Shown piece after piece: positions 1 through 64,000 of a stretch of DNA of 64,000 nt. The translations under genes and the position numbers were made by a program. The first letter of the stretch is position 1, and every line of letters begins with the position of its first letter. The DNA comes from Spirosoma sp. (GTDB lineage: Bacteria > Bacteroidota > Bacteroidia > Cytophagales > Spirosomataceae): assembly GCF_026391055.1 (NCBI RefSeq), contig NZ_JAPLET010000030.1, positions 434,001 through 498,000 on the forward strand. Direction: 5' to 3'. The notes under the pieces were generated by a model. The model made no database searches, had not been told where the DNA came from, and worked only from the letters and a program-made list of their open reading frames with translations.

Positions 1-213
1 TGTCTGCTTGTACGGATTCTCCGACGCGGTCTCTGCACCGGCAGAAACGGTTCCGAGCATCTGGCTCAATTTCTGAGCGTAAGGCCGCAGTTGCGTAATG
101 TTATCCTGTGCCCGGCGCAACTTGGCAGCCGCCACCATTTTCATGGCTTTGGTTATCTGTTGGGTCGAGTTGATCGACGAAATCCGGGCGCGTACTTCTT
201 TTAGTGAGGCCAT
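1..213 (-). CDS. atpG: ATP synthase F1 subunit gamma, N-terminal part
   Basis: Only the first 71 codons are present; the gene runs off the left edge. The start is the ATG at 213. The protein opens [19 protein letters not shown] and continues with [17 protein letters not shown], the invariant N-terminal helix of F1 gamma, which forms the central rotor shaft inside the alpha3beta3 ring. It lies directly downstream of atpA on the same strand, the usual alpha-gamma order, separated by about 93 bases holding an imperfect hairpin. No abnormality is visible in the part seen. Confidence 0.95.
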
Positions 214-221
214 TTTTTTAA

Positions 222-301
222 GTAGTTAGGAGCGGGGAGCGAGGAGAGAGAATATGGGTACCGAATGGCTCCTCAATTCTCACTCCTGGCTACTAACTCC
301 T
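222..301. repeat. Imperfect inverted repeat of GGAG/GTGAG words between atpA and atpG
   Basis: The left arm (about 222-252) is purine-rich (AGTTAGGAGCGGGGAGCGAG). The right arm (about 279-301) is its approximate reverse complement, ending in CTACTAACTCC. It belongs to the class of word-built intergenic hairpins seen elsewhere in this window. It could slow or partly end transcription between atpA and atpG, but there is no clean T-run. Confidence 0.55.
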
Positions 302-306
302 TAAAA

Positions 307-1881
307 CTAATAATTTGCAGACAGATCAGCCGCTACTTTCTTGAGGGTTGCCGTTGCTTCGTCGGTCAGTTTACCGGCGCGAAGGTCGTTCAGAACGGTT
401 GGGTGCTGAGCACTCAACATCATACCAAACTCGCTTTCAAATTCTTTCACTTTGTTAACCGGCACTTTGTCCAGCAGACCATTGGTCGATGCGTAGATGA
501 TCGCCACCTGCTGCTCAACCGGTACCGGCGAATACTGAGGCTGCTTCAACATCTCCTGGTTCCGCCGACCCCGTTCGATCGTCAGCTTAGTCGATGCGTC
601 AAGGTCAGAACCGAACTTGGCGAAGGCTTCTAGCTCGCGGAACTGGGCCTGATCCAGTTTCAGCGTACCGGCTACTTTCTTCATCGACTTGATCTGGGCG
701 TTACCACCCACCCGCGATACCGAGATACCTACGTTAATGGCTGGACGGATACCTGAGTTAAACAGGTTCGACTCCAGGAAGATCTGACCGTCTGTAATCG
801 AAATTACGTTTGTTGGAATATACGCCGATACGTCACCCGCCTGGGTTTCAATGATTGGAAGCGCCGTCAGCGAACCACCACCTTTCACCCGGTCTTTCAG
901 ACTTGGTGGCAGGTCGTTCATCGTTCTGGCGATGTCGTCGTTCTGGTTGATTTTAGCGGCCCGCTCCAGCAAACGGCTGTGCAGGTAGAACACGTCTCCG
1001 GGATACGCTTCACGTCCTGGTGGGCGACGCAGCAGCAGCGACACTTCGCGGTAGGCAACGGCCTGTTTCGACAGATCGTCATAAACAACCAGTGCCGGAC
1101 GGCCTGTATCGCGGAAGAATTCACCGATAGCGGCACCGGTAAACGGCGCGAAGAACTGCATCGGCGATGGGTCAGATGCGTTGGCAGCCACAACTACGGT
1201 GTAATCCATAGCACCGGCTTTGCGCAGTGTCTGCTCAACTTGCTTCACGGTAGAGGCTTTCTGACCGCAGGCAACGTAGATACAAAATACAGGCTGACCT
1301 TTGTCGTAAAATTCTTTCTGGTTGATGATGGTGTCGATAGCCACGGCGGTTTTACCCGTCTGGCGGTCACCAATGATCAATTCACGCTGGCCCCGGCCAA
1401 TGGGGATCATGGCGTCGATAGCCTTGATACCGGTTTGCAGCGGCTCGGTTACCGGCTGACGGAAGATAACGCCCGGTGCCTTACGCTCCAGCGGCATTTG
1501 GTACAGTTCACCCTGGATAGGGCCCAAACCGTCAATAGGCAAACCAAGGGTGTTTACCACGCGGCCCAGAATGCCATCGCCTACATTCACGTAAGCAATC
1601 TGGTCGGTCCGCTTCACGGTGTCCCCTTCTTTGATTTCTGAATAGTCGCCGAGCAATACAGCTCCAACGTTGTCTTCTTCAAGGTTCAGAGCCATGGCCT
1701 GAAGCCCATTGTCGAACGACAGCAATTCGCCGGCCTGCACTTTCGAGAGGCCGTAGATACGCGCTACGCCGTCGCCGATTTGCAGCACCGTACCGACTTC
1801 TTCGAGTTCAGCCTCGGTTTGCGTACCGGCCAGTTGCTGGCGCAGGATGGCTGATATCTCGTCGGGTCTTACGGATTCCAT
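307..1881 (-). CDS. atpA: ATP synthase F1 subunit alpha
   Basis: The 524-residue product is the usual length for bacterial F1 alpha, the non-catalytic nucleotide-binding subunit of the F1 hexamer. The P-loop GDRQTGKT is at residues 171-178. The N-terminal region matches the delta-binding and beta-barrel domain, and the C-terminal helical domain is complete. The frame is open a further 29 codons upstream to 1968. The ATG at 1881 ([17 protein letters not shown]) is preferred because it matches the family N-terminus and because a -7 promoter element lies at 1920-1927, inside the longer frame. It is followed by atpG. Confidence 0.97.
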
Positions 1882-1919
1882 ATGTGTATAATGAGAATTT
1901 AATGTTGATTTTTCGGCCG

Positions 1920-1927
1920 CAAAGGTA
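1920..1927 (-). promoter_or_regulatory. -7 promoter element of atpA
   Basis: On the minus strand this reads TACCTTTG, an exact match to the Bacteroidota -7 consensus TAnnTTTG. It predicts transcription starting near 1915 with a leader of about 34 bases before the ATG at 1881. The -33 region is T-rich but has no clear TTTG. Confidence 0.65.
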
Positions 1928-2254
1928 CGATTAAAATTTAATAAAACTGCGATGAAACAAAGAAACAACGGCTGAATGTTAGACTTTTCCGCTAAATCGT
2001 TCAGCTAGTTTCAGCCATTAATGGCACCTTGGAAACCGTTCATCCAAAATAACAGTACTTTACCCCGCGAAAATTGGCATACGCCAACTTTTCAACTACT
2101 TTTATCTGTCTGGCCTTATATAGAATTAAGATTTATTAACAGCGAAGTGCCGTACAATTTTTCATCAAACAGAGCCGTCTTTAAACTTTTATCCTATTCT
2201 TTCACGTTTCAATAGTACCAAGTTTTGTTTATATACACCCCGTTTCGTTTTCGC

Positions 2255-3031
2255 ATGAAGTTTAATCAATGGATGCTGGCCGGTATTGCGTCAGCCGTTT
2301 TTGTTGCTGGTTCCGCAACAGCTCAGGTAAAGAAGTCAACCGTTAAAAAACCGGCTGCTCCTGCTAAATCAGCCACCGCAGCCAGACCTGCCACAACCGG
2401 TTCGGCCATAACCTCTACTCAGGATTCTGTTAGTTATAGCATTGGGGTGTTTATGGCACAGAGCCTGAAACAGCAAGGAATTACCGATCTTGATGCCGCT
2501 CTGTTGACACGTGGCCTTCAGGACGCGATCAGCGGTCAGCCAACCCGTCTTACGCTGGAACAGTGCAGTCAGGTTATGACCGCCTATCAGCAAAAGCAGA
2601 TGGCTGTCCGGAATGCGGAAGGCATGAAAGCCTCGTCCGAAAACAAAAAGATCGGCGCTGCCTTTTTAACGGAGAACAAAGCAAAGGCGGGGGTAGTTAC
2701 TACCGCTAGCGGCTTACAGTACTCAGTTGAAAAAGAAGGAACTGGCGCAAAGCCAACCGTTAAAGACCGGGTTAAGGTCCATTACACCGGCCGCCTGTTA
2801 GACGGCAAAGTGTTCGATAGCTCGGTAGAACGGGGAGAGCCCATTGAATTTGGCGTAACCGAAGTTATTAAAGGCTGGACGGAAGCCCTTCAGTTGATGC
2901 CAGTAGGCTCAAAGTGGAAACTCTACATTCCGTCTGATTTGGCCTACGGAGACCGTGGTGCTGGTGCTGATATCAAACCCGGCTCAACATTAGTCTTCGA
3001 CGTAGAGTTGCTTGATATAGTTAAACAATAA
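2255..3031 (+). CDS. FKBP-type peptidyl-prolyl cis-trans isomerase, exported
   Basis: This enzyme catalyses proline cis-trans isomerisation, probably as a folding factor in the periplasm. The ATG at 2255 gives a clean signal peptide (MKFNQWMLAGIASAVFVAGSATAQ); an upstream ATG at 2225 only adds ten residues before it. A Lys/Ala/Pro-rich linker follows, then an FKBP_N-like helical dimerisation region (about residues 60-135). The C-terminal FKBP domain has KVHYTGRLLDGKVFDSS, the VIKGWTEAL active-site segment and AYGDRGAG, as in FkpA/Mip-type proteins. At 258 residues it has the family's normal length. It precedes the Prc protease, another envelope protein-quality factor. Confidence 0.93.
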   Translation: MKFNQWMLAGIASAVFVAGSATAQVKKSTVKKPAAPAKSATAARPATTGSAITSTQDSVSYSIGVFMAQSLKQQGITDLDAALLTRGLQDAISGQPTRLTLEQCSQVMTAYQQKQMAVRNAEGMKASSENKKIGAAFLTENKAKAGVVTTASGLQYSVEKEGTGAKPTVKDRVKVHYTGRLLDGKVFDSSVERGEPIEFGVTEVIKGWTEALQLMPVGSKWKLYIPSDLAYGDRGAGADIKPGSTLVFDVELLDIVKQ

Positions 3032-3044
3032 AGAGCGAAAGCAT

Positions 3045-3097
3045 GAAAGAGTGAAAGAGCGAATTACCAGACTGTTATATCGCTCTTTCACTCTTTC
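3045..3097. repeat. Perfect 18-bp inverted repeat of GTGAAAGAGC words
   Basis: Arms are 3045-3062 and 3080-3097 with a 17-base loop. The arms are built of short repeated words (GAAAGAG, GTGAAAGAGCG), and the words continue outside the perfect arms to 3033 and 3108. It lies between the FKBP gene and prc, starting a few bases after the FKBP stop codon. It has no T-run typical of an intrinsic terminator, although it may still attenuate transcription. Confidence 0.75.
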
Positions 3098-3127
3098 GCT
3101 CTTTCGCTATTAACCTGGGTAATATAG

Positions 3128-5257
3128 ATGAAAAAGTATCTGGTGACCCTAGTGCCCGTGCTGATGCTGAGTTTTCAGCCGGATTCGCCTTCAAATGGTG
3201 CCCCCAAAACACATGGGCAAACCATTTCTACAGGCGTTGTGAATGAAGATAAAAACGGGGGACCCGTTGAGGAACTGAAACCATCGATCTCGCAGGAGAA
3301 AGTGGAAACGCTGGTGGCGAAGCTCCTGACGACTTACCATTACCGCAAGGTAAAACTCAACGACTCCCTCTCATCGGTGGTCTGGGACAACTACCTGAAA
3401 GAGCTGGATGGCAACAAAACCTATTTCCTGGCGTCGGACGTAGCCTCTTTTGAGAAGTACCGTTATCAGATTGATGATGCCCTTATCAACGGTGACCTGA
3501 CGGCAGCTTATGATTTGTTCAACCTGTACCGGAAACGCTACCAGGAGCGCAGTGAGTTTGTTAAAGCGCAAATCAAAAAGCCGTTTACCTTTACCAGCGA
3601 CGAAAACTTCAACACCGATCGGGAGAAAATGCCCTGGCCCAAAACGGTGGAAGAGCAGAATGACCTGTGGACCAAAATCCTGAAAAATCAGGCGCTCGAA
3701 CTCAAGCTGGGTAATCGAAAAGACAGTGCTGTAGCCGCCCTGATGACCCAGCGGTACAACAACCTCGATAAAGCTATCAATCGGGTGAAAAGCGCGGATG
3801 TGTTCCAGATGTACATGAACTCATTTGCCGAAGCACTCGACCCGCACACCAACTACCTGTCGCCAAGCTCTGCCGATAAGTTCAATCAGGACATGAGCCA
3901 GTCACTGGAAGGTATCGGTGCAATCTTACGCGAAGATGGCGACTACATTCGTATCATGGACGTTCTGCCCGGTGGTCCGGCGTTCAAAAGCAAACTTATT
4001 AACAAGGACGATAAAATAGCTGGTGTTGCTCAGGGTGACAATGGCCCGATGGTCAACACCATGAACTGGCAAGTCGACGAAGTTGTGAAGCTCATCAAAG
4101 GCCCGAAAGGAACGATTGTTCGGTTACAGGTCATCTCGCCAAACTCGCTGGCGGGCGCTCCACCAAAGGAAATTCGACTGGTTCGGGAAAAAATAAAGCT
4201 GGAAGAACAACGCGCCAAGAAAGAAGTCATTGAAGTGACGGACAATGGCAAACCGTTCAAGATTGGCGTTATCAACATCCCCATATTCTACCGTGATTTT
4301 GAAGGGGCCCGCAAGCGCGAGGAAGGCTTTAGCAGCACGACGAGCGACGTAAAGAAATTTGTAGAAGAGCTGAAAGCCGAGAAAGTGGACGGTATCGTTA
4401 TTGACCTTCGCGACAATGGCGGTGGCTCATTAGTCGAATCCATTAACCTGACCGGCCTGTTTATTCCGAAAGGCCCCGTTGTACAGGTGCGCGAAGCAAC
4501 CGGCGAAACAGAAGTGTATACGGATCCCGATCCGTCCGTTACCTACGATGGCCCGATGGCCGTTCTGGTAAACCGTTTTAGTGCGTCGGCGTCAGAGATT
4601 TTCGCGGCTGCTATTCAGGATTACAAGCGGGGTATTATTGTGGGTGGACAAACCTATGGTAAAGGCACGGTACAAACGATGATCGACCTGAACCAATGGC
4701 TGCCTAAAGAGCCCGAAAAAGTTGGTCAGGTAAAAATGACTATCCAGAAGTTCTACCGCATTAATGGCAGCAGCACACAGCATAAAGGGGTAACACCCGA
4801 CGTTCAACTGCCTTCGGCTTTCTCGGCTGAAGAGTATGGCGAAAGTTCACAGCCAAGTGCCCTGCCCTGGGATCAAATCAACTCGACCCGATACGAGCAG
4901 TCGCGTGGTATTGACGACAAAATCCTGAGCCGCCTTCGTGACCGTTTTGATCAGCGCCTGAAGTCGGACCCTGAACTGAAGCAACTAGCCCAGGATCTGG
5001 CCGACTTCAAGAAAGCAAAAGAAAACACCGTTGTCTCGTTGCAGGAGGCCAAGCGCCGGAAAGAGCGGGATGAAGCAGAACGTAAGCGCACGGCTGCTAA
5101 TAAGGTATCGCAGATATCGGCTTCAGGAGATGAAGCTGAACCCGCGGCCACCGGGACGGCAGCAACTCCCAAGAAGAAAAAAGACCTGTATCTGAACGAA
5201 GCAGGTCTGGTATTGGCAGATTATATTATGGCCACCCATCTGGCCGTGAACAAATAA
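3128..5257 (+). CDS. prc: Tail-specific (carboxy-terminal processing) protease, family S41A
   Basis: This periplasmic serine protease degrades or trims proteins from their C-termini. The 709 residues hold a signal peptide, the N-terminal TSP domain (about 55-235), a PDZ domain (about 255-345), and the S41 core. The Ser/Lys dyad with supporting Asp is visible with the spacing of E. coli Prc: Ser487 in NRFSASASEIF, Asp498, and Lys512 in TYGKGTVQ. A charged Lys/Arg/Glu-rich C-terminal region (about 600-690) corresponds to the DUF3340-type tail. It is preceded by an exported FKBP chaperone and followed by a strong terminator. Confidence 0.95.
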   Translation: MKKYLVTLVPVLMLSFQPDSPSNGAPKTHGQTISTGVVNEDKNGGPVEELKPSISQEKVETLVAKLLTTYHYRKVKLNDSLSSVVWDNYLKELDGNKTYFLASDVASFEKYRYQIDDALINGDLTAAYDLFNLYRKRYQERSEFVKAQIKKPFTFTSDENFNTDREKMPWPKTVEEQNDLWTKILKNQALELKLGNRKDSAVAALMTQRYNNLDKAINRVKSADVFQMYMNSFAEALDPHTNYLSPSSADKFNQDMSQSLEGIGAILREDGDYIRIMDVLPGGPAFKSKLINKDDKIAGVAQGDNGPMVNTMNWQVDEVVKLIKGPKGTIVRLQVISPNSLAGAPPKEIRLVREKIKLEEQRAKKEVIEVTDNGKPFKIGVINIPIFYRDFEGARKREEGFSSTTSDVKKFVEELKAEKVDGIVIDLRDNGGGSLVESINLTGLFIPKGPVVQVREATGETEVYTDPDPSVTYDGPMAVLVNRFSASASEIFAAAIQDYKRGIIVGGQTYGKGTVQTMIDLNQWLPKEPEKVGQVKMTIQKFYRINGSSTQHKGVTPDVQLPSAFSAEEYGESSQPSALPWDQINSTRYEQSRGIDDKILSRLRDRFDQRLKSDPELKQLAQDLADFKKAKENTVVSLQEAKRRKERDEAERKRTAANKVSQISASGDEAEPAATGTAATPKKKKDLYLNEAGLVLADYIMATHLAVNK

Positions 5258-5285
5258 GCCTGAATTAATATCTGAATTGATAAGA

Positions 5286-5314
5286 AACGCGCAGCGAACC
5301 GTTGCGCGTTTTTT
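5286..5314 (+). terminator. Intrinsic terminator after prc
   Basis: An 8-bp stem AACGCGCA/TGCGCGTT (5286-5293 with 5303-5310) is followed directly by a run of Ts. Confidence 0.9.
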
Positions 5315-5347
5315 ATGTTTACCAATAAATGATTCGCAAATCACCGC

Positions 5348-5587
5348 ATGTGGTACTTTCTAATTAAGCAAAACACACTCGATCGGGTGCAGTATCAATC
5401 ACTGCAAAAGCGGGCTGCACTTACCGAAGTCGAGTTATTTAACGAACCCTACGAAAACTGGTACGTCTTTTCAATTGAGAAAGATGCCTATACCGCGTTT
5501 ATGGACCATCTGGACCGCGCCGGGATTGGTTACGACTTAGCTACTGAACGGCCAACGCGCGATGAAATACTGAATATCATGCGCTAA
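5348..5587 (+). CDS. Small hypothetical protein (79 aa)
   Basis: I do not recognise this protein. It has 79 residues, starts MWYFLIKQNTLDRVQYQSL, and has no signal peptide or membrane segment. Its mixed charged and aromatic composition and the lack of a competing frame suggest a real soluble protein. It starts 34 bases after the prc terminator and ends 3 bases before the convergent MATE gene, so its coding region fills the gap neatly. No operon partner and no motif point to a function. Confidence 0.6.
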   Translation: MWYFLIKQNTLDRVQYQSLQKRAALTEVELFNEPYENWYVFSIEKDAYTAFMDHLDRAGIGYDLATERPTRDEILNIMR

Positions 5588-5590
5588 CTA

Positions 5591-6991
5591 TCAGGCGATC
5601 GGCGTATCTGAAACAGTAGACCCAACAAACAGATCAACGCGTTTTACCCGTCGGAAAAAGCGCCAGGTAAGCAAAACAGCGACAATGGACAAACCCGCCA
5701 GTAACCCAATCCAAACCCCTACGGCATCCATACCCATCGGAAAAGCCAGGACGTAACTCAACGGCAGGGCAACCACCCAATAGGAAAACAGCGTAATCAG
5801 CGTAGGCACGTTCACATCCGACAGACCACGCAGCCCCCCAAGCGCCACCACCTGCACGCCATCGGAAAGCTGAAAGAACCCAGCCATAATTACCAGCGAA
5901 GCCGCAATGCTCATCACGGCCGGATTATCCCGAAGGTAGAGCGTTACGAGCCAATCGTTGGCAGTCAGGAACACGAGGGCTGTAACGCTCATGAAACTTA
6001 CCGACAATAGAAAAGCCGCCACCCCGGCTCGCCAGACCTCCTCCCGGCTTTTGCGCCCCACAGCCGCGCTGACACGAATCGCAGCCGCCGACGAAATGCC
6101 CGTTGCCATCATATACGTTACCGACGCCATATTGATGGCAATCTGGTGAGCAGCCAGTTGAGCTTCTCCCAGCCAGCCAACAATCACAACCGCCAGCGAA
6201 AAAGTAGCTACCTCAAAGAAAAATGTCAGTCCACCCGGAATACCCAGCCGCAGTATGATCCAGGCTTCTTCTTTTGACGGCAGTAACTTGAATTCCCGTT
6301 TCAGGTAAGCCCGAAAATGTGCCGTTCGGTAAATATAGAGTAGCATTGCCCCCGCCATAAACGTTCGCGACAGTAGCGTAGCCAACGCTGACCCCATCAG
6401 TCCCAGTGCCGGGAATGGGCCAGCACCCTTTATAAATATGTAGTTAAAAAGGGCATTTATCCCTAATGCCGACAAGGTTATGGCCATGGCTACCCGAGGA
6501 TAACGCAGGCCATCGCACAGTTGACGAGCCGCCACAAAAATCAATAGCGGTAAGAGCGAGGCACTTAAAATCAGCATAAAGTCGCGCGCCAGCCGGGTTA
6601 CTTCGGCCGTTTGTCCGAACAGACTAAAGTTAAAGGCTAACAGTACCGACAGACCGCCCAGCAAAATACTCAGTAGCCCGGCAACCCGTAACCCGGCCCG
6701 AAAAAGCCGATTTACCCCCGCCGGATCGCTCTGGTTGCTAGCTTTGGAGACCAGCGCGGCCACCACCGACATGCCCCCTACGCCAATGCTCGACATCAGG
6801 AAAGATAATGAATTGGCCAGACCGGCAGCACCTAACGGCACTGCTCCCAGCAATCGGCCTACGAACAGATTGTCTGTTACGCCCATCAAAACCACACCTA
6901 GCTGCGCAATAATGATTGGTATACTCAGGCGAAGGGTGTCGGCAAATTCGGCGCGGTAGGTACGCAACAGCGGACGTTGAGCAATAGGCAT
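5591..6991 (-). CDS. MATE family multidrug/sodium antiporter
   Basis: This inner-membrane exporter uses a Na+ or H+ gradient to expel cationic drugs or metabolites. At 466 residues it has the typical length, with about twelve hydrophobic segments. The N-terminal SIPIIIAQLGVVLMGVTDNLFVGRLLG is the classic first MatE repeat, and the second repeat begins near LGIPGGLTFFFEVATFSLAVV. The start at 6991 is supported by a -7 element at 7018-7025 upstream. It is monocistronic and divergent from the DUF4290 gene. The substrate cannot be read from sequence. Confidence 0.92.
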   Translation of the reverse strand: MPIAQRPLLRTYRAEFADTLRLSIPIIIAQLGVVLMGVTDNLFVGRLLGAVPLGAAGLANSLSFLMSSIGVGGMSVVAALVSKASNQSDPAGVNRLFRAGLRVAGLLSILLGGLSVLLAFNFSLFGQTAEVTRLARDFMLILSASLLPLLIFVAARQLCDGLRYPRVAMAITLSALGINALFNYIFIKGAGPFPALGLMGSALATLLSRTFMAGAMLLYIYRTAHFRAYLKREFKLLPSKEEAWIILRLGIPGGLTFFFEVATFSLAVVIVGWLGEAQLAAHQIAINMASVTYMMATGISSAAAIRVSAAVGRKSREEVWRAGVAAFLLSVSFMSVTALVFLTANDWLVTLYLRDNPAVMSIAASLVIMAGFFQLSDGVQVVALGGLRGLSDVNVPTLITLFSYWVVALPLSYVLAFPMGMDAVGVWIGLLAGLSIVAVLLTWRFFRRVKRVDLFVGSTVSDTPIA

Positions 6992-7017
6992 AGCGTATCG
7001 ACGGAGGGAACTAACGG

Positions 7018-7025
7018 CAAAGATA
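7018..7025 (-). promoter_or_regulatory. -7 promoter element of the MATE gene
   Basis: The minus strand reads TATCTTTG, an exact TAnnTTTG match, 26 bases upstream of the ATG at 6991. Confidence 0.6.
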
Positions 7026-7114
7026 GCACTTCCTTATTTTCCATACTTTGCTACCCTTACCCTTTTGCCCATGCTTCCCTACGCCATGCCCCGAGGCCCT
7101 ACGCTCATTACCCC

Positions 7115-7145
7115 TTGCCCCTTGGCCCATTCCTTCGTACTTTTG
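7115..7145 (+). promoter_or_regulatory. Promoter-like pair overlapping the 5' end of the DUF4290 frame
   Basis: A -33-type TTG (7115-7117) and a -7 element TACTTTTG (7138-7145) are separated by 20 bases, the spacing expected in Bacteroidota. If used, transcription would start near 7150, inside the longest open frame, so translation would have to begin downstream. Confidence 0.45.
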
Positions 7146-7982
7146 TTACTTTATCACCTATCGGGCAAGCCCTTGAAAGAATACGGCAGTAGTATCCAGA
7201 AGCTCGTTGACAACATGGTCAACATTGACGATCGCTCAACCCGAACTCGGTATGCACATATCCTGATTGAGTTGATGCGGCAAATCCATCCCAACATGAA
7301 GGATGGTCAGGACTACTACAATAAGTTGTGGGACGACCTGTACATCATGTCTAATTTTACGCTGGATGTGGATAGCCCCTACCCACCTCCATCGGAAGAA
7401 GCACTCGGTAAAAAGCCTCAGCGGGTTCCTTACAATACTCATAACCTGAAATTCAGACATTTTGGCCGGAATGTCGATTTACTGATCGCTAAAGCAGTTG
7501 CTCTGGAAGAACCCGAAGAACGGCGGGCTTTTGTTTCATACCTGGCGCGTTTGATGCGAACCTTCTATCAGGCATGGAATAAAGAATCTGTTGAAGATGA
7601 GACAATTTATCAAAGCCTGATTGAACTCTCGAACGGTAAACTGCACGACGACATTAAGCTCATCCGGGAGCAGGGGCTTGTTGAATCGACCCCCCGCGAA
7701 CGTACCGGCGACCAGCCGCAGCGCATCGGGAATGGTGGCGGTAACAACTTCCGCAACGACCGTAACAATAGTTCTCAGGGACGGCCAAACAACCGAAACG
7801 ACCGGAACGGCAACAATGAGAACGGGCAAAACCCGCGTAATGTCAATAACCGAAACCGGAACGATAATCCGCAGGGTCGGCCAAATAACCGAAACGACCG
7901 CGATGGCGGACAAAACCCACGGAACTTCGGCAGCCGTAATCGTAACGACCAAAACAGAAACAACGACCGTCGCAGACGGTAA
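7143..7982 (+). CDS. DUF4290 domain protein with Arg/Asn-rich tail
   Basis: The N-terminal about 180 residues match the Bacteroidota family DUF4290, of unknown function: YHLSGKPLKEYG, then IHPNMKDGQDYYNKLWDDL and NFTLDVDSPYP. It lies just upstream of murA, a position I recall for this family. The start is uncertain. An ATG at 7065 adds 26 residues of low-complexity C-rich origin. The TTG at 7143 fits the family N-terminus. A TTG at 7173 or the ATG at 7215 would be needed if the promoter-like pair at 7115-7145 is used. The last about 85 residues are almost pure Arg, Asn, Asp and Gly with repeated units such as QGRPNNRNDR, suggesting a disordered, possibly RNA-binding tail. Confidence 0.85.
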   Translation: MLLYHLSGKPLKEYGSSIQKLVDNMVNIDDRSTRTRYAHILIELMRQIHPNMKDGQDYYNKLWDDLYIMSNFTLDVDSPYPPPSEEALGKKPQRVPYNTHNLKFRHFGRNVDLLIAKAVALEEPEERRAFVSYLARLMRTFYQAWNKESVEDETIYQSLIELSNGKLHDDIKLIREQGLVESTPRERTGDQPQRIGNGGGNNFRNDRNNSSQGRPNNRNDRNGNNENGQNPRNVNNRNRNDNPQGRPNNRNDRDGGQNPRNFGSRNRNDQNRNNDRRRR

Positions 7983-8093
7983 ATTTCAGTTATAAAAGAT
8001 AACGGGTTCAGGGCGACTTTTGACTGTTTCTTTATTCACATCTGTTCCGCTAACTCGTTCATCATTTATAATTCATCATTCATCATTCCCTAA

Positions 8094-9401
8094 ATGGCAT
8101 CCTTTCAAATCACAGGCGGACGTAAACTAAAAGGCGAACTAAATCCGCAGGGCGCAAAAAACGAAGCTCTACAAATTCTTTGCGCCGTATTGCTGACTAA
8201 AGAACCCATTACGATTCACAACATTCCCGGTATTCGGGATGTGAATCAACTCATCGACCTACTGGGCGATCTGGGCGTATGGGTGACGAAGATTGGCGAA
8301 AGTTCGTACCGGTTTCAGGCCAGCGATGTTAATCTCGACTACCTCGAAACAGACACCTATAAGCGTAAAGCAGCCGCCTTACGAGGGTCGGTCATGTTGC
8401 TGGGTCCTATGCTGGCCCGGTTTAAAAAAGGACGTATTCCCCGGCCCGGTGGCGACAAAATCGGCCGTCGCCGGTTGGATACCCACTTCTTGGGGTTCGA
8501 AAAGCTCGGTGCTCAGTTTAACTACGATGCCAACGATGGCGGCTACTACCAAGTAGATGCCAGCAACCTACGCGGTACTTATATGCTGCTAGACGAGGCT
8601 TCTGTAACCGGTACGGCCAATGTGTTAATGGCCGCTGTTATGGCCGAGGGCACAACGCAGATTTATAATGCAGCTTGTGAGCCTTACCTACAGCAGCTGA
8701 GCAAAATGCTCAACTCTATGGGCGCCAAAATTACAGGCGTTGGCTCTAACCTGCTCACCATTGAGGGTGTATCGGAGCTACATGGAACAGAGCACACCAT
8801 GCTGCCCGACATGATCGAGATTGGCTCGTTTATCGGGCTGGCCGCCATGACACAGTCTGAAATAACGATTAAAAACTGCCAGATTCCGGAATTAGGAATT
8901 ATTCCCGATCAGTTCAGGCGGTTAGGTATCCAAATGGAATTTCGGGGAGACGATATTTTCATTCCGGCTCAGGAGCGCTATCAGATTGAAAGCTTTCTGG
9001 ATGGGGGCATGATGACTGTTTCAGATTCTCCCTGGCCTGGCTTCACCCCCGATCTGCTGAGCATTGTTCTCGTCACCGCCGTACAGGCGCAAGGAACCCT
9101 GCTGATTCACCAGAAAATGTTCGAAAGTCGGCTGTTCTTTGTGGATAAGCTCATCGACATGGGTGCCCAGATTATCCTGTGCGACCCACACCGCGCTACG
9201 GTTGTTGGTCTGAACCGCCAGATTCCGCTGAAAGGCATCCGCATGTCATCGCCGGATATCCGGGCGGGAGTTGCCTTACTGATTGCGGCCATGTCGGCAC
9301 AGGGTACTAGCATAATTGATAACATTGAGCAGATCGACCGGGGGTATCAGAACATCGACACCCGGCTAAATGCCATTGGTGCCGAGATCATCAGGTTGTA
9401 A
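8094..9401 (+). CDS. murA: UDP-N-acetylglucosamine 1-carboxyvinyltransferase with Asp at the active-site Cys position
   Basis: This enzyme transfers enolpyruvate from PEP to UDP-GlcNAc, the first committed step of peptidoglycan synthesis in the cytoplasm. The 435-residue length and the two-domain repeat fit MurA. Lys22-Asn23 of the KNE motif is present. The active-site loop reads PRPGGDKIGRRR, so residue 121 is Asp where E. coli MurA has Cys115. Known Cys-to-Asp MurA enzymes stay active but cannot be alkylated by fosfomycin, so intrinsic fosfomycin resistance is expected. It follows the DUF4290 gene by 110 bases and ends in a strong terminator. Confidence 0.97.
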   Translation: MASFQITGGRKLKGELNPQGAKNEALQILCAVLLTKEPITIHNIPGIRDVNQLIDLLGDLGVWVTKIGESSYRFQASDVNLDYLETDTYKRKAAALRGSVMLLGPMLARFKKGRIPRPGGDKIGRRRLDTHFLGFEKLGAQFNYDANDGGYYQVDASNLRGTYMLLDEASVTGTANVLMAAVMAEGTTQIYNAACEPYLQQLSKMLNSMGAKITGVGSNLLTIEGVSELHGTEHTMLPDMIEIGSFIGLAAMTQSEITIKNCQIPELGIIPDQFRRLGIQMEFRGDDIFIPAQERYQIESFLDGGMMTVSDSPWPGFTPDLLSIVLVTAVQAQGTLLIHQKMFESRLFFVDKLIDMGAQIILCDPHRATVVGLNRQIPLKGIRMSSPDIRAGVALLIAAMSAQGTSIIDNIEQIDRGYQNIDTRLNAIGAEIIRL

Positions 9402-9420
9402 CCAATTATTCGATATTTTT

Positions 9421-9455
9421 AAGCCCGGTCTGCAAGATGCAGACCGGGCTTTTTC
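9421..9455 (+). terminator. Intrinsic terminator after murA
   Basis: A perfect 14-bp stem (9421-9434 with 9438-9451), a 3-base loop and a T-run. Confidence 0.95.
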
Positions 9456-9548
9456 GTTTTGTGTACACGTACCCTTAAACCTTACCCTCACTTTTTTGTC
9501 TTTAGCATAGATTAGGATTAGTTTAACAGCAAAAAATAAGTACATCTA

Positions 9549-10205
9549 ATGAAAACGTTCCAATCCAACCCTGCCGTTTGGGCACTGGCGGCCCTTCTGT
9601 CCGGTAGTTCGCTGGTAGCCTGCGCCCAGGCCACAACGGGTGGCGCAACAGCCAGTGCTTCAACAGCAAGCGACCCGGCCAAAACAATGCTGCTGCAACC
9701 GCTTCAGCAGATGGTTACAAAAATGAAAAAGCTACAGGCAACCGGCGACCCTGACTTCGACTATGCTTTTCAGGCTAAAGTCCATGCACAGGGAGCGCAG
9801 GATTTGCTAAAACAGGAAATCCAGAACGGGAAAGATTCATCTCTGAAACAAATGGCCCAGACATTGCTGACAGCCAGTGAAACCGAGTTATCGCAGCTGA
9901 CCAGCACCCTGACCAGCCTTAAGCCAACCCGGCCAAATCAGGCATATACACAACAGCAAGGCCGAAATGTTGAAGCAATGAGCCTGAAGTTACAGCAAAC
10001 GGGAGCCAGCGATAAGTTGACCAGTAATCTGGATAATAACTTCTCGACGCTTCTGATCGACCAGCGCCAGGATGCCATCGACTTGGCTAAAACTTACCTG
10101 CAATACGGTAAAAACAGCACACTCAAGGCCTACGCTCAGCAGTTGATCGATAAATCGACGCAACAGATGCAGCAAATGAAAACGATGGTGACCACACCTA
10201 AATAA
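9549..10205 (+). CDS. Lipoprotein with two degenerate DUF305-like helical repeats
   Basis: The signal peptide ends in a lipobox (LVAC, Cys25), so the protein is probably a membrane-anchored lipoprotein. Two helical segments resemble the ferritin-like DUF305 fold: DPDFDYAFQAKVHAQGAQDL and, later, NNFSTLLIDQRQDAIDLAKTYLQYGK with the typical LKAYAQQLIDKS continuation. DUF305 proteins normally carry HH pairs in these helices. Here only one His remains in the first repeat (VHAQGA) and none in the second (DQRQDA), so metal binding is probably lost. The 218-residue length fits a two-repeat member. It precedes the rhodopsin gene on the same strand but has a separate promoter region. Confidence 0.75.
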   Translation: MKTFQSNPAVWALAALLSGSSLVACAQATTGGATASASTASDPAKTMLLQPLQQMVTKMKKLQATGDPDFDYAFQAKVHAQGAQDLLKQEIQNGKDSSLKQMAQTLLTASETELSQLTSTLTSLKPTRPNQAYTQQQGRNVEAMSLKLQQTGASDKLTSNLDNNFSTLLIDQRQDAIDLAKTYLQYGKNSTLKAYAQQLIDKSTQQMQQMKTMVTTPK

Positions 10206-10213
10206 AGCCAATC

Positions 10214-10245
10214 GTTGCACCATGAATGTACTAACGTTAGTTTTG
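10214..10245 (+). promoter_or_regulatory. Predicted rhodopsin promoter
   Basis: A -33-type TTG at 10215-10217 and a -7 element TAGTTTTG at 10238-10245 are separated by 20 bases. The -7 element straddles the end of the left arm and the loop of the inverted repeat at 10220-10272. Predicted initiation near 10250 gives a very short leader. Confidence 0.6.
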
Positions 10246-10272
10246 ACGCTACTAACGTTAGTACATTCATGG
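10220..10272. promoter_or_regulatory. Perfect 21-bp inverted repeat covering the rhodopsin promoter and start codon
   Basis: Arms 10220-10240 and 10252-10272 are exact reverse complements with an 11-base loop. Each arm contains the palindrome CTAACGTTAG. The left arm fills most of the spacer between the -33 and -7 elements. The right arm covers the predicted transcription start and includes the ATG at 10269. It could be an operator pair, or an mRNA hairpin that hides the start codon if transcription begins upstream. Confidence 0.85.
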
Positions 10273-11075
10273 AAATAGCCGATTCGTTTGTTCCAACGGC
10301 AGGTGTCGTTGGCATTCTCCCATTAGTCACTTACTTCTTTTTAGTAGTAGCTACCTATACTTTTGTGGGTACATTCATTGCCGCTCTAGCTGTGCGGCCG
10401 GCCATGCCCGCCCAACACGATCAGTCCTTACCACTCATTTTAACGGCCGTTACTACGGCTATTGCGGGCTTCTCCTACTACCAGATTCAGGGGTATTACC
10501 ACGACATGCTGGCCGAACTGGTAACAGTTACTGATCCCGAAAACCGGCAGGTACTCATTCGCGAATCGTACAATGCCATCGGTCAGTACCGCTTTATGGA
10601 TTGGGCCGTAACGATTCCCCTGCTGCTTATTCAGGCGCTTACAATACAAAATACGAATTCGGGCCGGAGTACCCGAACACTCGTTACGCTAGTGACAGCC
10701 GGTCTTTTTACGATTCTGACCGGCTACATAGGTCATCAACAACTCGCCTTCGACAACGAGATTATGGTCGGCCCCAAATTAATCTGGGGAGCTATTTCTA
10801 TGCTTGGCTATGCCTTCATTGGGCGAATACTACTCGGAATTTGGAGACAATCAGCCGATCAGGTTCAACCCGACGAACGACGAATTTCTAAACTGGTGGC
10901 AACTTCTGTAGCAGCTTTTGCCGTTGCCTACCCTATCGGCTACGTTCTCTCGCTTACCGCTATTGACTTCAACTTAATTCACATTCTATATACAACCACT
11001 GATTTGATCAGTAAAGTCGGCTTGGGGCTGGCCGCGTATTTTACCCTCACCAAAACCATTCAGAGTAAAACTTAA
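10269..11075 (+). CDS. Microbial (type I) rhodopsin, light-driven pump or sensor
   Basis: A seven-helix retinal protein of 268 residues. Helix C reads QYRFMDWAVTIPLLLIQ: Arg108, Asp111, Thr115 and Gln122 occupy the bacteriorhodopsin R82, D85, T89 and D96 positions. Helix G reads YTTTDLISKVGLGL, with Asp245 and the retinal Schiff-base Lys249. The D-T-Q set differs from the usual proton pumps (DTD, DTE), Na+ pumps (NDQ) and Cl- pumps (NTQ). A proton acceptor is present but the carboxylate donor is replaced by Gln. Helix E has WGAIS, where related xanthorhodopsin-type proteins carry a Gly beside a carotenoid antenna. No retinal-forming dioxygenase gene is nearby. The start is the ATG at 10269; an open TTG extension to 10215 would run through the inverted repeat. 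Confidence 0.95.
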   Translation: MEIADSFVPTAGVVGILPLVTYFFLVVATYTFVGTFIAALAVRPAMPAQHDQSLPLILTAVTTAIAGFSYYQIQGYYHDMLAELVTVTDPENRQVLIRESYNAIGQYRFMDWAVTIPLLLIQALTIQNTNSGRSTRTLVTLVTAGLFTILTGYIGHQQLAFDNEIMVGPKLIWGAISMLGYAFIGRILLGIWRQSADQVQPDERRISKLVATSVAAFAVAYPIGYVLSLTAIDFNLIHILYTTTDLISKVGLGLAAYFTLTKTIQSKT

Positions 11076-11085
11076 AGGGAACTCT

Positions 11086-11985
11086 ATGCGACTTATTTAC
11101 GGCTTAATTTGCTTGTTTATTCTTTCGCTGGCCTCATTGGCAAAGGGGCAAAATGGCATCGTTGTTTTTCAATCTGATTTTGGATTGAAAGATGGAGCCG
11201 TATCAGCAATGAAAGGCGTGGCACTGGGGGTATCATCAACCCTTAAGCTGGAAGACCTAACCCACGAAATTCCGGCGTACAACATCTGGGAAGCGGCCTA
11301 TCGTCTACACCAAACCGTCCCCTACTACCCCAAAGGCACCGTTTTCGTATCCGTTTGCGACCCTGGTGTGGGTACAGAACGGCGATCGGTAGTAATGCTC
11401 ACTAAATCGGGGCACTACATTGTTACACCCGATAACGGCACGCTCACCCTGCTGGCCGAACACATTGGCATTGCCGAAATCCGGCAGATCGACGAAGCGA
11501 TCAACCGATTGAAGAACTCCGGGGCCTCTTACACCTTTCATGGCCGCGATGTATATGCGTATACGGCAGCCCGGTTGGCAGCAAAGGTTATCACGTTTCA
11601 ACAGGTAGGCTCGAAATTGCCTAATCAGGTTGTAAAGCTGGCCTATCAGAAGGTGACTTATAAAGAGGGTATTGTGCAGGGAAATATTCCGGTGCTCGAC
11701 GTTCAGTATGGCAACGTCTGGAGCAATATTCCCCGCGCCCTGATCAACCAGCTAAGCGTAAGACCCGGCGAATCGGTGCGGGTACAGATCTTCCATGGCG
11801 AAACGAGCCTGTACGATAAAACCGTTCGGATGGTAAATACTTTTGGTGAAGCTCCTGTTGGCGACGATGTAGCTTATATAAACAGCCTGCTCAACTTCTC
11901 CATCGCCATCAATCAGGGCAATTTTTCGGAGAAGTACAAAGTGTTCAGTGGCCCGGACTGGAGAATTGTGGTTAGTGGTAACTAG
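11086..11985 (+). CDS. Exported SAM hydroxide adenosyltransferase (DUF62 family)
   Basis: DUF62 enzymes hydrolyse S-adenosylmethionine to adenosine and methionine and are related to fluorinase and chlorinase. The family motifs are visible: VVFQSDFGLKDGAVSAMKG near the N-terminus, VSVCDPGVGTERR, VTPDNGTLTLL and FHGRDVYAYTAARLA. An N-terminal signal peptide (MRLIYGLICLFILSLASLAKGQ) predicts export, which is odd because SAM is cytoplasmic. The start lies 10 bases after the rhodopsin stop, so the two are very probably co-transcribed. The halogenase-specific insertion cannot be judged by eye, so hydrolase is the default call. Confidence 0.88.
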   Translation: MRLIYGLICLFILSLASLAKGQNGIVVFQSDFGLKDGAVSAMKGVALGVSSTLKLEDLTHEIPAYNIWEAAYRLHQTVPYYPKGTVFVSVCDPGVGTERRSVVMLTKSGHYIVTPDNGTLTLLAEHIGIAEIRQIDEAINRLKNSGASYTFHGRDVYAYTAARLAAKVITFQQVGSKLPNQVVKLAYQKVTYKEGIVQGNIPVLDVQYGNVWSNIPRALINQLSVRPGESVRVQIFHGETSLYDKTVRMVNTFGEAPVGDDVAYINSLLNFSIAINQGNFSEKYKVFSGPDWRIVVSGN

Positions 11986-12031
11986 TGTAGTAAGTGAAAT
12001 AGGTGTAGTCGGGTTTCAATTCATGATACTG

Positions 12032-12073
12032 GTGGTTGTGGTGTCGGGTCTGAGGACCCGACACCACAACCAC
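12032..12073. repeat. REP-like perfect hairpin at a convergent junction
   Basis: Arms 12032-12050 and 12055-12073 (19 bp) flank the loop TGAG. The core is GTGTCGGGTC-TGAG-GACCCGACAC. It lies between the convergent SAM hydrolase and exporter genes. There is no T-run. The core resembles the hairpins at 19672-19775 and 36369-36398. Confidence 0.85.
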
Positions 12074-12119
12074 ATTCACCCGACCGGTCGGTCCGACGCA
12101 TCGGCGGTCGGTACTACAA

Positions 12120-13961
12120 TTACACACTCTGCATCGTGCTTAACTTTCGGTAAAATCCTTCATCTAGTGTGAGGAGTTCATCGTGCCGTCCGCGCTCTAC
12201 GATGCGTCCCTGATTGACCACCAGAATCTCGTCGGCGTGTTGAATGGTACTGAGCCGGTGGGCAATCACGAGCGTTGTGCGGTTAGCCATCAGGCGCGTC
12301 AGGGCTTCCTGCACCAGTTTTTCGGATTCCGTATCTAGAGCGGAGGTAGCTTCGTCCAGAATTAGAATTGGCGGGTTTTTCAGGATGGCGCGGGCAATAC
12401 TGATGCGCTGTCGTTGCCCACCGGATAGTTTGCCGCCCCGATCACCAATGATAGTCTGGTACCCATCGGACTGGGCCATGATAAAGTCGTGTGCATTGGC
12501 AATCCGGGCCGCTTCCATAATCTGGGCCTCGGTGGCAGCACTGCCAAAGGCGATGTTGTTGAAGATCGTGTCGTTGAACAGAATACTCTCCTGCGTCACG
12601 ATACCCATTTGCGCTCGCAGTGAGGCCATGCTGCAATCGCGCATGTCGACGCCATCAATCAGGATTTGCCCGGCCGTAGGATCATAAAAACGCGGAATCA
12701 GATCGGCAATGGTAGACTTTCCTCCGCCCGATGAACCCACCAGCGCAATGGTTTTGCCTTTTTGAAGATCGAACGTAATATCCCGCAACACGGGGGTATC
12801 TACGTTATAGGCAAACGATACATGCTGCACCGAAATCTTATCGCGGAAACCAGTCAGCGTCACCGCATCGGGTTTATCCTGCACCGTGGGTACCGTGTCG
12901 ATCAGTTCGAGCACCCGCTCGCCCGAAGCCAGCCCCCGCTGCGACCCGCTGAAGGCGTTGGAGATATCTTTGGCCGGACGTGTCACCTGCGAGAAAATGG
13001 CGATGTAGGCGATGAATTCCGACGCCGTCAAGTCCGACTGTCCATTCAGGATCAGCAATCCACCGTAGTACAGAATACTGGCTACGGCGGCCACACCAAC
13101 CACTTCCGAGAAGGGTGACGCCAGTTCGCGCCGGTTGGCCAGCGAGCGGATGGCGTCACGATAGCCTTCGTTTTCACGCCGGAACTTGTCCAGAATAAAG
13201 CCTTCAGCCACGAACCCTTTCACCACGCGCATACCGCCAAAGGTCTCGTCGAGCAGGCTCACCAGACCGCTCAATCGTTGCTGGCCTTCCTGCGCGTCGC
13301 GCTTCATCCGGCGAACCAGCGTGGCAATAAAAATCCCAGAAATGGGAATAACGACGATGGCAAAAAGCGTCAGTTTGATCGAAATACTGAGTAGCGCAAC
13401 GACGTAACCAATCAGCAGAAACACCTCTTTGGAAGCTGCTGACAGGGTGTTGGCAATTGAGTTTTCTACTTCCTGTACGTCGGTGGTAGTCCGGGAAATG
13501 AGATTGCCTTTGCGCTCATTCGAGAAAAAACCAAGGTGAAGTTGCAGCGTTTTGGCAAAAACAGCCTCGCGCAGCCTGGCCACCATTCTGGCCTTGAACG
13601 ACTCCAATTGCCTAACTGACAAGTATTTAAAAACATTGTTAAGCAGTACGGATAGGATAATAACGACACAAACGAACTTAAGTGTCCCAACTTTTCCATA
13701 TTCCTGAAAGGCCTGAGCAAAGTAATAATTAAAGACTTTGGTTGGCGACGTAAAGAAGGATACAAATGAAGGGGAAGGCTGGCTTAAAAGCTTCTTTACC
13801 TGCCCGGTATCAACCTGATTAAATAGCGTACTGAGCAGCGGGATGAGCAGTGCAAAATTCAACACGCCAAAAACACTGGACAACAGCGACGTAAACACGA
13901 ACGGTGTCAGGAAACGCCCGAGTGGTTTGGCAAAAGAAAGTAATCGAAGGTATGTTTTCAT
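12120..13961 (-). CDS. ABC exporter of the MsbA type (fused permease-ATPase)
   Basis: At 613 residues this is a half-size ABC exporter with an N-terminal six-helix domain (about 1-330) and a C-terminal ATPase. Walker A is GSSGGGKST, the signature LSGGQRQRIS, and Walker B ILILDEATSALD. Such proteins flip lipid A-core or other hydrophobic substrates across the inner membrane; MsbA is the best guess in a lipid A-producing organism, but other substrates are possible. The gene is divergent from the padR operon. Its -7 element (13970-13977) and a 25-bp inverted repeat lie just upstream. Confidence 0.9.
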   Translation of the reverse strand: MKTYLRLLSFAKPLGRFLTPFVFTSLLSSVFGVLNFALLIPLLSTLFNQVDTGQVKKLLSQPSPSFVSFFTSPTKVFNYYFAQAFQEYGKVGTLKFVCVVIILSVLLNNVFKYLSVRQLESFKARMVARLREAVFAKTLQLHLGFFSNERKGNLISRTTTDVQEVENSIANTLSAASKEVFLLIGYVVALLSISIKLTLFAIVVIPISGIFIATLVRRMKRDAQEGQQRLSGLVSLLDETFGGMRVVKGFVAEGFILDKFRRENEGYRDAIRSLANRRELASPFSEVVGVAAVASILYYGGLLILNGQSDLTASEFIAYIAIFSQVTRPAKDISNAFSGSQRGLASGERVLELIDTVPTVQDKPDAVTLTGFRDKISVQHVSFAYNVDTPVLRDITFDLQKGKTIALVGSSGGGKSTIADLIPRFYDPTAGQILIDGVDMRDCSMASLRAQMGIVTQESILFNDTIFNNIAFGSAATEAQIMEAARIANAHDFIMAQSDGYQTIIGDRGGKLSGGQRQRISIARAILKNPPILILDEATSALDTESEKLVQEALTRLMANRTTLVIAHRLSTIQHADEILVVNQGRIVERGRHDELLTLDEGFYRKLSTMQSV

Positions 13962-13969
13962 TGATGGTG

Positions 13970-13977
13970 CAAAGTTA
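13970..13977 (-). promoter_or_regulatory. -7 promoter element of the MsbA-type exporter
   Basis: The minus strand reads TAACTTTG, an exact TAnnTTTG match, ending 8 bases before the ATG at 13961. The leader would be only a few bases. The -33 region falls in the left arm of the inverted repeat 13984-14080. Confidence 0.6.
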
Positions 13978-13983
13978 ATCCGA

Positions 13984-14080
13984 ACCTGGATTTATGTGAT
14001 TTTTTTGACAGACCATGATTTTAAAAGGTTGCCTTCCCTGAAAAAATCAGAGTAATCAAAAAAATCACATAAATCCAGGT
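13984..14080. repeat. Perfect 25-bp inverted repeat between divergent promoters
   Basis: Arms 13984-14008 and 14056-14080 are exact reverse complements with a 47-base loop. The arms contain AAATCACATAAATCCAGGT plus a run of seven A or T. The element separates the exporter promoter from the padR promoter. The phrase resembles the unpaired stretch near 18530-18560 upstream of hemE (AATCACACGAATCA). Confidence 0.85.
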
Positions 14081-14088
14081 CAAAAAAG

Positions 14089-14132
14089 TATACCTAAGAT
14101 TTGGAGGTATATAAAACTCTTTTGTACGTTTG
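14089..14132 (+). promoter_or_regulatory. padR promoter with PadR-type operator
   Basis: The inverted repeat TATACCT-(9)-AGGTATA lies at 14089-14111. A -33 TTTG (14100-14103) sits in its loop. The -7 element TACGTTTG (14125-14132) follows 21 bases after it and ends 4 bases before the ATG at 14137. An operator over the -33 element upstream of a PadR gene fits autorepression. The mRNA is predicted to be leaderless. Confidence 0.7.
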
Positions 14133-14136
14133 GGTC

Positions 14137-14481
14137 ATGAATACGTCCTCAAATTCCTCTTTACTAAAAGGTAGCCTGTCGGTTATGATTTTGCGGTTGC
14201 TGGAAGACCGCGAGAAGATGTACGGCTACGAGATTACGCAAAAGGTGAAAGACCTGACGGCGGGCGAAATGACCATTACCGAAGGTGCCCTCTACCCCGC
14301 TCTGCACAAACTCGAAGCTGATGGGCTGCTTACCACCGAAACCCAGATTGTCGACGGACGCACCCGTAAATACTACTCGCTCACTAAAACCGGCCATACC
14401 GAAGCCGCCGGGCGCATCGCCGAGTTAGCCGCCTTTCTGGAAAACCTGAATCTGGTTCTGAAACTTAAACCATCCATGTAA
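14137..14481 (+). CDS. PadR family transcriptional regulator
   Basis: A 114-residue winged-helix repressor: LLKGSLSVMILRLLEDREKMYGYEI starts the HTH and ITEGALYPALHKLEADGLL is the recognition helix and wing. A short C-terminal helix serves dimerisation. The ATG at 14137 is chosen over one at 14101 because the promoter lies between them and homologues begin near this point. It is the first gene of a five-gene operon, with the next gene starting 2 bases after its stop. PadR genes often sit with membrane proteins carrying HAAS/permease-prefix domains that they regulate, which fits the neighbours here. Confidence 0.93.
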   Translation: MNTSSNSSLLKGSLSVMILRLLEDREKMYGYEITQKVKDLTAGEMTITEGALYPALHKLEADGLLTTETQIVDGRTRKYYSLTKTGHTEAAGRIAELAAFLENLNLVLKLKPSM

Positions 14482-14483
14482 TC

Positions 14484-15155
14484 ATGGCTCTGACACCTTT
14501 TCAACTGAAATACCTGCGCTTCGATTTGATTGGCCTTGGCGACATCAAATACGATGATGTCATTGATGAATTGCTCGACCATTACGCCAGCCTGACCGAA
14601 CAGAAAATGACGATTGGTATGGCCTTTGAGGAAGCCAGCAAACAGGCCTGGGCTGAGCTGGGGGCCGAAAAAGGCGTTCAGAAAATTCAGGCGTCGTTTG
14701 TTAAGGCCATTGAGCAGCAGATCAAAATGCAGCATATTACCATTTTAAAGAGTTATTTCCGCTGGCCCACGCTGGTCACTACCATACTTGTTGGATTGCT
14801 AGTGTACATGGTAGTTCCGCTGATACCGGTAAAACGGTTAATAGTGTGCACATTGCTTATTGGTGTAATACCGTTTCTATTCATCCTTCGAGGGTATTAT
14901 TATGGATTTCATCAGCAAACTGATACGGGCAAACTAATCTGGGAATATCTGTTAAATAAATGCGGATTAGCCGTTTGTCTTTTCCACCTAAGCCTAAACC
15001 TACCCAATCACTTTTTAGAAAACGCTCCTGAGTCAACAAGAACGTTTTTGCAGACATACCCCACTATTTCGGTTCTTATTTGCCTGCTCCTGTTACTTTA
15101 CACCGCGAGTTTCATCCAACTATTCCAGCATCAGTATAAACACAAATTCGTTTAA
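14484..15155 (+). CDS. PadR-linked membrane protein, type A copy 1
   Basis: The function is unknown. The N-terminal about 85 residues are soluble and helical with IDELLDHYASLTE, GMAFEEASKQAW and a terminal LG, resembling the HAAS/permease-prefix domain of proteins encoded next to PadR regulators. A FRWPT turn follows, then about four membrane helices (roughly residues 95-115, 118-138, 157-175 and 190-212). It shares IDELLDHYASLTE, the QHxxIxxxYFRWPT turn and the overall length (223 aa) with the gene at 15871, and is more distant from the genes at 15162 and 16593. It starts 2 bases after padR, so translational coupling is likely. Confidence 0.85.
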   Translation: MALTPFQLKYLRFDLIGLGDIKYDDVIDELLDHYASLTEQKMTIGMAFEEASKQAWAELGAEKGVQKIQASFVKAIEQQIKMQHITILKSYFRWPTLVTTILVGLLVYMVVPLIPVKRLIVCTLLIGVIPFLFILRGYYYGFHQQTDTGKLIWEYLLNKCGLAVCLFHLSLNLPNHFLENAPESTRTFLQTYPTISVLICLLLLLYTASFIQLFQHQYKHKFV

Positions 15156-15161
15156 GCCGCT

Positions 15162-15860
15162 ATGCTCACGCCCGCCCAACTCACCGCCATCGACCAGCAT
15201 CTGCGCAAGGAAAACTGGTTGCTCAACGAAGACCTAATTACCGAACTCACCGATCATTACATCAATGGCATCACTGACCGACTGGCGCAGGGGATGGCTT
15301 TTGATCTGGCCCTGCGGGAAATACATACCGGCTTTGGCGGGCGCAAAGGCTTGCTTAAAATGGAAGAGGACTATCAGGTGCAGCGTTACCGAAAACTCGG
15401 ACAGCTGGAATGGCAGGTGATTCGTTCCTTTATGAATGGATCAAGACGGCCGATTACCACCAGCCTATTCATTGGGTTGTATATAATCAATACATATTTT
15501 GGTGCGGAGGATATGGTAAAAACAGGGTTGGCTGTTGGCTTTCTATTTGTTACGTTTTCTGTTCTTATTAGTATTGCCAAGGGTATTTTCGTTCTTTATC
15601 AGAATCGGAATGAGGTTAGTCAGGCCGTTGGGCAACCGAGTTCGCCGGTTTTTATTACGGCCTATCTGCTTAGTATGTCCCTGTTACTTCTCAATAAATA
15701 CGGCCTGCCAAAGTACGATTTAAGCCTCCCGGCGTCGGTACTCCTATCGCTGCAAACCTTGCTGGAGACGCTGTGCCTTGTTTATTACGCGGCCATTGTG
15801 CTGGCTATGAGACACATTTTATTGAAAGAACGTAACCAACGTCTCCCTAAGTCCGCTTAA
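15162..15860 (+). CDS. PadR-linked membrane protein, type B copy 1
   Basis: The function is unknown; 232 residues. The N-terminal soluble domain has ITELTDHYINGITDRLAQGMAFDLAL, then GFGGRKGLLKMEEDY, and about four hydrophobic segments after residue 100. It pairs with the gene at 16593 (both begin MLTPAQ and carry ELTDHY, AQGM and FGGRxGLxKME). Compared with type A it replaces ELLDHYASLTE by ELTDHY and has no FRWPT turn. It starts 6 bases after the type A gene. The tail is basic (RHILLKERNQRLPKSA), which suggests a cytoplasmic C-terminus. Confidence 0.83.
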   Translation: MLTPAQLTAIDQHLRKENWLLNEDLITELTDHYINGITDRLAQGMAFDLALREIHTGFGGRKGLLKMEEDYQVQRYRKLGQLEWQVIRSFMNGSRRPITTSLFIGLYIINTYFGAEDMVKTGLAVGFLFVTFSVLISIAKGIFVLYQNRNEVSQAVGQPSSPVFITAYLLSMSLLLLNKYGLPKYDLSLPASVLLSLQTLLETLCLVYYAAIVLAMRHILLKERNQRLPKSA

Positions 15861-15870
15861 CTAACCGAAC

Positions 15871-16566
15871 ATGCTCACATCCGACCAACTCGCTGTTCTC
15901 CGTCAGGACCTGCTTGAGGAAGCGAACATTTCTTACAAAGAGGTGCTGGACGAACTACTGGACCATTACGCCAGCCTGACCGAGCGTGGGATAGACGAAG
16001 GTTACTCGTTTGACGAGGCCAGCCGAAAAGCGTGGATCAGCTTGGGAAGCGGACAGGGCATTTCTCACATTCAGGAGCGGTATAAGAAACTATTGTTGAA
16101 GCAAATGCAGGTGCAGCACTGGGCCATTGTGCGCCGTTATTTTCGCTGGCCTACAATCATTACAACCCTGCTGGCTGGTGTATTGGCGTACTTAGCGGCC
16201 GGCAAAGTATCACCGTTTGTTTTGCCAGTCGCTTTTATGGCGTTATCATTCTTCCCCTATTTGCTGTTCCTTCCGGGTGAAGTACGGCTTTTCTGGCAAC
16301 AACGGGTTCGAAGACACCAAACGCTCCATTCGCTTCGGCGGGAGGTTGTATACCGGCAGGCCCGCTATGGCAATTATCTGTGTCTGGCTGTCATTCAAGT
16401 CCCTGCTTTGGCAGGTATATTCTTCCTGAATGATCCAAAACGCCTTTACTTGTTCGAGTGGCACACCGGTTTATCCGCTGCCTTAACATTCGTAGCCATG
16501 CTGTACACGCTTAGTTATGTCGAGCTTTATAAACAGCAATCTACGAAAGGCTTTACCCCCGTCTGA
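15871..16566 (+). CDS. PadR-linked membrane protein, type A copy 2
   Basis: The function is unknown; 231 residues. It has LDELLDHYASLTERGIDEGYSFDEA, the IQERYKKLL helix and QHWAIVRRYFRWPTIITTLLAG, closely matching the type A gene at 14484 through the soluble domain and first membrane helix. The later helices diverge. It is separated from the previous gene by 10 bases. This is the third of four tandem membrane genes, consistent with duplication of an A-B unit. Confidence 0.83.
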   Translation: MLTSDQLAVLRQDLLEEANISYKEVLDELLDHYASLTERGIDEGYSFDEASRKAWISLGSGQGISHIQERYKKLLLKQMQVQHWAIVRRYFRWPTIITTLLAGVLAYLAAGKVSPFVLPVAFMALSFFPYLLFLPGEVRLFWQQRVRRHQTLHSLRREVVYRQARYGNYLCLAVIQVPALAGIFFLNDPKRLYLFEWHTGLSAALTFVAMLYTLSYVELYKQQSTKGFTPV

Positions 16567-16592
16567 CTCACCTTTTTCGACTACATCATCCC

Positions 16593-17297
16593 ATGCTCAC
16601 GCCCGCCCAGCAATCCACCCTCGGTTATCACCTTCGCGAGACGAACCTGCTCACAAACGAGGAATTAATTCTCGAATTGACTGACCATTACACCACGGCT
16701 CTGCTCGACCGTATGGCGCAGGGCATGACCTTCGAAACCGCCCTGACGGATACCCAACAGGCGTTTGGGGGTCGTAACGGGTTGCAGAAAATGGAGCGTC
16801 AGTACAACCGGGTCACCTTCCGGCAGTACGATGAGCGTTGGCGTCAGGCATTAGTTATGCAATTTCAGAAACCGTTGTTATGGCGGCAAACGCTGCCCAT
16901 CTACGCGGTTATACTTCTCCTATCTTTTGTTATTTACTCACCTAATCCAGCGAATGGATTGGAGTTGGATGACGACTTCTATTATGGCTTTGCAAGTGGA
17001 ACGCTTCTGGGGTTTATTATCTTGCTAATGAGCTTAATGTGGCCTTACCTAAAAACTGTGTTCAGGCATGGATTTTACAACGTCCCTACCGAAGCACTGT
17101 ATTTGGTCACACGCCATTCCGTACTACTTCTCATCATGTATGGAGCAGGAGGAATGGGGTTTCTAGGAATTTTCCCCTTCCTGCCTTATCCTGTTCAGCC
17201 TATGCTCATTTCGCTTTACCTGGGATTCGTTGGCCTGTACACGCGAACCGGCAATATTATGTATGAATCGCTGTATGACGTTTATCCAAATCGATAA
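16593..17297 (+). CDS. PadR-linked membrane protein, type B copy 2
   Basis: The function is unknown; 234 residues. It starts MLTPAQQSTLGYHLRETNLL and carries LELTDHYTTALLDRMAQGMTF and AFGGRNGLQKMERQY, matching the type B gene at 15162. About four hydrophobic segments follow from residue 105. It is the last gene of the padR operon and ends 40 bases before the convergent glycosyltransferase, with a weak hairpin (AACCA..CG / CG..TGGTT) between them. Confidence 0.83.
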   Translation: MLTPAQQSTLGYHLRETNLLTNEELILELTDHYTTALLDRMAQGMTFETALTDTQQAFGGRNGLQKMERQYNRVTFRQYDERWRQALVMQFQKPLLWRQTLPIYAVILLLSFVIYSPNPANGLELDDDFYYGFASGTLLGFIILLMSLMWPYLKTVFRHGFYNVPTEALYLVTRHSVLLLIMYGAGGMGFLGIFPFLPYPVQPMLISLYLGFVGLYTRTGNIMYESLYDVYPNR

Positions 17298-17336
17298 ATA
17301 GTCCTGAACCAATAGCGCAAAGCCGGACGCCACTGG

Positions 17337-18407
17337 TTAGGGATTCACCAGCCCCTCATATAACTGCCAATATTCTGTCGCCACCTTTGGCCAGCTAAAT
17401 CCGGCCGCCCGTCTGCGGAGACGCTCCTCGCGCAGGGAATTCTGGCCGAAATCGTGGAGCCCATCGTGCAGTACTTTGGCCATATTCTCCGGCTCGAAAT
17501 CTTCGAAGTAATACGCTTCTTTGCCACCTACTTCGGGTAAGCTCGTGAGGTTGGAAATGAACACCGGCTTGCCAAATGTCATGGCTTCGGCAACGGGCAA
17601 ACCGAACCCTTCTGCCAAGGAGGGGAACAAAAATGCTTCACAATGAGCGTAAAGCCACGACTTAGTCGCTTCATCGACCGGGCCAGGCATTAGCAACCGG
17701 TCAGCGACGCCCAGTTTTTGTGCCTGCTCGCGGATGTGCTGCGCATAGGGGTGTCCATCCGGACCCGCTAGGATCAGCCGGTAGTCGGGGAAAGCTTCGA
17801 GCAGCGGCAAGAGGGTGTGTATGTTTTTCTTGGGATGCAAAACGCCGACAAACAGAAAAAACGGGTGATCGTTGCCCTCCAGAAAAGCCGGTCGCGGGCC
17901 ATCGGCCCGAAGATCGTGTTCGCTAATCGCTACACCGTTCGTGATCACCCGAACCGGCTTTGTATCGGGCACACGAAGCTGCTGCTTTACCACCGAGGCC
18001 GTGTAGACCGAAATAGCCGTCAGCGCATCCGCCCGGTCCACTTTTCGCTGTAGCGTTACCAGCTTACGGGCTTTCTTGGCCTCAGAATAATCGACGCGTT
18101 CCAGAAAATTCAGGTCATGAATCGTCAGAATCATCTTCGCCTTGTCGTGCGGCAGGTAGGCCGACTCCTGATGCAGGCAGTGCCATACCTCATAAGTACC
18201 GGGTGTCCAAAATTTTCGTAGCCACGACGCTTCTATGTACGACACCGTATCGCCGAATACACCGGTTTCTCCTTTCGGAACAAGAAACGTCAATTTCCAC
18301 CCGTCGTGACGCTGACGAACCAGTTCGTGGCCGAGGTGTAAACAAACCTGGCCCAGACCACTGTTGAGGTCGCGCAGGCGTTCGGCGTCGATAAAGAGAG
18401 AAGGCAT
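17337..18407 (-). CDS. Glycosyltransferase family 4 (GT-B fold)
   Basis: A cytoplasmic retaining sugar transferase of 356 residues. The C-terminal Rossmann half carries FFLFVGVLHPKKNIHTLL and the GT4 E-x7-E signature EAFLFPSLAEGFGLPVAEAM; the N-terminal half has GLGQVCLHLGHEL. The acceptor is unknown; cell-surface polysaccharide or glycolipid synthesis is likely. The ATG at 18407 (MPSLFIDAERL) is preferred over a TTG at 18428, because a -7-like CAATTTTG overlaps the TTG. It stands alone, convergent with the padR operon and back to back with hemE. Confidence 0.9.
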   Translation of the reverse strand: MPSLFIDAERLRDLNSGLGQVCLHLGHELVRQRHDGWKLTFLVPKGETGVFGDTVSYIEASWLRKFWTPGTYEVWHCLHQESAYLPHDKAKMILTIHDLNFLERVDYSEAKKARKLVTLQRKVDRADALTAISVYTASVVKQQLRVPDTKPVRVITNGVAISEHDLRADGPRPAFLEGNDHPFFLFVGVLHPKKNIHTLLPLLEAFPDYRLILAGPDGHPYAQHIREQAQKLGVADRLLMPGPVDEATKSWLYAHCEAFLFPSLAEGFGLPVAEAMTFGKPVFISNLTSLPEVGGKEAYYFEDFEPENMAKVLHDGLHDFGQNSLREERLRRRAAGFSWPKVATEYWQLYEGLVNP

Positions 18408-18455
18408 ACCAGTTGAAGATTTCGACAAAATTGGGAAATTTTAAGAGTACTTCGT

Positions 18456-18514
18456 CTGAAAGTAAAAAAGCCGTGCCACGATTCTGAACCGTGGCACGGC
18501 TTTTTTACTTTCAG
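18456..18514. terminator. Long bidirectional hairpin between the glycosyltransferase and hemE
   Basis: A perfect 25-bp inverted repeat (18456-18480 with 18490-18514). It has a GC core GCCGTGCCACG and a run of Ts in both directions, so it can terminate transcription on either strand. It is unusual in lying between two divergent genes. Confidence 0.85.
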
Positions 18515-18569
18515 TTAAACAAAACAAATCACACGAATCATTTCAATCATAAAAATCCCGGTTCAGACT

Positions 18570-18577
18570 TACTTTTG
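18570..18577 (+). promoter_or_regulatory. -7 promoter element of hemE
   Basis: TACTTTTG matches TAnnTTTG and ends 4 bases before the ATG at 18582. The predicted mRNA has essentially no leader. Confidence 0.65.
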
Positions 18578-18581
18578 CACC

Positions 18582-19616
18582 ATGACTTTACAAAATGACT
18601 TGTTGCTCCGCACCGCGCGGGGTGAATTGACCGAGCGGGTGCCGGTCTGGATGATGCGGCAGGCGGGGCGGGTCTTACCGCAATACCGGGCTGTTCGGGA
18701 GCGAGCCGGGAGCTTCATCACGTTGGCTAAAACCCCCGAGCTGGCCGCTGAAGTGACGATCCAACCGGTCGACGCCTTCGATGTAGATGCAGCTATCATC
18801 TTCTCGGATATCCTTGTCGTACCCGAAGCGATGGGCCTCCCCTACGAAATGATCGAAAGCCGGGGACCCGTTTTCCCGACCACCGTCCGTAATCAGGCCG
18901 ATCTGAGTCGCCTGCGCGTGGCCGATGCTGAAAGCGATCTGGGCTATGTGCTCGACGCCATTAAACTAACCAAAAAAGAGCTGAACAATCGAGTGCCACT
19001 CATTGGCTTTGCCGGAGCCCCGTTCACCATTTTCTGCTACATGACCGAAGGCAAAGGCTCGAAGACCTTCTCAGTAGCCAAGAAACTGCTGTATACCGAC
19101 CCCAACTTTGCTCACGCCCTGCTTCAGCAAATTACGGATAGTACGATCGCGTATTTACAGGCACAGATTCGGGCGGGCGTCGATCTGGTTCAGATTTTCG
19201 ATTCGTGGGCGGGCATTCTCTCGCCGGAGCAATACCGAACGTTTTCGCTGCCTTACATCAAACAGATTTGTGATGTGATTTCCGGAACGCCGGACCGTGA
19301 CGTGCCCGTGACAGTTTTTGCCAAAGGGGCTTTCTTCGCCCGGCACGAAATTGGTCAGCTGAGTTGCGACGTGGTAGGACTGGACTGGAACATGGACCCC
19401 AAAGAGTCGCGGGCGTTAATCCCGGACCGGGTGTTGCAGGGCAATTTAGACCCTTGTGTGTTATACGCTGATTTTGCTCAGATTCGGGCAGAAGCGAAAC
19501 AGATGCTTAGCGATTTCGGTCATCAGCATTACATTGCTAACCTCGGCCACGGCATCTACCCCGATACTGATCCCGACAAGGCCCGGTGTTTTGTGGATGC
19601 CATTAAAGAGATGTAA
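18582..19616 (+). CDS. hemE: Uroporphyrinogen decarboxylase
   Basis: The enzyme decarboxylates uroporphyrinogen III to coproporphyrinogen III in heme synthesis, in the cytoplasm. At 344 residues it has the normal length. The N-terminal signature [16 protein letters not shown] and the conserved [11 protein letters not shown] and [12 protein letters not shown] segments are present, together with [11 protein letters not shown] near the C-terminus. It is monocistronic with its own promoter and is not next to other hem genes here. Confidence 0.97.
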
Positions 19617-19671
19617 ACGCGTTGTTTGCCAATAGTGCCTGATCCCGATAACGTCAGGCCCCGGTTCGGTG

Positions 19672-19775
19672 CTGTCAGGTTTAAGAACCTAACAGGTAAG
19701 GTTTCTCAAAACCTTTGCGTTTAAACACATAGACGGTTTTGAGAAACCTTACTATGCCGGGTTTAAGAACCCGGC
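19672..19775. repeat. Cluster of REP-like hairpins at a convergent junction
   Basis: Three palindromes follow one another. The first is CTGTCAGGTT-TAAG-AACCTAACAG (19672-19695, one mismatch). The second is a perfect 17-bp inverted repeat (19697-19713 with 19735-19751) with core GGTTTCTCAAAACC. The third is GCCGGGTT-TAAG-AACCCGGC (19756-19775). The GGTT-TAAG-AACC core occurs twice and resembles the hairpins at 12032 and 36369. It separates hemE from the convergent kinase gene. Confidence 0.85.
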
Positions 19776-19800
19776 GTCACATCATCATGATGCCTTCTCT

Positions 19801-20778
19801 TTACAAACTCTCTTTGGCTTCCTGCTTCAGCAGGGCCTTATCAATAGGTACTACACCAACCGATTCGCAAACCAGTCCACCGCCCAGGTTCGACAACCCT
19901 GCAATAATGTGAGGGGGTTGCTGGAGAGCCACACAGCAGGCCGCAATACTGATAACGGTATCGCCCGCGCCGGAAACATCGGCAATTTTGCGGATGTGAG
20001 CCGGTAGTTTCAGCCGTTCCCCTTTGTAATCAATATAAGCACCCCGCTCCGAGAGCGTAATCAGGGCACCTTTCAGGTTCAGGGTTTCCTTCAACTGGTT
20101 GACAACGGCCTGAAACTCCTCCGGTTTATCGACGTCAAAATCTACTTTCAACCCCTCTCGCAGCTCTTTAAGATTCGGCTTGAACAACGTAGTATTCTGG
20201 TACGACAGGAAGTTTCGTTTCTTGGGATCAACAACCGTTGGAACGCCCTGCTCATTGGCAAAATCCGTTATTTCGGCAATGGCTTCTTTACTGAGCACCC
20301 CCTTGTCGTAATCTTCAAAAATAACGACATGGCAGGTTGGGATCAGTTCTTTTGCTTTGGTAATTAACCGCGTTCGTTCGTCGGTAGTAATGTATTTATC
20401 CGTTTCCGTATCTACCCGAACCACCTGCTGGGAACCGGCAATGATGCGTTCTTTAATGGTCGTGATCCGGTCTGCGCTTCGAATGAGCCCATCGCAGTTG
20501 AGGCCCCGGTTGCAGAGTTCCTGTTCGAGCTGGTCGCCCGGTGCATCAGTACCGATGATGGAGCAAATAATGGCTTCCGCTCCCAGCGCCTGTACGTTCA
20601 GCAGTACGTTTCCGGCTCCCCCCAAACGTAACTCGCGCCGGTCGACCGTTACGACAGGAACCGGTGCTTCGGGCGAAATCCGCTCAACGCGCCCCCATAC
20701 GTAGGAGTCGAGCATCACATCGCCAACAATTAACACGCGAAGTTTATCGAACTGATCGAACAGCTCGTCAATAGACAT
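19801..20778 (-). CDS. D-glycero-beta-D-manno-heptose-7-phosphate kinase (RfaE1/HldE kinase domain type)
   Basis: A PfkB-family sugar kinase of 325 residues that phosphorylates heptose-7-phosphate at C1 for ADP-heptose and LPS core synthesis. The motifs are VLIVGDVMLDSYVWGRVERISPEAP, the GGAGNVLLN sugar-binding segment, DPKKRNF and the ATP/anion-hole DVSGAGDTV. The nucleotidyltransferase half found in bifunctional HldE is absent, as is common in Bacteroidota. The ATG at 20778 (MSIDELFDQF) fits the family; the frame is open to 20832. Related ribokinases are less likely given the N-terminal signature. Confidence 0.9.
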   Translation of the reverse strand: MSIDELFDQFDKLRVLIVGDVMLDSYVWGRVERISPEAPVPVVTVDRRELRLGGAGNVLLNVQALGAEAIICSIIGTDAPGDQLEQELCNRGLNCDGLIRSADRITTIKERIIAGSQQVVRVDTETDKYITTDERTRLITKAKELIPTCHVVIFEDYDKGVLSKEAIAEITDFANEQGVPTVVDPKKRNFLSYQNTTLFKPNLKELREGLKVDFDVDKPEEFQAVVNQLKETLNLKGALITLSERGAYIDYKGERLKLPAHIRKIADVSGAGDTVISIAACCVALQQPPHIIAGLSNLGGGLVCESVGVVPIDKALLKQEAKESL

Positions 20779-20892
20779 ATCCAAGACACCAACCGGACTC
20801 ATATTCACCAAACAGCTTGTTTCAGGATACAAAGAAACGAAACGGCAACGCCTTTTCCGAAAGCATGTATTGTCTTTGATGGAATGGAGCGA

Positions 20893-22413
20893 TCATCGAA
20901 CCGTAATGAGGTTGAGTAACAGATCGGGTTTTACAAATAACACGATGATAGGTACCACCAAACCAACCGCCAGCCAGACCGCTGCTGCGGGCAGGCGAAC
21001 AGGGATATTCTGTTCGGAGTCTTCCGATGCCGGACGAAAAAATAGCAGGAACGGAATTTTGAGGTAATAGACCAGCGAAATCAGGGCGTTAAGCAAACCT
21101 AAGCCAAACAGCGCCAGCAGCCAGGTATCGCCACGTTGCTGGTAAGCGTCATACAAGGCAGAAAACGACAGGAGCTTAGCTGTAAAGCCCACCGTTGGCG
21201 GCAGGCCCGTCAGGGCCAGCATCACGACCGTCAGTGCAACAGCCAGCAATGGTTGCTTGGCCCCCAAACCGGCAAAATTTTTGATCGTAAGTCGGCTTCC
21301 GTTACTCCGGGCCAACAGGTCGATGAGAAAGAAAGCAGCCAGCGAAATAAACAGGTAAGTACCAATGTAAAACAATACCGCATCGAAACCGGCTTCGTTG
21401 AACGCAACCACACCCACCAGCAGAAAACCGGCGTGGGCAATGGTCGAATACGCCAGCAGCCGCTTGGCATCTGTTTGCCGCAGAGCCGACAGGTTACCGA
21501 TCAAGATACCCGCCAGCGCCAGAACGGCCAATGGCGTTTGTAGCACAACGGCCGTTGTACCACCCGCCGGTACTTCGATAGGCAAGGCCGTTACCACCCG
21601 CATCAACACCAGCACCGCAGCGGCTTTGGGAGCCACCGAAAAAAAAGCGGCTACCGGCACAGGGGCCGCTTCGTAAGCATCGGGGGTCCAGACGTGAAAC
21701 GGCACGCCAGCCAGTTTAAATAACAGTCCGGCCAGCGTCAGCAGCATCGCTACAGCAACAATTGCCCCGTCCTGCCGGGCCAGCTCCGCTCCGAATGCTT
21801 CAGCGGTGAGGTCGAGGGTGCCGGTCATGCCATACAGCAACGACATACCGTAGAGCATAACGGCCGAACTGATCGCCCCGAACAGCAGGTATTTGATACC
21901 GCCCTCGGAGGCTTTCCGGTCGGCGGTGAGGGCAGTTAATAAGTAAGAGCAGATGGAGACCAGTTCGATGCTCAGGTAGATGCTGAGCATGTTGACGGAC
22001 AAAGTCATCAGGAACAACCCAAGCGTCATGGCAATCAGCAGGGAATACCATTCCAGCGGCAGTTTCGGCCGGTCGATGGCCTGATTGATGGGCGATGTAA
22101 ACGCTTCGTACAACACGACACACGCAGCGCTCAGAGCAACGACCAGCTGAATAAAAATGGCCTGCTGATCGACAAAGAGCAGGTGCATGAACAGAAAACC
22201 GCGTGTGGGCAAGAGCACGGCCCAGCCGCCAGCCACCAGCAGTACGGCAACACTTAATCCAGCCAGGTATAAACGAGCTTTGGGTAAGGCTAATGACCGA
22301 ACCAGAAGGAGTTCGGCAATTAACACAACACAAAAAGCTACAGACAGCCAGATTTCCGGTCCGAAACCGCCGAGGCTGCTTAAAATGTCGTTTAATTGGT
22401 CGGTAAGCGGCAA
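20893..22413 (-). CDS. nuoN: NADH-quinone oxidoreductase subunit N, isolated from other nuo genes
   Basis: A proton-pumping antiporter-like subunit of complex I with about 14 membrane helices over 506 residues. The conserved core LLFKLAGVPFHVWTPDAYEAAP, the LLAYSTIAHAGFLLVG segment and LTGLPPTVGFTAK identify NuoN. In most nuo operons nuoN follows nuoM. Here the upstream neighbour is a TerC gene, and no other nuo gene lies in the window, so it is probably detached or at an operon end whose partners are elsewhere. Confidence 0.95.
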   Translation of the reverse strand: MPLTDQLNDILSSLGGFGPEIWLSVAFCVVLIAELLLVRSLALPKARLYLAGLSVAVLLVAGGWAVLLPTRGFLFMHLLFVDQQAIFIQLVVALSAACVVLYEAFTSPINQAIDRPKLPLEWYSLLIAMTLGLFLMTLSVNMLSIYLSIELVSICSYLLTALTADRKASEGGIKYLLFGAISSAVMLYGMSLLYGMTGTLDLTAEAFGAELARQDGAIVAVAMLLTLAGLLFKLAGVPFHVWTPDAYEAAPVPVAAFFSVAPKAAAVLVLMRVVTALPIEVPAGGTTAVVLQTPLAVLALAGILIGNLSALRQTDAKRLLAYSTIAHAGFLLVGVVAFNEAGFDAVLFYIGTYLFISLAAFFLIDLLARSNGSRLTIKNFAGLGAKQPLLAVALTVVMLALTGLPPTVGFTAKLLSFSALYDAYQQRGDTWLLALFGLGLLNALISLVYYLKIPFLLFFRPASEDSEQNIPVRLPAAAVWLAVGLVVPIIVLFVKPDLLLNLITVR

Positions 22414-22461
22414 AATAGTGATTGGTAAAAGTGGTGAGAGTAGGTGAAAGTAGTTGGCGTG

Positions 22462-22499
22462 AGTGGAGTGATTGAGTTTACTAGTTCAATCACTCCACT
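22462..22499. repeat. Inverted repeat of GAGTGGAGTG words
   Basis: 14-bp arms (22462-22475 with 22486-22499) carry AGTGGAGTGATTGA and its complement. Related words extend from 22432 to 22512. It lies between nuoN and the terC-like gene, which share an orientation. Confidence 0.75.
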
Positions 22500-22521
22500 A
22501 CTCCACACTCTTAAATGAAAC

Positions 22522-23337
22522 CTAAATCATCCCATCGCGGTCGGGTCGTCCTTCATAGCCGCGCAGTTTTACCGGCGTCTGCGTTTTACGTAACCGAATA
22601 TTGAGGAATTCGACCAGTAGCGAGAAGGCAATGGCGAAGTATAAATACCCTTTTGGCACAACGCCCACTTCCTGCTTGAAAATGACAACTTCAGACAGGT
22701 GGGCTCCTTCGGCCACGAGCATAAACCCGATCATGATCAAAAACGCCAATCCCAGCATTTGTATGGTTGGGTGCTCATTAACAAACGAGCCGACAGGCCC
22801 GGCGAAAAACATCATAATTACCACCGACAGAACCACTGCAATCATCATGATCGTTACGTTCTGGGTCAGGCCAATGGCTGTCAGGATGGAGTCGATGGAA
22901 AAGACGATGTTGGTAACGGCTATCTGCGTAACCACACTGGAGATCGTGGCTTTTCCTTTGATACCCCCTCCCTCAATTTCTTCTTCTTCACCCCCTTCCA
23001 ACTTGTGGTGAATTTCGGATGTGGCTTTATATAAGAGGAACAATCCGCCCGCAAACAGAATCAGGCTCTGACCGGTCAAAGCCGCTTTAAACCAGCCAGC
23101 ATCAATGTGCGTGAAAGGTTTACTAAGTGATATAACAAATGAAATACCCATCAATAGCGCCAACCGGAAAGCCATGGCCAGCATTAAGCCGATATTCCGC
23201 GCTTTGGGCTGATCATTCCGGGCTAGTTTATTGGCCGCAATGGAAATGAAGATGATATTGTCGATACCCAGAACAATTTCGAGAAATGTCAGGGTAAGCA
23301 GGCTGACGATGGACTCAGCAGTAAAAAGATCGCTCAT
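22522..23337 (-). CDS. TerC family integral membrane protein
   Basis: A 271-residue inner-membrane protein with about seven helices. TerC hallmarks are LEIVLGIDNIIFISI in the first helix and NIVFSIDSILTAIG in the middle, with the acidic residues thought to bind metal. The family is linked to Mn2+ export and tellurite resistance. A cytoplasmic acidic loop (GGEEEEIEGGG) separates the two halves. A -7-like CACCTTTG lies upstream on the minus strand. It may be co-transcribed with nuoN, although a word-type hairpin intervenes. Confidence 0.93.
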   Translation of the reverse strand: MSDLFTAESIVSLLTLTFLEIVLGIDNIIFISIAANKLARNDQPKARNIGLMLAMAFRLALLMGISFVISLSKPFTHIDAGWFKAALTGQSLILFAGGLFLLYKATSEIHHKLEGGEEEEIEGGGIKGKATISSVVTQIAVTNIVFSIDSILTAIGLTQNVTIMMIAVVLSVVIMMFFAGPVGSFVNEHPTIQMLGLAFLIMIGFMLVAEGAHLSEVVIFKQEVGVVPKGYLYFAIAFSLLVEFLNIRLRKTQTPVKLRGYEGRPDRDGMI

Positions 23338-23711
23338 ACGTGAACAAAGGTGAAGGCCAAAATTACCCCCTGCCGTTCAGGTCTGCAACAACTTGTTCAA
23401 GAAAGAACGCTGCATCGGACAAAAGGTGGGTAGGTTTGACGGTTGGTAAATGGCCACAACCCTGGGGCGCTGGCAACGAAACAAGGATTAGCTTCGTATA
23501 GTTATACTACACAGGGTGACCCAGCTTAACAGGAAGCGTCGAAAATTACCAACAGAAACTGCACAGTTTCATAAATAAAAGATATTTGTGGACATTTGAT
23601 TGCTTTAAAACAAGCTGGTAACATATTTACCGTTGGCTCGTTATAAACGCAATGCGTAGTAATCTGATTCGATCCTAAACCGGTTAGTTACCCGTCAAAA
23701 CTCAGCGTCTT
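23338..23711. other. Intergenic region between divergent terC-like and tamB genes
   Basis: 374 bases with no convincing gene. Its left end carries the terC-like upstream region. The right third is AT-rich with several TTTG motifs (23584-23597) that may serve tamB, but no exact TAnnTTTG with good spacing was found. Confidence 0.5.
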
Positions 23712-26700
23712 GTGTCGAAACTGTTTGTCCGAATTTTACTTGGTTTATTAGCTATCGTGCTGTTGCTGGCAGGATTTGTGGTCATTATTGCCACAACACC
23801 CTGGGGGCAGCAACTGGTTACCCGGCAGGTAAACTCCTATCTCGCCCAGAAACTTCAGTCGCCCTTTCACATCGGGCGTATCCGTTACTCCATTCCCGAT
23901 TGGGTTGAACTGGAAGATGTTTTCTTTAAAACCCCGAAAGGTGATACACTCCTCAACGGAGGCCGAATGCGTGTCGACCTCGATATGTGGGGCTTACTCA
24001 ACAACCGCGTTGCCATTAACCAGATCGAACTGGAACATATTCGCCTGAATATCAGCCGAACATTACCCGACACGGCTTTCAACTTTCAATACATCCTTAA
24101 CGCATTTGATACAGGCGCAGCGCCGGAACCATCCGATACGGTGTCGACACCCATGGCCATCAACCTGACGGGGATTGCCCTGAAAGATGTTCGTATCAAG
24201 TATAAGGACGACGTTACCGGGGCCGATGTCAATGCCTATATGGACAGTCTGCGGGCGGGCTTTAGCGCCACAGACGTTACTACTTCTAAATACCATTTGT
24301 CTAATGTAGCCGTCAACGGACTTGACGTGTATACCCGATTGTACGAAGGGTTACCAACGCCCCCCGGCGCACCCAGCAAACCCGGCGATACTCTCGATCT
24401 GGCCCTCGGAAAGTGGCAGATCAACCGGGCCAGATGGGACATCCGGGTCGAAACGGCCGACTTTAAGACCAAAGGTAGTGCCGAACGGCTGGCCATGGAA
24501 TCCGATTATTTTTACCTGGATGGCGAAAAGATAGGCATTAAATCCCTCGACCTAGCTAACGCCGATGTGGCAGCTACCCTGACGAAACCGACGAAAAAAG
24601 CCGTCCCTACCCCACCATCGGCAACGTCGGCGATTACCCCCGGCTGGCAGGCCCGGCTAACCAATGTGCGGTTTGCCAACAATCGCATACGGTACGATGA
24701 TGAAACGGCACCCCGGCAAAAAACAGGCCTTGACTATGGCCACCTCGATTTACAAAATCTGGGCATCGACGGCCGTTTCCTGGTTTATCAGGACTTGGGC
24801 AAACGGGGGCAGCGCATTAGTGGACAGTTGCGAAATGGCCGGTTTCGAGCCACCAGCGGCTTCGTTCTTCAGCAACTCGAAGGCAACATTTTATATACCG
24901 ACACGACAACCACAATCACCAAACTCTACGTACAAACGCCAACAAGTTTGCTGCGGGATCAACTGGTGCTTCGGTATGACTCGCTCGGCCAACTGACAGA
25001 CCCCCGTTTTGCCAAACGCGTAGCCGTTCGGGTCAACCTGCGGCAAAGCCGGTTATCGGTTGAGGATGTTCTTCAACTGGCACCTTTCCTGGCCGATACA
25101 CCGCCCTTCGCGGGTAATCGAGGGGGTGTTTTCCGGGCCAATGCTCAGGCCACGGGTACACTAGCTGCCCTAAACCTGCCCCGTCTGGAATTCGATATGC
25201 TGTCCGGGACCAGAATCAGAGCCAGCGGCCGGTTAACCAACGTAACGGACCCCGACCGCATCGGCGTCGATATGGCCATTCAGGATGCAACCACGAATCT
25301 GGCCGACATCAACAAGCTGGTGCCAAAAGGAACAATACCTTCATCCATTGCACTACCTCCCTCCTTTAACCTGACGGGTAAGCTGAAAGGCGCGCTAAAT
25401 GACCTTGTTCTGGATGCCAAACTGAACACCGCTTGGGGTACGGCCGGGTTTGATGGGCGGTTGGCCGGGTTCGTCGCCGGAAAGAACCAGACATACAAAG
25501 GCACGCTTAATCTGAACGATTTCGATGCTGGTAAATGGCTCAAACAAACGGGTACGGTTGGGAAAATTACCGGACGCGCTACGGTCGATGGGCGAGGCAT
25601 TGATGTAAATACGCTGACTACCCGCTTCGATCTGGCCATACAATCGGCCGAGCTGAACGGATACCGCTACCAGAATCTCGACGCCGAAGGCCGACTGGCG
25701 AATGGAAATCTTAATCTGGTGGGTGCGCTGAAAGACCCGAACGCCAACCTGGCCCTCGACATCAAAGCCAATTTAAAAGGTAATTTCCCAAGCGTGGCGG
25801 GACAAACGGTCATTAATGAGCTGAACCTTCAGCAACTAAAACTGTACAAAGACCCGCTCTCGCTGAAAGGCAAGATCAACCTCGACATGGCTTCTACGGA
25901 CCCCGCTAAACCCGTTGGTACCGTTTCGGCCAGCGATGCCGTAGTGACCCTGAGTGGCAAAAGCTATCCGGTTGATTCTCTTTATGCCCGCCTATCGGCT
26001 GATGGGGCCATTAAAAATGTTGTCGCTCAACTGCCGGGTGCTCAACTCCGCCTGAACGGGCAGTTCGAGTATGCCCAGTTGTACGACATCATTGCCGGGG
26101 AGATTAGCCAATATATTGCCCTTCCCTCGCTGACGTACAAACGCATTCCGCCCCCACATGCGTTTACGCTTAATCTGAAGGCGTATCAAAACCCGTTGTT
26201 CCAGGCGTTTGTCCCGGCACTTACCCGGATGGACACCGTTCGGTTCAACGCTTATCTGGATAACACACGTGATACAACGTTATCGGCAACGCTGCGCACC
26301 GGAGTGGTCGTATACGACACAACTACGCTACAAGGGAGCACAATGGCGATACGAGGTGCTAACAACCAATTGAAAGTAGACGGGCGCATAGACGGCGTAC
26401 TATATAATGGCATTACAATTCGACAGACCAACATAAATGGTATTGCGGCCAACAATCGCTTCCGGTTTGCCGTCGTCAATAAAGATTCCATCAACCAGGA
26501 TCTGCACGGCCTTTCGGGAACGCTCACTGTAATCGACTCCACTTACCGGTTTCAGTTTGCCCCCAACGGTCTGCTGACGAACTACCAACGCTGGCAAACC
26601 GATACGTCGGGGTTTGCTCAGTACGGCAGTGATGGTGTGCTGATCAACCGCTTGCACATCGAAACAGACCAACAATCGCTGGAAATCAGTAGTACCGAAC

Positions 26701-28772
26701 AGTACGGCAATGCACCCATACGGGTCACGGCCCGCGCCATTGAGTTGGGCAATCTGGCCCGCCTGGCCAATCAGGATACTACCCTGGCCAGCGGACAGCT
26801 CAACGGAACTGTGATCGTGCGCGACTACATGAGTCAGGATAGTAAGATGGCCTTTACGGGCTCCATTTACGTCGACAGCCTGAAAGTCATGAGCAAACCG
26901 ATTGGTAACCTCACGGCCCGCTTCCGCAACGACACCGACGGACGAATTGGCGTAAATACCGTTCTGGCGGGCCCTTACAATGATGCCACAGTTACCGGCT
27001 TTTATAATCCCGAAAATGCCAAACAAGCCCTCGATCTGGCCATCAAACTAAACCGGCTGGACGCCCGCACCATCGAAGCCTTTAGCTTTGGCGAACTGCG
27101 GCAGGCAAAAGGACAGCTCACCGGCGAGTTCACCGTTGCGGGGGCAGTCGACAATCCTCAGATGAATGGCAGCGTATCCTTCGACTCGGTTGCGTTCAAC
27201 ATCAAACAACTCAATGCCACGTATAACATCGACAAGGAAAAGCTGGCTTTCTCGGGGCAGACCATTACCCTAAGCGGGTTCGATCTGCGCGATGAACAGG
27301 GCCGGACGTTAACGACAGACGGTACCGTGGTGCTTAAAAATCTGCCCGATGCTGCGTACAACCTGCGCGTCCGGGCCGACCATTTCCAGGTGCTCAATGC
27401 CAGCCGGAAGGACAACGATTACGCCTATGGACAGGCCGCCGTTACCACCGATCTTCGGATCAAAGGAACGGGTACCAATGCGTCCGTCAATGGCACCGTC
27501 AGGCTGGAAGACGGTAGTAAAATTTCGATGGTGCTGCCCGATGAAGCGGCTAGTGCAAATGAGGCTAACGGCATTGTGACATTCATTAACCACAGCGATT
27601 CGCTGGCGCTGGTAAAGTACCTGTACAAGCCCAAACAGGATACCCTGGGGCCCCGGCTGGCCTTTGAGCAGTTAAGCAACTCCACCATTTCGGTCGATCT
27701 GGAAGCTGATGAAAAATCGGAACTGACGATTGTGGTGGACGAACTGAACGGTGACTACCTCCGCGCACGGGGCAACGCCCGACTCAACGTTGGCGTTACG
27801 GCTTCGGGCGAAGTGACCGTACTGGGTCGGTACGAAGTGACCGAGGGTGAATACTCGCTTACCTACCAGGTCCTGAAACGACAGTTTGAGCTTCAGAAAG
27901 GCGGCTACATCAACTTTACCGGCGATCCGCTCAAAGCCGACATCAACATGACGGCCGTTTATAAAGTATCGGCCCCTCCGTCGGACCTGATCGGCAGTGA
28001 GTCTAACGCCATTGGTGCGGCATCACTCAAGCGCAAACTTCCGTTTGAAGTTGACTTAACCATCAGCGACAATCTGGCGGCTCCCAAACTTAGTTTCGAC
28101 ATTCGGGCTCCGGAAATAGAAAACAACGGGGCAGGATCAGACAATTCCCTTGCCACCAGCGTTGAAACGAAGCTGCGGACACTCCGCCAAGACCCGGCGC
28201 AGATCAACAAACAGGTGTTTGCGCTGCTTATCCTGAGTCGGTTCCTGCCGGAGAACTCCGCGGATTTCTTCTCGGGATCGGACAATGGCGGGTTGAACAC
28301 TCAGGCCGAGAACATTGCCCGCAGCAGTGTCAGCAAACTCATTTCGGATCAGTTAGGCCGGCTGGCATCGGGTGTACTGAAAGGCTTCGATGTCGACTTC
28401 AACTTGCTCTCGCAGGCGGGTAGCGCCAATACGGGCGGCACCACAAACGGCAGCCGGACCGACCTGAACGTTGGCCTGTCGAAGAGCTTTCTGGCGGGCC
28501 GGGTAACCGTTTCGGTCGGCAAAAACTTTGTGCTGGACAACTCGGCCAACGCGGCTGTTCCGAGCCAGAATCAAGTCTTCGACAACATATCGGCCAACTA
28601 TAACATTACCCGCGATGGTCGCTACGTACTACGGGCGTATCGTCGCAACGACTACCAGGCCGTGCTCGATGGCTATATTATTGAAACGGGGGTTGGCTTC
28701 ATTATTTCAATGGATTTCAATACACTGTCCGAGATCTTTCGTCGGTCATCGCCTGCCCCTGCCCTGAATTAA
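23712..28772 (+). CDS. tamB: TamB family translocation/assembly module protein
   Basis: A 1686-residue envelope-spanning protein. One N-terminal membrane anchor (FVRILLGLLAIVLLLAGFVVIIATTPWG) is followed by a long beta-rich AsmA/TamB bridge with repeated short strands, and the C-terminal DUF490 domain, including YEVTEGEYSLTYQVLKRQF and NYNITRDGRYVLRAYRRNDY. Such proteins work with an Omp85 barrel in outer-membrane protein or lipid transport. The start is a GTG at 23712. The next gene, 6 bases on, encodes the partner barrel, so the pair is an operon. Confidence 0.94.
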   Translation: MSKLFVRILLGLLAIVLLLAGFVVIIATTPWGQQLVTRQVNSYLAQKLQSPFHIGRIRYSIPDWVELEDVFFKTPKGDTLLNGGRMRVDLDMWGLLNNRVAINQIELEHIRLNISRTLPDTAFNFQYILNAFDTGAAPEPSDTVSTPMAINLTGIALKDVRIKYKDDVTGADVNAYMDSLRAGFSATDVTTSKYHLSNVAVNGLDVYTRLYEGLPTPPGAPSKPGDTLDLALGKWQINRARWDIRVETADFKTKGSAERLAMESDYFYLDGEKIGIKSLDLANADVAATLTKPTKKAVPTPPSATSAITPGWQARLTNVRFANNRIRYDDETAPRQKTGLDYGHLDLQNLGIDGRFLVYQDLGKRGQRISGQLRNGRFRATSGFVLQQLEGNILYTDTTTTITKLYVQTPTSLLRDQLVLRYDSLGQLTDPRFAKRVAVRVNLRQSRLSVEDVLQLAPFLADTPPFAGNRGGVFRANAQATGTLAALNLPRLEFDMLSGTRIRASGRLTNVTDPDRIGVDMAIQDATTNLADINKLVPKGTIPSSIALPPSFNLTGKLKGALNDLVLDAKLNTAWGTAGFDGRLAGFVAGKNQTYKGTLNLNDFDAGKWLKQTGTVGKITGRATVDGRGIDVNTLTTRFDLAIQSAELNGYRYQNLDAEGRLANGNLNLVGALKDPNANLALDIKANLKGNFPSVAGQTVINELNLQQLKLYKDPLSLKGKINLDMASTDPAKPVGTVSASDAVVTLSGKSYPVDSLYARLSADGAIKNVVAQLPGAQLRLNGQFEYAQLYDIIAGEISQYIALPSLTYKRIPPPHAFTLNLKAYQNPLFQAFVPALTRMDTVRFNAYLDNTRDTTLSATLRTGVVVYDTTTLQGSTMAIRGANNQLKVDGRIDGVLYNGITIRQTNINGIAANNRFRFAVVNKDSINQDLHGLSGTLTVIDSTYRFQFAPNGLLTNYQRWQTDTSGFAQYGSDGVLINRLHIETDQQSLEISSTEQYGNAPIRVTARAIELGNLARLANQDTTLASGQLNGTVIVRDYMSQDSKMAFTGSIYVDSLKVMSKPIGNLTARFRNDTDGRIGVNTVLAGPYNDATVTGFYNPENAKQALDLAIKLNRLDARTIEAFSFGELRQAKGQLTGEFTVAGAVDNPQMNGSVSFDSVAFNIKQLNATYNIDKEKLAFSGQTITLSGFDLRDEQGRTLTTDGTVVLKNLPDAAYNLRVRADHFQVLNASRKDNDYAYGQAAVTTDLRIKGTGTNASVNGTVRLEDGSKISMVLPDEAASANEANGIVTFINHSDSLALVKYLYKPKQDTLGPRLAFEQLSNSTISVDLEADEKSELTIVVDELNGDYLRARGNARLNVGVTASGEVTVLGRYEVTEGEYSLTYQVLKRQFELQKGGYINFTGDPLKADINMTAVYKVSAPPSDLIGSESNAIGAASLKRKLPFEVDLTISDNLAAPKLSFDIRAPEIENNGAGSDNSLATSVETKLRTLRQDPAQINKQVFALLILSRFLPENSADFFSGSDNGGLNTQAENIARSSVSKLISDQLGRLASGVLKGFDVDFNLLSQAGSANTGGTTNGSRTDLNVGLSKSFLAGRVTVSVGKNFVLDNSANAAVPSQNQVFDNISANYNITRDGRYVLRAYRRNDYQAVLDGYIIETGVGFIISMDFNTLSEIFRRSSPAPALN

Positions 28773-28778
28773 ACCGTT

Positions 28779-31202
28779 ATGACTTTCGTATCGACGCTAA
28801 AACTTTTCTTACATCACCTTACCGCTTTACGCAGACGGGCAAAGGGCACAATTCGTGTGCCTTATGCGGTGGTTGCGGTGCCGTTCACTATCTGGGTGCT
28901 CAGTGGCTGCAACATAGCTAAACATTTGCCGGCCAATGAACGACTATATATGGGGACGGATGTGCGGATTCAGGCCGACTCCACTATTTCGTCAACAGAG
29001 CAGGCTGGTCTGAAAACCCAGTTGGAAGAGCAGGCACGGCCCCGACCCAACAAACAGTTGTTCGGCTATCCGTATAAAGTCGGGTTTTATTACCTCTTCG
29101 GCGAGCCTAAAAAACCGAATGGTTTCCGGGCATGGTTTCGCCGTAAGTTTGGTCAGGAGCCCATACTGGCCAGCGCCAAAGCCATTTCATCGAATATTCC
29201 TGTTTTTAAGGCAACCCTGCAAAATCAGGGCTATTTCGGATCAGATGCCACGGGTAAGATTGTTGAAGATGGGTATAAGGCACGGGGTGTTTACGATGTT
29301 GATGTAAAACAGCGCTTTATTATCGACTCTACCGGCTTTCTGGTCGACTCTACGCCGGTTCGAAAAGCCCTGCTTGCCTCGGCCCGACGAACGGTTATCA
29401 AGAAAGGAAGTCCGTATCTCTTCGAAAACATCAAACTGGAGCGGGAGCGCATCAGTCAGTTTATCAAGCAGCGCGGCTTCTATTACTTTCTGCCCGACTA
29501 CATTGCCGTCATCGCCGATAACGATACCGCCCGCCACCGGACAAAACTATATTTCGCCATCAAACCGGATATGCCCGAAGCAGCCGGGGTACCCTATTAC
29601 ATCCGCGACGTCTTTATTTATTCGAACTACAACCTGTCGACCGCCCGTAATGACACCAACCGGCGGCAAGCATTTCAGACGAATGAACAGTTTAGGATCA
29701 TCGACTCTACACAGCGGTTCGACAATAAACTGTTCCGCGACATTGTAACGGTACGACCCGGCCAGCGGTACAATAGCCGGATGCAGGATTTGACCCTCTC
29801 CCGGTTCATTAATCTGGGCGCCTTCAAATTTGTCCGTAACCGCTTCGAGCCTGACCAGCAGGGCGACAGTGCCGTGCTCGATGTTCACTATTACCTGACA
29901 CCTTCCCCGGCCAAATCGGTGCGGGCCGAACTGGATGGCACGTCGCGTTCTAACAACTTCAATGGTACGCAGCTTATTCTAAGCTGGCGAAACCGCAATG
30001 CGCTGCGTCGGGCCGAATTACTGACCATCAATGCCAACGCTGGTATTGAATTTCAGGTGGCCTCGGCGGGCGAAGGAATTACCAACTACCGGTTTGGGGC
30101 CGATGCTACGTTGAGCTTCCCCAGACTTGTGTCTCCCCATCGTTTTTTATACGACCAGCGACAGGCCCTGCCAAAAACAAATGTTACTGTCGGCTATCAA
30201 ACGATCATTAGGGGAGGGCTTTACCGAATTAACTCGGCTCAAGTAACATTTGGCTATGCCTGGCGGCAGAGTCAGCAGTTGGAGCACGTCTTTCAGCCGT
30301 TTAACGTTAATTACGTTTATGTACCATCAAGCCAGATTAAGCCCCGAGTTCTTGAAATCATTGAAGATCCAGACATTTCTGACCTAATCAGAAGACAATA
30401 CATAAATACCGTTTTCCGCTCTAACCAGCTTATTTTAAGTTCGCTTTATACATTTAATTTCAACTCACCTATCCGTTCCCTTTCTCCAACTTCGTTCCGG
30501 ATAACGGCAAATGCAGAAGCTGCGGGTAACTTGGCAAGCCTTTTCTTCCGAAAACCGATAGAGGGTGAAGACCGGAATGGCATTTTTGGCGTCTCCTATG
30601 CCCAGTTTCTTCGGTTCGATGTCGACGGTCGATTATACCGTCGGCTGACACCAAAAATAACCTGGGCAAACCGTCTGTTTGCAGGCGTTGGCATCACCTA
30701 TGGCAACTCGAAAGGCTATCAGCTTCCCTTCACCAAACAGTATTTTGTGGGCGGCAGCAATAGCATCCGGGCTTTCCGGCCGAGAGCCATTGGACCGGGA
30801 CTGTTCACGCGTGACACCATCCGTAACCTGCCTCTGTTTCAGGACGGCGGGGGCGATATCAGGCTCGAAGCGAATACAGAGATACGCGCCAAGTTCAACA
30901 AGTATATCGAAGGGGCCGTTTTTGTCGATGCAGGCAACGTTTGGACCTATGCCAATACCGATACATTTGGAGAGGGAGCTCAATTCTCAAAAGCTTTTTA
31001 TAGCCAGATTGCCGTTGGCGCGGGCGCTGGTATCAGGATTGACTTATCGTATTTCCTGGTGCGACTTGATGTGGCCACTCCGCTTCGCAAACCTTATAAA
31101 ACAGAAGGCAGTGAATGGGTTATTGATAAAATGGCCTTTGGCAGCCCAACCTGGCGAAAAGAAAACCTGGTCTTTAATATAGGCGTTGGTTACCCGTTTT
31201 AA
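28779..31202 (+). CDS. tamL: TamL: lipidated TamA-like Omp85 outer-membrane barrel
   Basis: 807 residues. A basic N-terminus and hydrophobic stretch end in a lipobox (VLSGC, Cys46) followed by NIAKHLPANERLYMG, typical of the lipoprotein form of TamA in Bacteroidota. POTRA-like segments cover roughly 60-400. The C-terminal 16-strand barrel includes QYFVGGSNSIRAFRPRAIGPG, the conserved loop 6 motif, and ends in an aromatic (GVGYPF) as outer-membrane barrels do. Directly downstream of tamB. It probably inserts proteins or moves lipids in the outer membrane. Confidence 0.93.
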   Translation: MTFVSTLKLFLHHLTALRRRAKGTIRVPYAVVAVPFTIWVLSGCNIAKHLPANERLYMGTDVRIQADSTISSTEQAGLKTQLEEQARPRPNKQLFGYPYKVGFYYLFGEPKKPNGFRAWFRRKFGQEPILASAKAISSNIPVFKATLQNQGYFGSDATGKIVEDGYKARGVYDVDVKQRFIIDSTGFLVDSTPVRKALLASARRTVIKKGSPYLFENIKLERERISQFIKQRGFYYFLPDYIAVIADNDTARHRTKLYFAIKPDMPEAAGVPYYIRDVFIYSNYNLSTARNDTNRRQAFQTNEQFRIIDSTQRFDNKLFRDIVTVRPGQRYNSRMQDLTLSRFINLGAFKFVRNRFEPDQQGDSAVLDVHYYLTPSPAKSVRAELDGTSRSNNFNGTQLILSWRNRNALRRAELLTINANAGIEFQVASAGEGITNYRFGADATLSFPRLVSPHRFLYDQRQALPKTNVTVGYQTIIRGGLYRINSAQVTFGYAWRQSQQLEHVFQPFNVNYVYVPSSQIKPRVLEIIEDPDISDLIRRQYINTVFRSNQLILSSLYTFNFNSPIRSLSPTSFRITANAEAAGNLASLFFRKPIEGEDRNGIFGVSYAQFLRFDVDGRLYRRLTPKITWANRLFAGVGITYGNSKGYQLPFTKQYFVGGSNSIRAFRPRAIGPGLFTRDTIRNLPLFQDGGGDIRLEANTEIRAKFNKYIEGAVFVDAGNVWTYANTDTFGEGAQFSKAFYSQIAVGAGAGIRIDLSYFLVRLDVATPLRKPYKTEGSEWVIDKMAFGSPTWRKENLVFNIGVGYPF

Positions 31203-31211
31203 CGTACGTAA

Positions 31212-31290
31212 CGGGGGCTTTAGCCCGCGTAACAGAAGGTCCGTAACGCAAGGTCGACTTGCCTTCGGCTACGCGGGTTGAAGCCCCCCG
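31212..31290. repeat. REP-like inverted repeat at a convergent junction
   Basis: The arms at 31212-31231 (CGGGGGCTTTAGCCCGCGTA) and 31270-31290 are near-perfect complements. It lies between tamL and the convergent esterase. The inner part also pairs weakly. Confidence 0.8.
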
Positions 31291-31295
31291 CCGGA

Positions 31296-32018
31296 TCACT
31301 TCAATACAGGCCGGAGAGTCTGCCAGACAGTGTTGGCCACAATCTTATGTCCGGCGGGGGTTGGGTGAATACCGTCAGGCTGGTTTAATCTGGGGATACC
31401 GCCAACGTTTTCGAGAAGAAACGGAATTAGAACGGCCTTGTTCTTATCCGCCAGTTCCTTAAACAACCCCCGAAATTCGTTGGCGTAACTCGTGCCCATG
31501 TTGGGCGGAATCTGCATACCAGCGAGCACAATCGTAGCCTGCGGGCTCTTGAGCCGGACAGTATCCATGATGGCCTGTAAATTCTTACGGGTATCGGCTA
31601 GCGGCAGGCCCCGGAGTCCGTCATTACCGCCCAGTTCCAGCACGAACACCGCCACCGGCTGACGCAGTACCCAACCAATGCGGCTTTTGCCACCGGCAGT
31701 CGTTTCGCCACTTAAACCGGCATTGACAACGGTATAATTCAAGCCAAGCGAGTCGACCTTTTTTCCGATCAAAGCCGGAAACGCCTGCGACGGCTCCACC
31801 CCGTAACCAGCCGTCAGGCTGTTCCCGTAGAACAGAATGGTTTGTTTCTTGGCCGGAGACTCCGGTTTTGATGCAGCCTGTTGAGCGGATGTGCTTGTGG
31901 CGGCATCGTTCGTTTTCGTATCAGATGAACCACAGCCCCAGACCGTTAAGACCAGCAAGAACCCGCTTATCACAGAATGGAGTGATTTACTATTTGTGCA
32001 GAACTTCATTGTTTTCAT
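31296..32018 (-). CDS. TesA-like GDSL arylesterase/lysophospholipase, lipoprotein
   Basis: A 240-residue SGNH hydrolase. Block I is ILFYGNSLTAGYG (nucleophile Ser, in GNS in place of GDS), block III is ELGGNDGLRG, and the catalytic Asp/His are in PDGIHPTPAGH. A signal peptide with lipobox VWGC (Cys29) predicts a lipoprotein. It probably cleaves acyl esters in the periplasm. It is divergent from an ABC pair (32196, 32974), the same layout as E. coli tesA-ybbA-ybbP. Confidence 0.93.
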   Translation of the reverse strand: MKTMKFCTNSKSLHSVISGFLLVLTVWGCGSSDTKTNDAATSTSAQQAASKPESPAKKQTILFYGNSLTAGYGVEPSQAFPALIGKKVDSLGLNYTVVNAGLSGETTAGGKSRIGWVLRQPVAVFVLELGGNDGLRGLPLADTRKNLQAIMDTVRLKSPQATIVLAGMQIPPNMGTSYANEFRGLFKELADKNKAVLIPFLLENVGGIPRLNQPDGIHPTPAGHKIVANTVWQTLRPVLK

Positions 32019-32195
32019 ACGAGTTACTTGATGAACACAACGTGGTGCGCCATTGCGACGCAGAGAACACAGCGATGATCGTCAATTAGTTATCCGTTTG
32101 TTCCTTGTATTCGTTGGCTTAGGTAGTCGTTTACGGCTTTACCAATAACCCAATAACCACTAACTAAGAAAGTCGCAACAACCCTTTTTTGTTCC

Positions 32196-32912
32196 ATGAG
32201 CATTCTTCGCGTCGAAAATCTGACGAAAACCTATTCGAGTGGGGGGCAGGATTTAACCGTTCTGCACGGCGTCAACTTCACCCTCGAACCCGGCGATACC
32301 TTTTCCATCGTTGGCCCATCGGGCAGCGGCAAAACAACCCTGCTGGGCTTATGTGCGGGTCTGGACCGGTCTTCGTCGGGTAGCGTTTATTTGAACGACG
32401 TTCGGCTGGATACACTCAACGAAGATCAGCGGGCGGCTATCCGCAACCAGTACGTTGGCTTTATTTTCCAGAACTTCCAGTTACTACCCACGCTCACCGC
32501 CCTCGAAAACGTGATGGTGCCGCTCGAACTTCGTGGCGAAAAGGGAGCCGCCAAAGCAGCTCAGGCCCTGCTGGAACGCGTCGGGCTGGGCAAGCGCGGG
32601 CACCACTACCCTACCCAGCTTTCGGGTGGCGAGCAGCAGCGCGTATCGCTGGCCCGTGCCTTTGCCAACCGGCCTAAACTACTTTTTGCCGATGAGCCAA
32701 CCGGCAACCTCGACGCCGACACCAGCGCCACCGTTGTCGATCTGCTCTTTGAACTCAACCGCGAAGCCGGAACAACCCTCGTTCTGGTCACGCACGATAT
32801 GGAACTGGCCGCCCGTACTCAACGGGTTATCCGTATAAAAGGCGGAACGGTCGTTTCTGATACCGAAGAGCGAATCGGAACGCCGAATCGGAGCGAAAGA
32901 GTGAACGAGTGA
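32196..32912 (+). CDS. ybbA: ABC transporter ATPase, YbbA/LolD type
   Basis: 238 residues. Walker A is GPSGSGKTT, the signature [15 protein letters not shown], and Walker [14 protein letters not shown], with the LolD/MacB family architecture. It energises the FtsX-like permease encoded 61 bases downstream. The last residues (SERVNE) are encoded by a word-type repeat arm that also supplies the stop codon, so the C-terminus is probably an extension of little importance. Confidence 0.92.
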
Positions 32913-32968
32913 CAACACTCACACTAGTTCACCACCTTGGCAAATCGCTCTTTCACTATTCACTCTTT
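32891..32968. repeat. Word-type inverted repeat overlapping the ybbA stop codon
   Basis: AAAGAGTGAA (32896-32905) pairs with 32959-32968. Related GAGCGAAAGAGTGAA words extend across both arms. The left arm contains the end of ybbA and its TGA (32910-32912); the right arm ends a few bases before the ybbP ATG. The words match those at 3045-3097. Confidence 0.7.
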
Positions 32969-32973
32969 AAATT

Positions 32974-35499
32974 ATGTCCTGGCTTTTTCGAATGGCCTGG
33001 CGCGATAGCCGCCGGAGCCGACAGCGGTTACTACTATTTATGTCGGCCATTGTGCTGGGCATTGCCGCTTTAGTAGCCATCAACTCGTTTGGCGATAACC
33101 TCGCCCGCAGTATTGACGACCAGGCACGCGAACTCCTGGGTGCAGACCTGACGCTTTCCTGGAGCCGACCACCCTCGCCGAAAACAACGAAACTGGTAAA
33201 GACAATGGGCCGCGACCGGGCCTACGAAGTTTCGTTTGCCTCGCTCGTTTCTATCCCCAAAACGGGGGGTGTCCGACTGGCGCAGGTGAAAGGGCTGGAA
33301 GGAAATTTTCCCTATTACGGAACCTGGGAAGTACAACCGGCATCGGCCATCAAATCCTTCCGGCAGGCCACAGAGCGGGTAGCGTTAGTCGACGATGGGC
33401 TGCTGGTCCAGCTTGGTGCTCAACCCGGCGACTCGGTAAGGGTTGGCAACTTGTCTTTTCTGATTGCGGGGCGGGTCACAAAAACACCGGGGCAGGCGGC
33501 CATTGCGGCTACCGTTGCGCCAACGGTCTTCATTCCAAACCAATTTCTGTCTGGTACCGGCCTGTTGCAGCGCGGCAGCCGGGTAGCCTATAAATACTAT
33601 TACCAGTTTGCGCCCGGCACCAATGTAGAAAAATACATCAAGACCATCTCGGCCCGGCTGGATAAGGAAGGTATAAGCTACGACACCGTTGACGGGCGCA
33701 AGAAACAAACCGGCCGTTCCTTCGCCGACCTGACCAAATACCTTAGTCTGGTAGCCTTCGTGGCCCTTTTACTGGGCTGCGTGGGCGTAGCCAGCGCCGT
33801 TCAGCTGTACGTCAAAGAGAAGGTAACGTCGGTCGCTATCTTGCGAACACTCGGTGCCAGCGGGCGACAGGCCTTTCTGATTTACCTCATTCAAACGGCC
33901 CTGATGGGCTTGCTTGGCGCAGTTATCGGCGCACTGGCCGGGTCGGTGGTGCAGTTGCTATTACCCCGTGTATTCAGCAACTTCCTGCCGGTAACAGTCG
34001 AAACCAGCCTATCGGTCACAGCTATTCTCGGCGGCATTGGAACGGGGGTACTCATTTCAGTGCTGTTTTCGTTACTTCCGTTACTGGCCATTCGAAACGT
34101 GTCGCCCCTCCGTACGCTCCGAAGTTCGTACGAAGCCGACCTCAGCAACCGTGACCCATTCCGGTGGCTGGTTTACCTGCTGGTGCTGGGCTTTATCGTT
34201 GGTTTTGCGTATCTACAAACAAAGAATTTCATGCTGGCCGTCGGTTTTACGGGTGGGCTGGCGGTGGCCTTCGGCATTTTAACGCTGCTTGGCCTGGGGC
34301 TTATCTGGCTGGTGCGTAAGTTCTTCCCGGCATCGTGGAGCTACGTCTGGCGGCAAAGTTTGGCCAATTTATACCGACCTAACAACCAGACCCTTATCCT
34401 CGTCACCTCCATTGGTCTGGGTGCGTTTCTGATTGCAACACTTTACCTTACCCAGGGTCTTTTGCTGGGCCGGGTGGAGTTGTCGGCGAGTGGTAAACAA
34501 CCCAACATGGTGCTGTTCGATATTCAGAATGCCCAGATTGCAGGCATCCGGTCGCTGGTGACGCAACAGAAGCTGCCTATTTTGCAGGAAGTGCCGGTGG
34601 TAACCATGCGCCTGAACGACATCAACGGAACCACCAATGCTGTTCCTAAGAATGCCAAAGACACGACCGCCAAAACACCCAGTTGGGCCTTCACCCGCGA
34701 GTACCGGGTTACCTATCGCGACACACTTATTTCGTCTGAAAAACTGGTATCGGGTAAAGCCCCCTACCAGGAAAACGGAGCTATTTACGTGTCTATTGAA
34801 AATGGCTTTCTGGATCGGATGCACCTAAAGCTGGGCGATACGCTCAACTTTAACGTGCAGGGTGCACCTATTCAAACAATTGTAGGCGGCACTCGTGAGG
34901 TAGAGTGGAACCGGGTGCAAACCAATTTTCTGGTCGTCTTTCCATCGGGCGTTCTGGAGCAGGCACCGCAGTTTCACGTGCTGATGACTCGCGTACCAGA
35001 TAACCAAACGTCGGCGGTACTTCAGCGGGCGCTGGTTAGTAACTTCCCGAACGTGTCGGCCATCGACCTAGGTTTGATCCTGAAAACGGTCGACGAAATT
35101 CTGGGGCAAATCTCTTTTGTTATTCAGTTTATGGCCCTGTTCAGCATTCTGACGGGGCTGCTGGTTCTGGCCAGTTCGGTCGTTATCAGCAAATACCAGC
35201 GTATGCGTGAGAGCGTACTGCTGCGAACACTGGGTGCCAGCCGCGGGCAGATTCTGCGAATTACGGCACTGGAGTACGGATTGTTGGGTTTGCTGGCAGC
35301 CCTCTCGGGTATTTTGCTTTCGCTGGTCAGCACATGGAGTCTGGCCCGGTTCGTCTTCGAGGTACCCTACCAGCCGAGTACCTTTCCGCTGGTCGTCATT
35401 GCCTTCACCGTTACGGCCCTGACTGTCGTGATCGGCGTTTTCAATAGCCGCGACGTGCTGGTCAGACCACCGCTGGACGTACTACGGGCGGAGGGGTAA
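32974..35499 (+). CDS. ybbP: FtsX-like ABC permease, YbbP type
   Basis: An 841-residue permease with two FtsX domains (about residues 260-380 and 715-835) and a membrane helix at the N-terminus before a large periplasmic domain. The repeated coupling segments are VAILRTLGASGRQAFLI and VLLRTLGASRGQILRI. Two extra helices lie in the middle (about 410-510). This matches YbbP, the partner of YbbA. The system is thought to act on lipoproteins, lipids or lysophospholipids in the envelope. It shares the divergent layout with the TesA-like esterase. Confidence 0.92.
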   Translation: MSWLFRMAWRDSRRSRQRLLLFMSAIVLGIAALVAINSFGDNLARSIDDQARELLGADLTLSWSRPPSPKTTKLVKTMGRDRAYEVSFASLVSIPKTGGVRLAQVKGLEGNFPYYGTWEVQPASAIKSFRQATERVALVDDGLLVQLGAQPGDSVRVGNLSFLIAGRVTKTPGQAAIAATVAPTVFIPNQFLSGTGLLQRGSRVAYKYYYQFAPGTNVEKYIKTISARLDKEGISYDTVDGRKKQTGRSFADLTKYLSLVAFVALLLGCVGVASAVQLYVKEKVTSVAILRTLGASGRQAFLIYLIQTALMGLLGAVIGALAGSVVQLLLPRVFSNFLPVTVETSLSVTAILGGIGTGVLISVLFSLLPLLAIRNVSPLRTLRSSYEADLSNRDPFRWLVYLLVLGFIVGFAYLQTKNFMLAVGFTGGLAVAFGILTLLGLGLIWLVRKFFPASWSYVWRQSLANLYRPNNQTLILVTSIGLGAFLIATLYLTQGLLLGRVELSASGKQPNMVLFDIQNAQIAGIRSLVTQQKLPILQEVPVVTMRLNDINGTTNAVPKNAKDTTAKTPSWAFTREYRVTYRDTLISSEKLVSGKAPYQENGAIYVSIENGFLDRMHLKLGDTLNFNVQGAPIQTIVGGTREVEWNRVQTNFLVVFPSGVLEQAPQFHVLMTRVPDNQTSAVLQRALVSNFPNVSAIDLGLILKTVDEILGQISFVIQFMALFSILTGLLVLASSVVISKYQRMRESVLLRTLGASRGQILRITALEYGLLGLLAALSGILLSLVSTWSLARFVFEVPYQPSTFPLVVIAFTVTALTVVIGVFNSRDVLVRPPLDVLRAEG

Positions 35500-35599
35500 G
35501 ACAGTGGCTCCTTCTACGTAGTTTCCCCTGTGCATCCTGCTGATCTACGGGAATATACGGCATTTACAGAACCCGTACATCCGCGCTAAAAACCGGATG

Positions 35600-35650
35600 A
35601 AAGAGGAGAGAACTTTGCATCATCAAACTACGCAAAACCCTCTCCTCTTT
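35600..35650 (+). repeat. Inverted repeat just upstream of the TPMT-like gene
   Basis: AAAGAGGAGAG (35600-35610) pairs perfectly with CTCTCCTCTTT (35640-35650), 5 bases before the ATG at 35656. The purine arm is the only Shine-Dalgarno-like stretch and would be held in the stem. Confidence 0.65.
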
Positions 35651-35655
35651 ACGTC

Positions 35656-36342
35656 ATGGAAAAAGCATTCTGGATGAACTCATGGGAATTAGAAGGCCCT
35701 TATACCAGCTTTCACCGCAAGGATATCCACCCTTACCTGATCAAACACCTTCCGCCATTCTCTCTTGAAGGTAAGTCCGTCTTCGTTCCGCTATGCGGTA
35801 AAAGCGTCGATATGATTTACTTCAGCCACTTCGCCAATCGGGTGATCGGGGTCGAACTCGTTGAGAAGGCAGTTCTCCAGTTCTTTTCCGAAAACCAATT
35901 GACATACAGGCGCGTTGGCGATCGGTTCATCTCGGGAAACATCACCATTTTCTGCTGCGATCTTTTCTCCCTAACTCCCGACGATCTTGGCCCGATCGAT
36001 GTTGTTTATGATCGGGCTTCGCTGGTGGCTTTACCCAATGCCATGCGAATGCGCTACCTGCAAACCCTCGAAGAACTGACACCGGTAGGTTCACTGACCT
36101 TCCTGAATACAGTTGAATACGCCCCCACCATGCCTACCCCCCCTTTCAGCATTTCGCCCCGCGATGTTTCGTCGTACTTTCCCAACTATGTAATTAACCA
36201 CGTTGAAAGTCCCGTATTACCCAATCACGGTATGGTACGGAAGTTTAACCTGTCGTTCCTGATTGAACACGGCTTTCTGATGAGGAAGCTGTATCACTCA
36301 TCGGTATGGACCGATGCGGGGCAAATGACCGAAGCTGTTTAA
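35656..36342 (+). CDS. Thiopurine S-methyltransferase family methyltransferase
   Basis: A SAM-dependent methyltransferase of 228 residues. TPMT-family features are FWMNSWELEGPYTSFHRKDIHPYL, the SAM-binding VFVPLCGKSVDMIYF, GVELVEKAVLQFF and DVVYDRASLVALP. Substrates of the family include thiols, halides, thiocyanate and selenium or tellurium compounds. A single gene with a hairpin leader, ending at a REP-like palindrome. The precise substrate is unknown. Confidence 0.85.
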   Translation: MEKAFWMNSWELEGPYTSFHRKDIHPYLIKHLPPFSLEGKSVFVPLCGKSVDMIYFSHFANRVIGVELVEKAVLQFFSENQLTYRRVGDRFISGNITIFCCDLFSLTPDDLGPIDVVYDRASLVALPNAMRMRYLQTLEELTPVGSLTFLNTVEYAPTMPTPPFSISPRDVSSYFPNYVINHVESPVLPNHGMVRKFNLSFLIEHGFLMRKLYHSSVWTDAGQMTEAV

Positions 36343-36368
36343 AACGTTTCTTTTCAATGATTAATGTT

Positions 36369-36398
36369 GTGCCGTCTGGTTTTTGAACCGGGCGGCAC
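36369..36398. repeat. REP-like hairpin at a convergent junction
   Basis: GTGCCGTCTGGTT (36369-36381), loop TTTG, then AACCGGGCGGCAC (36386-36398); 13-bp arms with two G-T-type mismatches. It lies between the TPMT-like gene and the convergent ABC ATPase. Confidence 0.8.
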
Positions 36399-36404
36399 AG
36401 CTGT

Positions 36405-37031
36405 TTAGCGCGTTTTCCACTGCATCACATCCAGCACATTGGGGCAAAAATCGTACTCTTCGGGCTGATTGGAGCCAATGAGCAGAAGCTGGTTGGCGTC
36501 GAGCTGTCGTACCTGCTCGTGGTACCAGGCGGCCCCCTGCCGGTCGAGGTTGGAGGTTGGCTCGTCGAGAATAACGATAGGTGAATTGGAGAAGAAAGCC
36601 AGACCGAGCTTAACGCGCTGCTTCATCCCCGACGAGAAGTACTTGATTTCTTTGTGCCGGGCCTGCGTTAAGAGCAACCGCTCCGCAACGGCTTCGGGGG
36701 TGAGTTTATTCCTGAACGGCTTGAACGTCTGGTGAAATGTCAGCAACTCATCCAGCGTTAGTTCTTCGACCAGTTCGACGTAAGGCGCGGCAATACTCAC
36801 CTGCCGAAACCAGTTGTCGGGTTCGATGAGGGCATTGCTCTTCGTGTAGGTGAGGTTGCCTTCGGTAGCGGGCAGGTTTCCGGCAAGTAATTGAAGCAAT
36901 GTAGACTTTCCGCTACCGTTTGGTCCCACAAAGGTGTAGCTCGTTCCAGCCTGGAGGGTTAAGTTTACCCGCCGAAAAATCCACTCCCGTCTGTATTTCT
37001 TACCGATCCCTTCGGCGTTGATTGTCAACAT
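36405..37031 (-). CDS. ABC transporter ATP-binding protein linked to the lipid A genes
   Basis: 208 residues with Walker A GPNGSGKST, a shortened signature region (YFSSGMKQRVKLGLAFF) and Walker B IVILDEPTSNLD. It resembles CcmA-like small exporter ATPases. No permease gene is adjacent. The ATG at 37031 (MLTINAEGIGKKYRREW) is preferred; the upstream frame to 37073 overlaps the lpxA terminator. In other Bacteroidota an ABC ATPase commonly follows the lpxD-lpxC-lpxA block. The substrate is unknown. Confidence 0.87.
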   Translation of the reverse strand: MLTINAEGIGKKYRREWIFRRVNLTLQAGTSYTFVGPNGSGKSTLLQLLAGNLPATEGNLTYTKSNALIEPDNWFRQVSIAAPYVELVEELTLDELLTFHQTFKPFRNKLTPEAVAERLLLTQARHKEIKYFSSGMKQRVKLGLAFFSNSPIVILDEPTSNLDRQGAAWYHEQVRQLDANQLLLIGSNQPEEYDFCPNVLDVMQWKTR

Positions 37032-37065
37032 TATGTGGTATCCCGGCCTTGCGCCATGAGGGTAA

Positions 37066-37095
37066 AAAAGCACAAGGCTCGGCCTTGTGCCTTTT
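37066..37095 (-). terminator. Intrinsic terminator after lpxA
   Basis: GCACAAGGC (37070-37078) pairs with GCCTTGTGC (37082-37090). On the minus strand the stem is followed by TTTTTT, ending the lpx transcript before the ABC gene. Confidence 0.8.
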
Positions 37096-37105
37096 AGTTA
37101 GCTTT

Positions 37106-37903
37106 TTATTCCCGCTCTGCGTTACTGGTTGACGGGCCCTTCATAATCCCGCGCTCCGACGATCGGATAAAGTTCACAATTTCGTCGCGTTCATCAGATG
37201 GGGGCAGCTCAAGTTCGATTTGTGTCAGGGCATCGGCGTTGTTCAGGCCGCGCAGGTAGATATACCGATAAATCTCCTGAATCTGGTTGATCTGCTCGTT
37301 CGTATACCCCCGCCGACGGATACCTACCGAGTTAATACCGGCATAGGTAAGCGGCTCTCGGGCGGCCTTGGAGAAGGGCGGAACATCTTTCCGAACCAGG
37401 GAGCCTCCCGAAATAAACGCGTGAGCACCGATACGGGTAAACTGAAGTACCGAACTTGACCCGCCGATAATTGCCCAGTCGCCCATAAAGACATGCCCCG
37501 CCATCTGCACGTTATTTGTAATAATGCAGTAGTTACCAATCCGGCAATCGTGCGCTATGTGCGCATACGCCATCACCAGGCAGTTGGCACCAATTTCCGT
37601 CTTCCAATGCTCCTCCGTTCCCCGGCTAATGGTAGCGTACTCCCGAATGGTCGTGTTGTCGCCAATGTACGTTCGGGTATACTCATTGTTAAATTTCAAA
37701 TCCTGGGGTGTTGCCGAGATAACGGCTCCCGGATAAATTTTACAATTGCGGCCAATGCGAGCCCCTTCGTTGATAACGGCGTGAGAACCAATCCAGGTCC
37801 CTTCGGCAATCTCAACGTCTTTATGGATAATAGCAAATGGCTCGATTACCACGTTCTGCGCTATTTTCGCTTCAGGGTGGATATAAGCTAATGGTTGAAT
37901 CAT
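37106..37903 (-). CDS. lpxA: Acyl-ACP--UDP-N-acetylglucosamine O-acyltransferase
   Basis: The first acyl transfer of lipid A synthesis. The 265 residues fold as hexapeptide repeats (left-handed beta helix) from about residue 8 to 190, with a C-terminal helical domain (about 200-265). The catalytic His is in VMAYAHIAHDCRIGN. The ATG at 37903 (MIQPLAYIHPEAKIA) is chosen; the open frame to 37957 consists of word-type repeat. It follows lpxC/fabZ in the same operon. Confidence 0.96.
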   Translation of the reverse strand: MIQPLAYIHPEAKIAQNVVIEPFAIIHKDVEIAEGTWIGSHAVINEGARIGRNCKIYPGAVISATPQDLKFNNEYTRTYIGDNTTIREYATISRGTEEHWKTEIGANCLVMAYAHIAHDCRIGNYCIITNNVQMAGHVFMGDWAIIGGSSSVLQFTRIGAHAFISGGSLVRKDVPPFSKAAREPLTYAGINSVGIRRRGYTNEQINQIQEIYRYIYLRGLNNADALTQIELELPPSDERDEIVNFIRSSERGIMKGPSTSNAERE

Positions 37904-37912
37904 GTTTTTTAC

Positions 37913-37955
37913 GATGAATGATGAAGGATGAATGAAAACGGTTTCATCATTCATC
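37913..37955. repeat. Word-type inverted repeat between lpxC/fabZ and lpxA
   Basis: 13-bp perfect arms (37913-37925 with 37943-37955) of GATGAATGATGAA words. The right arm contains the tandem TGA stop codons of lpxC/fabZ. Similar CATCATT words occur at 8058-8090 upstream of murA. Confidence 0.75.
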
Positions 37956-39348
37956 ATTTCTTTTTAACCAGGCTGGCAATCATGTCTGCTTCACAAACCA
38001 ACTGATTGGCTACATAGCCCCGGCCCTGCATTTTTACAATACCGCGCTTCATGGGTGATGTGAACTCACACTTAAAGATTACCGTATCGCCGGGCAAAAC
38101 GTTGCGCCGGAACCGGCAGTTTTCGATACCTACCAGAAACGGCCAGTAGTTCTCCGGGTCGGGAACGGTACTAAGAACCAGAATACCACCCGTTTGCGCC
38201 ATCGCTTCGAGCTGCATGACACCCGGCATAACCGGATTTCCGGGAAAATGGCCCGGAAAAAACGGTTCGTTCATGGTCACGTTTTTAATCCCGACTACGC
38301 TGTTTTCGTCCAGCGCAATGATCTTATCGATCATCTGAAATGGGTAGCGGTGCGGCAGCAGCTGCGAAATCCGGTTGATATCGAGAACCGGCGGTTGGGT
38401 AGGATCGTACTTGGGGACCTGGTTAACCGCGTTCTTCTGAATCAGTTTCTTGATTTTTTTGGCAAACGCCACGTTGGCCGCGTGGCCGGGCCGGGCGGCC
38501 AGAATCTGCGCCTTGATGGGTCGGCCAATGAGAGCCAGATCACCCACCATATCGAGCAGTTTATGGCGGGCCATTTCGTTCGGGTAGTGCAGTTCCAGAT
38601 TGTTCAGAATGCCCTCCTGTTTGTTGACACTTACCTTCGGCTTCTTGAGCAGATCGGCCAGGTAGTCCAGTTCGCCATCTTTCACTTCCCGATCCACAAT
38701 AACAATGGCATTGGTCAGGTCGCCCCCTTTAATGAGGTTCTGTTTGTACAGCGCTTCCAGTTCGTGCAGAAAAACAAACGTCCGGCAGTTGGCAATCTGC
38801 TCTGGAAACTGGCTGATGTCGTTCAGGTACGCGTGCTGACTGCTGATTACCCGCGAGTTATAGTCGACCATCACCGTAAGCCGATAATCATCCAGCGGCA
38901 AGGCGGCCAGTTCGATGTCTTTCTCCGGATTGCGGTAATGAACGTATTCGCTTACTTCGAAATAGTTACGGCTGGCGTTCTGCTCCTCAATACCGGCTTC
39001 ACGCAGGGCATTGATGAACTGAATGGACGACCCATCCATAATGGGCGGTTCGGGGCCATCCAGCTGAATCAGGACGTTATCCAGCTGTAAACCAACCAGA
39101 GCCGCCAGCGTATGCTCAACGGTATGAATCCGTGCGCCACTCTGCTCGATGGTCGTTCCCCGCGACAGGTCCACCACGTTATCCACGTCGGCATCCACAA
39201 TGGGCTGCCCCGGCAGGTCGATGCGCTGGAATTTATAGCCGTGGTTTGTTGGTGCGGGCAGGAAAGTCATGGTTGCAGAGACCCCTGTGTGCAGGCCCAC
39301 GCCCGATACCGATATGGATTTCTGAATCGTCTGTTGTTTGGTATTCAT
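37954..39348 (-). CDS. lpxC/fabZ: Bifunctional LpxC deacetylase / FabZ dehydratase
   Basis: A 464-residue fusion typical of Bacteroidota. The N-terminal about 300 residues are LpxC (UDP-3-O-acyl-GlcNAc deacetylase, Zn2+): SVSGVGLHTG, HTVEHTLAALVGLQ with zinc His, and the HKLLDMVGDLAL segment. The C-terminal about 150 residues are FabZ (3-hydroxyacyl-ACP dehydratase): LLPHRYPFQMID, FFPGHFPGNPVMPGVMQLEAMAQ with catalytic His and Glu. One polypeptide thus serves lipid A and fatty acid synthesis. Between lpxD and lpxA. Confidence 0.97.
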   Translation of the reverse strand: MNTKQQTIQKSISVSGVGLHTGVSATMTFLPAPTNHGYKFQRIDLPGQPIVDADVDNVVDLSRGTTIEQSGARIHTVEHTLAALVGLQLDNVLIQLDGPEPPIMDGSSIQFINALREAGIEEQNASRNYFEVSEYVHYRNPEKDIELAALPLDDYRLTVMVDYNSRVISSQHAYLNDISQFPEQIANCRTFVFLHELEALYKQNLIKGGDLTNAIVIVDREVKDGELDYLADLLKKPKVSVNKQEGILNNLELHYPNEMARHKLLDMVGDLALIGRPIKAQILAARPGHAANVAFAKKIKKLIQKNAVNQVPKYDPTQPPVLDINRISQLLPHRYPFQMIDKIIALDENSVVGIKNVTMNEPFFPGHFPGNPVMPGVMQLEAMAQTGGILVLSTVPDPENYWPFLVGIENCRFRRNVLPGDTVIFKCEFTSPMKRGIVKMQGRGYVANQLVCEADMIASLVKKK

Positions 39349-39467
39349 TATTCTTTTTCAGTTCTCAGTTTACGGTTCTTGGGCTTCTGGCTGGCGGATA
39401 GGCGGTGTCTTCTCGCGGCAGCCAGCCACAAACCATACACGGTGAATTATAAACCATAAGCCGTAAC

Positions 39468-40496
39468 TTATTTTGCATTTTTCTTTTCCAGATTCGTCAG
39501 CCGTTGTTCCAGGGCCGGCAATTTCCGGAATATGGCCAATGAACGCATACTTTCTTTCAGACCGAAAGCAGGCGAACTATTGAGGGATGTTCCTTCTTCG
39601 TACACATTTTTACCAACACCCGACTGAGCACCTACTTTGGTGCCGTTAGCAATGGTCAGGTGACCGGCAAAGCCAACCTGTCCGGCGATAACGCAGTTCT
39701 GACCAAGCTTCGTCGATCCCGAAATACCAGTCTGCGCGGCAATGACTGTGTTCTCACCAATGTCGACATTATGCCCGATCTGAATCAGGTTGTCCAGTTT
39801 AACCCCTTTGCGAATAATGGTAGAGCCCATGGTAGCGCAGTCGATGGTTGTGTTTGAACCGACATTGACAAAATCTTCCAGGATCACGTTGCCCAGTTGC
39901 GGAATGGTCTTGTAGCTACCATCGGGCTGAGGAGCAAACCCAAACCCTTCACTGCCAATAACGGCATTGGGATGAATCACGCAGCTTTTTCCGATAACGC
40001 AGTCGTCGAGAATACGGGCACCGGGATGGATGATGGTGTTATCGCCAATGCAGACGTTGTTGCCAACATACGCATGTGGATGTATCTTCACATTCCGACC
40101 AATCCGGCAGTTCTGACCGATGTACGAAAAAGCACCCCGGTAGATATGGTCACCAATCTGACAGCCTTCACCCATGTAGGATGGCTGCTCAACTCCTGCT
40201 TTGGCAAAACTCAGTTGCCTGTAGTATTCCTCCAGCAGCTGCGTAAAGGCTGAGTAGGAATTTTCCACAAAAATCAGGGAGGACAAAACAGGCTTTTTCG
40301 GCTGAAACGAACGATCAACAATCACCGCCGATGCCTGAGTTGTATACAGAAACGGTTCATATTTAAGATTCGACAGAAACGAAATATCGCCTGGCTTTCC
40401 TTCTTCAATTTTGGCTAATCCCGTGATTGCCAATGTATCATTTCCGGCGACTTCGCCCCCCAGCAGTGTGGCAATCTGCTTGACTGTAAACTTCAT
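39468..40496 (-). CDS. lpxD: UDP-3-O-acylglucosamine N-acyltransferase
   Basis: The third lipid A step; transfers a second acyl chain to the amino group of UDP-3-O-acyl-GlcN. 342 residues: N-terminal uridine-binding domain (KFTVKQIATLLGGEVAG, ITGLAKIEEGKPGDISFLSN), a hexapeptide beta helix (about 105-290) and a C-terminal helix. The catalytic His is within the QIGHNVDIGENTVIA region. ATG at 40496 chosen over an upstream extension to 40523. First lpx gene of the block, after the HD gene. Confidence 0.96.
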   Translation of the reverse strand: MKFTVKQIATLLGGEVAGNDTLAITGLAKIEEGKPGDISFLSNLKYEPFLYTTQASAVIVDRSFQPKKPVLSSLIFVENSYSAFTQLLEEYYRQLSFAKAGVEQPSYMGEGCQIGDHIYRGAFSYIGQNCRIGRNVKIHPHAYVGNNVCIGDNTIIHPGARILDDCVIGKSCVIHPNAVIGSEGFGFAPQPDGSYKTIPQLGNVILEDFVNVGSNTTIDCATMGSTIIRKGVKLDNLIQIGHNVDIGENTVIAAQTGISGSTKLGQNCVIAGQVGFAGHLTIANGTKVGAQSGVGKNVYEEGTSLNSSPAFGLKESMRSLAIFRKLPALEQRLTNLEKKNAK

Positions 40497-40646
40497 ATGC
40501 GTATGACGGCCGTCGCAAAACACTCGATTTTAGCGAGCGATTGGGCCGCTAAGGTAGCTAACAAATTGCACTTTGCGGATAAAATCGACCGGAAATAGTT
40601 CGTAAGTTGGTAAGTTACCCATTCTGGGTTTACCTATTGTAGTCAG

Positions 40647-41909
40647 TTACTGACTCACCGGTTTACTCAACAATGTCAATTCTTTTGCCCAACAGACGTA
40701 ATAGCGCCGTACGATGTTGGTAAGCACCTGAATATTCGATAAGTCGGAGGCATCGGCAATGTCGATAACTTTTCCTGATTTGAGTTTGATACTGATCCGG
40801 TCGCCGGAGGGTAGGTAAGCGGCATTGGTCGCCTGTCCTTCAACCAGAAAATAAGAAAGCTCCTCATCAGTTAACCCCAGTTGATGCAGTTGCTTTTCCA
40901 GCTCGGCGAGTAGTTCAGCGGCAAAGGGCTCTGTCGACAACATAATTTTAAACAGCCTCCGGTCGAGCAGCATTTGGCAAAGTGTCGACAGGACAAAATC
41001 TGGATGCCGAGCCCATTGCTTGATGCAGAACCAGATATCAAAATCGTCGAGCCGGGTAAAGGCATCTAAATAGGTTTGATTCGTTCGAAAATCGGCCAGC
41101 GAAATACTATCCTGCAAGAACAGCCGAAACGATTCCGGTGCAAAAACGGCCTCGGCGCCAGTCTGCCGAATCAGAAAACGCGCCCGCCGTAAAATCTGAA
41201 TCAGCATCGACTCGGCGCAAATCGAGGTTTTATGTAGATACACCTGCCAGTACATCAGCCGACGGGCATTCAGGAAATTTTCGACGCTTAAAATTCCTTT
41301 GGCTTCCACCACCAGCTGATCGTTTACCAGATCCAGCATTTTAATGATTCGCTCGGCCCCGATGGCTCCTTCGGCCACACCCGTATAGTAGCCGTCGCGG
41401 TTGAGATAATCCATTCGATCCATATCCAGCTGACTCGATATCAACTGATGAAAAAAGGGGCGCTCGTAGGTCCCCTCAAACATTCGGATGGCCAGCGAGA
41501 GAGCCCCATTAAATTGCTGGTTGAGTTCACGCATGAGCAGTAGCGAAATTTCCTCGTGAGGTACATCTTCCAGCAGGCAACATTCCAGCACATGCGAAAA
41601 CGGCCCATGCCCAACGTCGTGCAGTAAAATAGCAATCTGGGCAGCTTCGCATTCTTCCGTACTAATACTGTGGCCCTTGCTTTGCAGGGTACTCATCGCT
41701 TGTCCCATCAGGTGCATGGCGCCCAGAGCGTGATGAAAGCGGGTATGCAGAGCCCCTGGATAAACGTATTCCGATAAACCTAACTGCTTGATACGCCGAA
41801 GACGCTGAAAGTAAGGATGCTCAACCAAATCGAAAAGTAATTCGGTCGGGATCGTGATAAACCCGTAAACGGGATCGTTGAGAATTTTCTTTTTGTTAGG
41901 CGCTGACAT
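40647..41909 (-). CDS. HD-domain phosphohydrolase (dNTPase-like)
   Basis: 420 residues. The metal-binding HD signature is split as HTRFHHALGAMHLM (first His) and ILLHDVGHGPFSHVLE (His-Asp), then later HEEIS. It resembles YdhJ/SAMHD1-like dNTP triphosphohydrolases. The neighbouring lpxD and lpx genes are often found beside this HD protein in Bacteroidota. A -7 element ends 4 bases before the ATG at 41909, predicting a leaderless mRNA. Confidence 0.9.
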   Translation of the reverse strand: MSAPNKKKILNDPVYGFITIPTELLFDLVEHPYFQRLRRIKQLGLSEYVYPGALHTRFHHALGAMHLMGQAMSTLQSKGHSISTEECEAAQIAILLHDVGHGPFSHVLECCLLEDVPHEEISLLLMRELNQQFNGALSLAIRMFEGTYERPFFHQLISSQLDMDRMDYLNRDGYYTGVAEGAIGAERIIKMLDLVNDQLVVEAKGILSVENFLNARRLMYWQVYLHKTSICAESMLIQILRRARFLIRQTGAEAVFAPESFRLFLQDSISLADFRTNQTYLDAFTRLDDFDIWFCIKQWARHPDFVLSTLCQMLLDRRLFKIMLSTEPFAAELLAELEKQLHQLGLTDEELSYFLVEGQATNAAYLPSGDRISIKLKSGKVIDIADASDLSNIQVLTNIVRRYYVCWAKELTLLSKPVSQ

Positions 41910-41913
41910 TCAG

Positions 41914-41921
41914 CAAAGATA
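41914..41921 (-). promoter_or_regulatory. -7 promoter element of the HD hydrolase gene
   Basis: The minus strand reads TATCTTTG and is separated from the ATG at 41909 by 4 bases. Confidence 0.65.
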
Positions 41922-41924
41922 CCG

Positions 41925-41986
41925 GACAGGATTGCAGGATTAACAGGATTATAGACCGAAAAACCGGTCAACTCTGCAATCCTGTC
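41925..41986. repeat. Inverted repeat of CAGGATT words between HD gene and tRNA
   Basis: 13-bp arms GACAGGATTGCAG (41925-41937) and its complement (41974-41986). Extra CAGGATT copies lie in the loop. It overlaps the -33 regions of both the HD gene and the tRNA. Confidence 0.75.
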
Positions 41987-42004
41987 AAAAATTTTGTAAA
42001 TTTG
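41974..42004 (+). promoter_or_regulatory. Promoter of the CAT-anticodon tRNA
   Basis: The -7 element TAAATTTG (41997-42004) is an exact match, 30 bases before the tRNA. The -33 box is weak (CTG, 41974-41976). Confidence 0.6.
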
Positions 42005-42034
42005 CATGCTGAACCTGAGCAATCAATCAGCAAC

Positions 42035-42108
42035 GGGCTTGTAACTCAGTTGGTTAGAGTGCCTGACTCATAATCAGTAAGTCCCTGGTTCGAGTCCAGG
42101 CTGGCCCA
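42035..42108 (+). tRNA. tRNA with CAT anticodon (Met, or Ile2 if lysidine-modified)
   Basis: The cloverleaf is complete at 74 nt: D arm CTCAGTTGGTTAGAG, anticodon loop CTCATAA, T arm CCTGG-TTCGAGT-CCAGG. The acceptor stem (GGGCTTG with CTGGCCC) has one T-T mismatch and one G-T pair, and the anticodon stem has one end mismatch. No CCA is encoded. Whether it is elongator Met or Ile2 cannot be settled by eye. Confidence 0.92.
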
Positions 42109-42109
42109 C

Positions 42110-42155
42110 AACAAAAAAAGCCGCACAACAGAGATGTTGAGCGGCTTTTTTTGTT
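42110..42155 (+). terminator. Intrinsic terminator after the tRNA
   Basis: A 15-bp stem (42110-42124 with 42141-42155) with A/T runs on both sides and GCCGC core. The loop contains a smaller CAACA/TGTTG hairpin. Confidence 0.9.
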
Positions 42156-42203
42156 TATTCCCGTCCGGTTTAACGGCTTATAGGCTCCCCCCCCTCAGCT
42201 ACT

Positions 42204-43247
42204 GTGAAAAAGTCGATTACATTTCTCTATTCGTCCGCCATCAGCGTACTGGCTTTATTTTTTACCAGTAGTGTTACGCAAGCTCAGAAGTTTGCCAGGG
42301 GTGCCGATGTAGGCTGGCTTCAGCAGATGGAAGCCACTGGCTATGTGTTCTATAACGACAAGGGCGTGGCGCAGGACTGCTTTCAGATACTGAAAGATAG
42401 AGGCATCAATTCGGTCCGGTTCCGGGTATTCGTTAATCCATCGGCCGATAAGGTCAACGGCCATTGCGGCCGGGACGAAGTTGTTATAATGGCCAAACGA
42501 GCGAAGGCTTTTGGCTTTCGAATCATGATCGACTTTCACTACAGCGATACCTGGGCCGACCCCGGCCATCAGCTCAAACCAGTTGCCTGGGCCAAGCACA
42601 GCTTCAGTCAATTAAAGACCGATGTATATGACCACACCCTCGATGTCATAAAAGCCTTAAAAGCCAGCGGTATTACGCCGGAGTGGGTTCAGATTGGTAA
42701 CGAAATAGGAAATGGCATGTTATGGCCCGATGGCAGCACAACGAACTATCCGCAGCTAGCCCAATTAATTACCAGCGGCTATAAGGCCGTGAAAGCAGTT
42801 AGCCCAACGACCAAAGTAATTGTTCACCTCGAAAGCGGTAATGACAACGCCAAGTTCAGAACGTTTTTCGATAACGTAACTGTCCATGGAGCCCGGTTCG
42901 ATGTCATCGGCCTGTCCTATTACCCATACTGGATCGGTTCAGATTATACCGCATCCATTGGCAATCTGGCGGCTAACCTCAACGACATGGCGAGCCGGTA
43001 TGGTAAGGACGTGATTGTGGCCGAAGTGGGTGACGATTATACCGCTGTGCAGAAGACCTACGACATGCTCGTTGCCGTGCAGAAGGTTGTGAAAGCCGTA
43101 CCCGGTTCGAGCGGGCTGGGCGTTTTTTACTGGGAGCCGGAAGGCGCCAAAAGCTGGAGTAATTACCAGTTAAACGCCTGGGGCGACGATGGCAAGCCCA
43201 CCAGAGCGCTCGATGCCTTCCTGACCGAAATACCAGTCCCCCGGTAA
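42204..43247 (+). CDS. GH53 arabinogalactan endo-beta-1,4-galactanase, secreted
   Basis: 347 residues with a signal peptide ending near VTQAQ. The GH53 TIM barrel is complete: ARGADVGWLQQME, FRVFVNPS, IDFHYSDTWADPGHQ. The acid/base Glu167 is in WVQIGNEIGNG and the nucleophile Glu274 in VIVAEVGDDY. It cleaves beta-1,4-galactan of pectin side chains in the periplasm or outside the cell. The start is a GTG at 42204. It stands alone, away from the SusC/SusD operon at 50571, and is closed by a terminator. Confidence 0.94.
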   Translation: MKKSITFLYSSAISVLALFFTSSVTQAQKFARGADVGWLQQMEATGYVFYNDKGVAQDCFQILKDRGINSVRFRVFVNPSADKVNGHCGRDEVVIMAKRAKAFGFRIMIDFHYSDTWADPGHQLKPVAWAKHSFSQLKTDVYDHTLDVIKALKASGITPEWVQIGNEIGNGMLWPDGSTTNYPQLAQLITSGYKAVKAVSPTTKVIVHLESGNDNAKFRTFFDNVTVHGARFDVIGLSYYPYWIGSDYTASIGNLAANLNDMASRYGKDVIVAEVGDDYTAVQKTYDMLVAVQKVVKAVPGSSGLGVFYWEPEGAKSWSNYQLNAWGDDGKPTRALDAFLTEIPVPR

Positions 43248-43272
43248 CCTCTCATTGGGGTGTTCATAAAAA

Positions 43273-43294
43273 AAGCCCGGCTATGGCCGGGCTT
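43273..43294 (+). terminator. Terminator after the GH53 gene
   Basis: AAGCCCGGC (43273-43281), loop TATG, GCCGGGCTT (43286-43294). An A-run precedes it, so it may work better on the minus strand, for the small gene at 43324. Confidence 0.75.
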
Positions 43295-43323
43295 ACACAG
43301 TAAGATAAACAGACGTGTGCGCA

Positions 43324-43623
43324 TCATCTTACTTTGCACACACCTTTCACGGTATAATCGCCATAAACGGATCGTTCAACACTGATTTTGTACTGACCGT
43401 ATCCCTCAACAAATCGGATCGATTTCATAACAAACCGATTTAGCCCAAGCGAGCTGTCATTGTCCGTTGTTATGTCTTCAATCATACGGAAATTATCAAA
43501 CAGGAAGTCGGCGAAGCCTTCCGTTTGCATTAATACGTGACTTACAGCCACATAGCCCATAAAGGACTCAACAGTAGAATTAACGTTAATTACGGTTGCG
43601 GTGAGTGCTTCTTCTAAAATCAT
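43324..43623 (-). CDS. Hypothetical protein (99 aa)
   Basis: Not recognised. 99 residues, starting MILEEALTATVINVNSTVES, without signal peptide or membrane helix. Mixed alpha/beta composition with SIRFVEGYGQYKISVERSVYG near the C-terminus. The upstream 100 bases are AT-rich and could hold a promoter. It is bounded on both sides by terminators, so it forms its own unit. Confidence 0.55.
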   Translation of the reverse strand: MILEEALTATVINVNSTVESFMGYVAVSHVLMQTEGFADFLFDNFRMIEDITTDNDSSLGLNRFVMKSIRFVEGYGQYKISVERSVYGDYTVKGVCKVR

Positions 43624-43725
43624 AGTTTATATTTTTTTGAAACAATATACGCCATATATGTATATAGGTAAAATAGGCAACATCAAAAATAGTCTCTTGC
43701 TGACGAAAATCATCTGATTAGATAT

Positions 43726-43764
43726 AAAAAAGCCTTCATATCATTGAAATATGAAGGCTTTTTT
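43726..43764. terminator. Terminator after the Gfo/Idh gene
   Basis: Perfect 16-bp stem (43726-43741 with 43749-43764): six A, GCCTTCATAT and its complement with six T. Symmetric, so it may act on both strands. Confidence 0.9.
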
Positions 43765-43794
43765 AGAATGAGCGGACGGCAAATTTTCCTTAAC

Positions 43795-45102
43795 CTAGGT
43801 TGGGTACTGCCATTCACCCCGGTAAGCACGGCTCAGGAGTTTATTTGCTTCAGGATCGTTCGGAATCTGACTCCCATCCCATTCCACACTCCGACCGAGT
43901 TTCATAGACAGCATACCCAGCAAGGCCATATTAGTAGAACGGTGACCAATTTCAATATCGCAAACGGGTAGTTTCTTGGTTTTGATACTATCCAGAAAAT
44001 TGGCCCAGAGCAAAGCAATATTCTGATCATCGGGTTTATCCAGTTGCGCATCCTGATGGATAACAGGCTTTTTCGAATCAGATGGGTAGAACGTCCAGCC
44101 ATCGAGCCAGCCCTGGTGGAACGTACCTTCTGTGCCGTAGAAGTACACACCTACGGCCTGCTGTGGATGTGTTTTCTCGGCATTGTTAGCCCCAAACGTC
44201 CGGTGTTCCCAAACAGCGGTGAAATCGTCGAATTCAAAGGTTGCCACCTGGTGGTCGGGGGCGTCGGTACTGTCTTTCTTAATGGCTCGCCCGCCGGTTG
44301 AGTACACCTTGCGCGGGTGATTTTGCTCCGTTATCCATAAAATCTGGTCGAGCCAATGAATGCCCCAGTCACCGAGGGTACCGTTTGCGTAGTTCAGGTA
44401 GTTACGCCAGCCCCGTGGGTGCATGGTTGGGTTGAAGGACCGGAGGGGTGCCGGTCCGCACCACATGTTCCAGTCCATTTCTTTCGGGACTTCGGCATCG
44501 GGTGTAAGCTGACCAGCCCCACCGCCATAATGCACAAACGCCCGCGCCATACCGATCTTGCCCAGCTTGCCCGATCGAAGGAATTCCCTACCCGACACGT
44601 TGTGGGGCGATACGCGCCGGTGCATACCTACCTGACAGATACGCCCCGTTTGCCGGGCCGTTTTTACCATAGCTTTCCCTTCATTGATGGTATGGCTGAT
44701 GGGCTTTTCGACATATACGTGAGCGCCTGCTTTCATAGCCTCAATAGCCACCAGCGGGTGCCAATGGTCGGGGGTAGCGACGATAACGATTTCGGGTTTC
44801 TCGGTCGCAATCATCTCCCGATAATCCCGGTATAGCTTCGGCTGGTCGGACGTTAGCTTACTGAGTTCCTCGCTGGTCTTTTTAAGCTGACGCGTATCAA
44901 CATCACAAAGGGCCACAATTTTCGATTCGCCCGCCTGCACGGCGCAACGCAGAATGTTGCCGCCCCACCAGCCAGCCCCAACAACGGCTGTCCGGTATTT
45001 TTGAGGAGCCTTACGGGTAATAAACGCCCGAACCTCAGCGGGATCAGTAATCAGCGAGGCTCCGGCAAGAACGGATGTCTTCAGGAAATCAGTACGGTTC
45101 AT
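43795..45102 (-). CDS. Gfo/Idh/MocA family oxidoreductase, probably exported
   Basis: 435 residues. The NAD(P)-binding Rossmann motif is AVVGAGWWGGNIL after an N-terminal stretch MNRTDFLKTSVLAGASL that looks like a signal or anchor without the twin arginine. The substrate domain has the diagnostic HVYVEKPISH (EKP) and later DWGIHWLDQILW. Family members oxidise sugars or related alcohols; the substrate is unknown. ATG at 45102 is preferred to a TTG at 45114. A decayed gene lies upstream. Confidence 0.9.
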   Translation of the reverse strand: MNRTDFLKTSVLAGASLITDPAEVRAFITRKAPQKYRTAVVGAGWWGGNILRCAVQAGESKIVALCDVDTRQLKKTSEELSKLTSDQPKLYRDYREMIATEKPEIVIVATPDHWHPLVAIEAMKAGAHVYVEKPISHTINEGKAMVKTARQTGRICQVGMHRRVSPHNVSGREFLRSGKLGKIGMARAFVHYGGGAGQLTPDAEVPKEMDWNMWCGPAPLRSFNPTMHPRGWRNYLNYANGTLGDWGIHWLDQILWITEQNHPRKVYSTGGRAIKKDSTDAPDHQVATFEFDDFTAVWEHRTFGANNAEKTHPQQAVGVYFYGTEGTFHQGWLDGWTFYPSDSKKPVIHQDAQLDKPDDQNIALLWANFLDSIKTKKLPVCDIEIGHRSTNMALLGMLSMKLGRSVEWDGSQIPNDPEANKLLSRAYRGEWQYPT

Positions 45103-45203
45103 CGGGTAAGGCAAGATTGCCCGGAATTGGTTAAAATGACGTTGAGACAGCCTTCACTGCCAGTATCCATTCAACCAAAGCAGGGTTTTCTGTTTTTTTA
45201 CCA

Positions 45204-45750
45204 TCAATTACCCAAACCAGCTACCAACGGCCTACCGGCCAGTGCCTGCATCAGCAAAGCGGTAACTATTATGAAGTAGACCGCTGCTATGATAATAACC
45301 TGGCGCGGTTGCCGGGCAATGTAATACCCGAACAAGGGAATAAGCTGTAGTGCGTGCCTGCAAAAAAAATGTGCAATCCGAAGGTCAACGTAGCGGCTAC
45401 TCCAGTTCAGGGCAGGCAGACCCGGATCACCGTCGGAGCACCAACAGTGTGGGCCATGCGACCGGCCATCAGGAACCCTTCTAACGCAAAAACAACAAAC
45501 AGCAAAATTCCCAACCGGATACCCCATATATAAGCCGTACGAATAGCCGCTGTATCGAGCCGAAAAAAGAGGTACCCAATGTAGGCTGTCCACGCGGTAA
45601 ACGCCGTACTGGCGATGCTCATCAGGCCAAACAGAAAGCCATCCGCTGGCGTACACACATTAAAATGTGACACTTTACCCCGGCTGGCCTGCCAGATGGT
45701 AATACCTAGCTTTAGGCAAACACGGCGACGAACATCCAGGTGTAGGCCTC
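45204..45750 (-). pseudogene. Frameshifted, truncated paralogue of the 7-helix membrane protein at 58825
   Basis: Minus-strand fragments align in order with the intact gene at 58825-59637: AYTWMFVAVF; then in another frame IWQASRGKVSHFNVCTP through FLMAGRMAHTVGAP (to about 45420); then in a third frame DGDPGLPALNWSSRYVDLRIAHFF to the C-terminus at 45204. At least two frameshifts (near 45715 and 45420) and the loss of about 70 N-terminal residues make it non-functional. A 15-bp palindrome (45757-45771) lies at its truncated end. Confidence 0.85.
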
Positions 45751-45857
45751 TATTAAGCGTAGCCGCTACGCATAACTACCCTAATTGGTACAGGACGGTG
45801 TTCCTCTCCTATGATGATGTAAAAAAAGTGGTCATTACATTGTCGTTAAAGGGAATG

Positions 45858-46289
45858 TTAGACCGATAGCTGCCGGGTGCGAATAACACGAATCAACCAG
45901 TAGAGCAGCAACCCAACCGGCCCCAGCATGAAGCAGAAAAATAAAGGAAGTACAATCAGCCACTGGGGAATGGCTTTTTCCTGTGCATCCCGCACAACGA
46001 CCGTTCCAGCTACCAGATCGAAGGCTAAGTAATGCACCCATCCAGCTAGCATAACGCCATCGCCCCCGTTTGAAAAGAGGCCTTTAACTCCCGCCAGAGT
46101 GCCGAAAGCCGCGAAATCGACCGGACCTCCGCCGAACAGATAGATGACGTAAATGATCGCCAACACCACCGGAATCAGGTATGAGTTCATCAACCATTTC
46201 GTCACGAACCAGCGGGGCGCAAAAATCATCAGCATCCATTGCGGCAACACAAGGGTACTGGCAAGGCTAAAAACGGCTTCGGGAGTCAT
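45858..46289 (-). CDS. ABA4-like (DUF4281) membrane protein
   Basis: A 143-residue protein with about four membrane helices. The conserved MLAGWVHYLAFDLVAGTVVVRDAQ and the C-terminal LGPVGLLLYWLIR match the ABA4 family, whose plant member is needed for neoxanthin formation; bacterial roles are unknown. The organism may contain carotenoids, but no carotenoid gene is adjacent. It follows the M19 dipeptidase on the same strand. Confidence 0.87.
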   Translation of the reverse strand: MTPEAVFSLASTLVLPQWMLMIFAPRWFVTKWLMNSYLIPVVLAIIYVIYLFGGGPVDFAAFGTLAGVKGLFSNGGDGVMLAGWVHYLAFDLVAGTVVVRDAQEKAIPQWLIVLPLFFCFMLGPVGLLLYWLIRVIRTRQLSV

Positions 46290-46329
46290 GGTTATTGGTG
46301 GAGTACGTGATTGGTTAAGTACGTGGAGT

Positions 46330-46418
46330 GGTTAAGTAGTGGAGTAAGTACAGGGGTTGTTAAGGCGTAGCTGGTAACTATATACTTAGTCCGCTCTACC
46401 TACTTCACTACTTAACAA
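46330..46418. repeat. Word-type inverted repeat overlapping the M19 stop codon
   Basis: TTAAGTAGTG (46332-46341) pairs with 46406-46415, with flanking GGAGTAAGTA words pairing imperfectly. The right arm contains the TAG stop of the dipeptidase gene (46408-46410). Further GGAGT/AAGTA words fill 46300-46330. Confidence 0.7.
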
Positions 46419-47616
46419 CCTTAGCTTGTCCCAGAACCCGCAACAGATTACCACCCCAGATCTTGGCGATGTCGGCTTCCGAGTAGTTCCGGCGGACGAG
46501 TTCGACGGTCAGGTTCTCGATTTCACTCACGTCTTCGAGCCCATTAACACCCCCGCCCCCATCGAAGTCCGAACCAATGCCCACGTGGTCGATACCCACC
46601 AGTTTAACGATGTGATCGATGTGATCGATAATATCCGACAGGCTGGCTCGTTCAGAGGCATATACTTTAGATACCGAGTCGCTCATAGCCGTCATTCGTG
46701 CTTCCATTTCCGGCGTCACGACTTTACCGACCCGCGCCATGCGTATTTTGGTTTTGGCAGCCCGGTTGGCATCGGAAGGCTTCTTTAAGTAATCGCTCAC
46801 GAAGTTGACTTGCACCACACCCCCTTTGGCGGCAATAGCTTTGATCATATCGTCAGTCATGTTTCGCGGGAAATCGCACAACGCCCGGCAGTTGGAGTGC
46901 GATGCAATAACGGGCGCTTTGGAGAGCGCCAGCGCGTCATAAAAGGTGCTGTCGGCCACGTGCGACACATCGATGAGGATGCCCAGGCGGTTCATTTCGG
47001 GTACTACCTGCTTACCGAAATCACTCAGACCGCCGTAGATCGGGCCGTCGGGGTCGGTCGATGAATCGCCGATGAGGTTGTTGGCGAAGTGAGTCAGGGT
47101 CATGTATCGGCAGCCCAGATCATAGTAGGTCTTGAGCATCGACAGGTCTTTCCCGACCGGGTAACCGTTTTCCATCCCGATAAATACCGCCCGTTTACCG
47201 GCTTTCTTGATTCGGTAGGCATCGGCGGGTGTGGTCGCCAGTTCGGCCAGATTTGGGTATTTTTTCAGGGCTTTGTGAATCAGGTCGAACTGGTTCAGCG
47301 CATTGCGTTTGGCTTCGGCATGGCCTTCGTCGGTACGCGGCCCCTGTGAGGTATATACGGCAAAGAACATAGCGTCCATGCTCCCTTTTTTCATGCGCGG
47401 AAAGTCGATCTGCGAGCCGTCGCGTTTGGTATCGTGCGAAGCGCCCACATCGAAACCGGGCTTCTGCAGCATAATTGGTGCATCGGCGTGAGTATCGAGC
47501 GTTAGCACGCGCTGGTGAATTTTATGGGCTTTTTTGGTGATCGGATCGTCGTTGCCGGGAGAAATTGCGCTAAACGAGCTGAATGTAAGTAGTATTGACA
47601 GAACGGTAGAGATCAT
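46408..47616 (-). CDS. Membrane dipeptidase, family M19
   Basis: A 402-residue zinc dipeptidase. The metal ligands are in VLTLDTHADAP (HxD) and later GMENGYP, IDVSHVAD, ASHSNCRAL and HVGIGSDFDGGGG. An N-terminal signal peptide (MISTVLSILLTFSSFSAIS) predicts export. The family cleaves dipeptides, sometimes with a D-residue. The C-terminal KVVK and stop come from the repeat arm described at 46330. Confidence 0.94.
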   Translation of the reverse strand: MISTVLSILLTFSSFSAISPGNDDPITKKAHKIHQRVLTLDTHADAPIMLQKPGFDVGASHDTKRDGSQIDFPRMKKGSMDAMFFAVYTSQGPRTDEGHAEAKRNALNQFDLIHKALKKYPNLAELATTPADAYRIKKAGKRAVFIGMENGYPVGKDLSMLKTYYDLGCRYMTLTHFANNLIGDSSTDPDGPIYGGLSDFGKQVVPEMNRLGILIDVSHVADSTFYDALALSKAPVIASHSNCRALCDFPRNMTDDMIKAIAAKGGVVQVNFVSDYLKKPSDANRAAKTKIRMARVGKVVTPEMEARMTAMSDSVSKVYASERASLSDIIDHIDHIVKLVGIDHVGIGSDFDGGGGVNGLEDVSEIENLTVELVRRNYSEADIAKIWGGNLLRVLGQAKVVK

Positions 47617-47712
47617 AATGAGTCAGGTTGTAGTAGAAAAAGACATTCTTTCGAAACTACACATTGCCTCTCTGAATATCAAACTTTCATCCGAAACGTG
47701 CTGTTATGGCAC

Positions 47713-47720
47713 TACCTTTG
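47713..47720 (+). promoter_or_regulatory. -7 promoter element upstream of ubiE/menG
   Basis: TACCTTTG, an exact TAnnTTTG match. It predicts a leader of about 140 bases that includes the hairpin at 47746-47835. Confidence 0.6.
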
Positions 47721-47745
47721 TGGCACCGCAATTTAAGTAGCAGGA

Positions 47746-47835
47746 GTGAGTACCAGGAGTGAGGAGGGCTGGCGCATACTTTTTGCTGACCCCGGTCTAT
47801 TGGTGTGGTCAGCCCTCCTCACTCCTGGTACTCAC
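47746..47835 (+). repeat. Perfect 26-bp inverted repeat in the ubiE/menG leader
   Basis: Arms 47746-47771 and 47810-47835 are exact complements built of GAGTGAG/CAGGAGTGAG words. A nested CTGACC/GGTCAG pair lies in the 38-base loop. The stem ends 30 bases before the ATG at 47866. If the promoter at 47713 is used, the whole structure is in the mRNA leader. Confidence 0.8.
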
Positions 47836-47865
47836 TTCTACTACTCACTTTTTCTTTATTTACCC

Positions 47866-48600
47866 ATGTCCGTCGTTCCCTATAAAGATAAAGACACCTC
47901 CAAGCGCGAGCAGGTTGCGGAGATGTTCGATAGTATTTCGCCGAAGTATGACTTATTGAACCATGTTCTGAGTGGTGGTATAGATATTCTGTGGCGTAAA
48001 CGAGCCATCCGCGAACTCCGGAAAGCGTCTGCTCAATCCCCCAAACGCATCCTCGACATAGCCACCGGTACCGGCGATTTCGCCCTGGAGGCCCTGGCAT
48101 TAAAGCCCGAGAAAGTTGTAGGAATGGACATTTCGGAAGGGATGCTCTCGGTGGGCCGCGAGAAAATGAAGAAGCGTGGCGTCGACCAGATTATCGAAAT
48201 GCGCTCAGGTGATTCAGAAGGATTGCCCCTGCCAGACAATGATTTCGATGCTGTCATCGTTGCATTTGGTGTGCGTAACTTCGAGAATCTGCTGAAAGGT
48301 CTGACCGACATGCACCGTGTAACGCGCCCCGGTGGTGTGTGCGTCGTGCTGGAGTTCTCGAATCCGCGCCAGTTTCCGTTTAAACAGCTTTACAGTTTTT
48401 ACTCCAGTACCATTCTGCCGCTCATCGGGCGTGTAGTAAGCAAAGACTCGTCGGCCTATACCTACCTACCTGAATCGGTACAGGCGTTTCCTGATGGTCC
48501 TGACTTTCTGCGCATTTATGAAGCGGCCGGATTCAAAAACACCAAATGGATACCGCTCACCTTCGGCGTTGCGTCAATTTACATCGGCCACAAGGCCTAA
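47866..48600 (+). CDS. menG: Demethylmenaquinone methyltransferase (UbiE/MenG)
   Basis: A 244-residue class I SAM methyltransferase that converts demethylmenaquinone to menaquinone, the usual quinone of Bacteroidota. Motifs: EMFDSISPKYDLLNHVLSGGID, the SAM-binding ILDIATGTGDFALEAL, FDAVIVAFGVRNFENL, and TFGVASIYIGHK at the end. The ATG at 47866 follows the leader hairpin; the frame is open upstream only through the repeat. porT follows on the same strand, an arrangement I recall from other Bacteroidota. Confidence 0.95.
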   Translation: MSVVPYKDKDTSKREQVAEMFDSISPKYDLLNHVLSGGIDILWRKRAIRELRKASAQSPKRILDIATGTGDFALEALALKPEKVVGMDISEGMLSVGREKMKKRGVDQIIEMRSGDSEGLPLPDNDFDAVIVAFGVRNFENLLKGLTDMHRVTRPGGVCVVLEFSNPRQFPFKQLYSFYSSTILPLIGRVVSKDSSAYTYLPESVQAFPDGPDFLRIYEAAGFKNTKWIPLTFGVASIYIGHKA

Positions 48601-48659
48601 TTCCGGCTGGTTCATCTCGAACCAATGCTGTCTTACTACCCATAACTGCCCGACTATCG

Positions 48660-49355
48660 GTGCAGACCGGCTTCCTTTTGTTGCTGTTTAGTCTCGTTTC
48701 GGTCAGCACACAGGCCCAAACGAGCTACAAATACATACGAAAACACCTTGAGCGGTACGATGACAAGACCATTCATTACGGTTTTTTCTTTGCCGCTCCG
48801 ATTACCCGATTCAGCGTTACACACAGCCCGCAATTTCTGACGGCGGATTCGGCCTATCGTATCTATTCGCCGAATAAACCAGCATTTCGTGTTGGGTTTG
48901 TTGTCAATGCCTATTTAAACGACCGCTTCGATCTGCGGCTTACACCCTCGGTATCCCTGTTTAGCCGGGAGGTCCAGTACGATTATCCGGGCGGCACGTC
49001 AAAGACGGAAATTCGGGAATCGACCTGGATTGATTTCCCGCTGTTGCTCAAATACAAATCTGAACGGCGCAACAACAGCCGGATGTATCTGCTGGCGGGC
49101 GGTACGTTCAGCGTTGAGAGTAACGTGCGCCGAAAAGAGACGCAAGGTATAAGCCGACTGAGTACCAGCACGATGGATTTTGCGGTTGAATATGGTTTTG
49201 GCTTCGAGCAGTTTTTCGAGTATTTTAAATTCGCACCCGAAATCCGCTTCTCCCATGGGCTCGTTAATCTTTACCGTCCTGGCACCAATGCCGCTAGTAT
49301 AGGGATCAATAAACTAACCACGCACTCGGTAACGCTTTACTTAAATTTCGAGTAG
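48660..49355 (+). CDS. porT: PorT-like outer-membrane beta-barrel protein (type 9 secretion)
   Basis: About 231 residues. A signal peptide (GFLLLLFSLVSVSTQAQ) precedes the family N-terminus DDKTIHYGFFFAAPITRFSV and a beta barrel with LRLTPSVSLFSREVQY, LLLKYKSER and a C-terminal aromatic strand. PorT is needed for type 9 secretion and gliding in Bacteroidota. No in-frame ATG fits; the GTG at 48660 gives a good signal peptide. The ORF is open back to 48546, inside menG, but that part is not signal-like. Confidence 0.8.
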   Translation: MQTGFLLLLFSLVSVSTQAQTSYKYIRKHLERYDDKTIHYGFFFAAPITRFSVTHSPQFLTADSAYRIYSPNKPAFRVGFVVNAYLNDRFDLRLTPSVSLFSREVQYDYPGGTSKTEIRESTWIDFPLLLKYKSERRNNSRMYLLAGGTFSVESNVRRKETQGISRLSTSTMDFAVEYGFGFEQFFEYFKFAPEIRFSHGLVNLYRPGTNAASIGINKLTTHSVTLYLNFE

Positions 49356-49414
49356 AAAAAGATCACTGTCAATCAGGCAATTAAAAAATAATTCACTTTT
49401 TTTTGGCCTCAGGC

Positions 49415-49446
49415 TTGCATAAAGGCATTTTAGGCTCTTATATTTG
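49415..49446 (+). promoter_or_regulatory. Promoter of tRNA-Val
   Basis: -33 TTG (49415-49417), 21-base spacer, -7 TATATTTG (49439-49446). The -7 box is an exact TAnnTTTG match. Confidence 0.75.
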
Positions 49447-49489
49447 CACTCCCAAACGACGACAATCGCAAGGGAAAATATAAAGAAAA

Positions 49490-49567
49490 GGGAGTTTAGC
49501 TCAGCTGGTTCAGAGCATCTGCCTTACAAGCAGAGGGTCGGCGGTTCGAACCCGTCAACTCCCACCA
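49490..49567 (+). tRNA. tRNA-Val (TAC)
   Basis: Acceptor GGGAGTT pairs with AACTCCC. The anticodon loop CTTACAA gives TAC. T arm GGCGG-TTCGAAC-CCGTC. The discriminator A at 49564 is followed by CCA (49565-49567), encoded in the DNA, unlike the other tRNA in this window. Confidence 0.97.
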
Positions 49568-49572
49568 GAATA

Positions 49573-49606
49573 AAAAGGCACTTATCAGAAATGGTAAGTG
49601 CCTTTT
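49573..49606 (+). terminator. Terminator after tRNA-Val
   Basis: AAAAGGCACTTA (49573-49584) pairs with TAAGTGCCTTTT (49595-49606). Confidence 0.88.
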
Positions 49607-49699
49607 CGTTGTTAGGTACAACAACCGTTTTACATTTCATTTGTAGACTCCCAAAAGGTAGACTGGTAGGATCAAAGGCCATTAACGCTATGCTATAGA

Positions 49700-49963
49700 A
49701 TGGAAGAAGAACCCCAAAATCCATTTGCAAAAAAGGACAGAAGTCCACGAAAAGGAAAGAACATTCAATGGCATCAATAAGAATTAGAACGCCAAACACA
49801 CTTGAAAGAAATTTGGCGGTTGCCCATTGACGAGCGACGGAAACAAGCCGATGGCCGGCAATCGGTACAGCGACGCTGGGACTGTGAAGCCGGTGGTTTT
49901 TACAGTGATTAGGAACACGACCGTCGTATTCAGGAACTGATGAAATCATATAAGGCTATATGA
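49700..49963 (+). pseudogene. Decayed small gene with two in-frame stops, downstream of tRNA-Val
   Basis: From the ATG at 49700 one frame reads MEEEPQNPFAKKDRSP..., a TAA at 49778, ELERQTHLKEIWRLPIDERR..., RRWDCEAGGFYSD, a TAG at 49910, EHDRRIQELMKSYKAI, then TGA at 49961. The continuous protein-like character of one frame across two stops suggests a small former gene of unknown function. No family is recognised, and it may be chance. Confidence 0.45.
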
Positions 49964-50188
49964 TTGGTCTATAGTTACTCGTTTTGTTTTCTAAAACTCG
50001 CCAGATGGCGTGTATTAGAAACTATTACCTTCCTACAAACCACAGTTTTATTGTAGGCGGGTAAAGCTAGGCATAGTGATATACTCTGTCCAACTCCAAC
50101 GTCTGCCGCATGTATACGGTTGGTTACCAGCTTCGAGTAGTGCCAATCACTTACCTAAAATCGGATAGACAACATCGTAAATAGCACA

Positions 50189-50218
50189 AAAAAAAGGCTG
50201 TTCGAACAGCCTTTTTTT
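50189..50218. terminator. Palindromic hairpin with A/T runs
   Basis: A perfect 15-bp palindrome: seven A, GGCTGTTC then GAACAGCC and seven T. No intact gene ends nearby; it may be left over from the decayed gene at 49700. Confidence 0.75.
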
Positions 50219-50496
50219 CGTGCTAACATTTCCAAATAATCCCTACTTAGGTAACAAAAAATAGAACACACAACCAATTATTCTTAAATCGTAAACTCCT
50301 ACTAATACACTATATACCAAACAATTATTATCACAAAAATAAGATAACCATCAGCAATCGTTGAATGATTTCAATAAGTAATTAAGAGCTTATCAGTAAC
50401 ATTATATAACAATATAAACATTTAATATAAATTTGTCTATATCATATTTATACAGTATTAATCATACGCAATGAAAGACTTTTTAAGAATAATATA

Positions 50497-50525
50497 TTGA
50501 TTTTATATATTATAACGTACTTTTG
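50497..50525 (+). promoter_or_regulatory. Promoter of the SusC/SusD/GH116 genes
   Basis: -33 TTG (50497-50499), 18-base spacer, -7 TACTTTTG (50518-50525), 45 bases before the susC ATG. Confidence 0.65.
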
Positions 50526-50570
50526 CCCCGAAATTAAAACTCAATTAAAACACTTTATCGGTAACACTTC

Positions 50571-53500
50571 ATGGGAAAATTTATATTGGGCAGTTGGCTT
50601 CTGGCCCTTCTATCCTGTTTACCCGCTCTGGCGCAGGATTTTACGGTGAGTGGCCGGGTAACATCCTCCGAAGACGGGGGCGGGCTGCCCGGCGTAAGCG
50701 TACAACTTAAAGGAACAACGCGCGGCACCACCACCGACGCCGAAGGCAACTATCGGTTAAACGCGCCCGCTACGGGCCGGTTGGTATTCAGCTTCATTGG
50801 CTATGCGTCTCAGGAGATTGCCATAGGTAACAAGTCGACCATCACGGTGAACATGGTGCCCGATGCCGCTAATCTGGACGAGGTTATCGTAACCACCTTT
50901 GGTACGGCAAAACGGGCATCCTTTACGGGTTCGGCGGGTACGCTGTCACCAACGCAGATTCAGAATCGTGGCGTTAGTAACGTGGCACAGGCACTTTCGG
51001 GTGCGGTATCTGGCGTTCAGACAACGGCCGGCAGCGGTCAGCCGGGCTCTGCTCCCGAAATTCGTATCCGGGGCTTCGGCTCTATCTCGTCGGGAAATGA
51101 CCCACTGTATGTGGTAGATGGCATTCCGTATTCGGGCAATATTGCCAACATCAACCCGAGCGATATCGAAAGCGTGTCGGTGCTGAAAGATGCGGCCTCA
51201 ACCGCCCTTTACGGTGCGCGAGCGGCTAATGGCGTGGTGGTCGTAACGACAAAAAAAGGCCAGAAAGACCGGAGTACCATCAACGTGCGCTATACACAGG
51301 GCTTTAGCAGCCGGGGTCTGCCCGAATACGACCGGGTTGGCGTTGGCGAGTACTACCCGCTGATGTGGGAAACCTACCGAAACAGCATTGCCTACCGGGC
51401 CACTAACCCCGTTGCGCTGGCAACGGCAAACGCCGATGCCACAAACCGCCTGGTTAGTCTGGTCGGCTACAATGTATACAACGTACTCGGCAATCAGCTG
51501 GTTAATACCGACGGGCAGTTCAACCAAAACGCCCAGCTTCTGTTTTCGCCCGACGATCTGAACTGGGAGAAGCCGATTACGCGTCAGGGGAACCGGCGTG
51601 AGCTGAACGTAAGCTTCGCTGGCGGACAGAAAAACTCCGACTATTTTGTGTCCTTGGGTTACCTCAACGACAAAGGGTATCTGATCCGCTCCGACTTCGA
51701 GCGGTTTACGGGCCGGATCAACATCAACTCTCAGATGAAACCCTGGTTTCGGGTAGGAGCCAACCTATCGACGACCATCTCGAAATCCAACCAGGCAGAT
51801 GCCGATGGCAGCACCAACTTTGTGAACCCGTTCTTTTTCTCGCGAAATATCGGCCCTATTTATCCTGTATACGCGTACGACCCGAATAATGTCGGCCAGT
51901 TTCTAACGCTGCCGAACGGTCAGCGACGCTGGGATTACGGAAACCTGACGTCCTTGGGCTTACCTGCCCGACCCCAGTTCGGTGGTCGCCATTCGGTTGC
52001 GGAGACGTTGCTGAACCAGAATTTTCTGCGTCGTAACGTACTGGGCGCACGAGGCTTCGCCGAAGTTTCGTTCCTGAAAGATTTCAAGTTCTCGGTGAAC
52101 GTCGGTACGGACATTACCAATACGAATGTGTTCACCTATGGCAACCCCGAAGTGGGTGACGGTGCTCCGGCGGGCCGTGCGAACCACCAGTTTCAGAACA
52201 TCACTAGCTTCAACCTCAACCAGTTGCTGAACTACAACAAGTCGTTTGGAAAAAATACGTTCGATGTGCTGCTGGGCCACGAGAACTTCAGCATCAACGA
52301 CAACAACCTGGAAGGGTCGCGTTCGCAGCAAATTGTAGATGGCAACTACGAGTTAGGCAACTTCACAACCACAACCTTTCTGTCGTCGGTATACAACACG
52401 CGTCGGGTGGAGGGCTATTTCTCCCGTATCAACTACGACTACGACCAGAAGTACTTTCTCTCCACTTCGGTTCGACGCGATGGCTCAAGTAAGTTCTACC
52501 GGGATTCCCGCTGGGGTACGTTCTACTCCGTGAGTGGCGCGTGGCGTATCGACCAGGAAGATTTCCTACGGGCTATCCCAACCATCAACTCCATGAAATT
52601 ACGGGCTTCGTATGGTCAGACCGGTAATGATGGCGGAGGAAATACGGCGGCTTTTGCCCAGGACAATACCATCAGTTATTACGCCTGGCAGCCTTTGTTC
52701 GGCTTAGGGAGCTGGAACAACGCATCGGAAGCGGGTATTCTGCAAACGAGCCTTGGCAACCAGAACCTGGCCTGGGAATCGAGCAACTCCTTCGATGCCG
52801 CTCTGGAGTTCAGCCTGTTCAAAGGACGTGTTTCCGGCACGGTCGAGTACTTCGACCGACGGTCGTCCAACCTGATCTTCGCCGTACCCTTACCCCTGTC
52901 GGATGGCATTTCGACAGTTACCCGAAATATCGGCACGATGTACAACCGGGGTATGGAGGTTGAACTGGGCATTGAACCCATCCGTACGAAGGACTTTACC
53001 TGGCGCATCGACCTGAACGCCACCCGTGTGAAAAACCGGATTACGAAGATGCCCGATGAAAATCCCGAAATTATTGATGGCACGAAAAAACTAGCCGTTG
53101 GCCGGTCTATCTATGACTACTGGCTCCGCGAATACATGGGTGTGAACTCAACAACGGGCGAAGCACAATACCGGGCGGCAAACTATGTGGCGTCGAACTC
53201 CCGTATTACCGAAGGCGGTGACACGCTCACAACCAGCGTCAATAATGCACGCTACCATTACAGCGGCTCGTCGATCCCCGCAGTGTCGGGTGGGTTTACG
53301 AATACCTTCCGCTACAAAGGCATTACCCTATCGGCGCTGACTGTGTATCAGTTAGGCGGTAAGACCTACGATGGAGCTTACGCAGCCCTGATGAGTTCGG
53401 GCGGGTATGGCAGCGCTAAATCCGTCGACATTCTGAACCGGTGGCGGAACCCCGGCGACATCACCAACGTGCCTCGCATGGACGCTGGACGCACGTCGGA

Positions 53501-53759
53501 TTTTGATGCCGCATCGGACCGCTGGCTCACGAATGCCAGTTACCTGAACCTCCGTACCGTAACGCTTTCGTATGCGTTGCCCGCTACCTTGTCGCGTAGA
53601 GCCTTCCTGGAGAATGCGCAGGTGTACATCACTGGCGAGAACTTCCTTATCCTGTCTCACCGGAAAGGGATGAACGTTCAGCAAACCTTCACGGGGGTAA
53701 CCAGCAACGTATTCAGCCCCGCCAAGAGTATTATTCTGGGTGTTTCATTTACGCTTTAA
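50571..53759 (+). CDS. SusC/RagA family TonB-linked outer-membrane transporter
   Basis: A 1062-residue TonB-dependent transporter for oligosaccharides or other nutrients. Signal peptide (to ALAQ), an N-terminal carboxypeptidase-like domain (FTVSGRVTSSEDGGGLPGVSVQLKG), a plug with GSISSGNDPLYVVDGIPYSG and ALYGARAANGVVVVTTKKG, and a 22-strand barrel. SusD is encoded 14 bases downstream. No anti-sigma or two-component regulator gene is adjacent. The substrate is unknown, but the downstream GH116 enzyme suggests a beta-glucoside, xyloside or glucosylceramide-like glycan. Confidence 0.95.
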   Translation: MGKFILGSWLLALLSCLPALAQDFTVSGRVTSSEDGGGLPGVSVQLKGTTRGTTTDAEGNYRLNAPATGRLVFSFIGYASQEIAIGNKSTITVNMVPDAANLDEVIVTTFGTAKRASFTGSAGTLSPTQIQNRGVSNVAQALSGAVSGVQTTAGSGQPGSAPEIRIRGFGSISSGNDPLYVVDGIPYSGNIANINPSDIESVSVLKDAASTALYGARAANGVVVVTTKKGQKDRSTINVRYTQGFSSRGLPEYDRVGVGEYYPLMWETYRNSIAYRATNPVALATANADATNRLVSLVGYNVYNVLGNQLVNTDGQFNQNAQLLFSPDDLNWEKPITRQGNRRELNVSFAGGQKNSDYFVSLGYLNDKGYLIRSDFERFTGRININSQMKPWFRVGANLSTTISKSNQADADGSTNFVNPFFFSRNIGPIYPVYAYDPNNVGQFLTLPNGQRRWDYGNLTSLGLPARPQFGGRHSVAETLLNQNFLRRNVLGARGFAEVSFLKDFKFSVNVGTDITNTNVFTYGNPEVGDGAPAGRANHQFQNITSFNLNQLLNYNKSFGKNTFDVLLGHENFSINDNNLEGSRSQQIVDGNYELGNFTTTTFLSSVYNTRRVEGYFSRINYDYDQKYFLSTSVRRDGSSKFYRDSRWGTFYSVSGAWRIDQEDFLRAIPTINSMKLRASYGQTGNDGGGNTAAFAQDNTISYYAWQPLFGLGSWNNASEAGILQTSLGNQNLAWESSNSFDAALEFSLFKGRVSGTVEYFDRRSSNLIFAVPLPLSDGISTVTRNIGTMYNRGMEVELGIEPIRTKDFTWRIDLNATRVKNRITKMPDENPEIIDGTKKLAVGRSIYDYWLREYMGVNSTTGEAQYRAANYVASNSRITEGGDTLTTSVNNARYHYSGSSIPAVSGGFTNTFRYKGITLSALTVYQLGGKTYDGAYAALMSSGGYGSAKSVDILNRWRNPGDITNVPRMDAGRTSDFDAASDRWLTNASYLNLRTVTLSYALPATLSRRAFLENAQVYITGENFLILSHRKGMNVQQTFTGVTSNVFSPAKSIILGVSFTL

Positions 53760-53773
53760 GTTTCAGACAATTC

Positions 53774-55255
53774 ATGAAAGCAAGATATCTAACTATAGTA
53801 CTAGCGCTAGGCCTGCTGACAACAGCCTGCGAAAAAGAATATCTGGAAACGGCACCCACCGCCAGTATCGATGCCGGGGCGGCCTATTCCACCACAAAAA
53901 ATGCCGCCAGTGCCATCAATGGTATTTACAGGGCTATGGTTGTCCGGTACCTGAGCTCGCAGGGGCACTTTGGTCATCCGGCCATGATGATCATCATCGA
54001 CGCCCTAGGTGAAGATCTGCTTCTGAGCAATACGTCAAATACCTGGCACTTGCCCGAACAGCGCTGGCAGGCTCACCGCTCGGAAACATCAGTGGGCGAT
54101 CAGCTACCTTACGAGCTGTATTACCGGGTAATCGGCAATGCCAACATTGGTATTGCTAGTATCGACAATGCCGCAGGCGCTCAGTCGGAGCGCAATCAGG
54201 TTAAAGGAGAAGCGCTGGCGTTACGGGCGTTCTCGTATTTTAATCTGGTACAACTTTATGGAAAGCGGTACGATGCTGCGGCCAAACCCAATAGCCAGTT
54301 GGGCGTACCGCTGGTGTTGACGCCCACCACCGAAGGGCTGCCCCGGGCCACCGTTGAGGAAGTGTATACGCAGATCAATAAAGATCTGACCGATGCCGCC
54401 ACCCTGCTCACATCGGCTCGTTCTTTCAAGTCGCATATCAACCTGGAGGTGATCAAAGGCTTGCAGGCGCGGGTAGCCCTGACCCAGCAGAACTGGGCCG
54501 ATGCCGCAAAATTTGCCGCCGAAGCCCGCAAAGGTTTTTCGCTGATGAGTATTGCCCAGTATCAGGAAGGTTTCTCGGACATAGGTAATCCCGAGTGGAT
54601 GTGGGGATTCGATCACGTCGAAGATCAGTCGGAGTTTTTCGGCGCGTTTCATTCCTACATGTCCAGCAACTACAATTCCACCAATATCCGGGTAACGCCA
54701 AAGGCCATCAACAGCCTGTTATACGACCAAATTCCGGCTACGGACGTGCGGTCGAAAATGTGGGTAAAAACGCCAACGGCGGCTAACTCAATTGTGCCAA
54801 CGGGTGGTGTACGGGTTCCTTACATGAACCAGAAATTCCGACTACCGGGTACACCCTCTACCAGCGCCATGGGCGATATTCCGTACATGCGGGTGGCCGA
54901 AATGCACTTGATCGAAGCCGAAGCGCAGGCGCAGTTGGGAAATGCTACGGCAGCCGCCAGCGTGCTGTTCGATCTGGTTAGCAAACGTGATCCTTCGTAC
55001 AAGTTATCGACCAGTACGGGTAGCACGTTGCTCAACGAAATCCTGTTCCAGCGTCGTATCGAACTGTGGGGCGAAGGCTTCCGGTTCACGGATCTGAAGC
55101 GCATGAACATGGCTCTCAACCGGAACGGTACAACCAACACCAGTTCGGCAGTGGTTGTCCTCTTCGACGTACCTGCCGGCGATGTTCAATGGGAGTTTCT
55201 GATTCCCCGTCGGGAAATCAACGCAAACAAAGCCATCGTTCAAAATCCGCTGTAA
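53774..55255 (+). CDS. SusD/RagB family nutrient-binding lipoprotein
   Basis: A 493-residue surface lipoprotein that caps the SusC channel. Lipobox LLTTAC; N-terminal TPR-like region with AINGIYRAMVVRYL and GEALALRAFSYFNLVQLYG; C-terminal RIELWGEGFRFTDLKRMN and a terminal IPRREINANKAIVQNPL, all typical of SusD. Immediately follows SusC and probably shares its transcript. Confidence 0.95.
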   Translation: MKARYLTIVLALGLLTTACEKEYLETAPTASIDAGAAYSTTKNAASAINGIYRAMVVRYLSSQGHFGHPAMMIIIDALGEDLLLSNTSNTWHLPEQRWQAHRSETSVGDQLPYELYYRVIGNANIGIASIDNAAGAQSERNQVKGEALALRAFSYFNLVQLYGKRYDAAAKPNSQLGVPLVLTPTTEGLPRATVEEVYTQINKDLTDAATLLTSARSFKSHINLEVIKGLQARVALTQQNWADAAKFAAEARKGFSLMSIAQYQEGFSDIGNPEWMWGFDHVEDQSEFFGAFHSYMSSNYNSTNIRVTPKAINSLLYDQIPATDVRSKMWVKTPTAANSIVPTGGVRVPYMNQKFRLPGTPSTSAMGDIPYMRVAEMHLIEAEAQAQLGNATAAASVLFDLVSKRDPSYKLSTSTGSTLLNEILFQRRIELWGEGFRFTDLKRMNMALNRNGTTNTSSAVVVLFDVPAGDVQWEFLIPRREINANKAIVQNPL

Positions 55256-55288
55256 GTGCTCGTTTGGCATCAGCCGGACCACGCTATC

Positions 55289-55324
55289 AAATCGGCACCG
55301 AAGCAGTTCGGTGCCGATTTTCTG
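55289..55324 (+). terminator. Terminator after the SusD gene
   Basis: A 14-bp stem (55289-55302 with 55307-55320) with loop GCAG, then TTCTGTTT. The T-run is short, so readthrough into the GH116 gene is possible. Confidence 0.75.
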
Positions 55325-55463
55325 TTTCAGGACTATCCTAGTCCAGACGGACGTGCCAACTCATCGATGGTAAGAAACTGACTCGCAGACGCTTTTAGGA
55401 ATAACTTCCCGACAACCGCCCCCTGCTCTTTAGTTTTCACTCCTGCCTACTGTTTTAGAGATC

Positions 55464-58031
55464 ATGAAAAAAGTAATAGTTCTGCTCCTGATCCTTGCAG
55501 CCTGTACAGCACAGGCTCAGTCATCGCTGTGGCATCCTCAGCCCTGGCCGGTATTAAAACGCTACGATCAGCAACACCTTACCCGCATTGCCCTGCCGCT
55601 GGGTGGCATTGGTACGGGAACCGTCTCCCTCGGCGGACGTGGGCAGTTGCAGGATTGGGAGATCATGAACCGCCCGGCCAAAGGATATAGTACCGTACTG
55701 ACGGGTAATACGGCCCCCTTCTTCGCCATTCATGTACTGGAAGTCAAAAAGACAAAAGCCCTGCTCGGCCCGCTTGAATCGCACGAATACCAGCACATGG
55801 AAGGTCGGCCTGTCGATCATCATGGCCTTCCCCGCTTTGCCAACGCCAGTTTCGAAACGGCGTATCCCTTCGGGCAGGTTAGCCTGAGTGATGCCGCCAT
55901 GCCAGTTTCTGTACGAATAAAGGGCTTCAACCCACTCATCCCCGCCGATGCCGACGCCAGTGGATTACCCATTGCCGTCCTGACGTACGAAGTGACCAAC
56001 ACCGGCAACGAACCCCTAACGGTTTCCATTTGTGGGTCGATGCATAATTTTATCGGGCGCGACGGCAGCAAAAATCATAAATCCTGGAAAGGGGAACTGG
56101 AGCCGCAGGGAGCGAAACAGAACCGCAATCAGTTTCGGCAGGAGAACGGTCTTACCGGCATCTATATGTATTCCGATGGGGTCGATAAAGCCGATCCGGC
56201 CTGGGGTACCGTTGCCCTCACCACCGCCGAATCGGAAGGCGTAAGTTACCGTACGTCGTCCGTAACAAATGCCTGGGAAAACGCCCTACTCGATTTCTGG
56301 GATGATTTCAGCGACGATGGAAAACTAACCGAAAAGAAAACCCCGGCCGACGAAGACCCGATGGCTTCGCTGGCGGTGCAGAAGAAGATCGGGCCAAACC
56401 AGACCCAGGCGTTCACTTTTTTCCTGACCTGGCACTTCCCCAACCGCTTCGGCTGGTCGAAGGACCGTGTAGGCAACTATTATACCACGCAGTACAAAGA
56501 CGCCTGGGCCGTGGCCGACAAAACCGTCCCGCTTTTACCGAAGCTGGAACAGAAAACAATGCAATTTGTCAACGCGCTGGTTCAGAGCAGCTACCCCGAC
56601 GAGGTGAAAGAAGCGGCTTTATTCAACACCAGTACCTTGCGCTCACAAACGGTTTTCCGAACGGAAGATGGCCGCCTGTTTGGCTGGGAGGGTGTTATGG
56701 ACGATGTGGGTTCCTGCCAGGGGTCGTGTACCCACGTCTGGAATTACGAACAGGCAACCCCGTTTCTGTTCGGCAATCTGGCAAAAACCATGCGGGATGT
56801 TGAGTTCAACTACGCTATGGACAACACCGGGCTCATGAGTTTCCGGGTGGGCTTACCGCTGCAAAAAGGCTTTGGTGGTGGCGTAGCAGCCGCCGATGGG
56901 CAAATGGGTACGATCATGAAGTTTTACCGCGACTGGCAGCTTTCCGGCGATACCGATTTCCTGCGTAAGAACTGGCCGCAGGTCAAACAGGCGCTGGCGT
57001 TTGCCTGGATACCGGGTGGCTGGGATGCCGACCGCGATGGCGTGATGGAAGGCGCGCAGCACAACACCATGGACGTGGAGTATTTTGGTCCTAATCCGCA
57101 GATGCAGCTCTGGTACCTGGGCGCGCTGAAAGCCGCTTCGGCAATGGCGACGGCCATGAATGACCGTTCGTTTGCCCAAACCTGCGACCAGATTTTCCAG
57201 AAAGGCAGCACCTGGACAGACGCCAACCTGTTCAATGGAGACTATTACGAGCAGCAGGTCATCTCCCCGGCGGGCCACCTGATTGCCAAAGGCACCTTTT
57301 CGGGTTTTAACAAGGTAGAACAGAACGACCCGGCCTACCAGCTGGCCAAAGGTTGCCTAGTCGATCAATTGGTGGGGCAGTTCATGGCGCACGTTTGCGG
57401 ACTGGGTTACCTGGTGAACCCGGATCACGTGAAAACGACGCTGAAATCTATTCTGAAGTACAACTACCGGGCCTCCATGACCGACCATTTCAACAATATG
57501 CGGTCGTATGCGCTGGGCGATGAAGCGTCGCTGCTGATGGCAAGCTGGCCCAAAGGACGCCCTAAAGTACCGTTTCCCTATTTCTCGGAAGTGATGACCG
57601 GCTTCGAGTACACAGCAGCCATCGGTATGTTGTACGAAAACCAGACCGAGCCGGGTCTGCTCTGCATCCGCAACATCCGCAATCGGTTCGACGGCAGCAA
57701 ACGCAACCCGTTCGACGAAGCGGAGTGTGGCCACCATTATGCCCGCGCCATGGTTAGCTGGGCCACTACTCTGGCCCTGAGTGGTTTCCATTACTCGGGC
57801 GTAAGCCAGATTATGCAGTTCAACGGTCAGGAGGGTACTTACTTTTGGTCGAACGGCTACGCATGGGGAACGTGTACCAAGACAAAACAAGCCGATAAGC
57901 TACAGGTCAAGCTAACGGTTCTGCAGGGTCAGTTACTACTTAAAAACCTGGAAATTGGCAACAAACGACTAGTTGCCAGAAGCTTGAAGGAGGGCGAAAG
58001 TTTCGCTGGTACGCTGAGTATGGAGAAGTAA
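55464..58031 (+). CDS. GH116 family glycoside hydrolase
   Basis: 855 residues. GH116 enzymes (relatives of the human non-lysosomal glucosylceramidase GBA2 and of bacterial beta-glucosidase/xylosidase) have an N-terminal beta domain and a C-terminal (alpha/alpha)6 barrel. Here the N-terminal HLTRIALPLGGIGTGTVSLGGRGQL and the catalytic-domain segments GSCQGSCTHVWNYEQATPFL, AGxMRD-like MRDVEFNYAMD and NTMDVEYFGPNPQMQLWYLGALKA are clear. The signal peptide contains LAAC, which could also be a lipobox. It follows SusC/SusD after a hairpin and is the only carbohydrate enzyme of the locus. Confidence 0.9.
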   Translation: MKKVIVLLLILAACTAQAQSSLWHPQPWPVLKRYDQQHLTRIALPLGGIGTGTVSLGGRGQLQDWEIMNRPAKGYSTVLTGNTAPFFAIHVLEVKKTKALLGPLESHEYQHMEGRPVDHHGLPRFANASFETAYPFGQVSLSDAAMPVSVRIKGFNPLIPADADASGLPIAVLTYEVTNTGNEPLTVSICGSMHNFIGRDGSKNHKSWKGELEPQGAKQNRNQFRQENGLTGIYMYSDGVDKADPAWGTVALTTAESEGVSYRTSSVTNAWENALLDFWDDFSDDGKLTEKKTPADEDPMASLAVQKKIGPNQTQAFTFFLTWHFPNRFGWSKDRVGNYYTTQYKDAWAVADKTVPLLPKLEQKTMQFVNALVQSSYPDEVKEAALFNTSTLRSQTVFRTEDGRLFGWEGVMDDVGSCQGSCTHVWNYEQATPFLFGNLAKTMRDVEFNYAMDNTGLMSFRVGLPLQKGFGGGVAAADGQMGTIMKFYRDWQLSGDTDFLRKNWPQVKQALAFAWIPGGWDADRDGVMEGAQHNTMDVEYFGPNPQMQLWYLGALKAASAMATAMNDRSFAQTCDQIFQKGSTWTDANLFNGDYYEQQVISPAGHLIAKGTFSGFNKVEQNDPAYQLAKGCLVDQLVGQFMAHVCGLGYLVNPDHVKTTLKSILKYNYRASMTDHFNNMRSYALGDEASLLMASWPKGRPKVPFPYFSEVMTGFEYTAAIGMLYENQTEPGLLCIRNIRNRFDGSKRNPFDEAECGHHYARAMVSWATTLALSGFHYSGVSQIMQFNGQEGTYFWSNGYAWGTCTKTKQADKLQVKLTVLQGQLLLKNLEIGNKRLVARSLKEGESFAGTLSMEK

Positions 58032-58043
58032 TGAGCTGACGTT

Positions 58044-58066
58044 GTAGTGCCGACGGTCGGCACTAC
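58044..58066. repeat. REP-like palindrome at a convergent junction
   Basis: A perfect 23-bp palindrome GTAGTGCCGAC-G-GTCGGCACTAC. It lies between the GH116 gene and the convergent DUF6132 gene and contains the TAG stop of the latter. Confidence 0.85.
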
Positions 58067-58266
58067 GTATTCCGTTTCAGGAAAGAAGCCGCGAAATCGG
58101 AGACCAGATAGCCCATGACCATGCCGTAGGGAAGCATAGCCTGCCAGTTTGACTTGATTGGACAAGTGCCCGTAACACAACCAATTTCCTTCCAATACAC
58201 AAGCCCGGCCAAACCGCCCAAAATCGTACCTACGATAACCCATTTATGGGCACTAAACATCTTCAT
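58063..58266 (-). CDS. DUF6132-like small membrane protein
   Basis: 67 residues with two membrane segments (WVIVGTILGGLAGLVYW and a C-terminal one around MLPYGMVMGYLVSDFAASFL), and GCVTGTCPIKSN with two Cys between them. This matches the small family DUF6132 of Bacteroidota. The Cys pair suggests redox or metal chemistry, but the function is unknown. It overlaps the preceding gene by 14 bases, so the two are co-translated. Confidence 0.78.
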   Translation of the reverse strand: MKMFSAHKWVIVGTILGGLAGLVYWKEIGCVTGTCPIKSNWQAMLPYGMVMGYLVSDFAASFLKRNT

Positions 58267-58486
58267 AAACGACTTCTTTTGCTTTATCCAATGGATTACG
58301 ACGAGTGATGGTGGGGTTACAGCCAGCTGCGTTACAACCCGTATTCATCAATACCTGGATCACAAAAAACCCACCTAACACCCCGATCCACGGCTGCTGG
58401 TTTGCGAAGGATTGGTACATGATCACAACGCCCATAACCAGACGCAGGATGCGCATAAAGCCCCAAGGAGCCAAGATTGCTTTCAT
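58253..58486 (-). CDS. YgaP-like two-helix membrane protein
   Basis: 77 residues from the ATG at 58486. Two helices (MRILRLVMGVVIMYQSF and GVLGGFFVIQVLMNTG) followed by GCNAAGCNP, like the transmembrane domain of YgaP and DUF2892 proteins, here without a rhodanese domain. It overlaps the DUF6132 gene by 14 bases. The remains of a Crp/Fnr regulator lie just upstream, a combination suggesting sulfur or redox stress roles. Confidence 0.75.
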   Translation of the reverse strand: MKAILAPWGFMRILRLVMGVVIMYQSFANQQPWIGVLGGFFVIQVLMNTGCNAAGCNPTITRRNPLDKAKEVVYEDV

Positions 58487-58557
58487 AGCGTAATTCTGTT
58501 TTGAACTGGACGACACTGTCCGGCAATTCGTAAATATAGTTCGACTTATGTTTCCGG

Positions 58558-58803
58558 TCAGTGATAAATGTCACGCATCTCACTACCAGACAACAACTCA
58601 ATCTTATTGCGCTTTAGCAATAGTTGACCTTCCCTTTCCAACTGCTTGAGCAGTCGGTAAATCACCTCGCAGGAAGTAGCCAGGTTCCGCGCTATTTCTT
58701 CGTGGGTGATCGTCAGCACCAAGAGATGATTATCCGTCGGAAAAGAACACAGTAGGGCTTTAACTGATTTACTACCCGATGGAAGCCCGTTGTTCAGGAG
58801 GAT
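58558..58803 (-). pseudogene. Truncated Crp/Fnr regulator (HTH half only)
   Basis: The minus-strand frame ends at 58558 and reads KALLCSFPTDNHLLVLTITH, EEIARNLATSCEVIYRLLKQ and LEREGQLLLKRNKIELL, the helix-turn-helix of a Crp/Fnr protein. The frame meets a stop at 58804-58806 and the cyclic-nucleotide-binding domain is absent: the space is taken by the next gene. It is therefore a 5'-truncated remnant. Confidence 0.8.
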
Positions 58804-58824
58804 TTATACAACCCTCCAAACTGA

Positions 58825-59637
58825 CTACCCGGATGTCAGGCGGTTAGGGGGTGACTGATCCGATGAGTTGACGCGGGGCAGCAGCGGTTTCCCCCGAAGA
58901 GCCTGCCAAAACACGGCTGCGGTAAGCAGGGCGTAGCACAGACTCATCACCACAAGCCACCGACTGCTCCTGATCACGTAAAAGCCCAGCAAGGGCAGCA
59001 CCTGCAAGGCGTGCATCCCCAAAAAGTGAGCAATACGCAGGTCGCCGTAGCGTCGGCTCCAGTTCACGATGGGCAGACCGGGGCTACCATCAGGCCCGCC
59101 AATGGTGTGCGTCAGCCGACCGCCCATCGCGAAGCCTTGCATTGAAAACAGTACGAAGAGACCAATTCCCCAGTAGATGCCCCAGACGTACGCACGGGGT
59201 AGGGCCGAGAGGTCGGCCCGGAATAGGAGGAGGCCGATGTAGCCCGTCCAGAGCGACGCGCCCGTGGCGGCTATAGCCATCAGGCTATACAGCCCGGCGT
59301 ATAGCGGGGTGCTCACATTGAAGTGCGACAACTGCCCCCGGCCGGCCTGTAACACAATGTAAATAATTTCGAAACCCAGCAGCCCGATCATCCCCCATGA
59401 ATAGGCCACCATGGCCTCCGACCGACCCAGGTATTGCCCGTACCAACCCATAGTCCATACCAGCAACGTTGTCGACAGGCAAAATTTCATCGGCTTGTAC
59501 CACGCATTCACGCCCATTACCTGCGTATGGGTCAGTTGGGTTAGCACCAGGCACAGCCCTGCCCCCAGCAGGCAAACCCACCCAAACGCATACAGGGGCG
59601 GATTTACCTGATTCAGTTGTTGTAAGAATGGTTTCAT
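58825..59637 (-). CDS. Conserved seven-helix membrane protein, unknown function
   Basis: 270 residues with about seven hydrophobic segments. Conserved-looking polar motifs are AWYKPMKFCLSTTLLVWTMG, GRGQLSHFNVSTPLY, GRLTHTIGGPDGSPGLPIVN and DLRIAHFLGMHALQVLPL; the His and Asp residues would lie near the membrane and could bind heme or metal. I do not recognise the family. A decayed paralogue lies at 45204-45750. It is downstream of a DUF2147 remnant and a TetR operator. Confidence 0.8.
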   Translation of the reverse strand: MKPFLQQLNQVNPPLYAFGWVCLLGAGLCLVLTQLTHTQVMGVNAWYKPMKFCLSTTLLVWTMGWYGQYLGRSEAMVAYSWGMIGLLGFEIIYIVLQAGRGQLSHFNVSTPLYAGLYSLMAIAATGASLWTGYIGLLLFRADLSALPRAYVWGIYWGIGLFVLFSMQGFAMGGRLTHTIGGPDGSPGLPIVNWSRRYGDLRIAHFLGMHALQVLPLLGFYVIRSSRWLVVMSLCYALLTAAVFWQALRGKPLLPRVNSSDQSPPNRLTSG

Positions 59638-59692
59638 AGGCGTTAGAGGGAGGTACGCTGGTATTGAGTCATGAAAATACGGCTGTTAAAGG

Positions 59693-59963
59693 TTAATTTT
59701 CTTTCGTCCAGACCTCGGTTTGGCCAAAGAGCGATACACCGACGTACCCACGAATGTTCAGGTGGGCCGAGTCTTTCAGGGTCATTTTGCAGGAATACAT
59801 TTTGCCTTCGCGGGGGGCGTAGATGGTGCCGTTCTGCCAGGTGTCGCTGCCACCACCCACCCGTGCGACACACGGCTCGATTCAGTAGTGGTAAGATAAA
59901 TTCATACATTACCGGCATGACGATGCGGAAAAAGATATGCGTTTCTACCTCCTGGCTGATCAT
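59693..59963 (-). pseudogene. Chimeric gene remnant ending in a DUF2147 domain
   Basis: In the frame ending at 59693 the minus strand encodes TWQNGTIYAPREGKMYSCKM then TLKDSAHLNIRGYVGVSLFG and QTEVWTKEN, the C-terminal part of a DUF2147 protein. The 5' part, from an ATG at 59963, reads MISQEVETHIFFRIVMPVMY in a different frame and is not DUF2147. The junction near 59870-59885 looks like a deletion that joined two genes. A TetR operator sits just upstream of the ATG. Confidence 0.65.
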
Positions 59964-59974
59964 GGATTTAAAAT

Positions 59975-59987
59975 TGAACAATGTTCA
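59975..59987. promoter_or_regulatory. Second TetR operator TGAACAATGTTCA
   Basis: Identical to the palindrome in the tetR promoter (60648-60660). It lies 12 bases upstream of the ATG of the remnant gene, where it would control the genes downstream. Confidence 0.75.
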
Positions 59988-60004
59988 TTGACGAGGAAAT
60001 TTTT

Positions 60005-60613
60005 TTAAAATTTATCAAGCATCCGTAAAAACTCGGCGTAACCCTGCGTGGTGGGCTGAGCGAGATTAACCACGTCGGTACGGCACGAGATTCTCAGGCT
60101 ACACATTCCATGCACGATACTCCAGATCAGAAAAGACAGGGCTTCCGGATCATGCCCTTCAAAATGCCCTACCGCCTGACAGTCCTGAATCATGGTGCGC
60201 AGGAAGCCAAAGGTTGCTTTCCCTTCGTTCCACACATCGCCATCGCCTTCTTTTACGAAATCCATCGGGGCCTGTGTATTGAACATCAGATCGTACATAT
60301 CTGGCTGCTCCTGAGCAAATTGAATATACACTTTGCCCGCAGCCTTTAGCCGTTCCATCGGGTTTTCCACGTTCAGCAAGACCAGAAACCGGTCGCGCAG
60401 TTCCAGAAATCCCTTGGTGTGGAGGGCGTGCAGAATAGCGTTTTTGTCTTTGAAATAGACATACACCGTCCCGACGCTATACTCCACGGCATCGGCAATG
60501 TTCCGGATCGTCACGTTAGCTACGCCCTTTTCGGCAAAGAGCTTCATGGCCCCTTCCAGAATTAGGTTCCATAATTCTTCTTTCTCCCTTGCTTTCCGTT
60601 CACTGACACCCAT
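60005..60613 (-). CDS. TetR family transcriptional regulator
   Basis: 202 residues. The N-terminal HTH is GAMKLFAEKGVANVTIRNIADAVEYSVGTVYVYFKDKNAIL, and the rest is a helical ligand-binding and dimerisation domain. The gene is flanked by two copies of TGAACAATGTTCA: one in its own promoter and one in front of the remnant gene downstream. That fits autoregulation plus control of the adjacent operon, whose first gene has decayed. The inducer is unknown. Confidence 0.93.
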   Translation of the reverse strand: MGVSERKAREKEELWNLILEGAMKLFAEKGVANVTIRNIADAVEYSVGTVYVYFKDKNAILHALHTKGFLELRDRFLVLLNVENPMERLKAAGKVYIQFAQEQPDMYDLMFNTQAPMDFVKEGDGDVWNEGKATFGFLRTMIQDCQAVGHFEGHDPEALSFLIWSIVHGMCSLRISCRTDVVNLAQPTTQGYAEFLRMLDKF

Positions 60614-60630
60614 ATTGCTACTCGTTGCGC

Positions 60631-60665
60631 CAAAGATAAATTAAAAATGAACAATGTTCATTTTT
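60631..60665 (-). promoter_or_regulatory. tetR promoter with operator
   Basis: The minus strand has the -7 element TATCTTTG (60631-60638). The operator TGAACAATGTTCA (60648-60660), extended by A/T runs to 23 bp (60643-60665), occupies the spacer and -33 region. Confidence 0.75.
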
Positions 60666-60800
60666 TTTACCTTTTTTTCTTTTCCTCTATTGACCCTTTA
60701 CTGAATAGGTACGTCAGTGAGGTTATTCACACAGTTGGCTACCGCTAAGACTCAACTCGTGAACCGGTGAACAGGCTCACGTCAGCCGGACAAAGTTCCT

Positions 60801-61112
60801 CTACGGCTTGCTGTGCGCTTCGCGCAAACTGTCGACATAACCCTCCGTATGCGTTTTAGCTAACAGGTCGTATCCCTGATCGATCAATTCCTGGTAAGTG
60901 AAATCCTCACTTTTCACCTTACGGCTGGTGTTATCATCTACGGCCAGTCGGCACAGCGCATGGTTGATGGAATCATTTTTTGCATTCGACCCGACCCGTA
61001 TGTCGTACCACATGGTTTGACTACGGTACTTTTTTTCCAGCGGGCCACTACCGCAACTGAGCATAGCCGGAAGTACCAGCAACAAAACCAGGCAATTTGT
61101 GAAGTTTCTCAT
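60801..61112 (-). CDS. Small hypothetical lipoprotein (103 aa)
   Basis: 103 residues with a clear lipoprotein signal (LVLLLVLPAMLSCGSG, Cys20). The mature part is small, charged and soluble, with WYDIRVGSNAKNDSINHALC and YQELIDQGYDLLAK. No family is recognised. It stands alone between the tetR upstream region and a long intergenic stretch. Probably anchored to a membrane. Confidence 0.7.
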   Translation of the reverse strand: MRNFTNCLVLLLVLPAMLSCGSGPLEKKYRSQTMWYDIRVGSNAKNDSINHALCRLAVDDNTSRKVKSEDFTYQELIDQGYDLLAKTHTEGYVDSLREAHSKP

Positions 61113-61526
61113 GGCAGCAAATTACAATAATCCGGTCACGAACCTCCTATAAGATCTACTCAAATAACGGTAAGACGGTATAGCTGGATTGTAGTCTGGA
61201 GGAGGCCAATGACAGGCCGGACCGGCGAGCTTTACAATATCCTTAAATTAGGGGATACAAAATCACGAGAATCAAGGATGGTTCTCCGATGCCGGAATAC
61301 GGACCTTTAGGGCACGTTTCTAGCCACACCAAATCTCTTTTAGCTCACCCGGCAAAACGGTATGGGTAACTCGTTTCGCCGGGTGGGCTGATCTTGTTTT
61401 ACCAGTATGCCAAGAGGAGATAGTGCTGTTCGACAACTTAGAACCCATGGCTGATTTACAGCCATTTGCACTTTAATTATTAATTCATCAGCTTACTATT
61501 GATTTGAGTCGATATCTCTTTAGTTT
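61113..61526. other. Intergenic region with one strong hairpin
   Basis: No gene seen. A near-perfect 18-bp inverted repeat lies at 61342-61359 with 61372-61389 (AGCTCACCCGGCAAAACG and its complement, two mismatches), with T-rich sequence nearby. It could be a terminator of an unannotated short transcript or an upstream control element of the regulator gene at 61527. Confidence 0.6.
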
Positions 61527-62168
61527 ATGCGCATTCTCGTCGCTGAAGACCACCGAATCCTGCTAGACAGCCTTGCCATGCTCCTCGCGAGTATCGATGG
61601 GGTTGAGGTCGTGTCGAAACATACTAATGGCCAGCAGGTGTTGACGGCCCTGGAAATTGAGTCTGATATAACGCTGGTCGTTTCGGATGTACAGATGCCT
61701 GTAATGGGCGGTATTGAACTAACCATCCAGCTACGCCAGCGTTTTCCGCAGGTGAAAATATGCCTGCTCACGGTAGCCGACCAGCCCGAAGCCATTAAAG
61801 AGGCCATTCGTGCGGGGGCCGATGGCTACGTCCTGAAAAGCGCCGAGCGATCTGAACTGGAAACGGCTCTGCGTACCATCAGCAAAGGCAATAAATTTTA
61901 CAGTGAACAGGTAATGCTGCAGCTGGCCAATGAAGCCGGTATTGAAGTAACTCCCGACCTGGATAAACCTCAGAAGATAACCATTTCCAAACGCGAACTG
62001 GACGTGCTGAAACTGATTGCGCAGGAGTATTCGGGAACGCAGATTGCGGAGAAACTATTCATCAGCCCTACCACCGTAGAAACTCACCGCAAACACCTGA
62101 TGCAGAAACTGGGTGTTCAGACGACTATCGGGCTAGTAAAGTATGCCATCAAATTCAACCTTGTTTAA
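61527..62168 (+). CDS. NarL/LuxR-type response regulator
   Basis: 213 residues. The receiver domain begins MRILVAEDHRILLDS, has the phosphorylated Asp54 in VVSDVQMPVMGG and the conserved Lys in YVLKSAE. The C-terminal LuxR HTH is SKRELDVLKLIAQEYSGTQI followed by AEKLFISPTTVETHRKHLMQ. It probably takes phosphate from the TPR-containing kinase encoded on the opposite strand at 62575. Confidence 0.95.
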   Translation: MRILVAEDHRILLDSLAMLLASIDGVEVVSKHTNGQQVLTALEIESDITLVVSDVQMPVMGGIELTIQLRQRFPQVKICLLTVADQPEAIKEAIRAGADGYVLKSAERSELETALRTISKGNKFYSEQVMLQLANEAGIEVTPDLDKPQKITISKRELDVLKLIAQEYSGTQIAEKLFISPTTVETHRKHLMQKLGVQTTIGLVKYAIKFNLV

Positions 62169-62204
62169 CTGAATAAACCCTTTCACCTCTAACCCACTTA
62201 CATT

Positions 62205-62555
62205 ATGGAAGCCCGCACCGACACATCAGACGGCAGCTACATTCACCTGGTTGGCCCAGCTACGATTCACGCTACTACGGACGGAAAGATTCTGTTATAC
62301 CTTCTGGACAAAAACCGTACTCCTATTAACGATCCTATACAATTGGGTAGCCAGATAAGCTTCGTGAATATGCATATGGTTACAGAATTCAGTCCACAGA
62401 TGATGGCAAAACACAATACAACCATAACCCAAAGCGATTTCCCATTCGTGGAGCTTGCCATGATCAGTGATCCAACGGATACAAGACTCTCGAAATTCAC
62501 GAAATGCATGACCTCGACTGATCCACCAGGATGCGATAATACCGTTATAGGCTAA
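62205..62555 (+). CDS. Hypothetical protein between response regulator and kinase (116 aa)
   Basis: Not recognised. 116 residues starting MEARTDTSDGSYIHLVGPATI, without signal peptide or membrane helix; two Cys near the C-terminus (KCMTSTDPPGCDN). It starts 36 bases after the response regulator on the same strand and is probably co-transcribed. It ends 19 bases before the convergent kinase gene. It might be a small effector or a partner of the system. Confidence 0.6.
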   Translation: MEARTDTSDGSYIHLVGPATIHATTDGKILLYLLDKNRTPINDPIQLGSQISFVNMHMVTEFSPQMMAKHNTTITQSDFPFVELAMISDPTDTRLSKFTKCMTSTDPPGCDNTVIG

Positions 62556-62574
62556 CAAACTGCCTCAACAAATC

Positions 62575-64000
62575 TCATCCCAGCGCAGCATTCCCATTGA
62601 AACTGACCATTTCAATGGGAATTTTTATGCAGATGCAGGTTCCTTTTTCAACAGGTAGCTCGGTATCGAACGTGCCGCCCAGCGAATCCAGCCGGGTCTG
62701 AATATTTTGCAGACCCACCCCGCGTTTGGTTGAAAATTGCCCCATACCAATGCCATCGTCCGCTACCGATATATCGATGCCCTGATCTGTTCTGATCAGA
62801 CTGATTATAACCTGGGTAGCGTTGGCATGGCGGATAGCGTTGTTAATCAATTCAAAAACAATACTGTACACATTGAACTCAATTTCTACCGGAAGCCGCG
62901 CCGTTAGCCCGTTTATCAGGAGCGAAAACTGGAGCGGTGAATTTTGATTCAATTGCCCAACCAGCGTCGTCAGTGTAGCAACCAGTCCTTCATGCTCAAG
63001 CCCGGCCGGCAGAATGTTGTGCGAGATGTTCCGCACTTCCGAATAAGCGTTCTGGATGAGCTGTTTGACGTTTCGATAGACCGACTGCTCGGCGTTGGAT
63101 AAGTTTTGCGGATTAATGGCCTGGATGCTCATATTTACCGCACTCAGCAAACTGCTCAGGTTATCGTGCAGTTCGAGTGCCACCCGTTTGCGTTCAATAG
63201 TCTGCCCCTTAAAGAGCGCCGATTTTATCTCTTCGTTTTTCCGCACCAGCTCATGGTTTGCCGATAGCAGTTCTTCGGTGCGCTCTGCTACACGTATTTC
63301 CAGCGTTTTGTTAATGTCGGCCAGTTGCTCGCGGGCGGTTTCGAGGAGCGTTCGCTGCTGATCGATTTTCTGGTTCTTCGCCTGTAGTTGTCTGTTGTTG
63401 CGAAAGAGAAGCATGGCCCCAAGCAGGATGGCTACAATCCCGAGAAACAACCCATTCTGAATCTGGGCGTACTGGTCCATCTGTAGTTTCTGCAACTTCT
63501 GCTGGGCCGCCTGTTTCTGCAGCAGATTCTTTTTCTGCTCATTCTCGTACAAGGCCTGCAACGTCTCGATTCGCTGTTCGTTGGTTTCTTTGGCCAGACT
63601 GTCTTTCAGGAAAACGAACTCCTCATAAGCTTTTAACGCCTTTACCGGTTCGTGCATCTGTTTGAATGTGTTATACAGCTTCTCATTGGCCTCGGCAACG
63701 ATACTACTATTTTTCAGCCGGATAGCCGTTTGCTTAGCCATATTGTAATAGGTCAATGCCCGGGTCCATCTTTTTTGACTAGCGAAGACATCGCCAATGT
63801 GAATCAAGATGCTTTTTTCCAGATCTGCACTCCCCATTTCCCGCGCTAGAACCAGCGCTTTTGTAAAATAGCCCAGTGGTTTTATGGTGTCGCCCAGTTC
63901 CATGTAGTCCCACCCAATTGTATGTAGTCCCTGCGCTTCGAACCAGCGGATATGTTTCTTGTGAGCCAATTCATACATCGTTTGATTCGCCTTCAATGCC
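62575..64000 (-). CDS. TPR-containing sensor histidine kinase (5' end outside window)
   Basis: At least 475 residues; the frame continues past the right edge. TPR-like helices (LGYFTKALVLAREMG, WTRALTYYNMAKQTA) are followed by a coiled coil, one membrane helix (NGLFLGIVAILLGAMLLF), another coiled coil, and a HisKA_3 dimerisation helix with phospho-His in RKRVALELHDNLSSLLSAVN. The ATPase domain has ELINNAIRHANATQV and DDGIGMG. This is the common Bacteroidota design that pairs with NarL-type regulators, such as the one at 61527. Confidence 0.93.
   Translation of the reverse strand, partial: ALKANQTMYELAHKKHIRWFEAQGLHTIGWDYMELGDTIKPLGYFTKALVLAREMGSADLEKSILIHIGDVFASQKRWTRALTYYNMAKQTAIRLKNSSIVAEANEKLYNTFKQMHEPVKALKAYEEFVFLKDSLAKETNEQRIETLQALYENEQKKNLLQKQAAQQKLQKLQMDQYAQIQNGLFLGIVAILLGAMLLFRNNRQLQAKNQKIDQQRTLLETAREQLADINKTLEIRVAERTEELLSANHELVRKNEEIKSALFKGQTIERKRVALELHDNLSSLLSAVNMSIQAINPQNLSNAEQSVYRNVKQLIQNAYSEVRNISHNILPAGLEHEGLVATLTTLVGQLNQNSPLQFSLLINGLTARLPVEIEFNVYSIVFELINNAIRHANATQVIISLIRTDQGIDISVADDGIGMGQFSTKRGVGLQNIQTRLDSLGGTFDTELPVEKGTCICIKIPIEMVSFNGNAALG

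Follow-up and report, generated by a model that had tools for sequence, protein, structure and literature searches.

A PadR-led array of prefix-domain membrane proteins in Spirosoma as a possible autoregulated sensing or protection locus

The locus at positions 14089–17297 of the window (the whole 64,000 nt stretch of Spirosoma sp. contig NZ_JAPLET010000030.1 analysed here) raises the question of what a single PadR-family repressor does at the head of four similar membrane protein genes, and what role these proteins play. The PadR gene (14137..14481, + strand, 114 aa) matched Pfam PF03551 with 82.2 bits against a cut-off of 27 (E 2.6e-23), which places its product in the PadR family. It is followed on the same strand by A1 (14484..15155, 223 aa), B1 (15162..15860, 232 aa), A2 (15871..16566, 231 aa) and C (16593..17297, 234 aa, designated as a second B in the first-pass annotation), with successive gaps of 2, 6, 10 and 26 bases. 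The ORF coordinates and the PF03551 match thus bear out the operon layout first described. The borders are formed by two conserved neighbours on the - strand, which we take to be an MsbA-like ABC transporter (12120..13961, left) and a glycosyltransferase-like gene (17337..18428, right).

Each of the four proteins carries a prefix-like N-terminal domain (≈14484–14753 in A1, ≈15162–15425 in B1) followed by a membrane part (≈14769–15152 in A1, with four helices; ≈16126–16563 in A2). The AlphaFold model of A1 (mean pLDDT 85) shows a confident helical domain at residues 5–90, with helices at 5–19, 24–43, 48–58 and 61–90, followed by helices that fit four passes through the membrane, in agreement with the architecture originally proposed; the model of B1 is poor beyond the N-domain (mean pLDDT 66).

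The PadR start was assigned to ATG 14137, and TTG 14101 was rejected, since in all 21 loci of this kind found in the genus an operator and a TAnnTTT(G/A) box directly precede that ATG. The box, TACGTTTG (14125..14132, + strand), lies 5 bases upstream of the start codon and is a probable promoter element, TAnnTTTG being what we take to be the -7 element of Bacteroidota. The palindrome at 14089..14111, already pointed out from the sequence, is real: this putative PadR operator, TATACCT-N9-AGGTATA, has a core, ATACCTAAGAYTTNNAGGTAT, kept in 21/21 loci. Allowing up to two mismatches, the motif occurred once in each array-bearing genome (21/21), before PadR, and was absent from the 15 genus genomes devoid of the array. 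A looser search for symmetric arms in the own genome retrieved 20 places, the operator among them, and 15 in the control. By this motif PadR would control its own operon only. In other genera, 19 PadR genes were inspected by eye, and the majority have a similar motif in front.

The N-domain was next compared with domains associated with PadR genes. Profile–profile alignment with permease prefix domain 1 (NF038403) gave an hhalign probability of 96.1% (E 2.8e-9), the maximum over 100 shuffles being 3.85%; judged from these profiles, the two domains are distantly homologous. Single sequences score low, with A1, A2 and C at 15.0, 17.7 and 11.8 bits, all under the 30-bit cut-off, and B1 without any match to the profile. 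Among 24 diverse members, 14 matched it with E values of 1 or less, the best being 1.8e-5. No ABC permease (MacB/FtsX) Pfam match was found behind the prefix-like domain in the four proteins. The HAAS profile PF22564 had no match in the own genome at E 0.001, nor, with E relaxed to 10, in any of the four proteins, and was absent among the matches listed (25 of 40 families) for 24 relatives; against a target of five HAAS domains only, the hhalign probability was 0.7. The arrangement is that of HAAS-PadR pairs, with a stand-alone PadR gene adjacent in 21/21 loci and a helical domain N-terminal to the TM helices. At the position of the HAAS GxP kink motif (helix 3), the four window proteins read by eye GAE, GGR, GSG and GGR, and the relatives L038 (11237–11929) and L048 read GGP. 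The proposed kinship with PadR-associated domains thus holds for permease prefix domain 1, and the ELLDHY/ELTDHY motifs with their F and G positions are present in the N-domains. From PADLOC came one hint only: A1 matched candidate family PDC-M48A weakly and partially (E 0.0008).

The locus was found in 21 of 36 Spirosoma genomes, with PadR always first and one to seven membrane genes behind it. The PadR orthologues in the 20 other genomes are 85–98% identical to that of the window (next best PadR, 61%). All arrays occupy one chromosomal slot, PadR and membrane genes being present or absent jointly; of 14 genomes checked for this, 13 lack the island and have the flanking MsbA-like and glycosyltransferase-like genes side by side. 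Four of the 21 arrays hold a single membrane gene, one of them broken; two array genes are interrupted, in G007 and at the first position in G014. With types assigned by the tree, 14 of 17 multi-gene arrays hold an A or D type together with a B or C type, and seven of the 21 arrays have no member of one side, be it A or B/C.

The first-pass annotation had read the gene order as a tandemly duplicated A-B unit encoding an A/B heteromeric complex. N-terminal identity is indeed 47% for A1–A2 and 46% for B1–C, against 26–29% across types, while every one of the six pairs shows 21–29% identity in the C-terminal halves, where only A1–A2 stands clear of the shuffles (z 9.8; next A1–B1, 3.8). In the tree, the A types cluster together (19 rows, 100/99), joined by the D type at 97/96, and C is a separate clade (12 rows, 97/90). 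Sisterhood of A1 and A2 was rejected (AU p 2e-5), as was that of B1 and C (p 1.7e-66), and A1, A2, B1 and C each have orthologues in other species; on both grounds an A/B duplication is not supported as the recent origin of the array. A joint B+C group is missing from the best tree, though not rejected (AU p 0.12), so that B and C may share an ancient ancestor. Of the alternation, two things stood, namely that distinct kinds lie under one PadR and that the A types belong together, and "B" fell apart into B and C. A, B and C are old lineages, gained and lost independently of one another. Since the relative G041 has A1-A3-B'-D-B1-A2-C, the A-B-A-B order seems to represent only some members of a longer array.

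The two halves of these proteins diverge unevenly. Of 189 orthologue pairs, drawn from 44 of the 52 array rows, 185 had an N-domain better conserved than the membrane part. Fourfold sites diverged far more in the membrane part in 4 of 14 array-gene comparisons (p < 0.01), the other ten showing no contrast at that level. For A2 against G041, 2/28 such sites differed in the N-domain and 34/49 in the membrane part (p 6e-8); between G043 and G041 the values were 6/25 and 23/65, i.e., no such contrast. The membrane part of A2 (≈16126–16563) thus looks exchanged through recombination, and some array genes appear to have had the membrane half swapped and the N-terminal half kept.

We infer from the computed gene order, the conserved and single operator-like site, the adaptor homology, the presence or absence as a unit and the modular replacement in some genes that the locus may be a self-contained, autoregulated and diversifying membrane sensing or protection array, a tentative reading with a probability of about 0.4. 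PadR would repress the sole promoter, ahead of its own operon; the cytoplasmic, permease-prefix/HAAS-like adaptor would most likely contact PadR, and the four-helix part would recognise or counter an agent in the membrane. Engagement of the membrane part would lift repression and raise production of these very proteins; with no second PadR site recognisable, they would themselves be the output, possibly protective. The adaptor would stay fairly constant while loss, gain and recombination alter the membrane part, a pattern to be expected from a varying agent. In its favour, HAAS domains are proposed to relay a membrane signal to PadR in the available part of PMC11237479. Against it, Listeria LftR represses LieA with or without its HAAS-superfamily partner LftS, according to the portion of PMC4517056 at hand, and no experiment showing binding of a prefix or HAAS domain to PadR was found in the available portions of PMC11237479, PMC6624303 and PMC4517056. 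Patchy recombination in the region anyway also counts against it, since the halves of MsbA, GT and hemE differ between window and G043 (p 0.0004–0.0016), and so do the ten array comparisons without contrast; PadR could, moreover, use sites unlike the operator. Rather doubtful is a further specification, an inducible membrane-immunity or multi-receptor island regulating only its own genes, in which a fixed PadR/operator/adaptor chassis would carry recombination-swapped, tandem-stacked four-helix modules, so that every lineage would meet shifting membrane-active antagonists (bacteriocins, antibiotics, phage proteins) with a repertoire of its own.

Other explanations have to be weighed. PadR might sense a small molecule directly, the membrane proteins being pure effectors (resistance, immunity, membrane remodelling) with an N-domain serving, e.g., oligomerisation. 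The single operator site, which makes the membrane proteins the output, fits this, as do two Listeria cases known from portions of the papers, the cold phenotype given by the DUF1700 membrane protein Lmo0600 once PadR LltR is lost (PMC6624303) and the repression of LieA by LftR without LftS (PMC4517056). However, the N-domain is the constrained half and related to a known prefix domain, and its retention while the membrane half changes would be hard to explain without a constant partner such as PadR; we hold direct sensing to be somewhat unlikely. Many receptors might instead report to one PadR having its real targets elsewhere, at divergent operators, in keeping with several membrane proteins per regulator and with HAAS-PadR being proposed as an alternative to two-component systems (PMC11237479, in part). 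This pure sensor array is improbable given the occurrence of the motif once per array-bearing genome and nowhere else, and the 20 against 15 places of the symmetric-arm search.

The cluster could also be one of drifting paralogues, growing and shrinking neutrally around fast-evolving membrane parts, with no selected diversity. Membrane segments generally tolerate sequence change, and the array sizes from one to seven, the two interrupted genes and the ten comparisons without contrast agree with drift. Yet fast protein change by itself does not lift fourfold-site divergence on one side of the domain border, as seen in four comparisons, and PadR and operator are held constant, which makes drift quite improbable. 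Very improbable, finally, is the duplicated A/B unit itself: the grouping of A types, the unrejected B+C group and the 14 mixed arrays speak for it, and the AU tests, the differing order in G041 and the arrays missing one side against it. As seven of 21 arrays lack a side, and four hold a single gene, the obligate A/B pair is largely refuted; optional heteromers are possible.

The HAAS/prefix-PadR pairing is already published, and this array is best read as a new variant of it. The HAAS-PadR-like wHTH dyad, as presented in the available part of PMC11237479 (2024), shares a PadR gene next to one whose product joins a helical N-terminal domain to membrane helices, and uncharacterised 4TM fusions are mentioned there; here, in contrast, PF22564 found no match in the window proteins and GxP was not seen in them by eye, as many as seven paralogues share a single PadR, and membrane parts are exchanged in some genes. 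With permease prefix domain 1 the array shares a homologous N-domain, and differs in having no ABC permease domain and 11.8–17.7 bits or nothing against 30. In the portions at hand of PMC6624303 and PMC4517056, Listeria LltR-Lmo0600-Lmo0601 and LftRS likewise have a PadR gene sharing its operon with a partner, either a membrane or a DUF1048 protein, and LltR mainly regulates its own operon; each regulator has, however, one HAAS-type partner, with no array described there, and LftR represses a separate operon, lieAB. Within the genus, loci L051 and L091–L096 pair an adjacent PadR with a related N-domain, but in one shorter gene (165–181 aa, DHL/DHI type) and with a PadR 46–52% identical to that of the window; a ATACCTAAGA-type operator was not found in their examined upstream stretches.

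The arrays form a natural domain-swap series, with similar adaptors, unrelated membrane modules, one regulator and one operator per genome, so that control of PadR by adaptor or by membrane part is directly testable. Should the membrane parts prove to follow an antagonist, the locus would exemplify, in bacteria, recognition through a repertoire that rests on a one-component repressor. The array hints at an adaptable system by which these bacteria may sense or resist something acting on the cell membrane.

The genome carrying the window (31 contigs, 8.0 Mb) contains a PadR gene (14137-14481) followed, with gaps of 2-26 bases, by four array genes, here termed A1, B1, A2 and C, the last being the second B of the first-pass annotation. 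In each of the four proteins a shared helical domain of some 80-90 residues (N-domain) occupies the N-terminus, with about four membrane helices C-terminal to it. The even span number, together with a positively charged loop after helix 2 and a positively charged C-terminus, suggests that both ends of A1 are cytoplasmic.

The Pfam HAAS model (PF22564) did not match any of the four proteins and was absent among the 25 of 40 families listed for 24 relatives. Of 24 diverse members, 14 matched the NCBIfam permease prefix domain 1 (NF038403) with E values up to 1 (best 1.8e-5); A1, A2 and C scored 15.0, 17.7 and 11.8 bits, all below the cut-off of 30, and B1 gave no match. When a profile of 91 N-domains was aligned by hhalign with a profile of 20 permease-prefix domains, a probability of 96.1 was obtained (E 2.8e-9, 71 columns), versus a maximum of 3.85 in 100 column-shuffled controls and 0.1 for PadR as control; the comparison with HAAS, whose target comprised five domains only, gave 0.7. 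The N-domain is therefore homologous to the permease prefix domain. The kinship with PadR-associated domains supposed in the first-pass annotation holds for permease prefix domain 1; kinship with PF22564 itself is putative.

The array had also been read as A-B-A-B, derived by tandem duplication of a two-gene unit. In the tree, the A-type proteins form one group and C another, the B group being weaker (84/73). Since AU tests rejected A1 and A2 of the window as sisters (p 2e-5), and likewise B1 and C (p 1.7e-66), the types are older than these species, and duplication of an A-B unit is not supported as the recent origin of the array. The expected grouping by type was recovered for A, whereas B1 and the second B fall in separate B and C groups, a joint B+C group not being rejected (p 0.12). 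A-B-A-B is indeed one order of many: G041, a genome of the same genus (G043 is nearer to the window genome at the flanking genes), has A1-A3-B'-D-B1-A2-C. The A/D type is missing in five of 21 arrays (G016, G023, G042, G002 and G048) and the B/C type in two (G019 and G007), type being less certain, with long branches, for the second genes of G039 and G010 and the gene of G002.

A search with C retrieved relatives in 14 of 39 genomes, its own included, all of the same genus. A 34-row profile matched 34 of the 36 genomes of the genus; across the family, with an E threshold of 1e-8 and no more than 13 candidates scored in each genome, it found matches in 82 of 222 genomes, which belong to 19 of 36 genera. 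The orthologous PadR (at least 85% identity; next best 61%) is present in 21 of the 36 genomes, followed in every case by array genes, 53 in total, with interruptions in the G007 gene and the first gene of G014. Arrays count seven genes in G041, six in G024, four in the window and G043, three in G004 and G014, one in G002, G019, G048 and G007 (broken), and two in each of the remaining eleven genomes. Outside the genus, 19 of 20 fetched regions consist of PadR and then one to six such genes, the short contig L116 showing two with no PadR visible; in five, the same ABC transporter is a neighbour. Another genus (G231; L110 6683-11132) carries PadR and six tandem genes, five scored as relatives, apparently a separate expansion.

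Genes for an MsbA-like ABC transporter and a glycosyltransferase usually flank the array within the genus (exception, L045 of G002). The ABC gene was found in 14 of the 15 genomes without orthologous PadR, G012 (80% complete) giving no match. Thirteen of the 14 ABC-bearing genomes have glycosyltransferase sequence starting 30-198 bases from the ABC start, with no match to PadR or array genes in the 1.5 kb ABC flanks; one of them, G013, has an additional partial glycosyltransferase piece, and no glycosyltransferase was found in the ABC flank of G005. PadR and array are gained or lost as a unit at one slot.

The palindrome ATACCTAAGAYTTNNAGGTAT, or a near form, precedes PadR in all 21 loci. A search of the 36 genomes that allowed up to two mismatches found a single occurrence in each array genome, some 25-26 bases ahead of PadR, and none in the 15 genomes without the array, the reversed control pattern giving two matches in total; as the pattern was derived from those same sites, the informative part is the absence of further ones. 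A looser symmetric pattern found 20 places in the own genome, own site included, versus 15 for the control. As far as the operator motif goes, PadR would regulate its own operon only. In other genera, most of the 19 PadR genes are preceded by a similar motif, as judged by eye.

Outside the operator, a perfect 25-bp inverted repeat around a 47-nt spacer (13984-14080) separates the divergently oriented ABC-transporter and PadR genes. The spacer is reversed in G041 (L082 11258-11368), 40 of 47 bases matching when inverted and the direct alignment scoring below 0; it may be an invertible element. Inverted repeats upstream of PadR were also present in four of seven further loci checked (L084, L088, L044 and L041).

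Pairwise comparison inside orthologue groups, covering 44 of 52 array rows, showed higher conservation of the N-domain than of the membrane part in 185 of 189 pairs, a contrast that is in part more than fast protein change. At fourfold-degenerate sites, window A2 differs from G041 A2 at 2/28 positions in the N-domain and 34/49 in the membrane part (p 6e-8), and from G043 A2 at 5/27 and 33/51 (p 1.2e-4); because G043 and G041 show no such contrast (6/25 and 23/65, p 0.33), these sites place the putative replacement in the membrane part of window A2. The third gene of G004 and the second of G046 differ at 5/27 sites in the first 66 codons and 17/19 from codon 72 (p 2.5e-6), where protein identity is 28%; DNA identity along the gene is 88-98%, then about 50% after some 200 bases, and the two genomes share 97% DNA identity in PadR and the first array gene. 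For C, window and G043 differ at 10/33 and 21/28 (p 8e-4), and since G043-G041 reaches a p of only 0.42 (16/29 and 20/29), the case for exchange leans mainly on membrane-part protein identity (41% G043-G041, 70% window-G041). The first protein of G016 has an N-domain 85% identical to that of window B1, but its membrane part is 24% identical to that of B1 and 48% identical to that of the second G004 protein. Among 14 array-gene comparisons, in pairs picked after the first profiles, the membrane part was more diverged at p < 0.01 in four; A1 of window and G043 gave p 0.011, and B1 showed no contrast, its G043-G041 pair leaning in the opposite direction (p 0.054). Halves of MsbA, glycosyltransferase and hemE differ too between window and G043 (p 0.0004-0.0016), so recombination is general at this region; flanking-gene and PadR halves diverge by at most 0.48, the four replaced parts by 0.65-0.89.

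A second, single-copy PadR locus with a DHF-type partner, which served as outgroup, is present in the own genome (L036 6840-7906, contig C7) and in L048, L089 and L090; its PadR is 59-61% identical to that of the window, and the upstream site of L036 is the variant ATACCTAAGATCTAGTAGTAT. Short PadR partners in L091 (6830-7354) and L096 (6641-7177) have a related N-domain, then FRNKxYGAYxxR and hydrophobic stretches; this motif resembles the beginning of TonB energy transducers in Bacteroidota, which suggests fusion of a prefix domain to an anchor of TonB type. In L092 (3657-7016) and L093 (6300-9646), a co-directional gene of 800 aa, possibly a separate output gene, lies downstream of PadR and a short DHI-type partner.

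The pairing of PadR with a prefix/HAAS membrane protein is already known as a kind; no description of the multi-member array, the one-operator regulon or the membrane-module exchange came up in the open-access literature searched. In PMC11237479, HAAS is proposed to carry a membrane signal to which PadR responds. With a single operator, the membrane proteins must also serve as output unless PadR has further sites, and work on Listeria offers both a precedent, Lmo0600, where the membrane protein is the active product (PMC6624303), and a caution for partner-dependent repression, LftS, where the partner is dispensable for repression (PMC4517056). That PadR senses directly, the membrane proteins being effectors, ranks next, as somewhat less likely. 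Because of the HAAS-PadR proposal, the single operator and the Listeria precedent and caution, we prefer, at a probability of about 0.42, an autoregulated array under the control of its own PadR, in which the N-domain would act as an adaptor toward PadR and the exchangeable membrane part would face a variable membrane agent.
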